Shown here piece after piece: positions 1-35,110 of a stretch of DNA of 35,110 bases. Position 1 is the first letter of the stretch. Each line of letters begins with the position of its first letter. The translations under genes and the position numbers were made by a program. A model generated the notes under the pieces. The model saw only the letters and a program-made list of their open reading frames with translations, was not told where the DNA came from and ran no database searches. Source of the DNA: Candidatus Wolfebacteria bacterium (GTDB taxonomy: Bacteria; Patescibacteriota; Minisyncoccia; Phycocordibacterales; Phycocordibacteraceae); NCBI GenBank assembly GCA_002400985.2, contig NVRX02000004.1, positions 1-35,110 on the forward strand, in the 5' to 3' direction.

Positions 1-1871
1 TCAATCTTTTGCTGTGCGCTTTCAAGTGCACCGGTAATCATTTTGTTTGCAATAGGTTCATCCTCTGGAATACCAAAACGTCCCATCATCTTTTTAATAG
101 AGTCCGTTGCAAAAATACGCATAAGCTTATCTTCAAGAGATACAAGGAACTGTGTTTCCCCTGGATCACCCTGCCTACCTGAACGTCCACGCAGCTGATC
201 ATCGGTACGTCGTGCCTCATGCCGCTCAGTACCAAGCACAAACAATCCGCCAAGATCCTTAACCTCCTTTTGCTGCTCCAGAGTTGCTGTCTCGCCACCA
301 AGCTTAATATCTACACCACGCCCGGCCATGTTGGTAGCAACGGTTACATTTCCTTTTTTACCTGCATTGGCAATAATCTCTCCCTCTCTCTCATGATTCT
401 TTGCATTGAGAATTTCATGAGGGATACCCGCTTTCGTAAGCACATTTCCAACAACCTCATTGTCATCAATAGAAACGGTACCAATAAGTACTGGCTGCCC
501 TTTCTTATGGAGCTCCATAACTTTTGTCGCAAGTGCTTTATATTTTCCTGCTTCAGTTTGGAATATAAAATCTTCATGGTCAGATCGACCAATCTCTTTA
601 TGTGTGGGAACTGGCACTACTTCAAGCTCATACACGGTATATAGCTCTTCTCGAGATGAATATGCTGTACCGGTCATTCCTGCAAGGTTTTCATACATTC
701 GGAAGTAATTCTGGAATGTAATAGACGCCATGGTACGACTCTCTTTTTGTATCTTTACCTTTTCTCGAGCTTCAACAGCTTGGTGTAATCCTTCACTCCA
801 CCTACGTCCCGGCTGCAACCTTCCAGTAAACTCATCGACAATAACAATCTCTCCATCACGAACCACGTACTCTTTATCTTTACGGAACAATGCTTTTGCA
901 CGCACTGCATTTTCAAGATGGTGTGCATACTTTACTCCTCCTGCTGCATAGAGATTATCTACATTGAGAATCTTTTCTGCCTTATCAATACCACTCCCCT
1001 GAATTGAAACTGCCTTTTGCTTTTCATCAACAATATAATCCTCCTCGGTAAAGGTGCCTACAATCTGCGAGAACACTTCATATAGGTTTTGTGTGTCTTC
1101 AACTGGTGCAGAAATAATAAGTGGAGTACGTGCCTCATCTATAAGGATTGAGTCTACTTCATCAACAAGTGCATAGTGATGCCCCCTCTGCATTTTCTGC
1201 TCTAACGTGAATGCAGTGTTGTCCCGAAGATAATCAAACCCAAACTCATTGTTTGTTCCGTATGTAATATCGGCAGCATATGCCTCCTTTTTTGTAACAG
1301 GACGCAAAAACTCTTCATAGATTTTAAAGAACCCTTTCTCGTCTCGCTCTTTATCAATATCTGAATGCCCTGGATCATATATAAAAGCACCAGCCCCTGT
1401 AACAACACCAAGAGTCATCCCAAGACCTGAATACACCTGTCCCATCCATGCAGCATCTCGCTTTGCAAGATAATCATTCACAGTAACCACATGCACCCCC
1501 TTCCCTTTTAGCGCGTGCACATATGCAGGCAGTGTAGCTACAAGAGTCTTTCCTTCTCCTGTGCGCATCTCTGCAACTTTTCCATGAGCGAGGATAAGTC
1601 CTCCAATAAGTTGTACATCGTACGGTCTCAATCCTGTGGCCCTATATGCAACTTCACGTGTATTTGCAAACGCACGAACAATGACATCATTAAAATCTTT
1701 CCCATTAGATAGCTCGTCCTGCAATACTTTTGTTGAAGCTTTTAGCTCATCATCAGTTTTTTCTTTACATTCCTCCTCTAAAGCGTTTATTTCAGCCACA
1801 ATAGGACGCAACCGCTTTATTTCAGCGGCTCCTGGCTCTCCAACAAATAGCTTTGTGAGTCCTTCGAACAT
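1..1871 (-). CDS. secA: Preprotein translocase subunit SecA (C-terminus truncated by window edge)
   Basis: Minus-strand translation from ATG at 1871: MFEGLTKLFVGEPGAAEIKRLRPIV...MRTGEGKTLVATLPAYVHALKGKGVHVVTVNDYLAKRDAAWMGQVY...LVDEVDSILIDEARTPLIISA...TNMAGRGVDIKLGG...GLFVLGTERHEARRTDDQLRGRSGRQGDPGETQFLVSLEDKLMRIF; classic SecA motifs. Not in ORF track because it runs off the edge. Confidence 0.97.
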   Translation of the reverse strand, partial: MFEGLTKLFVGEPGAAEIKRLRPIVAEINALEEECKEKTDDELKASTKVLQDELSNGKDFNDVIVRAFANTREVAYRATGLRPYDVQLIGGLILAHGKVAEMRTGEGKTLVATLPAYVHALKGKGVHVVTVNDYLAKRDAAWMGQVYSGLGMTLGVVTGAGAFIYDPGHSDIDKERDEKGFFKIYEEFLRPVTKKEAYAADITYGTNNEFGFDYLRDNTAFTLEQKMQRGHHYALVDEVDSILIDEARTPLIISAPVEDTQNLYEVFSQIVGTFTEEDYIVDEKQKAVSIQGSGIDKAEKILNVDNLYAAGGVKYAHHLENAVRAKALFRKDKEYVVRDGEIVIVDEFTGRLQPGRRWSEGLHQAVEAREKVKIQKESRTMASITFQNYFRMYENLAGMTGTAYSSREELYTVYELEVVPVPTHKEIGRSDHEDFIFQTEAGKYKALATKVMELHKKGQPVLIGTVSIDDNEVVGNVLTKAGIPHEILNAKNHEREGEIIANAGKKGNVTVATNMAGRGVDIKLGGETATLEQQKEVKDLGGLFVLGTERHEARRTDDQLRGRSGRQGDPGETQFLVSLEDKLMRIFATDSIKKMMGRFGIPEDEPIANKMITGALESAQQKI

Positions 1872-1889
1872 TGTGTATGAGCATAGCAC

Positions 1890-1915
1890 AAAACCCTCCA
1901 TTTCTGGAGGGTTTT
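1890..1915. terminator. Rho-independent (bidirectional-looking) terminator between histone-like gene and secA
   Basis: AAAACCCTCCA-TTTC-TGGAGGGTTTT perfect inverted repeat with flanking A/T tracts. Confidence 0.85.
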
Positions 1916-1930
1916 GACTCGTGAGAAAAA

Positions 1931-2242
1931 CTACTTTCGTCGCTTTGCTACACGCTTCTTTGGAGCTGCCTTTCGAGAAGATTTCCGTTTTGGAGCTGCC
2001 TTTTTCTTCTTTGCAACCTTTCTTTTCGGAGCGGACTTTTTTACCGTTTTTTTCTTCTTTGCTGGTGCTTTCTTTGTTGCTCGTTTTTTTGGAGCTGCCT
2101 TCTTTTTTACAACTCGTTTTTTCGCAACCTTTTTAACTACTCGCTTCTTTGTAACTTTCTTTGCTACACGTTTTTTAGGAGCCTTCTTTGCAACTTTTCG
2201 CTTTGAAGTTTTTTTACGTGTAGTTTTCTTTTTTGCTGCCAT
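1931..2242 (-). CDS. Lys/Arg-rich histone H1-like (HctB/H1 C-tail-like) repeat protein
   Basis: 103 aa MAAKKKTTRKKTSKRKVAKKAPKKRVAKKVTKKRVVKKVAKKRVV...; tandem (A/V)KK(R)V-type repeats. Confidence 0.8.
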   Translation of the reverse strand: MAAKKKTTRKKTSKRKVAKKAPKKRVAKKVTKKRVVKKVAKKRVVKKKAAPKKRATKKAPAKKKKTVKKSAPKRKVAKKKKAAPKRKSSRKAAPKKRVAKRRK

Positions 2243-2375
2243 AGATTTGTATATAATTATTTACATATAAACTCGACCCCTTCCCTGCAGGAACTCACCT
2301 GCGTGTCCGTACTTGTATTATCAAACATGAATAGGAAAACTCAGACATAAAATACAAAGTTTGGGGATAAGTATC

Positions 2376-2396
2376 ATCTACGTAGTTTACGTAGAT
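2376..2396. repeat. Perfect inverted repeat ATCTACGTA-GTT-TACGTAGAT
   Basis: 9-bp arms, 3-bp spacer, intergenic. Confidence 0.8.
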
Positions 2397-2460
2397 ATGT
2401 TTACAAACAGGCGCGGGGACGGGTACAAGCTCCACTAATGGTATTTTTATGCGTTGTTTC

Positions 2461-2491
2461 ATTCACGATAATAGCAACCATTATCGTGAAT
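2461..2491. repeat. Perfect inverted repeat ATTCACGATAAT-N7-ATTATCGTGAAT downstream of the Wzy-like gene
   Basis: 12-bp perfect arms; third TTCACGAT copy at 2513-2520. Confidence 0.8.
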
Positions 2492-2519
2492 AGACATGAA
2501 AAAAGGGTCTTTTTCACGA

Positions 2520-4355
2520 TTATCCCCCCAATCTATTCTCTGCTTCCTCATACAATACCCTCACCCGATCATAGGAAGTGTCTAACTCATATGCAGTCTT
2601 AAAGACAGACAAGGCCTCCTCAGCTCTTCCAGAAAATTCTGCAGCAAATGCAAACTCAATTAATACACTCTGTTTATGTGGCGCAACATCTCGCGCATGG
2701 GACAACACCTCATATGCCAACTCATTATTTCCAAGAAGACGAAGCATGAGTCCATACAATAAATGTACCCGAGCACTCTCTGGCATATATGCAGCCTGCT
2801 TCTCTATTTCAATAGCTGCATCTACCAATAGCGCAATCTTTGTTTCTACCGGCACGTCTGCCTGCCGCACAGCACTAAGTGCAAACTGAACCATCTGTTC
2901 ACGAATCTCCTGGCTCCCAAATGAATTATATGAAAGAGCTTCTTTAAAAAACACTTGCCTCTCACTTATTGCGTACTGAGGGCTTAATGCCCTAAGTAGT
3001 GCACCGTTTGCATTGAGCGCTGGAACATTAACAATATACATAACAAATAAACCAGCGATAACAATGAGTGATCTTGCAACATCTTTTGGCAGAGTTATAC
3101 GTGGAATCTTATACTCGCGCACTACCCTACTGCTTATCCACGCGGCAATGAATACAAAAAATAAATAGCTTAATAGATTATCAAATACAAAAATATTATT
3201 GATTGCATATCCTGTAAGAAGTCCTATACCTATAGACTTTTCAATAATTGAAAACCTCCCACGAAACAGGAAATATACCAATGACCCAAAAAGGAGAAGG
3301 TATGAGCCCAGCCCAAGTAATCCTCCAGCAACAAGCCAATCAAAGTAGACATTGTGTGCTCGATCAAACCATGGCTCTTGGTCATATAAAAATGGCTTAT
3401 AGTATTTGCTAAATATAAGATTGAAATTCCCCTGCCCCCATCCAAGTATTGGATGCTCCATAAACCCCTCTCGAGCAATACCCCATATTGCAAAACGCGT
3501 CTCCCCTGCCTCAAGTGAAATATCAGCAATACGAACAAGCGTTCCATTGCTCGCAACAAACGACGTATCTTTGTATGCAACCAATACACCAAAGGAAAGC
3601 ACTGCTGCTATAGATATACCAAGGAACACCGCAAGAATTTTTTTGCTTCGAGATAATACCGCATACACCAAAAGAGACATTCCCACACCAAACACAAGAC
3701 CAAGCAGTGCCCCTCGTGTAGAGGTGAAGTACAGCATTGCTATATTTAATACTCCAATAGCGCCATACAACACTCGCAACTGAATGCTCTTGCTTGTGAA
3801 AAGCAGCCACCCTGCAAAAAATACATGGAAGAGCGTATACACCGCGAGGTATGTAGCATTGCCAAAGTTTGCATCCAGACGAACAGTCCCTTGGTGGATG
3901 CTTGCAAGACCTGCAAGCTGCATAACGCCATGAATACCTACAAGCACAGAAACTCCTAAAGAAATCTGTATCCACCTCTTCCATAAATCAGAAACACTGA
4001 GTACGCGCTCAAACAACAGAAATGCACCAAATAAATGCACGAGCGTAATCCACCCTTCCATTCTTTCAAAATTGCTCCATATGCTTCGAATCACATTTGA
4101 CCCAAGAAGATCTGCAACAAGCATCACTATAACGAACAGACCAAAGAAGATTGTAATTGGCGTAATGCGCGGAATATACCTTTTATCTGCAAGCGCTAAT
4201 ACAAAAAGTGAAATGAGACCAGTCTCTACCAATATACGAAACAAAAATGCTTTGCTGGTAATAAACGGAAAAAATAATCCATTGAATACAATGAGTGGCA
4301 ATACCGTGAGAAGAAATACTGTTCCTATTAAAATATGTGTGAGAATCTTTTGCAT
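2520..4355 (-). CDS. O-antigen ligase / Wzy-like multi-TM protein with C-terminal TPR-like region
   Basis: 611 aa, many TM segments, ...LGWGQGNFNLIFSKYY..DRAHNVYFDWLVAGGLLGLGSYLLLFG (Wzy_C/O-antigen ligase signature), C-terminal helical repeats. Confidence 0.85.
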   Translation of the reverse strand: MQKILTHILIGTVFLLTVLPLIVFNGLFFPFITSKAFLFRILVETGLISLFVLALADKRYIPRITPITIFFGLFVIVMLVADLLGSNVIRSIWSNFERMEGWITLVHLFGAFLLFERVLSVSDLWKRWIQISLGVSVLVGIHGVMQLAGLASIHQGTVRLDANFGNATYLAVYTLFHVFFAGWLLFTSKSIQLRVLYGAIGVLNIAMLYFTSTRGALLGLVFGVGMSLLVYAVLSRSKKILAVFLGISIAAVLSFGVLVAYKDTSFVASNGTLVRIADISLEAGETRFAIWGIAREGFMEHPILGWGQGNFNLIFSKYYKPFLYDQEPWFDRAHNVYFDWLVAGGLLGLGSYLLLFGSLVYFLFRGRFSIIEKSIGIGLLTGYAINNIFVFDNLLSYLFFVFIAAWISSRVVREYKIPRITLPKDVARSLIVIAGLFVMYIVNVPALNANGALLRALSPQYAISERQVFFKEALSYNSFGSQEIREQMVQFALSAVRQADVPVETKIALLVDAAIEIEKQAAYMPESARVHLLYGLMLRLLGNNELAYEVLSHARDVAPHKQSVLIEFAFAAEFSGRAEEALSVFKTAYELDTSYDRVRVLYEEAENRLGG

Positions 4356-4360
4356 AGGTA

Positions 4361-5095
4361 TCAGAATGCATTATTACACGACTCACTCTTTGTAAAGCCC
4401 GCACTCTCTGCTTCTTTCTCTGTACAGAAGTACGCTTCCCCTTTTCGTATATCAATTTTTATACGATTGTAGTTTGGACATCCTTCAAAAAAGTATAATT
4501 TTCCATACCCTTTCTCTGAGATATTTCCTTTTATAGCGCAAGAATCATCAACAGGCTTTGAATCAGTCTCGCGAAGCGACCTATCTACTGTAATATCACA
4601 TGCACCCCACATACCGCGCTCATTCAATCGCGCATCTTCTTTTGCACTTGAAAACAAGTCTCTATACCTGTTGTCTGGAGCAACAGAAGTATTGAGTGCA
4701 TACCCTCCACGAACCAATACTTCTTGCACGAACACATCCGCCTCTTCTGGAGAATCAGATGGAACATATACATACCGTAATAATCTTCCATACCTATCCG
4801 CACCACTAATATCTTTTTCAAAACGTACATGACTATCTTCTATAAGATCATCTAGGAAATCTTTTGATTCATTATAAAAACATTCTCCTCTCTCGGGAGT
4901 ATCTACACCCAACAATCTAATACGTGCACCACCTTCAATATCAAACGTATCTCCATCTACAACGTGCGTAACTGCATGAATACTGTTTTCGAATACATCT
5001 ACTCCTCTATCTTGAATAATCCTATATCCACCCACTGCACCTCCTGCAATAAGAACCGAAAGAATAGCACTGAGTACTTTTGGATTAATTTTCAT
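4361..5095 (-). CDS. Secreted/anchored thermonuclease (SNase family) with C-terminal 'sunset'-like domain
   Basis: N-terminal TM/signal, VVDGDTFDIEGGARIRLLGVDTPERGE and DRYGRLLRYVYV match SNase active-site blocks; C-term IKGNIS...GKLYFFEGCPNY..IKID..KGEAYFCTEKEAESAGF. Start chosen at MKINPK (5095). Confidence 0.88.
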   Translation of the reverse strand: MKINPKVLSAILSVLIAGGAVGGYRIIQDRGVDVFENSIHAVTHVVDGDTFDIEGGARIRLLGVDTPERGECFYNESKDFLDDLIEDSHVRFEKDISGADRYGRLLRYVYVPSDSPEEADVFVQEVLVRGGYALNTSVAPDNRYRDLFSSAKEDARLNERGMWGACDITVDRSLRETDSKPVDDSCAIKGNISEKGYGKLYFFEGCPNYNRIKIDIRKGEAYFCTEKEAESAGFTKSESCNNAF

Positions 5096-5438
5096 ATGGT
5101 ACGTAATACAAACCTTTCCCAGAACCAACCTTTGTAAGTCTCTTCTCTTCGGCTAATTCACGCAAATACTCCCCTGCAGTGTCATCACTAATACAAAACA
5201 GATCTTCTGCATCATCTATACGAACCTGCCCTTTCTCCTGTGCAAACTTCACAATCCTATCTTTCCGGCGAAGAATACGTGCAGCAATAGATTTTCTACC
5301 CTTTTCTCCCAGCTCTCTTGCCTGTGCACTACTCCAAGGAACTCCAGTTCCTTTCTTCTTAAAAACAAAAGAAACAAAAAACCCAAGAACGAAACCAATT
5401 GCTATACCTATATACATATGTACTATGATATCAAACAA
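5085..5438 (-). CDS. Membrane-anchored winged-helix (DeoR-like) protein
   Basis: 117 aa: N-terminal TM (MYIGIAIGFVLGFFVSFVFKKK) then helix-turn-helix/wing-like AARILRRKDRIVKFAQEKGQVRIDDAEDLFCISDDTAGEYLRELAEEKRLTKVGSGKGLYYV. Overlaps SNase start by 11 bp. Confidence 0.7.
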   Translation of the reverse strand: MFDIIVHMYIGIAIGFVLGFFVSFVFKKKGTGVPWSSAQARELGEKGRKSIAARILRRKDRIVKFAQEKGQVRIDDAEDLFCISDDTAGEYLRELAEEKRLTKVGSGKGLYYVPYEN

Positions 5439-5457
5439 TCTTGATATACTTGATTAT

Positions 5458-6696
5458 ATGAAAAGTAAAGCTATACAACTGCTCAAGTGGAGTGAAAAAT
5501 ATACAAAAACAGATATGATTTACTTCGCGAAAGGTGGATTTTGGCTTTCTATTGGGTCTTTCGTATCTAATGTTTCAGTTTTTGTAATTGCAATTGCTTT
5601 TGCAAACCTTCTTCCTAAGGAAATCTACGGTACATATAAATATGTAATCTCTATTGCGACCATGCTTTCTTTTTTCACACTACAAGGAATGTCTGATTCT
5701 GTAACCCAATCTGTTGCCAGAGGATACGAAAAAATGTTTATCGAGGTTACTAAAACAAAAATGAAATGGGGGCTACTTGGAGGGTTTGCAGGAATAGGGG
5801 TTGCTGCATACTACTATTTAAATGGAAACATATTGCTTGCAACCTCTTTTGCAATCATTGCTCTTTTTATACCTATTTGGAATACTTTCAACATATACAA
5901 CCCTCTCCTAACTGGACGAAAACGTTTTGATATTTCTTTCAAATATCATTTTGTAAGCCAAGTATTTATATTAATTTCTATTGTGGGAGCCCTCTTTCTT
6001 ACAGACAATCTCTTCATTCTATTAATAACGTATTTCTCTTCATGGTCACTTGTTAGAATTTTCTTTTATTTTCGTACATTACGCATCTACCCTCTAAACA
6101 ACAAGGTAGATTCTGATGTTGTTTCTTTTGGTAAACACTTAAGCTTTGCGCAAATAATCTCTGCATTTGCTGAACAGTTAGATAAAATATTACTCTGGCA
6201 CTTTATAGGACCTGTTGGTCTTGCAACATACTTTTTTGCACTTGCTCCCGTAAAAGTGCTTGGAGAACCACTTAAAAATATTGCGTCTCTTGCTTTACCT
6301 AAACTAAGTACAAAGCATGTTGATCAAATAAAGGAAACGCTCCTTCAAAAGATGTCCATACTTTTCCTTCTCTCTATACCAGTGATTGCTATATATATCT
6401 TTTCCGCCCCGTACATATACTCACTACTATTTCCCCAATATTTAGATTCAATAATCTATTCACAGCTTTTTGCGCTCTCTCTCCTTCTTGCACCAAAAAT
6501 GTTTATACGCCAAACACTTGTTGCACAAAAAAAGAAAAAGGAATTGTATCAACTACAAACAATTGTCCCTGTTGTAAAAATTGGGCTACTTCTAATGCTT
6601 CTGCCCACCTATGGAATACTTGGGGCAGTAGTTACTCTAATTCTTGTTGATTTTATAAATCTACTTACAAATCTATATCTATTTAGAAAAGTTTAA
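5458..6696 (+). CDS. Wzx-like oligosaccharide flippase (MOP superfamily)
   Basis: Multi-TM, ...FAKGGFWLSIGSFVSNVSVFVIAIAFANLLPKEIYGTYKYVISIATMLSFFTLQGM; start likely MKSKAIQ (5458) rather than the ORF-track M at 5179. Confidence 0.85.
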   Translation: MKSKAIQLLKWSEKYTKTDMIYFAKGGFWLSIGSFVSNVSVFVIAIAFANLLPKEIYGTYKYVISIATMLSFFTLQGMSDSVTQSVARGYEKMFIEVTKTKMKWGLLGGFAGIGVAAYYYLNGNILLATSFAIIALFIPIWNTFNIYNPLLTGRKRFDISFKYHFVSQVFILISIVGALFLTDNLFILLITYFSSWSLVRIFFYFRTLRIYPLNNKVDSDVVSFGKHLSFAQIISAFAEQLDKILLWHFIGPVGLATYFFALAPVKVLGEPLKNIASLALPKLSTKHVDQIKETLLQKMSILFLLSIPVIAIYIFSAPYIYSLLFPQYLDSIIYSQLFALSLLLAPKMFIRQTLVAQKKKKELYQLQTIVPVVKIGLLLMLLPTYGILGAVVTLILVDFINLLTNLYLFRKV

Positions 6697-7314
6697 AATT
6701 ACGTCAGAAATATTTAAAATTGGAACAACATACTTCTTCATTACTTTATCCGAACCCCAATTATTCCATTTATTTTCAACACCAATAAATTCCGCTTCAA
6801 TCGATTTTGCTAACTTATAGTCACCTTCTCCATCACCAATAACGACGTATTGGTGCTTTTTAAGGTTTTCTATTCTTTCAAAGTTTTCTATTTTTGTTCG
6901 TGGGTTTCCAAATAAATCAGTAAAATATTTCGAGACATTCAAATAATCTGCCTGATATTTTAAATCTTCTTCTTTTGTTGCTGAAATAACAATCATTTTA
7001 TAACCTTTCTTCTGCAAAAAGTCTAAGACATTCTGAATGTTCGGCATGAGAGAAATTTCTGCAACACTTTGCTGTAAAACATTTGAAAACTCTTCTGCTA
7101 TTTTATTTTGATAAGATTTACTGCTCTTGGGTGCAATTTTTTCTATCAACTCATACCTGCTTAACGCTCTTCCTTCTGGAGTAGAGAGATACTCAGCCGC
7201 AAGTGAAGCTTTCTCTTTTTCTTTTTTAAAAGTTTTCTTCCAAGCCTCCTCCCATTTAAACGTATTGGAGTCAACAATCACTCCATCCCAATCAAAAATA
7301 ATCACCCTTTTCAT
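6679..7314 (-). CDS. HAD-superfamily phosphatase
   Basis: DWDGVIVDSN motif I, VISATKE motif II, VIGDGEGDYKLAKS motif IV. Confidence 0.88.
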   Translation of the reverse strand: MKRVIIFDWDGVIVDSNTFKWEEAWKKTFKKEKEKASLAAEYLSTPEGRALSRYELIEKIAPKSSKSYQNKIAEEFSNVLQQSVAEISLMPNIQNVLDFLQKKGYKMIVISATKEEDLKYQADYLNVSKYFTDLFGNPRTKIENFERIENLKKHQYVVIGDGEGDYKLAKSIEAEFIGVENKWNNWGSDKVMKKYVVPILNISDVILNFSK

Positions 7315-8039
7315 TGTTTCTTTTCTAAAATCTTTTCAACTTCTTTTACTTGATGCTCTCTATCAACCTCAACCCAATCAACTCCTTCAAGTTCTACTCC
7401 TTGTACAAAAAACCCATTCATATATAACCTAATAGGATGACTGGACTCAACTTCTTCTATGTTTGAAATGGGCAATTTAGCAAATCTTAATAGTGCTTCT
7501 TTTTTCCACAAATACAAACCGAGTGTTCTATATCCTGTTTGTATTGGTTGCCTTGTTTGGAAAAGAAGTCTTTCATTTGAATCAACGACTACCTTAAGCA
7601 CGTCAATAGAATTTTCCTGCTCTTTAGTTGCTTTTGCGTACGGAATAACAACATCAATCTCTGAATTTTCCTTTAATTTAAAAATAGCACGAGTTATAAA
7701 GTCATTAATCACTTCCTTGGTTACAAGAGGTTGATCTCCCTGCATCTCAAAAATATACTCAGCATCAATACCTGCAGCAACTTCTGCAACTCTTTCTGAG
7801 CCATTTGGGCAATCTTTACTTGTGCAAACATAATTAATATCATGGTCTGAACAGTGCTTAAATATTTTCTCATCATCTGTTGCAACAATTACTTCATTAA
7901 AAAATTTTGATTCACAAGCATTGTCATATACGCGACAAATCATTGATTTTCCAGAAATGTCTACAAGCGGTTTCCCTAAAAAACGAACCGATTTATATCG
8001 TGCTGGAATAATACAAGTAAATTTTTCTGGAATGTTCAT
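7311..8039 (-). CDS. kdsB: 3-deoxy-manno-octulosonate cytidylyltransferase family (CMP-KDO synthetase-like)
   Basis: CIIPARYKSVRFLGKPLVDISGKSMICRVYDNA..VIVATDDEKIF..CPNGSERVAEVA..IFEMQGDQPLV; KdsB family. Confidence 0.85.
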   Translation of the reverse strand: MNIPEKFTCIIPARYKSVRFLGKPLVDISGKSMICRVYDNACESKFFNEVIVATDDEKIFKHCSDHDINYVCTSKDCPNGSERVAEVAAGIDAEYIFEMQGDQPLVTKEVINDFITRAIFKLKENSEIDVVIPYAKATKEQENSIDVLKVVVDSNERLLFQTRQPIQTGYRTLGLYLWKKEALLRFAKLPISNIEEVESSHPIRLYMNGFFVQGVELEGVDWVEVDREHQVKEVEKILEKKQ

Positions 8040-8060
8040 TGTGTATCTAAATGACCAAAA

Positions 8061-9131
8061 CTATTTAAAGACAGGCTGATCTTTGTCTACTGATTTATTG
8101 AGAACAACACCTTCTCCAATGTCTCTTGCAGAATATTGATTCTCTTCAAGAGGAATTGCGAAATAAAAGTCTTCACCTAATGACTCTTTTGTAAGCTTCT
8201 GACCTTTTACTAAATCTTTCTTGGCATACATTCCTCTAGAAACACTCTGAATATAATCTCTTTCTTTTTGTGGAATTTCTCTTTCACCTTCTCCTTCTCC
8301 AACCATTTCTTTTGCTGTAAGAAATGCCTTAAACCAAATGTCTGCTTGTTCTGGAAGAGAACAATACTTAGAAACTGCAATCCCATCTGCATCTATATCA
8401 ACATGCCTCTCAAAAGTTCGTGCACCTTTTGCATATGCAATAGTTATAGAAGAAACCCAGTCATTATACTCATGAGTTGAAAGACCAATTACATTATTTG
8501 GATACCTGTCTACGAGGAAATCAATTTGATGTAAGTGCAGGTCACTGTTCTCTGAAGGATACAGAGAAACACAGTGATTTACCGCAAGAGGTATATTCTT
8601 ATTTTCAAACAGCTTAACAATCCTATCAATGTCCTCAATGTCTGTTCCTCCGTTTGAAACAGCTGTTGGGAGATTTGCCTCTACAATTTTATCAAGAAGA
8701 CTTAGAGCTTTGGTGTCCTGGCTGGCTATTTTAAGAATTTCAATTCCAAGATCGACACAAAGATCTACTGACTTCTCATCGAATGGAGTTGCCATTGGAA
8801 TGAGCCCCCTTTTCTTTATCTCATCAACAAGTTCTTGGAACTCACCTTTTGTAAGCTGCGTTGACAGAGTCTTTTTTATGTATCGAGAATTTTGACCAGG
8901 AGGAACCACGATTTCGTCAGCACCTTTTTCTAATTTGTTTTCTTGCTGTGATGGATGGATAAACGTTTCCACATCTCGTAACTGTAGTTTAATAGCAGCT
9001 TTTATTCCATTATTTTCAACAACATCTGCGTAATCACGAATAATCTTTAACCCCCTCTTAACATCGCCCCAATGATTATTCGCTATTTCGAGTACAAATA
9101 GATCTTCAAAAATATTGCTTTTCATAATCAT
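8061..9131 (-). CDS. NeuB-like sialic acid/nonulosonate synthase with SAF domain
   Basis: LEIANNHWGDVKRGLKII..IKLQLRD; ILKIASQD; VNHCVSLYP; GLSTHEYNDW; TFERHVDID; C-term SAF-like RGMYAKKDLVKGQKLTKESL. Confidence 0.85.
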   Translation of the reverse strand: MIMKSNIFEDLFVLEIANNHWGDVKRGLKIIRDYADVVENNGIKAAIKLQLRDVETFIHPSQQENKLEKGADEIVVPPGQNSRYIKKTLSTQLTKGEFQELVDEIKKRGLIPMATPFDEKSVDLCVDLGIEILKIASQDTKALSLLDKIVEANLPTAVSNGGTDIEDIDRIVKLFENKNIPLAVNHCVSLYPSENSDLHLHQIDFLVDRYPNNVIGLSTHEYNDWVSSITIAYAKGARTFERHVDIDADGIAVSKYCSLPEQADIWFKAFLTAKEMVGEGEGEREIPQKERDYIQSVSRGMYAKKDLVKGQKLTKESLGEDFYFAIPLEENQYSARDIGEGVVLNKSVDKDQPVFK

Positions 9132-9152
9132 TCTATAATATAGACAACTTAG

Positions 9153-10517
9153 TTATTTGCAAACTTCTTTAAAAACAGAATTTGCAAGCCTTTTGCCAGA
9201 AAAACCATCAAATGGCGTAACAAACATCTCTACAATCTTCTCTCTTCCTTCTTTATCTTTCAGTGGGTCAGAAATATAATCATTTATATTTTGCGCCAAC
9301 TCTTCAGAACTCTCTGGTAATGCTACGCCACCAGTACTAACAAGCTTTTCATAATGATCAAAGTGATCATATAAACGTCCCACTTCTTCCCAATAAGAAA
9401 TCTTTCTATTTTTTGAATCAAAATTTATACATATTGTCGGCCGACCAAACACTGCAGCATCAATTGAAAGTGTTGAGGCAATGTTTATGATGACATCTGA
9501 GTGATACATAAGATTTATAAACTTTTCAGTGTCAGAAAAAGAAATTTTTGTTTTATCCATAAATATTGGATCTAAAACAACGTGTTTCAGGTTCTCAAGA
9601 CCGTACTCTTCAATACTAAACAAAGAGGCAGGATGTGGCCTAAAAATAACTTGTGCAGACTCCTTTATTGCCCTTTTTTCTATAGCTTTATTTAGAATTC
9701 CAGGCAATTCATCCTCGCTATAATAAAAATCAGACCCTCCAAGAAAAATAAGCTTCTTTGAAGAGTCTAATCCAAGTTTTTTAAAAAAGTCTTTTTTGGA
9801 CATTAAATATTTCTGAGAGTTTTTATATAAATCATAGTGAGGTAATCCAATTACTTTTGTCTTAATAAGACTTGTGTTAATACTTTGAAATTTTTCTGCA
9901 GCTTCAACAAGCCATTTGTTTTGAAAAATAAATGTATCCGGGATAACAGCCAACAAACCATGGTTATTTAAATTGTCCCAACTTCTTACCATTCCAATTA
10001 AGTTAATTTTTCTTTTTTTAGCTTCAATTGCAACATGTACATCAAACTCATTATCGATTAGTGACGGGGTAAATACACTATCAAAATTACCGCGTTCAAA
10101 GACTTCTTGAATTCTTTTTGGGGTAGTAATTTTTAAAACTAATTGCCGTATAAAAAATTGATACCATGCAAATGGAGCGAGCACCTTTCCAATAAAGCTT
10201 TTTACCAATGTAGACGAGAGCCTTGCTTGGTCTTTTTTTAAGGCCCTCATTCTGTATGTTGTAACGCTGTGCGATTGCATTCCTGTCCTTACCAAAAAAT
10301 TTATAATTTTTTGGTAAGGAGTTCGTGACTCGTGAACAAATCCTTCCACAATTACATCTGGAGGTGTTTTTTCATTAAAATACTTTATTTTTTCACTCTC
10401 TACGAGAAGAGTAATTTTATTTTCTATGTTTAGTTTTTGAAATTCAGGCCAAAAATCTGTATCAAATATATTTCGACGAATAATATCTTTTGAGAAAACT
10501 AAAAGTATATTTTTCAT
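9153..10517 (-). CDS. GT-B-fold glycosyltransferase / CDP-glycerol glycerophosphotransferase-like
   Basis: 454 aa; VIFRPHPAS, SDVIINIASTLSIDAAVFGRPTICINFD. Confidence 0.6.
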   Translation of the reverse strand: MKNILLVFSKDIIRRNIFDTDFWPEFQKLNIENKITLLVESEKIKYFNEKTPPDVIVEGFVHESRTPYQKIINFLVRTGMQSHSVTTYRMRALKKDQARLSSTLVKSFIGKVLAPFAWYQFFIRQLVLKITTPKRIQEVFERGNFDSVFTPSLIDNEFDVHVAIEAKKRKINLIGMVRSWDNLNNHGLLAVIPDTFIFQNKWLVEAAEKFQSINTSLIKTKVIGLPHYDLYKNSQKYLMSKKDFFKKLGLDSSKKLIFLGGSDFYYSEDELPGILNKAIEKRAIKESAQVIFRPHPASLFSIEEYGLENLKHVVLDPIFMDKTKISFSDTEKFINLMYHSDVIINIASTLSIDAAVFGRPTICINFDSKNRKISYWEEVGRLYDHFDHYEKLVSTGGVALPESSEELAQNINDYISDPLKDKEGREKIVEMFVTPFDGFSGKRLANSVFKEVCK

Positions 10518-11353
10518 ACTGGTTTTTTAGAAGCCTCTATAATATACGTTTTAAATCCATCTGGTTTTTCAGCATTGAGACTAATCTTATATGAAAAACT
10601 ATTTTTTTCAAAAAAGTTTAAAATATCAGACAAATTATTATCTTCAACACCAAAGGCGTAATGATACTCCATAAGTATAGACTTGATGTTCTTTGAAGAT
10701 GCAGCTGCACTCAAATCCTTAAACACTGATCCTTCTGAAAGTTGTACATCTATTTTTAACAAATCAACATCTTCATCAATATATTCAGAAAGTTTACTTT
10801 TTCTTACTGTAACTTCTGTGCCTCCTCGTCTCTCTTCTAAAGAGGTTGTCGATGCAAGAGACATTCCTTCTCGAATAAATAAACTAACCGTACCTTCTGA
10901 ATCTGAAAGAGCCGTGCTGCACACGCTTACACCCTTCAGGTTATTTGCTTCTATATTTTTCTCTAAAAGGGCAACGACGTCCGGAGAAGGTTCAAATACT
11001 TTTATTTTCGCACCTGGATACAGGTGTTTGAAATATAATACTGATACTCCTATATTTCCGCCACAGTCATAGATCGTTGGGTTGTTTTTCTTGAATTTAA
11101 AATAATACGCCTCATCTATAAATATTTCTTCTATTAACATCTCTAATTCAGAAATAGTTTTAAAATAAATTTTAAAACCTAAAAATTTAATTGATTTTAA
11201 ATGTAAAATACGACCATTTAAAAAATTAGCAAAAGCAATCTTTGTATAGAAATAGAACAAAGAAACCTTCTCCAAAATTTTTGTATTTTTGCTAAAAAAG
11301 ATTTTGGCTATGTTTAAAAAATATTTCTTTATTCTGTGTTGAATATTTTTCAT
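10514..11353 (-). CDS. FkbM family methyltransferase (divergent motif)
   Basis: IYDCGGNIGVSVLYFKHLYPGAKIKVFEPSP...LLKIDVQLSEGS. Confidence 0.85.
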   Translation of the reverse strand: MKNIQHRIKKYFLNIAKIFFSKNTKILEKVSLFYFYTKIAFANFLNGRILHLKSIKFLGFKIYFKTISELEMLIEEIFIDEAYYFKFKKNNPTIYDCGGNIGVSVLYFKHLYPGAKIKVFEPSPDVVALLEKNIEANNLKGVSVCSTALSDSEGTVSLFIREGMSLASTTSLEERRGGTEVTVRKSKLSEYIDEDVDLLKIDVQLSEGSVFKDLSAAASSKNIKSILMEYHYAFGVEDNNLSDILNFFEKNSFSYKISLNAEKPDGFKTYIIEASKKPV

Positions 11354-11356
11354 ATA

Positions 11357-12259
11357 TTATTTCTTAAGAGCAACTAACATAATGTGAGAAAAGCTTCGCG
11401 CATTCAAGTCAATTACCCTACTCACGTCACTTACAAAAGATATTTTAAATTTAGCTTTTTCAAGACTGGAGACTATACCTGAAAGTAAGTTTGTCTCTCC
11501 AGAAATAGAATGGTACTCCATCGTTATACGTCTTATTTTTTGCAGCACATTACTTTCTGAGAGTTCCTCAATAACTTGACCTTCTGCACCCTCTATATCT
11601 ATCTTGAGAAAGTCTACTTCTTTTGTAATGTAACTAGATAATTTTACTACACAAACTTTGATACTCTTTTTCATGTTTGATTTATCATGAGTGTCGGTCA
11701 TTCCTTTAGAAATAGTTGCAGCCCTTTTGTCTCCAAACATCTCAATTTCTCCCTCCTCTGCGCCAACAGCCTTTGTAATTATCTCAACATCAACTAAATT
11801 ATTATTTGTAATATTTCTTTGTAAGATTTCAGCATTTTCAGGAAGCGCTTCAAACACCTTAATGTGTGCGCCTGGGTATAGGTATTTAAAATACAGTACT
11901 GACATTCCAATATTTCCACCACAATCTATTATACAAGGACTTTCTTTTTCAGAATCAAAATAATAATTATCTTCTAAAAATATTTCCCTAAATGTCCAAT
12001 AGAAATCTGAAAAGTCATCGAATTCAATAACAAAAGAAAGAAAACGTTGTTTTTTAACATTAAGAAATCTTCCGTCAAAAAACCTATTAAAAATGATGAG
12101 AACATACGAATAGAAAAATATTAATTTTTGGGAAAATAAAAGATATTTTTTGGAAAAAATATTCTTAATATCAGAGTGTATTTCTTTAATTTTTATAAAC
12201 ATATGTTTATTTAATAGATTTTTGAATGTTTCTAAATTTCCTATATTTCTAAACATCAA
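11357..12259 (-). CDS. FkbM family methyltransferase
   Basis: IIDCGGNIGMSVLYFKYLYPGAHIKVFEALPEN...FLKIDIEGAEGQV. Confidence 0.9.
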   Translation of the reverse strand: MMFRNIGNLETFKNLLNKHMFIKIKEIHSDIKNIFSKKYLLFSQKLIFFYSYVLIIFNRFFDGRFLNVKKQRFLSFVIEFDDFSDFYWTFREIFLEDNYYFDSEKESPCIIDCGGNIGMSVLYFKYLYPGAHIKVFEALPENAEILQRNITNNNLVDVEIITKAVGAEEGEIEMFGDKRAATISKGMTDTHDKSNMKKSIKVCVVKLSSYITKEVDFLKIDIEGAEGQVIEELSESNVLQKIRRITMEYHSISGETNLLSGIVSSLEKAKFKISFVSDVSRVIDLNARSFSHIMLVALKK

Positions 12260-12288
12260 CTATTAAATGCATATTACAGAAATACTGA

Positions 12289-13431
12289 CTAATTAGCAAA
12301 AAGGTGCTTGAAAATCCTATCTGCTCTCTTCTTCCACGAATAATCTTCAATATCTGCTCTTGCTGCTTTTGATCTCTCAAATCTGTCTTCATCTTTGAAA
12401 ACACTCTTTATTATTGAAGCTAATTTTTTTGGATTGTCTGGCTCAACCAAATAAGAATTAGAGGTGTTCAGTATTTCAGATATTGAGGGTATATTTGAGG
12501 CTAAAATAGGAGTTTTGCTTGCCATGTATTCAAATAGTTTCATTGGTGAAGTATAGAATTTTGAAATATCTTGTTTTGCGGTATTTGGTAAAATAAGTAA
12601 ATCTGACGACCTTTGCCAAAGAGGTATTTCTGCATGAGGTTTAAAACCAAGGATAACAATATTTTGCACATGCCCATACTTTAACCTAAAGGAATCAACT
12701 CCATCTGAGGTCCCTCCTACAAATAAAATTTCAAAAGTATTAGAAAGTTGTTTCGCTGCCTCTGCAAGAATATCAACGCCCTTCCAATCGTATAAATGTC
12801 CTGTATATAGAATTATCTTTTTTTTATTTGAGAAAGTATATTTTAACTTTTCCCTAGCTTCTTTTTTTGATTCTGGAATATCAAATTCTGAAATCTCTAC
12901 AGCGTTTCTCTCTAAAAAAGTTTTTCCGGCAACTTGTGGAAAATCTTTTTTAATCTTTTTTAATTTCCACTTATTTGTAACAAGAACCCACCTAACATTA
13001 GAGAACAGCATTCCATAAAACCATTTTTTCTTTTCTGGATAGTCGTGAACTTCAAAAAGAGTATTTTTGAAAAATAGTGAAGCAAACAATAATGGTAATG
13101 TTTCATTTGTATATATAATATCTTCTCTTTTTGCATTTCTTAAAAGGAAAAGGACTGATGAAAGAGAGTAGAAAAAAAGACTTACGTAAAAAGAAAGATT
13201 TCCCAAAAAACTAAAGAGGTCTATTGTTGGAACATATTTAACTTCAAAATTGTCTTTAACATTATAATACTTTACAAAAGGTTCCTTTTTTGCTTTAAAT
13301 CTTTTTGGTACAATCAAAACAACTTTTGCACCAAGATTAGAAAAAGATTCACAACTTTTTGCTGCAAAAAGAGAAGCTGCCTTCTCGCTTGGGAATCTGC
13401 CATGAAATAATAAAAATATTTTTTTATTCAT
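12289..13431 (-). CDS. Glycosyltransferase family 4/1-like
   Basis: HGRFPSEKAASLFAAK..., ILYTGHLYDWKGVDILAEAA, SPMKLFEYMASKTPILASNIPSISEIL. Start MNKKIF (13431). Confidence 0.88.
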   Translation of the reverse strand: MNKKIFLLFHGRFPSEKAASLFAAKSCESFSNLGAKVVLIVPKRFKAKKEPFVKYYNVKDNFEVKYVPTIDLFSFLGNLSFYVSLFFYSLSSVLFLLRNAKREDIIYTNETLPLLFASLFFKNTLFEVHDYPEKKKWFYGMLFSNVRWVLVTNKWKLKKIKKDFPQVAGKTFLERNAVEISEFDIPESKKEAREKLKYTFSNKKKIILYTGHLYDWKGVDILAEAAKQLSNTFEILFVGGTSDGVDSFRLKYGHVQNIVILGFKPHAEIPLWQRSSDLLILPNTAKQDISKFYTSPMKLFEYMASKTPILASNIPSISEILNTSNSYLVEPDNPKKLASIIKSVFKDEDRFERSKAARADIEDYSWKKRADRIFKHLFAN

Positions 13432-14296
13432 ATTTCCAATCATTTAAAGACCTGCCCAAAAGAATCTCCAGCTTCTCTATGTCACATTTGTACAGTTCCC
13501 AAAGTTTTTTCTTGTAAGATTCTAATAAAACTTCTTTTTCCTCTTTTGTATCCCCTGCACTATTTGCGTTACGTAAGTAATTTAACAGATCAGCTATTTT
13601 AAAGAATTTTAATAACTTAATTAGAACTCTCCAAAAAAAATATTTCTTTTTACGTAATCTACCAGAAAAAAGTTTTTCAAACCAATTAAATTTAAAATTA
13701 AGATTTTTTGACTTATTTATCTCTCTTAAGAGTGACCCAGGAACAAAAGTGTTGTTTACACCAAGGAAACTATAAATATTTTGAATGAATGCTTCAGCAT
13801 CCTTTTTATGGTCATCATGAATCACAATCAAAACTTTTTCTTTGTCAAAATATTTATAAATGTTTTGTAAATATTTATAATATGCGCTTTGCTCAATAAT
13901 GTGTCGACGATCTTCTGTAAAAAGCTCACCAAAGTCTTTAATACCAACATTTTTTCTTTTCACATACAAAAAATGAGAAAATGCTCTTTCGATTGGATTT
14001 CTAAGTGAGATAAGGATTTTTGTGTCTGGATAATCCTCCTTTATTCTTTTCAAGGCTTTTTCCTCAAAAATATATTCTGGACAAAATTCTCCTGTAATCT
14101 TATCTTCGTAATTTTTAAAGAAAGTTTTGTAGAAACCTAACCCTCTTTTGTAATTGTGGTCATGGTCAAAAAAATGAACCTCTTTCCACGTTGGCGTGCA
14201 AATTTCTGGGTGTTCCTGTAAGCATTTAGCAATCCACGTAGTGCCTGACCTTGAAGTTCCAACGCCAACAAAATCAACTGTGAAGTTTTTACCCAT
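13424..14296 (-). CDS. Sulfotransferase domain protein
   Basis: 5'-PSB motif VGVGTSRSGTTWIAKCLQEHPEICTPTWKEVHFFD; 3'-PB motif ILISLRNPIERAFSHF. Confidence 0.9.
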   Translation of the reverse strand: MGKNFTVDFVGVGTSRSGTTWIAKCLQEHPEICTPTWKEVHFFDHDHNYKRGLGFYKTFFKNYEDKITGEFCPEYIFEEKALKRIKEDYPDTKILISLRNPIERAFSHFLYVKRKNVGIKDFGELFTEDRRHIIEQSAYYKYLQNIYKYFDKEKVLIVIHDDHKKDAEAFIQNIYSFLGVNNTFVPGSLLREINKSKNLNFKFNWFEKLFSGRLRKKKYFFWRVLIKLLKFFKIADLLNYLRNANSAGDTKEEKEVLLESYKKKLWELYKCDIEKLEILLGRSLNDWKYE

Positions 14297-15944
14297 TTTT
14301 TATAACGAGATAATTACCCATTACCAAAATATCAAACCCTGTTGAAAAGAAGCATCGCAGGGCATCTCGTGGAGTACACACAATTGGCTCACCGCTATCA
14401 TTGAATGAGGTGTTGAGCGTCATTGGATATCCATTAATTTTTTCAATTTCCTTTAGAAGGTTGTAGTACCTTTCATTTTGTTCTTTTCGAACTGTTTGAA
14501 TCCTACTACTTCCATCAACATGAGTAATTGCAGGAAAAGTGTACCTAAAGTCATCTTGCAAATAGAATGTATGAAGCATATACGGACTGTCTTTTGCTTT
14601 GTCTACACCTTTGAAAAACTTTGTAGCAGACTCCTCTGCTACAGACGGAGCAAATGGACGCCAAACCTCCCGGTGCTTAATTTCAACATTTACCTTGGCT
14701 GCAATATCTTTAATTGTAGGGTCAGCAAGAATTGTTCTGTTCCCAAGAGCTCTAGGCCCCATCTCCATTCTCCCCTGGAACCAACCAACCATTTTCCCAT
14801 CGGTAACATACCTAGCTGTAATCTCTTCTATATTTTTATGGTACTTATAATTTACTTTTGACTCCTTAAGAACTTTTTCAATTTCATCATTTGAAAAACC
14901 AGGACCCCAATACGCATGAATGAGAGTCATGTCTGGATTATCACCAACCATTGCAGAGACTTCCATTGCAGCACCCAGAGCAATACCTCCATCATGTGCA
15001 GCAGGTTGAATAAATAAATCATCACAAAAATCTTGCTCCAATAACCTACTATTTGTATTGCAATTTAATGCAACACCTCCAGCTAAAGCGAAATTCCTTA
15101 TACCGGTCTTTTCGTACGCTTCTTTTGCAAGGTTCACAACAGAGTCTTCAAGCGCTTTCTGTAGACTGGCTGCAAGATCTTTATGATCCTGCGTTATTTC
15201 TTCTCCTCGATTTCTTGCAAGATGCCCGTATAATTTTCCAATATTCCTACGGTCTATTTTATAGTTATTGTGATTTTGAATATTTAAAATTGTAGAAAAA
15301 TCGTATTTTGGTTCTCCATAACTAGCCAACCCCATTGTCTTTCCTTCTCCATGTACACCCATACTTAAAAGCCCTGTAACACGTGTATATACGAGACCAA
15401 TAGAATTCCATTTCTTTTTTGTAAACATTCCTCCAAGTGGAATATCCCAAATTCTTTTCAGAATCCCATCTTTACCCTCAAAAAAAGCAAAGCTTTCTGT
15501 CTCCCCAGAACCATCAATAGTGAGTACATTCGCCTCTTTAAACCCAGAACACCGATACGTACTTGCTGCATGTGAAAGATGGTGACCTACATACTCAACC
15601 CTTGCCCCAGACTGTTTTTTTAAACCTCGCAAATAAAGAGTGAAGAAAATATAATTAACAATATCTTTCATCAAATTTGTTGGATATAGATTTATTCTCC
15701 CTTTTTTAATAAAAGCAAGAGGGTCATAGGCCACAGCGATCACATCTACGTCTTTAAACTTTATACCACCTTCCTTTAAACAATAATCCACACTTAACTT
15801 TGGATAACCTCGCGCATGTCGAAGACGGTTAAATCGTTCTTCCTCTGCTGTTGCGACAATTTTTCCGTCTTTAACTAATGCAGCAGCGCTATCATGCTGC
15901 CAAGAAATCATGTTTGGTACCTGGTTTATGCCTAGAATATTCAT
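14289..15944 (-). CDS. Carbamoyltransferase (NodU/CmcH family)
   Basis: MNILGINQVPNMISWQHDSAAALVKDGKIVATAEEERFNR; VGHHLSHAASTY; VNLAKEAYEKTG..LAGGVALNCNTN; GRMEMGPRALGNRTILADP. Confidence 0.95.
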   Translation of the reverse strand: MNILGINQVPNMISWQHDSAAALVKDGKIVATAEEERFNRLRHARGYPKLSVDYCLKEGGIKFKDVDVIAVAYDPLAFIKKGRINLYPTNLMKDIVNYIFFTLYLRGLKKQSGARVEYVGHHLSHAASTYRCSGFKEANVLTIDGSGETESFAFFEGKDGILKRIWDIPLGGMFTKKKWNSIGLVYTRVTGLLSMGVHGEGKTMGLASYGEPKYDFSTILNIQNHNNYKIDRRNIGKLYGHLARNRGEEITQDHKDLAASLQKALEDSVVNLAKEAYEKTGIRNFALAGGVALNCNTNSRLLEQDFCDDLFIQPAAHDGGIALGAAMEVSAMVGDNPDMTLIHAYWGPGFSNDEIEKVLKESKVNYKYHKNIEEITARYVTDGKMVGWFQGRMEMGPRALGNRTILADPTIKDIAAKVNVEIKHREVWRPFAPSVAEESATKFFKGVDKAKDSPYMLHTFYLQDDFRYTFPAITHVDGSSRIQTVRKEQNERYYNLLKEIEKINGYPMTLNTSFNDSGEPIVCTPRDALRCFFSTGFDILVMGNYLVIKNG

Positions 15945-15992
15945 TGTTTTGTAGTATATATCCTTTGATTTTGTATTACAAACACACCAACC

Positions 15993-16808
15993 TTAAGATG
16001 CAAGATCTTTATCAAAAAAATATTTGCAATATGTTTTGAATGTAACCCACTGTAAATATAATCGATTTAACTCGTATTGAGCAGGAATACCCTTTTTCCT
16101 AAATCGAAGCCTTACATACACCATTTTTATAAAGGTTTTTAATGACTCTACAGAAGGGCTATATACACCACGCATTAAAAACCTTTTGAGAGTTTGTTTT
16201 TGAGCTTTAACCATTACATCTACTCTATATACAACTTTCTTTTTATATTCTTTAAAGTCTAACTCCTCTTCTAAAAGAACATACCAAGGCTCGTTTATAA
16301 TCCCAACCAAAATGGTTTTATCAAAAAATATTTTTTCGTGTATTTTTTTCTTAAAACGAGCTCCTGATTTTTTATTAAAAAACCTAGTTTGATAATACTC
16401 TTTAAATGTTCTGTATTTTATTGATAGGTCTGGACTCGTTTTTACATACCGAACTTTATATATTAAAAAGCTCTCTTTGTTATCTTCAACAATACTTCGA
16501 ATACGATTTACTAGTTCCTTGGAGATAACCTCATCAGAATCTATATAAAAAAACCAATCATGCTTTGCTGCATCAAGAGAAATGTTTCTCTCTTTTGCAA
16601 AATCTTCTATAGGGTTTCCTGGATTACTTTGCGAAACTACTTTGCAGCCATATTCTTTAGCAATTTCTAAAGTCCCGTCTGTGCTTCCTCCATCTGTAAT
16701 AATAATTTCATCAAAATCCTTCAATCCCTCAAGAAGTCGCGGCAACTCATTTGCAACATTATAAGTTAAAACTCCAACAGAACACGATATTTTTTTATTG
16801 TTGCTCAT
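15993..16808 (-). CDS. Glycosyltransferase family 2
   Basis: CSVGVLTYNVANELPRLLEGLKDFDEIIITDGGSTDGTLEIAKEYG...WFFYIDSDEVIS. Confidence 0.92.
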   Translation of the reverse strand: MSNNKKISCSVGVLTYNVANELPRLLEGLKDFDEIIITDGGSTDGTLEIAKEYGCKVVSQSNPGNPIEDFAKERNISLDAAKHDWFFYIDSDEVISKELVNRIRSIVEDNKESFLIYKVRYVKTSPDLSIKYRTFKEYYQTRFFNKKSGARFKKKIHEKIFFDKTILVGIINEPWYVLLEEELDFKEYKKKVVYRVDVMVKAQKQTLKRFLMRGVYSPSVESLKTFIKMVYVRLRFRKKGIPAQYELNRLYLQWVTFKTYCKYFFDKDLAS

Positions 16809-17412
16809 ATATAGCTATGGTCCACTTTTGTGCAGCAGTTTCTACACAATACCGCTTTATCTTCCCAAAGTACAAACGTATGTAAACATAAATAAAAAGC
16901 GACCTCCAAGACCTGTAATAAGAAAATATTGTGTTTCCTTCATACATTTTCTTTAAACGCTTTAAAAAAGATGTTATTGGGACATAATAAATAACCTCAT
17001 TACAAATCACAACATCTGCATTCTTTACTTCTTTTGGTATTTCTTTTGATAAATCAATGCATTTATATTCTCCAACTGGGAACGATTTCTTTGCTGATGC
17101 AAGAGCTACTTCTGATATATCGACACCAAGATAGTAAGATATTGGAACCTTCAATCTAATAAAAGCTGCTCCTAAGCCCCCATTTCCACAACCAAGATCA
17201 ACAACAGAAATAGGTTGATTTATTTTTTTTGAAAGCTGGAGGCAATATTCGGCAATATATTCTGTATTTGGCTGCACAAAAGTAATAAGCCTTTTCCAGG
17301 CTCCACCTTCATACTGATCCTCCCACTCTTCCTTAGATAGAATTGAAGAAACAACTTCCTTGCCATGGAAGAATTTATAAAATATTCTACTTATTTTTTT
17401 CCACGGAACCAT
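16795..17412 (-). CDS. Class I SAM-dependent methyltransferase
   Basis: ISVVDLGCGNGGLGAAFIRLKVPISYYLGVDISEVAL. Confidence 0.85.
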   Translation of the reverse strand: MVPWKKISRIFYKFFHGKEVVSSILSKEEWEDQYEGGAWKRLITFVQPNTEYIAEYCLQLSKKINQPISVVDLGCGNGGLGAAFIRLKVPISYYLGVDISEVALASAKKSFPVGEYKCIDLSKEIPKEVKNADVVICNEVIYYVPITSFLKRLKKMYEGNTIFSYYRSWRSLFIYVYIRLYFGKIKRYCVETAAQKWTIAIYEQQ

Positions 17413-18167
17413 GAGATTATTTTATTATAACTTTGCATTGCATACTTTGTTCGTAAAACAAAGAGAATAAAAGGCATTGTTCTGTCTATCTGCACGCGCC
17501 GAAGTCGATAGAGATTATCCTCTTTGTTTATAACACCTTCAGTAATGCCAAACCCAGCCTCAAAACCGAGGCTCTTTACCCCATCTTCAACTTCTTTATT
17601 TCTATGACCAGAAGCATATGCAACGTACTTGGGTATTTTACCGGTATACGAAATAATATCTTCACGACAACCACCTAACTCTTCTTTGAATTTTTCCCGT
17701 GAAAGATCTTTTAAATTTAAATGATCCCTTCCGTGCACCTCAAAAGAAATAAGCTTTGAATCATGCATTTCTTTTATCTGCTCTTTATTTAAACGGTCAA
17801 TATTTGAGAGTTTATTTTTTTTGTCTAGATTTGAAGTTAAAAATACTGCTGCAGGGATTTTGTACTTTTTTAATATTGGAAAAATATTTGTATATGTATC
17901 CAAATAACCATCGTCAATTGTAATTGCAATTTCAGTTCTTTTTAACTCTCTTTCTCCTTTTGCATACGAAACAACATCATCTAGATGAATAATTTTATAA
18001 TGTTCGATAAGAAATTCTATCTGCCTCTCAAATAAAGGAAGAGGCACATCATATTTCGTAGCTCCTCCAGAAACTGAATGGTACATAAGCACTGAAACAT
18101 GTGGCTTCTCCCCAACAAACACGCGTGTAAGCCAAAGTAGTATTATTTTTGTATAGCCACGAATCAT
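17391..18167 (-). CDS. Polysaccharide deacetylase family protein
   Basis: VSVLMYHSVSGG...EIAITIDDGYLDTYTNIFPILKKYKIPAAVFLTS...SFEVHGRDHLNL. Confidence 0.92.
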   Translation of the reverse strand: MIRGYTKIILLWLTRVFVGEKPHVSVLMYHSVSGGATKYDVPLPLFERQIEFLIEHYKIIHLDDVVSYAKGERELKRTEIAITIDDGYLDTYTNIFPILKKYKIPAAVFLTSNLDKKNKLSNIDRLNKEQIKEMHDSKLISFEVHGRDHLNLKDLSREKFKEELGGCREDIISYTGKIPKYVAYASGHRNKEVEDGVKSLGFEAGFGITEGVINKEDNLYRLRRVQIDRTMPFILFVLRTKYAMQSYNKIISWFRGKK

Positions 18168-18742
18168 ATTTTTATTGTCTCACAGGAACCTGTGTGTACA
18201 TTATAGTTACTCTCTTTTAATAATTTAGACAAAATCTTCTCATGTAAAGCAGAAACGTTTAAAAGCTGTTCGTCTTCTTCTTTAGATTTTGTCCGTGAAA
18301 AAACCCTCCCGCGCTTTCTTGCATATTCTTCTTGGGTAGATCTGGGTACAACAATATGAAAATAAATGTCTGTAATCTTTGGCATACTATAAAAAAGGGA
18401 TTCTATTTCCTTTTTGGAAAGTGGTTCATCAGATAGATTCATGATGTTTTGAAGGAGTCCCTCATCAATAACTCTTGTGCCCACAACGGGCACCGTATAG
18501 CGAGCAAGACGTACTCCAAGTCCATTGACGAACTTTGTATACATTCTGCCCTTTGAATGCTTTGCTATAAGTAAAAATATTTTGAAGGTAAAAATTGGAT
18601 ACTTAAACCAAAAAATCAACGCATACTGCAGGATTACAAATTTTGTATTAAGAACAGGTCTTTCATACTCATCTTTTGCGCACAAAATGTCTGCACATGT
18701 TGTTTTCCCTACTGCAGGTAAACCAAAAATCTCAATAATCAT
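18164..18742 (-). CDS. P-loop kinase-like protein (thymidylate kinase-like fold), function unknown
   Basis: Walker A MIIEIFGLPAVGKTT; VIDEGLLQN Walker-B-like; RKRGRVF LID-like. Confidence 0.7.
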   Translation of the reverse strand: MIIEIFGLPAVGKTTCADILCAKDEYERPVLNTKFVILQYALIFWFKYPIFTFKIFLLIAKHSKGRMYTKFVNGLGVRLARYTVPVVGTRVIDEGLLQNIMNLSDEPLSKKEIESLFYSMPKITDIYFHIVVPRSTQEEYARKRGRVFSRTKSKEEDEQLLNVSALHEKILSKLLKESNYNVHTGSCETIKI

Positions 18743-19446
18743 AATTTTTTAAACCGAATGATATATGATTCACAAAAAAGTGAATGTACAAAAGAAAAGG
18801 GTATTTGTGCAAGCAGAAAGAAAGCTAATTTATTTAATTTAGAAGATTTGAAAAATGGCACAGTTACAGTAAGTGGACATATAGAGACAACATCAAGTTC
18901 TGTATTTTTTAACAATTTTTTGAAAACTTTAGGATGAATTCTACCTTTGTGAAGATCAGAAGAAATGTCCCCTCTTGGAAACTTTGTACTAATAATCCCT
19001 TCTCCTCCAGGTGAAAGAATTTTTGCAATAATGCCTAATGCCTTTTTTTGGTTTGGAAGATATTCGAAAACTCGAGAAGAGAAGAAAAGATCATATACGC
19101 CCTCATCCCCATCATAGGAATCAAAATCCCCTTCAATAAAACTTACATCACAATTCTCAATGTTTTCCTTTGCCATCTTTAGCATGTGTGAAGAAATATC
19201 AAAGGCATCAATATGTATAGATGGAAATTCTGCACATAAAACTTTTGTCCAAGTACCAGCCCCTGGCCCAAGCTCAAAACAATTCTTTGAATCAAGACCT
19301 TTCAAAGATCTTTTGATTCCTATTTTTGTCATATCGTAGCCAGCCTGTGAGACGGGGTCCTTGTGCCACCTATCAAATTCATACGCGTTTCCAGCTCGCG
19401 TTTCCACATCATTATTATAGTGACTTCGTACGCTATTACTTTTCAT
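18739..19446 (-). CDS. Class I SAM-dependent methyltransferase
   Basis: CFELGPGAGTWTKVLCAEFPSIHIDAFDISSHMLKMAKENI. Confidence 0.85.
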   Translation of the reverse strand: MKSNSVRSHYNNDVETRAGNAYEFDRWHKDPVSQAGYDMTKIGIKRSLKGLDSKNCFELGPGAGTWTKVLCAEFPSIHIDAFDISSHMLKMAKENIENCDVSFIEGDFDSYDGDEGVYDLFFSSRVFEYLPNQKKALGIIAKILSPGGEGIISTKFPRGDISSDLHKGRIHPKVFKKLLKNTELDVVSICPLTVTVPFFKSSKLNKLAFFLLAQIPFSFVHSLFCESYIIRFKKL

Positions 19447-20458
19447 ATAGTGCTAAAATTTTTGGAATAAGTTTTGAAAGTGAATGGTCTTTTACAACCT
19501 GATTTCGCAATTGTGCCCCAAGGCTTTCTCTCTCCATATGCGGCATTTCTTTTATTGTATCTAGAACTTCAGTTAATTTCAAAACATCATGTTCTTCTAC
19601 ATAAGCAGAATAAGGAAGTGTAGAAAATATATCCTTAAATGCCTCATTAGTCGAGATAACAAGAGTACCTGTACTCATTGCTTCAAGGACGACTTTATCA
19701 ATGCTTCCTGTATTACTTGTGTTCACGAAAACATTTGATTCCTGGTAAAAATTAGGAAGCTCTCCCTGTGTTTTTGCTCCCAAAAAAGAAACTTTTGAAT
19801 TAAATTCTTTTTGCAAACTTTCTTGATATACAATATCAGCCTTTGTGATAGCTGCACCAATAACTGAAAGTTCTGAGTTTTTACAATTTAAAACTGCCGC
19901 AATTAAAATTTCAATTTGTTTTACCGGGGCAATACGCCCAACAGACAAAACTTTAAGTACTCTGCTTTCTTCTTTTGGTGCTAAAGCAAAAAGATCTGTG
20001 TCTATCCCGTGACCAACAATATATAGTTTCTTACTTTTAATACGAAAACTTTCCTCTGACGCAGACACGATCCCATCAACCATCACGTGCGCGAGTCTTA
20101 GTGATGAAGTAACTGACCTGTGCATATACCAGAGCAGTATTTTTTTATGGAAAATCTTCCAAAAAACACCGCCCAGCAACACATATATTTGATTCATATG
20201 CACAAACACAGAATCATATTCCTTTTTGTACTTCCACACGTATGAATAAAACCTCCTTAAATACTCAAGCCTCCCAACACCATCTTCTTTCCCAAGTGAG
20301 TGTACTGATACATTATCTGAAAAATCATATTCCCCTACCTGCAAAGCAATAACGTGCAACTGATCTACATGCTTTGAAAACTCAACAATCCACCTATGAA
20401 AAAATCCAAGTATTGGATGATTTTTATCTACTACCTGTGTGACAATTAGAAGCTTCAT
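19436..20458 (-). CDS. Glycosyltransferase family 4
   Basis: VLSVGRIAPVKQIEILIAAV; VFVNTSNTGSIDKVVLEAMSTGTLVIST. Confidence 0.88.
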   Translation of the reverse strand: MKLLIVTQVVDKNHPILGFFHRWIVEFSKHVDQLHVIALQVGEYDFSDNVSVHSLGKEDGVGRLEYLRRFYSYVWKYKKEYDSVFVHMNQIYVLLGGVFWKIFHKKILLWYMHRSVTSSLRLAHVMVDGIVSASEESFRIKSKKLYIVGHGIDTDLFALAPKEESRVLKVLSVGRIAPVKQIEILIAAVLNCKNSELSVIGAAITKADIVYQESLQKEFNSKVSFLGAKTQGELPNFYQESNVFVNTSNTGSIDKVVLEAMSTGTLVISTNEAFKDIFSTLPYSAYVEEHDVLKLTEVLDTIKEMPHMERESLGAQLRNQVVKDHSLSKLIPKILALYEK

Positions 20459-20487
20459 ACGCCATCACGATACCATTTTTATATTAA

Positions 20488-20515
20488 AAAGGGATCACCC
20501 TAAGGTAACCCCTTT
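20488..20515 (-). terminator. Rho-independent terminator of the small membrane-protein gene
   Basis: Minus RNA AAAGGGGUUACC-UUAG-GGUGAUCCCUUUUUAA: 12-bp stem (2 G-U) plus U-tract. Confidence 0.85.
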
Positions 20516-20541
20516 GAACTGAAGTTACATCATAAAATTTT

Positions 20542-20856
20542 TTATGTTTTTCTGTAATTTCTTTTGCGGTTTCTGCGGCGGCCATTTTTTCCATGACCAC
20601 GGTTGTTTCTTTTGTTTCTTTTTTGTTTCCCATTTGTAATGTGGGTTTTTTTATGCTTATTTTTTTGCTTGCGGCCAAACAGACCTGAAGCAAAACTGTA
20701 TGAAGATTTCCATACAAAAGATAAAAATTCAAACACTACACTGAAAACAGCAAAAGCCAAAAGTGCAAAAATAGCTAATAAGATCAGTAGACCAAGTGGG
20801 CTTGAAGCCCCAAGCTCTTGAAGACCCATAAGGATCTCCCCAATAAAATTTTCCAT
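20542..20856 (-). CDS. Small single-TM protein with highly basic C-terminal tail
   Basis: 104 aa; GLLILLAIFALLAFAVFSVVFEFLSFVW TM then KNKHKKTHITNGKQKRNKRNNRGHGKNGRRRNRKRNYRKT; AAGGAAG RBS. Confidence 0.65.
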   Translation of the reverse strand: MENFIGEILMGLQELGASSPLGLLILLAIFALLAFAVFSVVFEFLSFVWKSSYSFASGLFGRKQKNKHKKTHITNGKQKRNKRNNRGHGKNGRRRNRKRNYRKT

Positions 20857-20872
20857 AAATACTTCCTTTCGT

Positions 20873-20910
20873 GTCCGATTTCCCCGGACGTAGGTTGAGC
20901 AAAATGCTCA
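20873..20910 (-). promoter_or_regulatory. 5' leader with two hairpins upstream of the small membrane protein
   Basis: GTCCG-N7-CGGAC (20873-20889) and TGAGCA-AAA-TGCTCA (20896-20910). Confidence 0.55.
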
Positions 20911-20920
20911 TCCGCCACAA

Positions 20921-20949
20921 AAAGTATCACATTTAATACTATTTGTCAA
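20921..20949 (-). promoter_or_regulatory. Sigma70-like promoter
   Basis: Perfect minus-strand -35 TTGACA (20944-20949) overlapping stop codon of the upstream GT, weak -10 TACTTT/ATACTT at 16-17 bp. Confidence 0.55.
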
Positions 20950-22042
20950 CCCTTATTACATCCCTTGCAAACAACTCCGCAGAATTCTGATATTTTGCAA
21001 TATGAGCAAGGGCTTGATCATATGCTTGTCGTGGCATAGTTTCTCTAAGATACGTGTCATTTATAAGCTTCCGCACTCCTGTAGAAAGACAGAGAACATC
21101 ATCTACCGGACACGCAAAAATATCTTGCCCTAAACGAAACACCTCCCCAACTACTCCCACATCTGTACTAACAATAGGCAGCTTCGCAAGAGCGGCCTCA
21201 AGAAGAACTCTGCCATACCCCTCATACGCACCCGTATGCAAAAGTACATGAGCTTTCCCAAACCACTCATGCGGCTTCATGCTCCACCCTGCAAAGTACA
21301 CAGAATCTTTTAATTCTTTGCTCTTTGCATAACTCTCTAACTTTCTCCTCTCACTTCCATCTCCCACGAACACAATGCCGGCTCCTGGAAAACTCTTCTG
21401 TGCTTCTACAAGAACATCAACAGCAACATGCCAGTGCTTTTCTTTTTCTAACCTTCCCATACAGAGTATGGTAAAAGGAAAACGTGACTTCCCTTCTTCT
21501 GGCTGTATTGCAGAAAGACCGTGCACAATAGGAAGTACTGACATGGGGGCAATATCTGGAAACTTTAATTTCAAACCTTTTTTAACACGCTCGCTAACCA
21601 CACGTACACCATCTGCTTTTTTCAATACGCGAGACATCAAAGCAACACGAGCAATATTTTTTGTATTTCCTTTTGTAAACCAAGGACTTGTGGGATCAGT
21701 ATGTACCTGCACATGAAGTTTTGCTCCAACCTTGCTCGCAATACGAGCGCCAATTTCTCCAACTTCAAATGGGTCTTGTGTGGTAACAACAGCAATATCT
21801 TCAGATTTTGCAATACGCGTACCAATCTTCAATGCATCGAGAGGAATAAGCGCCTTCATAAGAGAGCGTGTTGAATATAACCACACACCTTTTGCAATTT
21901 CTTCTTTTGAATCCCCTTCCCCTGTATTTAAAACGAGAATGTGTAATGCATCAAAATGCTTACCGTATTCTATAAACCGCAAACGGACTTCGCTTCCGGC
22001 GTTTAGTGCATTCTTATCTGTTGAGAGCATTAATGTATTCAT
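20939..22042 (-). CDS. Glycosyltransferase family 1/4
   Basis: ILCMGRLEKEKHWHVAVDVLVEAQ; VFVGDGSERRKLESYA; VLLHTGAYEGYGRVLLEAALAKLPIVSTDVG. Confidence 0.9.
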   Translation of the reverse strand: MNTLMLSTDKNALNAGSEVRLRFIEYGKHFDALHILVLNTGEGDSKEEIAKGVWLYSTRSLMKALIPLDALKIGTRIAKSEDIAVVTTQDPFEVGEIGARIASKVGAKLHVQVHTDPTSPWFTKGNTKNIARVALMSRVLKKADGVRVVSERVKKGLKLKFPDIAPMSVLPIVHGLSAIQPEEGKSRFPFTILCMGRLEKEKHWHVAVDVLVEAQKSFPGAGIVFVGDGSERRKLESYAKSKELKDSVYFAGWSMKPHEWFGKAHVLLHTGAYEGYGRVLLEAALAKLPIVSTDVGVVGEVFRLGQDIFACPVDDVLCLSTGVRKLINDTYLRETMPRQAYDQALAHIAKYQNSAELFARDVIRVDK

Positions 22043-23136
22043 AGTGATTCAAGTAGTTCCTTTGTTTCTCTAAGCATTCTTTCTTTTGAAAACTTTGCAG
22101 CCCTTCTGCGTCCTATATCTTTCGCACTCCTCCTAAATGATTCATCGGTAAGGGCGCGCGTAATTGCTTTGGTAATTGCCTTAGTGTCTTTGTATTTTAC
22201 AAGTAAACCATTTTTTCCGTGAGTAATAAGCTCTGGATTTCCCCCTACATTACTTGCAACAGTAGGAGTACCTACTGCCTGGGCTTCCAATAATAAATGG
22301 CTAAACCCTTCGTACCCACTATTGAGCACAAGCACATCTGCAGCCTTGAGGTACGCAAGCGTAATATCATGATCTAACCTCCCTGCAAAGGTAACTTTCT
22401 TCCCTTCTGAATACTTCTCTAACCTTTCCCTCTCTGGACCTTCTCCAACAACAAGAAGCTGTACATCAAGACCTGTTTTCTCCATGTCAGATATGGCATC
22501 AATAACCTCTGTAATACCCTTACATGGCACAAGACGAGCAATAGTAATGACGTATTTCCCATGATACTTGAGCAATCCACGTAATACATTTTTATTCCCA
22601 ACACCTTCTACACTTGGTGCAGCATTATAAATAACTGATATTGTATTTTTATCTACACCCCATGATATAATCACACGTTTTAAATACTCACTCGGCACAA
22701 CAACCCTATCTGCACGTGTGGCGACAAATGTTTCTACATTCCGTAAGATTTGCACGAAAAATGAATACGATTCTTCTTTTAGAAAATCGTCTAGCAGCTC
22801 TGTAGCCCCAAAACGCTGCATCCCCTGCTCCCACGCATAATCTCCCACAATCTTAACTGCAAACTTTTTCTTACTAAAAAAGGCAGCAATAGATGCAGGA
22901 AGCCCCACAGACACAGGGTCAAGCGCATATATAATATCTACACCCTTTGAAAGCTTTAAACAAAGAAAGAAGTACACAATATGTCGTACTCCTGGAATAT
23001 ACTTCCGCACACGAGAAAACGGAAGGATGACAGTTTCAATTCCCTCCTTTGGTAATTCATCAAATAATACTTTGGCATATGTAGCCGGACCTCCACCCTC
23101 TGGTGGATATAGCCCTGTAGCCACAAGAATCTTCAT
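22039..23136 (-). CDS. Glycosyltransferase family 4
   Basis: ILVATGLYPPEGGGPATYAKVL; VITIARLVPCKGITEVIDAI; VLVLNSGYEGFSHLLLEAQAVGTPTVASNVGGNPELI. Confidence 0.92.
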   Translation of the reverse strand: MKILVATGLYPPEGGGPATYAKVLFDELPKEGIETVILPFSRVRKYIPGVRHIVYFFLCLKLSKGVDIIYALDPVSVGLPASIAAFFSKKKFAVKIVGDYAWEQGMQRFGATELLDDFLKEESYSFFVQILRNVETFVATRADRVVVPSEYLKRVIISWGVDKNTISVIYNAAPSVEGVGNKNVLRGLLKYHGKYVITIARLVPCKGITEVIDAISDMEKTGLDVQLLVVGEGPERERLEKYSEGKKVTFAGRLDHDITLAYLKAADVLVLNSGYEGFSHLLLEAQAVGTPTVASNVGGNPELITHGKNGLLVKYKDTKAITKAITRALTDESFRRSAKDIGRRRAAKFSKERMLRETKELLESL

Positions 23137-23147
23137 ATATGGCTATT

Positions 23148-24338
23148 CTAATACTTTGTAAGCACCTTGTCGAAGAGTACCTTCATCTCTTTCACCACGA
23201 TGTCCCAATCATATTTTTTAATAACCATTTCCTTTGCGGTTTGAACTATAGTATCTACACCATCTGCACCCTCTAAAATATCTTCTACCGCAGTAACAAT
23301 TTGCTTTGGAGAGTCTTTGGATACGGCCCAGCCGGTTTTTTTATCAAAAAGAAAATCTGCAATCCCTCCTTCTCGCGTTGCAATAACGGGCAACTCTGCA
23401 GCCATTGCTTCAATAAATGAATTTCCCATACCTTCAGATCGGGAAGGTCTAATGAATATGTCACAGGCTTTATAAAATGCAGGGATTTCAGAATGATCTA
23501 CAAACCCATAGAAATGAACCCTGCCTGACATACCTGTATCTTTTGCAAGGTTTTCTAACATTTCTTTATCCGGACCATCACCAAGAATAAGAAAGTGTAT
23601 ATGACTCGGCAAAAACTCTAATGCACGAATGACATCATCTATTGCATTTTTATGCACAAGCCTTGATGTGGTAATAAGCCATACTTCTCCATCTTTTTTC
23701 CCTATATTCTTACAAACTTGTGCAATATGTTCTCTCGAAACTTCACTAGTGAAGCGCGCAATATCTACACCATTTGGAATAAGTACAGCCTCTCCTGAAA
23801 ATCCCATACTCTTCCCCCAATTCATAAGAAACGTAGAGATTGCTTGTAGATAATCGGCCCTTGTAAATGCTTGAGTAAATAATCCCCACACTTTCTTCAT
23901 AAGTACTTCAATCTCTTCTGTAGGATCCCCTTCTTGAAGCGTAAGCATGTACGGAACTTTTGAGTACTTTTTCTTAAACATTCCTGCTGGAATACCTGCG
24001 GAGTGCGCCATCATTGCCCATGTGGCATCAAAATTATATTTCTTATGTAATTTCTTTGCTTTAAAGAAAGCCAGGAACTGATACAAATGTTTATTAAAAT
24101 GTAATGGAAACTTTTTTAAATCATTTGAGATTGGATTCTTTTTTGCAAACCCAATTCGATGCACTATAACATTTCCAATCTTCTCTTCTTTTGGGAGTGT
24201 AGAATCGAACCGAAGTGTAACCATGTGGAACTCAATATCTGAAATACGATCTGTTATTTCTTTTATCGCAACTTCTGCACCTCCAATAAACTTTGGATAG
24301 TAGCTCATTGAAAATATAAGTATTTTCTTTTTATCCAT
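23148..24338 (-). CDS. Glycosyltransferase family 4
   Basis: SMSYYPKFIGGAEVAIKEIT; IPNGVDIARF; IFIRPSRSEGMGNSFIEAMAAELPVIATREGGIADFL. Confidence 0.92.
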   Translation of the reverse strand: MDKKKILIFSMSYYPKFIGGAEVAIKEITDRISDIEFHMVTLRFDSTLPKEEKIGNVIVHRIGFAKKNPISNDLKKFPLHFNKHLYQFLAFFKAKKLHKKYNFDATWAMMAHSAGIPAGMFKKKYSKVPYMLTLQEGDPTEEIEVLMKKVWGLFTQAFTRADYLQAISTFLMNWGKSMGFSGEAVLIPNGVDIARFTSEVSREHIAQVCKNIGKKDGEVWLITTSRLVHKNAIDDVIRALEFLPSHIHFLILGDGPDKEMLENLAKDTGMSGRVHFYGFVDHSEIPAFYKACDIFIRPSRSEGMGNSFIEAMAAELPVIATREGGIADFLFDKKTGWAVSKDSPKQIVTAVEDILEGADGVDTIVQTAKEMVIKKYDWDIVVKEMKVLFDKVLTKY

Positions 24339-25188
24339 GGGAATTTTTTATGTACTCCAATACATCACGCGATGCTTTCCAACCAAGTGCTTTCATTTTT
24401 TCAAAATTACACTTTGATCTGTTTCTGTCGCCCGGAAGTGCGTCTTTCATTTCTATATCTCCCCCAAAAGCCTTTGCTATTTTCAAAATAGAATATTCTT
24501 TCTTTGCACTAATGCAGTGCCCATCTCCTGATCCTTTTTCGCCAACAAGCACAAGGCCATCTACCGTGTCTTTTACATGCGTAAATGCACGTCTCTGCTC
24601 TCCTGTGCCAAATACCTGCAATGCCTCCTTGTTCAACATCTTTTGCCTGAAAATCTCTATAACTGTACCGTATGCACCTGCACGCTCCCGCGGACCATAT
24701 ACATTATAAAAATATGTAATTGCATACTCTAAACCAAACCATTTTCCATAGTTATTTACCAACTGGGTGTTTGTTGTTTTAAAATATGCATATGGTGATT
24801 GATTTTCTCCATCATTAGCATCATCAAACTCTCCAAACTTTGTACTTGATCCCGCATATATAAGTCGAACTTTCTTATCTTTACAAAAATTAAGAACACT
24901 TGCAGTTCCTCGCACATTTAAATCCCACACCTTTTCTACATCATCAAAAGACGTAAGGACTCTTGAATACTCTCCTAAGTGAAAAAGTATATCTGGAGTC
25001 TCAGATACATGGCCAGCAATATCTTTCGTATGGCCCTCTCTATATTCCACACCATCCACATGATTGTCTTTAGAGCCCGTAAAGTAATTATCAAGTGAAA
25101 TTACTGTATATCCATCAGAAACAAGTCGCTCACATAAATGTGAACCAATAAACCCTGCTCCTCCTGTAACTAGCGCTAATTTAGACAT
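24331..25188 (-). CDS. NAD-dependent epimerase/dehydratase (extended SDR, UDP-glucose 4-epimerase-like)
   Basis: MSKLALVTGGAGFIGSHLCERLVSDGYTVISLDNYFTGS; YAYFKTTNTQLVNNYG; start MSKLAL at 25188. Confidence 0.92.
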   Translation of the reverse strand: MSKLALVTGGAGFIGSHLCERLVSDGYTVISLDNYFTGSKDNHVDGVEYREGHTKDIAGHVSETPDILFHLGEYSRVLTSFDDVEKVWDLNVRGTASVLNFCKDKKVRLIYAGSSTKFGEFDDANDGENQSPYAYFKTTNTQLVNNYGKWFGLEYAITYFYNVYGPRERAGAYGTVIEIFRQKMLNKEALQVFGTGEQRRAFTHVKDTVDGLVLVGEKGSGDGHCISAKKEYSILKIAKAFGGDIEMKDALPGDRNRSKCNFEKMKALGWKASRDVLEYIKNSHG

Positions 25189-26401
25189 ATCTACGAATAT
25201 ATACGATACTACCACCAACAAGCAATACAAGCACTAGCCACGCATATATCCACACTGAGACACTCTTGTCGGTGCTACTGCCTGCAACAACTGCAGCCGC
25301 AGGCTGTATTGGAACAATAACTTCCTCAAGTACCTTAACCTCCTTTTCTACATATGCCGGCACGTACTGAACAGAAACATTTTCTTCCACAATCACACTT
25401 TCAACCTCTTCTCCGTCTGAATATGTGAGTAAGACATCTTTTGAAAAGATAAACCCTGTAACATTGTGTGATAGTACCAATGAACCTCCCGCAATAATGT
25501 ATGTATTTTCTGGAAAGATAAATACACTTTCTCCATCTACAATTCTCCACCTTGAAACATCGAGCTCTTCTGTATCTATATTTTCAACACGAACAGACTT
25601 TTCATCCAAAAATGTAAATTCAACATTTGAAGAGCGCACCTCCACCATTATCTTTTTAGAAACTTCTTCTCTTCCGTATATAGTGTGTACCCACACAACA
25701 TACGTACCTGGATACTCATACTTGTGATATATCTTGCTCCCCTGCACACGCGCTCCATCCCCAAAATTCCATGACACAATTGCACCGCTAAACTCTGTAC
25801 CCTCAGTGTTTCCAACGTTTGCAGAAAATAGAATCTCATTCCCAGCTACAACACTTCCAACATCAGCAACATCTAATGTAAGTGTTGGTCGCACATGCAC
25901 TATTACACTCTGTGTAGCAACAGCATTTTCAACAATTACAACGCTTTCAACAACACCTGGCGTAGCAACTTCAGTCTTCCACACACCATTTACATATTGT
26001 GCGGTCTCCTTGCTTTCATTATCTCCACCGATACTTTTCCAAGCAAATGCTCCATCCACCCTATCAATTTCAATACCCTCTGCATTACTTAAAATTAATA
26101 CCTCTCCTCCATTTTCAAGTGCTCCTGTATATAAAAGATCTGCAGTACCTGGTACTGCAAATTCATTTCTCTCTAATACAAAGACTCCCTGTATAAAGCC
26201 ATCCAAAGAAATACTTGGAACTCCATCAAGTGCTGAAAGACTCCAGCCATCCAAAGAAACATTCTCTGAACTATATAATTCAATCCACTCATAGTTTGCA
26301 CTCTCTGTATTCCCCATCCATGCAATCTCACTTATGTATACTTCCGCCAAAGTAATATGCGGAAGAAGAAACAGTATGAGAAATAAGGCTTTATAAATCA
26401 T
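25181..26401 (-). CDS. Secreted lamin-tail (LTD) + PKD domain surface protein with C-terminal TM anchor
   Basis: Signal peptide MIYKALFLILFLLPHITLA; VYISEIAWMGNTESANYEWIELYS (LTD); IVSWNFGDGARVQGSKIYHKYEYPGTYVVWV (PKD); C-term TM + RRYV. Confidence 0.85.
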   Translation of the reverse strand: MIYKALFLILFLLPHITLAEVYISEIAWMGNTESANYEWIELYSSENVSLDGWSLSALDGVPSISLDGFIQGVFVLERNEFAVPGTADLLYTGALENGGEVLILSNAEGIEIDRVDGAFAWKSIGGDNESKETAQYVNGVWKTEVATPGVVESVVIVENAVATQSVIVHVRPTLTLDVADVGSVVAGNEILFSANVGNTEGTEFSGAIVSWNFGDGARVQGSKIYHKYEYPGTYVVWVHTIYGREEVSKKIMVEVRSSNVEFTFLDEKSVRVENIDTEELDVSRWRIVDGESVFIFPENTYIIAGGSLVLSHNVTGFIFSKDVLLTYSDGEEVESVIVEENVSVQYVPAYVEKEVKVLEEVIVPIQPAAAVVAGSSTDKSVSVWIYAWLVLVLLVGGSIVYIRRYV

Positions 26402-26422
26402 GAAAAACTTACTATTATATTT

Positions 26423-26450
26423 ATTATACAAGAGACAAACACCGTCACAA
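26423..26450 (-). promoter_or_regulatory. Promoter for the surface-glycan operon
   Basis: Minus TTGTGA-N16-TATAAT. Confidence 0.5.
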
Positions 26451-26463
26451 CCATCCCATACAA

Positions 26464-26491
26464 AAAGCCCATTCAAAAAAGGATGAGCTTT
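26464..26491 (-). terminator. Rho-independent terminator after small membrane protein
   Basis: Minus RNA AAAGCUCAU-N10-AUGGGCUUU followed by UUU. Confidence 0.75.
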
Positions 26492-26520
26492 CGTTAAGTG
26501 TATTGTAGTGCATTGTTGTG

Positions 26521-26697
26521 TTAGTCGATAGAGTCGATAGCGACCAGCGTACTTAACGCTGCTGGTACAACAACAACAAGAACAGCAAAACCTATAATAT
26601 ATCCAGTATGTCCACCTATCTTGGTGACAATACTGGCAATACCAAAGCCTACTGCAGCTATTACAATAAACATTATTGTTTTTAAAAAGAATTTCAT
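26521..26697 (-). CDS. Small two-TM membrane protein
   Basis: MKFFLKTIMFIVIAAVGFGIASIVTKIGGHTGYIIGFAVLVVVVPAALSTLVAIDSID; RBS GGAGGAA. Confidence 0.7.
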   Translation of the reverse strand: MKFFLKTIMFIVIAAVGFGIASIVTKIGGHTGYIIGFAVLVVVVPAALSTLVAIDSID

Positions 26698-26717
26698 TTT
26701 TTCCTCCAAGGAAATTT

Positions 26718-26738
26718 ACAATCACGACAGGTGATTGT
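26718..26738 (-). promoter_or_regulatory. 5'-leader hairpin
   Basis: ACAATCAC-N5-GTGATTGT, 8-bp perfect stem. Confidence 0.65.
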
Positions 26739-26754
26739 TTCTAATCTAACATAG

Positions 26755-26783
26755 ATAATACCATACTTTTGCACAAAAGTCAA
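26755..26783 (-). promoter_or_regulatory. Sigma70-like promoter TTGACT-N17-TATTAT
   Basis: Near-consensus with optimal spacing on minus strand. Confidence 0.75.
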
Positions 26784-26789
26784 TATCTA

Positions 26790-28388
26790 CTACGAATCAT
26801 CAGCAATAATCTGCTTTAGCACCTCTTCTGGAACTTCATTGGTATGTGCCACCACCTTCTCTTCTTTCTTTACGCCGGCTTTACTCAACGCATCCTTTAA
26901 AGGGCTCATATCCTGCGGACGAGCTTTTTTATTACTATTTGTATCTTTACTATCCTTTGCGGCAACCTTTGCAAGAGTTTCTCGTAAGTCTTTCAAACTT
27001 TTTTCGCTTTTCTTTGTATCAACTTTTTTTACAAACTTCTTCTGTGTACTAGTATTCTTTTTGTTAACAACCTTTTTCTTTTCATCTTTTTTCCCATGAA
27101 CTGAAGAAAGGCTTTCAAATATTACTTTTTCAACTCCTGCACGAGGAGATCCGTAGGCCTTTTTTGAATTCTCAATAACATCTTCTCTGTATGAAATATC
27201 TGGAGCTTCTATAGGAGGAATCGTAACGGCTGAAAATGGCTGTGATCCTACACCATTAATCATAAGTGTAAGATAAATTTGATACTGCCCTAAATTCACC
27301 AAGTCTTCTTTTGTAAAATTGGGAGTGAAGACTGTTTCTAATACTTCAGCATCAAATGGTCCCACCCTAAAAGATACTGTGGTCCCCACGTTTCCAAACA
27401 CCGCATTCTTTACCTCCTCTTCCATTTGTTCAATATACTGATGCGCAATAATAAGATTGAGCTTATATTTCCGTGCCTCAGACAAAATCTCCGCAAACGT
27501 TTCATTCGCAAAGTTTTGGAACTCATCTACATAGAAATAAAACGCAGGGAGTTTTTGTAACTCTGCCTTCCTCAGATCTGCCCTACTCATAGCTGCGAGA
27601 TACAAGCGCGTTGTAATCATTGACCCCAAAAGCTGTGCATTGGTATCCCCTACCTGACCTTTTGAAAGATTGATAATAAGAATCTTTTTATTATCCATCA
27701 ACTCTCTAATATCAAACGATGACTTTGGCTGTCCAATAATATTTCTAATAACCGGGTTATTTGTAAACTGTCCTATCTTATTTTGAATAGCCGGTGTAGC
27801 TTCTTTTGTAAATCTATCGGTATACCCCGCATACTCCTTTATCCAAAAATCTTTTACCACAGGGTCCTTAATATTTTCAACAACAGCCTTTCTGTAATCA
27901 TTGTCGGTATACATTCTGTTTACCCCAAGAAGTGTTGATCCTGGATACTCCAAGAGAGCCAACAGTGTATTGGTAAGGATATACTCCATACGTGCACTCC
28001 ATGCATCTACCCAAATCTTTTTAAATGTAGACATAAGCCCACTAACCACAAGGTGTCTCTTGTCATACCCCACATCCTCCATAACATTAAACGCAATAGG
28101 ATTGTCTAAATCAAACGGCGCAAAGTACACCACATCCTTTATACGGTGCTCAGGAATATAATCTAATAATGTCTCAGCGGTAGAGCCGTGAGGATCAATA
28201 AAGGCTAGACCTTCTCCATTATTTATATCTTGAATAGCTAAATTCTCCAGAAGAGTACTTTTACCCATCCCGGTCTTTCCAATAATATACATGTGCCGCT
28301 CACGATCACCCTTTCGTATACCGAAGGGTGTATTTTTTCCTCGTGCATCAGCAGCAGCAAAGTACGTAACCTTATCAAGGTCTTCCAT
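26790..28388 (-). CDS. VirD4/TraG/HerA-like type IV coupling ATPase (AAA, DUF87-like)
   Basis: HMYIIGKTGMGKSTLLENLAIQDINNGEGLAFIDPHGSTAETLL; FYFYVDEFQNFANETFAEILSEARKYKLNLIIAHQYIEQM; start MEDLDK at 28388. Confidence 0.88.
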   Translation of the reverse strand: MEDLDKVTYFAAADARGKNTPFGIRKGDRERHMYIIGKTGMGKSTLLENLAIQDINNGEGLAFIDPHGSTAETLLDYIPEHRIKDVVYFAPFDLDNPIAFNVMEDVGYDKRHLVVSGLMSTFKKIWVDAWSARMEYILTNTLLALLEYPGSTLLGVNRMYTDNDYRKAVVENIKDPVVKDFWIKEYAGYTDRFTKEATPAIQNKIGQFTNNPVIRNIIGQPKSSFDIRELMDNKKILIINLSKGQVGDTNAQLLGSMITTRLYLAAMSRADLRKAELQKLPAFYFYVDEFQNFANETFAEILSEARKYKLNLIIAHQYIEQMEEEVKNAVFGNVGTTVSFRVGPFDAEVLETVFTPNFTKEDLVNLGQYQIYLTLMINGVGSQPFSAVTIPPIEAPDISYREDVIENSKKAYGSPRAGVEKVIFESLSSVHGKKDEKKKVVNKKNTSTQKKFVKKVDTKKSEKSLKDLRETLAKVAAKDSKDTNSNKKARPQDMSPLKDALSKAGVKKEEKVVAHTNEVPEEVLKQIIADDS

Positions 28389-28437
28389 ACTCCTAGTATA
28401 CAAGAGGTGTACAAAAATCTACGTAACTTATTACCAC

Positions 28438-29658
28438 CTACTCCCCTGCTGCCAACAACGCCTCCTTCGTATATCTATTACTTGGATCCCACAGCATCCA
28501 TGAATTTAGTCCTGAATCATATATGGCCTGAATTTGTGCACGAACCTCAACCGGGCCATAATTTCCTCCATAATCAAAATCCTGCACCCACGGACGAATT
28601 TGAGCTATATTTTGAACGTCTTTTGGATACAATGCAGGAGAAGAAGATGCAATGGCAATAACGCCTTCAAGAGGAACTACTGTACTAACAGCCAACAACC
28701 TCTTAACCGCCTCATCAAGAGATATTTTCATAACATTGTATACCTGCTCATTTGGATTACTAATCCCAAAGAATCCACTTGGATAATGTGACGGGTACGT
28801 CATAGGAGCAATGTAATCAAAATGCGGAAGCGCATACTCCATAACCTGTCCAATATTTAAATCATCAGTGTTTGTCGTAACCATTCCAAAGAGATCTGCT
28901 GACGTAACAATCTCTTCATCTAACCCTGCATCAAGATATGCAAAAAACTTCTTTAGCTCAACTGCTTTCCCATACCGAGTATCTGCAAGTACAGCAGCCT
29001 CTGTAACAGGGTAATAAATGTCTCTCATGTCTCCATCGGACGGATACCGAATATAATCAAAATTAAGCTCATCAAACCCTATTGCATAGGATTCATTCCC
29101 TAGCTGCACAATATAGTCCCAATACTCTCGTGCGCCAACATCTATAAAGCTAAGTCCCTTGTAATCAGTCCACACACTCTTATCACTCTCCTTCTGTACG
29201 GCTAACTCTGGATGCTTTGGTGCATAGTATGGATCTTGGAATACGGTAATGCGCGCAATGGTATACACTCCTGCCTCGTGGAATGTTGCGAGTAACTCTT
29301 TCATGTCTCTCACAAAACACCCTGTAGCATCATCTTGCACAAGGCGTGCATCTTTTGCTTCAAAGGCGATAGTCCCACTAAAGTCTTTTACATCAATAAT
29401 AACGGTATTTAATTCTGTGTCTGCAAACAACATCATAAAATGATCTCGAAAACTCTGAGAACTTGCAGCACAGGCACTCATGTACACAGCTTTCACCGCA
29501 TGTGGAGTTGCAAGGTGCGGAACTTTTTCTTGTTGCTCCTCGACTGAATTAACCACAACATCAGAATCTCCCATAAAAGAGAAATTATTTGTTGGAAGAA
29601 TAACTAATACGCCGCCAAGAAACACACCGGCAAATACCGCTCCAATCTTAAAGCTCAT
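28438..29658 (-). CDS. Putative glycoside hydrolase (DUF4015 family)
   Basis: VKAVYMSACAASS...NTVIIDVKDFSGTIAFEA...YTIARITVFQDPYYAPKHPELAVQ...FDELNFDYIRYPSDG...DYIAPMTYPSHY...RPWVQDFDY. Confidence 0.85.
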   Translation of the reverse strand: MSFKIGAVFAGVFLGGVLVILPTNNFSFMGDSDVVVNSVEEQQEKVPHLATPHAVKAVYMSACAASSQSFRDHFMMLFADTELNTVIIDVKDFSGTIAFEAKDARLVQDDATGCFVRDMKELLATFHEAGVYTIARITVFQDPYYAPKHPELAVQKESDKSVWTDYKGLSFIDVGAREYWDYIVQLGNESYAIGFDELNFDYIRYPSDGDMRDIYYPVTEAAVLADTRYGKAVELKKFFAYLDAGLDEEIVTSADLFGMVTTNTDDLNIGQVMEYALPHFDYIAPMTYPSHYPSGFFGISNPNEQVYNVMKISLDEAVKRLLAVSTVVPLEGVIAIASSSPALYPKDVQNIAQIRPWVQDFDYGGNYGPVEVRAQIQAIYDSGLNSWMLWDPSNRYTKEALLAAGE

Positions 29659-29830
29659 AAGACTCTTCTGCTACATCTTTCTTTGTCTCAGGCTTTGGAA
29701 GGAGGATAATTAATACCAAAACTACCGCTGCAAAAATCTGCATAAGCACATCTTCAACACCACCTGGAATACCAGTAAATGGGATGAGTATAATTCCTGC
29801 CGCAAATATGATGAGTAATGTTCTATACAT
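29648..29830 (-). CDS. Small membrane protein, translationally coupled to DUF4015 gene
   Basis: 60 aa with two hydrophobic segments; 11-bp overlap with downstream start. Confidence 0.65.
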   Translation of the reverse strand: MYRTLLIIFAAGIILIPFTGIPGGVEDVLMQIFAAVVLVLIILLPKPETKKDVAEESYEL

Positions 29831-29844
29831 TTGTCCCTACTATA

Positions 29845-30516
29845 CTATTTAACAGACACCGCTACAACAAACTCCCCCCGAACATGCTCTGTGTTCTCTA
29901 TAAAATACTCTAATACCTCTATAGCACTGCCCTGCACAACCTCCTCATGCATTTTTGTAAGCTCTCTAAATATCGTGACCTTCTGTGTATCTAAAACTTC
30001 AGACAAAGACGTAAGCGTCTTCATAATCCTATGTGGTGATTCATAAAAAACCATAGTACGCTTTGATGCCGCAATCTCTGCAAACAGTGTCTGCCTTCCC
30101 TTCTTGTGTGGAAGGAATCCTAAAAATATAAATTCGTTTGTTGGAATGCCTGCAATAGAAAGTGCTGCGGTAAGAGCGCTCGCTCCTGGTACTGCAACAA
30201 TAGAAATTCCAGCTTTACGAGCGTGGTGCACCAACTCACTCCCCGGATCTGAAATGCCTGGAGTACCTGCATCGGTAACAAGTGCGATGTCATCCCCTCT
30301 CTTTAATTGTTCAACAATACCTTTGAGCACTGAACTATTACTCTGCGCATGGTATGAAATTGATGGAGTAGTAATTTCATACTTTTGTAATAGCTTGCGC
30401 GTAACGCGAGTATCTTCTGCTGCAATAACAGTTACGCCAGATAATACCTCAACAGCACGTTGAGTCATGTCTCCTAAATTTCCAATTGGTGTTGCCACCA
30501 CATAGAGCGTTCCCAT
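29845..30516 (-). CDS. rsmI: 16S rRNA (cytidine(1402)-2'-O)-methyltransferase
   Basis: MGTLYVVATPIGNLGDMTQRAVEVLSGVTVIAAEDTRVTRKLL..; LVTDAGTPGISDPGSELVHHA; VPGASALTAALSIAGIPTNEFIFLGFLP. Confidence 0.97.
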   Translation of the reverse strand: MGTLYVVATPIGNLGDMTQRAVEVLSGVTVIAAEDTRVTRKLLQKYEITTPSISYHAQSNSSVLKGIVEQLKRGDDIALVTDAGTPGISDPGSELVHHARKAGISIVAVPGASALTAALSIAGIPTNEFIFLGFLPHKKGRQTLFAEIAASKRTMVFYESPHRIMKTLTSLSEVLDTQKVTIFRELTKMHEEVVQGSAIEVLEYFIENTEHVRGEFVVAVSVK

Positions 30517-30531
30517 GTCGCTACACTACAC

Positions 30532-31047
30532 CTATTCTTCGCAGGAGTACACTTCTGTACGATCAACAGCCCGTAACGATTTATCTGTTTTTTTAAGCAC
30601 AATCATGTGATATGGATTAGTAAGGACACTAGCAACAGAACACTCTGAAGACGGAGATGTAATAAGTATTTCTATAAGACGCTCATCTGGTGTTTCAGAA
30701 ATGTTTTCTATAATAATGTCGTACCCACCTGACCTGTGAACTCCTCCCATTACCGCAATAACACTTTCACGCGCAAAACTAACAAGAGGAGCCCTTCGTG
30801 CTCCAGGGTCATTCCCATGTAATAGCTCCCAAAATGCAAGATACTCATCTTCTTCCCTAAAGATGTAATTCTTTCTCTGTACAAGCACATCTACAGGACC
30901 TTGTGTGCTGATATCAAGCGTACGAAATGTAGGAGAATACGCAGAATCAGTTATAGGAATATCTCCCTTTTCTACCAGTAAGTATATTCCACCCCCAACA
31001 AGAATGCTTAGGAACGTAGCAATTGCCAATAACTGTATTTGTCTCAT
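30532..31047 (-). CDS. Lipo/membrane-anchored PrcB C-terminal domain-like protein
   Basis: N-terminal TM; VIAVMGGVHRSGGYDIIIENI...TNPYHMIVLKK resembles PrcB_C. Confidence 0.65.
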   Translation of the reverse strand: MRQIQLLAIATFLSILVGGGIYLLVEKGDIPITDSAYSPTFRTLDISTQGPVDVLVQRKNYIFREEDEYLAFWELLHGNDPGARRAPLVSFARESVIAVMGGVHRSGGYDIIIENISETPDERLIEILITSPSSECSVASVLTNPYHMIVLKKTDKSLRAVDRTEVYSCEE

Positions 31048-31087
31048 TACGTACAGTGTACCTTTTATTCTGCTCTACAGAGGAATC

Positions 31088-32371
31088 TTACCCAAAATTC
31101 GTGGATACATACTCAGGAATCCAAAGATATATATCCCCTGCTCCCATGGTGAAAAAGATTACATTCTCATCTAAACCTTCAATAATTTCTTGTAAATCTT
31201 CTTTTGTAGAAATGCTGTGTGCTTCCCCTCCAGCCTCATTCACCTTTGCAACAAGCGCGTCATTGGTGGTAACACCATCAAACTCTTCTCGTGCGGCAAA
31301 TATAGGAGCGACATACGCAATATCAGCAAGTGCCAGCGCAGTAGCAAATCCATCCATAAAATCACGAGTCCTGGAATATAAATGAGGGTGGAATGCCACA
31401 ACAATCTTTTTACTCGGAAAATGCTTTTTAATAGCAATAATTGTTTTTTCTACTGCTGTTGGATGATGGGCATAGTCGTCATACACCAATGCTCCATTGT
31501 GCGTCTTTCCTTTGAACTCAAAGCGTCTCCACGTACCTGGGAATGTTTCTAGTGCTTCTCTATACACTGCATCATTCTCCTCAACAGTATTTGCTACAGA
31601 CATGGCAACTTTTGCATTTTCAATATTAAAATCTCCTGGGATGAGAAGCGTTGGCACCTCTGCATCCATATAATCCAATACTTTACACGTAGCATGTGTA
31701 ATTACTTCTTTCTCATACTTCCCTTTTGTATTTATAACCAGCACTCCATCCTCAGGAATTTTTTGTACAAGTTGTATATATGAATCAACAAGCTGGTCAA
31801 CATCTTTAAAGTAATCTGTATGATCTAGCTCTATATTTGTAATAGCGAGTATTGAGGGAGACAAATTAAGAAAATGGTCATTGTACTCACACGCCTCTAC
31901 CAAAAGATACTTACTCTCACCAATACGCACATTGGTATCAGTGTCTCTCATAATGCTCCCCACAATAACGGTGGGATCAATACCTTCGAGCATTCGTGCA
32001 AGCATTGCCGTAACCGTTGTCTTTCCGTGAGTCCCTGCAACTGCAATGGTGGTATATTCTTTTGAAACTTCACCTAATGCTTCAAAATATGAATACGTGG
32101 GAAGGTTTGTTGCAATTGCGGCACGTAAAACTTCTGGGTGCTTTTCTTTCCATGCGTCGCTATATATAAAAATATCAACGTCTGGTAATGTTTCTTTTTC
32201 AGAAATAATAGACACTCCCTTTGCCCTAAGAGGATCTAGCGTCCTTTTACTTTCATTATCTTCTGTCCCACTCACTTCCTTTCCAAGTCCAAGCAAAAGA
32301 CCAGCGAGCGCTGAAACTCCTGCTCCACCCATACCGATACAATGTATACGCCCTGCTTCAAGAATACTCAT
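31088..32371 (-). CDS. murC: UDP-N-acetylmuramate--L-alanine ligase
   Basis: IHCIGMGGAGVSALAGLLLGLGKEVSGTE; AVAGTHGKTTVTAMLA; LVYDDYAHHPTAVEKTI; FHPHLYSRT. Confidence 0.97.
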   Translation of the reverse strand: MSILEAGRIHCIGMGGAGVSALAGLLLGLGKEVSGTEDNESKRTLDPLRAKGVSIISEKETLPDVDIFIYSDAWKEKHPEVLRAAIATNLPTYSYFEALGEVSKEYTTIAVAGTHGKTTVTAMLARMLEGIDPTVIVGSIMRDTDTNVRIGESKYLLVEACEYNDHFLNLSPSILAITNIELDHTDYFKDVDQLVDSYIQLVQKIPEDGVLVINTKGKYEKEVITHATCKVLDYMDAEVPTLLIPGDFNIENAKVAMSVANTVEENDAVYREALETFPGTWRRFEFKGKTHNGALVYDDYAHHPTAVEKTIIAIKKHFPSKKIVVAFHPHLYSRTRDFMDGFATALALADIAYVAPIFAAREEFDGVTTNDALVAKVNEAGGEAHSISTKEDLQEIIEGLDENVIFFTMGAGDIYLWIPEYVSTNFG

Positions 32372-32432
32372 ATAGATACGTATTATATAGTAAAAATTAC
32401 CCCCGTATAGAGAGTCTAAATAGTCTACCTAA

Positions 32433-32461
32433 TTGACCTTCACATTATAATGTGTCATTAT
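32433..32461 (+). promoter_or_regulatory. Promoter with embedded 14-bp palindrome (candidate operator)
   Basis: TTGACC-N17-CATTAT; CACATTATAATGTG perfect palindrome (32441-32454) lies in the spacer. Confidence 0.6.
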
Positions 32462-32518
32462 AGATATTAGGAAATGCGCACACTTGTGCGTATAAAGATT
32501 TTTGAAGGGGTCATAAAA

Positions 32519-32896
32519 ATGGATTTGACTAAAGAAGGAAGAGGGCGTCGTAACAAACGGCTTCTTGCAGCACAAAATGTTTCCACAGACGCAGAAGCAA
32601 TTGCACTGTGGAATGAAGAAGATAGACCTCAAATTGTCCAATGGACAAGGGTTTATCTAATCAAAAACTCAAAAGTATGGGGGGCAATCAAGCCTTTATA
32701 CGTGAACTGCATAGATTTAGCAGATATTGGACCAGACGCACTCTTGCAAAATATAGCCCTCACTGATCGGGAGCTTGTAGAGCTTGGGGTTGTCACTCAA
32801 AACCCACATGGTGTTTTGAAGCATCCAAACTGTGGGGATTTCACTCGCAAAAGAGTGGAAGAAATTCATAAAAATGGGAATGCAGCAATATGCTGA
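32519..32896 (+). CDS. Hypothetical protein
   Basis: MDLTKEGRGRRNKRLLAAQNVSTDAEAIALWNEEDRP...; own promoter and terminator; start at 32519 chosen over 32474. Confidence 0.7.
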   Translation: MDLTKEGRGRRNKRLLAAQNVSTDAEAIALWNEEDRPQIVQWTRVYLIKNSKVWGAIKPLYVNCIDLADIGPDALLQNIALTDRELVELGVVTQNPHGVLKHPNCGDFTRKRVEEIHKNGNAAIC

Positions 32897-32940
32897 CTGT
32901 TCCATATCCTGACAGGGCGACAACCATTGCCCTGCCCAAA

Positions 32941-32977
32941 GACCTTATAGATGCACAGCATCTATAAGGTCTTTTTT
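32941..32977 (+). terminator. Strong rho-independent terminator
   Basis: GACCTTATAGATGC-ACA-GCATCTATAAGGTC-TTTTTT, 14-bp perfect stem. Confidence 0.95.
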
Positions 32978-32999
32978 ATATGCAACAAACTCTTATCTG

Positions 33000-33074
33000 T
33001 GCGCGCACTAGGATTTGAACCTAGGACCTTTCGAGTATCAGTCGAATGCTCTAAACCAACTGAGCTATGCGCGC
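33000..33074 (-). tRNA. tRNA-Ile (anticodon GAT)
   Basis: Minus: GCGCGCATAGCTCAGTTGGTTTAGAGCATTCGACTGATACTCGAAAGGTCCTAGGTTCAAATCCTAGTGCGCGCA; complete cloverleaf, loop CTGATAC; 3' CCA not encoded. Confidence 0.96.
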
Positions 33075-33144
33075 CTAATGTAGCTGGCATACTAGCAAAT
33101 ATGCACTTATACAGCAACGAATACAAAGATATCCTAAAATCATG

Positions 33145-33173
33145 TTGATTTTATTAACAAGAGCTGATATTCT
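33145..33173 (+). promoter_or_regulatory. Promoter for candidate small RNA: TTGATT-N17-TATTCT with extended -10 (TGa)
   Basis: Optimal spacing, TGN directly upstream of -10. Confidence 0.6.
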
Positions 33174-33179
33174 ACGTAT

Positions 33180-33272
33180 GTGCCCGTGAATCGCAAGATT
33201 CATTCAATAAGGAGTTTACTTCGTGTTGTTAACGGGCACATCAAAGCGGCGATCAGCAATGATCGCCTTTTT
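33180..33272 (+). ncRNA. Candidate structured small RNA (~92 nt)
   Basis: 5' GUGCCCGU pairs with ACGGGCAC (33232-33239) closing a domain containing GAAUC-GCAA-GAUUC; then GGCGATCA-GCAA-TGATCGCC-TTTTT terminator. Confidence 0.6.
33248..33272 (+). terminator. Rho-independent terminator (plus-directed)
   Basis: GGCGATCA-GCAA-TGATCGCC then TTTTT. Confidence 0.88.
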
Positions 33273-33274
33273 GA

Positions 33275-34567
33275 TTATTTATTTGCACGCTCGCGTACAA
33301 GCTTCACAAACTGATCATTCCTATCGTATTCATTGGTAAACATACCGAATGATGTAAACCCTGGACTAAACAAAATTACATCACCCTTTTCGGTATGCTC
33401 AAATGCTTCAGAAACCGCAGGAGCTAACGAATCATGAGCCGCCTCTTCTCTTTCTAACCTTTCAGTACCAGATCCTGCGAGAAGCACCACATGCTTTACG
33501 CTATCAAGCGCATCATTGAAACCATCGAGTGGAATCTTCTTATCTGTTCCTCCTGTGATAATAACAACACTTCCCAAACTTTGTACTGCTGCAATACCAG
33601 CGAGAGCTGCAGCTGGCGTTGTAGATGTTGAATCATTAAACACGGTCACACCATCTACCTCTCCAATATGTTCTAACCTCCCCTCTACGCTAGAAAATGT
33701 TTCAAACCCTTTTTTAATATCATCATTTGAAATTCCATATGCCTTGAGCGCGTGATACGCACATGCAACGTTCTTTTTATTATGCTCGCCCAACAATGCT
33801 GGATGCCATGCACTGTCTACGTCTCCACTACGCGCAACAATGTAATTTGAAGTATGCGCCTTTACCCTCTCTTCTACATCTTCCCCAATAACAAGTATGT
33901 TGCCTTCTTTTTGATGTAAAAAGATATTAGCCTTATCTGCAAAATACACATCCATATCTCCTCCATAATAATCAAGATGGTCCTCCATAAAATTTGTAAA
34001 CACTGAAATCTGAGGACTTATTTTTTTATCTCCAAAACCTTGTAACTGCCATGAGTCTAATTCAAATACTGCCACATCTTTTCCTTCAGTCTCTTTGAGT
34101 AGCTGCAGGTTTGAAATGCCTCGGATGTTTCCCCCCAATAAAGAGTTCTGCAGTACATGATGTATAAGATGCGTAACAGTAGTCTTCCCTCTTGTGCCTG
34201 TAATACCAATCATAGATAGGCCGCTGAGCTCATGGAAGAGTGCTCCACTCATTGCCACCTCTACACCAGAATCTTCTGCATGCTGAATATATTTATTATT
34301 CAATGGAACACCATTTCCTTTTATAATTAAATCTCTATCTTCAAAATCTTGAAGTCGGTGTTCTCCAAGGACATAGGTAATATTTGTAAAATCTTGCAGC
34401 TTCTCGATAGATACAGAAAGTACTTCTTTATCTTTAAGGTCTGTAACGAGGAGGTCTGCACCCATCTCTGCCATATACGCAGCATCACCAACACCACGCC
34501 CGAGCAAGCCAAGCCCCATAAGAGTTATTTTCTTTCCTGTAAACGGATTCATATCTATATCTTGCAT
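33275..34567 (-). CDS. murD: UDP-N-acetylmuramoylalanine--D-glutamate ligase
   Basis: ITLMGLGLLGRGVGDAAYMAEMGADLLVTDLK; IGITGTRGKTTVTHLI; VFNDSTSTTPAAALAGI; VIITGGTDKKIP; SPGFTSFGMFTNEYDRNDQF. Start at 34567 or 34552. Confidence 0.93.
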   Translation of the reverse strand: MQDIDMNPFTGKKITLMGLGLLGRGVGDAAYMAEMGADLLVTDLKDKEVLSVSIEKLQDFTNITYVLGEHRLQDFEDRDLIIKGNGVPLNNKYIQHAEDSGVEVAMSGALFHELSGLSMIGITGTRGKTTVTHLIHHVLQNSLLGGNIRGISNLQLLKETEGKDVAVFELDSWQLQGFGDKKISPQISVFTNFMEDHLDYYGGDMDVYFADKANIFLHQKEGNILVIGEDVEERVKAHTSNYIVARSGDVDSAWHPALLGEHNKKNVACAYHALKAYGISNDDIKKGFETFSSVEGRLEHIGEVDGVTVFNDSTSTTPAAALAGIAAVQSLGSVVIITGGTDKKIPLDGFNDALDSVKHVVLLAGSGTERLEREEAAHDSLAPAVSEAFEHTEKGDVILFSPGFTSFGMFTNEYDRNDQFVKLVRERANK

Positions 34568-34618
34568 TATTTTAAGGTTATATGCTACCTTGAAGAAGGG
34601 TAAAAACAGGAGGAACCA

Positions 34619-34768
34619 TTGCCTAAAAGAAACCAATACCGACAAGCTCATAGACCACACTCTTGTGCTGATGCTAACTTAAAACCTACAGCAGGCACTA
34701 GGTTAGCAAGACGCAGGACTCGAACTGAAAGAGTTCAGGAAATAGTTTACAAAGCAAAACGTTGGTAA
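34619..34768 (+). CDS. 49-aa basic protein, TTG start, function unknown
   Basis: AGGAGGA RBS + TTG: MPKRNQYRQAHRPHSCADANLKPTAGTRLARRRTRTERVQEIVYKAKRW*; followed by terminator. Too short for ORF track. Confidence 0.6.
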   Translation: MPKRNQYRQAHRPHSCADANLKPTAGTRLARRRTRTERVQEIVYKAKRW

Positions 34769-34791
34769 TAAGTTGTTACAACACAAATAAA

Positions 34792-34829
34792 ATGAAGCCC
34801 ACGTGCATTGCACCGGGCTTCATGTTTTT
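34792..34829 (+). terminator. Rho-independent terminator
   Basis: ATGAAGCCC...GTGC-ATT-GCAC...GGGCTTCAT then GTTTTTA. Confidence 0.85.
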
Positions 34830-34934
34830 ATATATATGATTAAAATGATTAAAAAAAATAGTGATTTATAGCGAAACCAATAGCGATTATCAGAATAATC
34901 AAAACAACAAAACAGTTAGCAACAAATACAAAAA

Positions 34935-35110
34935 ATACCCCTTTCGGGGTGTATTCTGCGCAACGCAGTATATAGAGTACGAAATATATCCTCTTTCGTT
35001 CCGCCTATTCGCATTATGTTGCGAATTCCACAACACAATGTCCCATTTCCGACTATGGGCAGCCGGGCATCATTTAAGGATGAATGCCATTTCCCTACAC
35101 ATAAATGTGC
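34935..35110. other. Hairpin-dense region, possible structured RNA running off the window
   Basis: At least six successive short inverted repeats in 175 bp (ACCCC/GGGGT, CTGCG/CGCAG, ACGAAA/TTTCGT, ATTCGCA/TGCGAAT, CCCAT/ATGGG, GGCATCAT/ATG(A)ATGCC, CACAT/ATGTG). Confidence 0.5.

Follow-up and report, generated by a model that had tools for sequence, protein, structure and literature searches.

What is a short, structured RNA doing between tRNA-Ile and murD, on the strand that encodes neither of them, in a bacterium of the Patescibacteria? The locus lies in contig NVRX02000004.1 of Candidatus Wolfebacteria bacterium (assembly GCA_002400985.2), of which we analyzed one stretch of 35,110 nt, called here the window. 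An earlier note, made from the letters of the window, had proposed a stand-alone RNA gene with its own promoter and terminator. We took up that proposal by covariance modeling, comparison of homologous loci and analysis of the neighboring genes.

The RNA gene between tRNA-Ile and murD

The unit extends from 33145 to 33272 on the plus strand, with tRNA-Ile (32999-33074) on its 5' side and murD (from 33275) as its convergent neighbor, both on the minus strand as the earlier note had them. Its sigma-70-type promoter (33145..33173) is also present as described: the -35 hexamer TTGATT (33145-33150) is separated by 17 nt from the -10 hexamer TATTCT (33168-33173), which is extended by a TGA just before it. 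A simple promoter scan left this promoter, which matches 8 of 12 consensus positions, off its list; we nevertheless take it as real because a promoter is conserved at the same place in the homologues. The predicted start (33179-33180) gives a transcript of about 93 nt and falls at the beginning of helix P1, much as the earlier note had it.

The core of the RNA (62 nt, 33179..33240, plus strand) is predicted to fold into a three-way junction at -39.5 kcal/mol, with a z-score of -6.7, equaled by none of 200 shuffled sequences. P1 pairs 33179-33187 with 33232-33240. The GCAA-tetraloop hairpin that had been noticed inside the unit, GAAUC-GCAA-GAUUC, constitutes P2 (33188..33201), and P3 forms the third arm (33203..33230, predicted pairs 33205-33228). 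P3 holds the AAGGAG that the same note had described as exposed. An exposed, meaningful motif finds no support: in the predicted fold, GGAG pairs with CUUC inside P3, and the motif is not conserved among homologues. The unit closes with an intrinsic terminator (33248..33272) made of an 8-bp stem with a GCAA loop (33248-33267) and a U5 tract ending at 33272. This terminator serves no plus-strand gene upstream, since the upstream terminator of that strand already ends near 32974. The region further upstream (32474-32974, plus strand) holds a 140-aa ORF and then, immediately ahead of tRNA-Ile, a very strong terminator of 17 bp (32938-32974).

The frame opening at GTG 33223 crosses the terminator and continues antisense to murD, and neither this 38-aa ORF nor the other small one (44 aa) matches a Pfam family. 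The author of the earlier note had not recognized motifs of SRP, 6S, tmRNA or RNase P. At the gathering score, Rfam has 0 matches for the window RNA, and none with an E-value of up to 10 is significant.

A covarying RNA family in Patescibacteria

A BLASTN search of 60 relatives with the window RNA matched nothing except itself; the family is detectable by covariance models alone. When a model built from the window RNA alone (R1) was searched against the order (397 genomes), a single good candidate emerged at 28.4 bits (L033), located downstream of rpoD in a genome of another family. Its anatomy matches the layout of the window: a promoter TTGACT-N16-TAACAT, P1 5 nt further, two hairpins and then a terminator. 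The model combining both sequences (R2) found a third member (L035) at an E-value of 1e-11, and in the alignment of the three, two-sided changes already affect 5 pairs, while 97% of cells are paired. These three sequences were used for model R3; the steps from R1 to the second member and from R2 to the third are independent of the inclusion of the window in R3. On the contig that L035 shares with L064, long inverted repeats such as AAGGTCGGACCTCTGCTGAGGTCGGACCTT were seen by eye to recur between genes (L064 270-340, 740-830 and 2080-2220).

With R3, 9 of 380 genomes sampled across the phylum had a match at E ≤ 1e-5; within the order, 20 genomes out of 292 had one at E ≤ 0.01, sometimes in two copies, a count that includes the chance matches G303 and G136. 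Iterated covariance searches brought the members in Patescibacteria to 33 beyond the window RNA. Several candidates were set aside as chance matches: L034, L036 (which spans the atpD/atpC boundary), L186 in a 23S rRNA, L187 in secA, the weak tail of the phylum-wide R3 search and 55 of the 57 pattern matches in the genome-contig collection.

The note had listed covariation in relatives among its checks, and two-sided changes indeed occur in P1, P2 and P3 across homologues from many families. In the alignment of 36 matches (34 true, 2 chance), which was fitted to the model and therefore leans toward the modeled structure, two-sided changes are found in 16 of the 20 pairs and 95.4% of cells are paired, a level reached by 0 of 500 shuffles; slid controls of the same alignment pair 31-44% of their cells. 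For P2, the values are 97.5% of cells paired and two-sided changes in 4 of 5 pairs. Fresh folding recovered a three-way junction in 33/33 regions, preselected for having one, versus 6/33 when shuffled. The promoter is part of the family as well: the gap from the -10 hexamer to P1 is exactly 5 nt in 26 of the 34 true members, the window included, and promoter scores are well above those of random positions (8.65 compared with 4.33). The 3' ends vary, with a separate hairpin terminator in some members and a U tract straight after P1 in others (L098, L099, L100). The stand-alone RNA gene of the earlier note is thus borne out in homologues by compensatory changes, promoter register and terminator or U tract. 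The common features are a P1 of about 9 bp, P2, P3 and short junction strands, all covarying and all found in the window RNA, and the consensus core reads tgTGCttGTg-P2-aTTCgGctaa...GCtGAaggCagGCA.

Two kinds of variant were noticed. In L180, part of the RNA recurs on the RNA strand as GCTCGCGGGGCGTCAGCCCTATTCAGCTAAACAA, within about 25 nt after the first copy, which may be a tandem duplication. In L150, L146, L160 and L164, the P2 or P3 arm is longer while the place, the promoter and a 3' motif of the type AAGCGGGAGACAG are the same; these may constitute a separate RNA subfamily.

The distribution of the family bears on whether it could be a diverged housekeeping RNA (SRP, 6S or tmRNA) or an orphan riboswitch. 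An argument can be made from the signal recognition particle: at E ≤ 1, the small SRP RNA model RF00169 has no match in the window genome (G000) or in 12 other Patescibacteria, whereas 13 of 14 control genomes match. Against a housekeeping role, no more than 20 of the 292 genomes in the order have the RNA, some of them twice. Even when the thresholds are permissive, Rfam matches neither the window RNA nor eight homologous loci, and in the loci read the RNA abuts a convergent gene and leads no downstream one. We consider this explanation hardly credible. The narrower idea of an SRP substitute was rejected although RF00169 had no match in 13 of 13 genomes: SRP models do not match the RNA, and its distribution is too patchy. 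The SRP RNA of these 13 genomes may be divergent, overlooked by this first look, or truly absent.

The convergent partner gene and a putative RNA antitoxin

The gene that the RNA abuts lies on the opposite strand and encodes a protein of some 150 residues, ranging from about 120 to 220 aa, with a conserved FWSxxP motif and invariant H and R residues. A search of the 380 genomes with an alignment of this protein found it in 36, and it is present in 8 of the 9 genomes with a strong RNA match, the exception being the window's own genome. In Pfam, it weakly resembles LPD3 (PF18798), the best matches scoring 27.0-27.3 bits for a curated cut-off of 27; about 27 bits is obtained for 3 of 19 partner proteins (L115, L137, L152), the others scoring lower or not at all. 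LPD3 was described as a domain, with no assigned function, of large polyvalent proteins of phages and plasmids (PMC5512222), whereas the partner stands by itself as a protein and has an RNA gene as its counterpart. Nothing useful came from PADLOC, NCBIfam, PHROGs or the PDB, and the protein was not found in viral contigs (four queries), plasmids or phages (one query each). A single-sequence structure model of one partner reached a pLDDT of 42.

The association between RNA and protein gene is tight from both sides. Starting from the RNA, 30 members were found, of which 19 adjoin an apparently intact convergent protein gene; in two (L103, L185) that gene is broken, and for the other 9 the stretch read contains none. 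Two of these nine still retain the tail of the gene: L176 ends in ...KLFSTMKGDPKKD, to be compared with ...FFNTMKGNPDED in L172, and L173 in ...FTEGIEE, to be compared with FTEGIEDE in L181. Starting from the protein, all 13 matches of the RNA model among 35 loci were convergent and on the 3' side of the protein gene, and protein loci with no R3 match also showed the same anatomy with a diverged sequence. A region test, in which a script required a promoter and a three-way junction starting 2-9 nt after the -10 and the remaining regions were folded individually, identified a three-way-junction RNA in 39 of 43 protein-linked regions; two were ambiguous (L146, L161) and two had none (L163, and L165, whose protein gene contains an in-frame stop). 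In nine measured loci, the distance between the end of the gene and the RNA core is -1 to 40 nt.

The two partners are not lost equally. RNAs without an intact protein gene (11/30) are more frequent than protein genes without an RNA (4/43), with a Fisher p of 0.007, to be taken as indicative because the two sets were gathered differently. This asymmetry is the pattern expected for an antidote and its toxin. Moreover, the distribution is patchy and multi-copy, with several modules in one genome, which we counted for a toxin–antitoxin reading since it is typical of such modules. With a probability of roughly 60%, we therefore favor the reading that the RNA is an antitoxin, which would bind to a toxin protein and so inhibit it. 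The pair would be type III-like, yet it is convergent and non-repetitive and has an unrelated protein; the window copy would be an orphan antidote. A complete module would work as follows: the RNA comes from a short unit transcribed from a promoter of its own, the convergent gene makes the FWSxxP, LPD3-like protein, a presumed toxin and possibly an RNase, and the folded RNA would bind and mask it, as type III RNA antitoxins do. A mechanism in which the RNA inhibits the protein directly fits best because the shape is conserved while the sequence changes, the linkage to the protein is tight, the loss is asymmetric and the spread patchy and multi-copy. The near-obligate pairing of gene and RNA would also fit a protein that has a different, non-toxic task and depends on the RNA for it, be it as a substrate or as a cofactor; solitary RNAs, broken genes beside intact RNAs, multiple modules and patchiness suit a toxin and its antidote better, so that such a ribonucleoprotein appears unlikely to us.

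The convergent layout suggests yet another way of acting. In type I modules such as txpA/RatA, the RNA and protein genes are convergent and their 3' ends abut, as here, and the RNA could be an antisense regulator that pairs with the mRNA of the convergent gene and lowers its expression. With ends only -1 to 40 nt apart at the nine loci, a protein mRNA extended by read-through would be complementary to the whole of the RNA. In the 5' region and the reading frame, predicted cognate RNA–mRNA duplexes do not exceed non-cognate ones in strength (ranks 7, 1, 8, 5, 3, 5, 2, 1 and 9 of 9), and because cognate RNAs pair no better there than foreign ones, antisense action is disfavored and recognition of a shape favored. 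The RNA core also barely overlaps the reading frame, and base pairing with the mRNA would leave unexplained a three-way junction with compensatory changes in three helices. A further difference from type I is the protein itself, about 120-220 aa here and a small hydrophobic peptide there, while the RNA keeps a covarying fold with no excess of cognate pairing in those mRNA regions. We judge this explanation quite improbable.

Direct inhibition would bring the module close to type III systems (ToxIN, CptIN, TenpIN; also avcID), with which it shares a small structured RNA, a single protein gene and a patchy, multi-copy distribution. Known type III systems are bicistronic operons in which a pseudoknotted RNA made of tandem repeats lies upstream of the toxin and a terminator stands between the two (PMC5086642). 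Here, the RNA is convergent and has its own promoter instead of lying upstream in an operon, it is a single three-way-junction unit with no tandem repeats (the partial second copy of L180 excepted), and the partner protein matches only LPD3, weakly, with no match to the ToxN, CptN or TenpN families in Pfam, PADLOC or NCBIfam. Structured RNAs tied to one protein family in conflict-type loci also include the DUF3800 and abiF-associated RNA motifs. Of these, the DUF3800-IX RNA motif is named in PMC7657543. Both the RNA, which has no Rfam match, and the protein family are others in our case. The RNA family and its pairing with the protein were not found in Rfam 15, PADLOC, NCBIfam and the open papers searched, a set that leaves most subscription papers and preprints outside. 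We rate the module as a type III-like RNA–protein pair whose RNA family was previously uncatalogued and whose operon order, repeats and toxin family are unlike those of known type III systems.

Covariation, promoter register and gene linkage thus tie an RNA to one protein family. For the uncharacterized LPD3-like proteins this brings a partner, and with it a function that can be tested, among bacteria that are difficult to culture. Should the RNA inhibit the protein, the known type III families would be joined by an RNA antitoxin that differs from them in shape and gene order, and the orphan copies would represent RNA antidotes occurring in nature. The most far-reaching form of this proposal is a new RNA-antitoxin system, in which a convergent, single three-way-junction RNA with its own promoter directly inhibits a so far unrecognized toxin family in about a tenth of the sampled Patescibacteria and the frequent orphans are kept as protection against incoming modules; we hold it tentatively, at just under even odds.

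The solitary copy in the window

In the window genome, which is 95% complete, the FWSxxP partner was not detected and murD occupies the convergent position. We read the window RNA as a putative solitary antidote because the protein gene was not found; it might be the leftover of a lost module or act in trans as a protection against incoming ones. Eight other members of the family are likewise solitary.

The P3 of the window has diverged from the family consensus UUCGGCUAA...AAGCCGAAG. In its near-invariant stem, UUCGGC/GCCGAA, the window RNA departs at four positions with pairing partly kept: two departures form a paired change from G-C to A-U, one turns a C-G into a U-G wobble and one breaks a junction-side pair. 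The adjacent junction-side pair is broken too, so both are lost. As near-invariant positions have changed, the window RNA may no longer bind any partner. These four departures, all within P3, and a genome with no partner protein lend weight to the view that a lost module has left only a non-functional remnant here, in this one copy of an otherwise real family. The promoter, P1, P2 and the terminator are retained, however, and the paired change from G-C to A-U keeps the helix. We regard a remnant as an appreciable possibility, though one below an even chance; it is compatible with the antitoxin reading and concerns only the present role of the window copy. What is observed is a solitary, diverged and structurally maintained member of the family.

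Comparison with the same region in relatives had also been suggested in the earlier note: in two genomes of the same genus, tRNA-Ile and murD are side by side and a plus-strand promoter is kept, but the transcript between them is a different one. One of these two genomes (G002) possesses a complete module elsewhere (L152). The different transcript at this site (L003:1258-1510 and the same stretch of L004) is a plus-strand unit of about 220 nt with promoter TGGACA-N18-TATAGT and a strong terminator. It contains a 52-aa, Arg-rich ORF behind AAAAGGAG, with no Pfam match for that of L003, and its fold has a z-score of about -3 versus shuffles. Between L003 and L004, every difference read in the 52-aa frame alters the amino acid.
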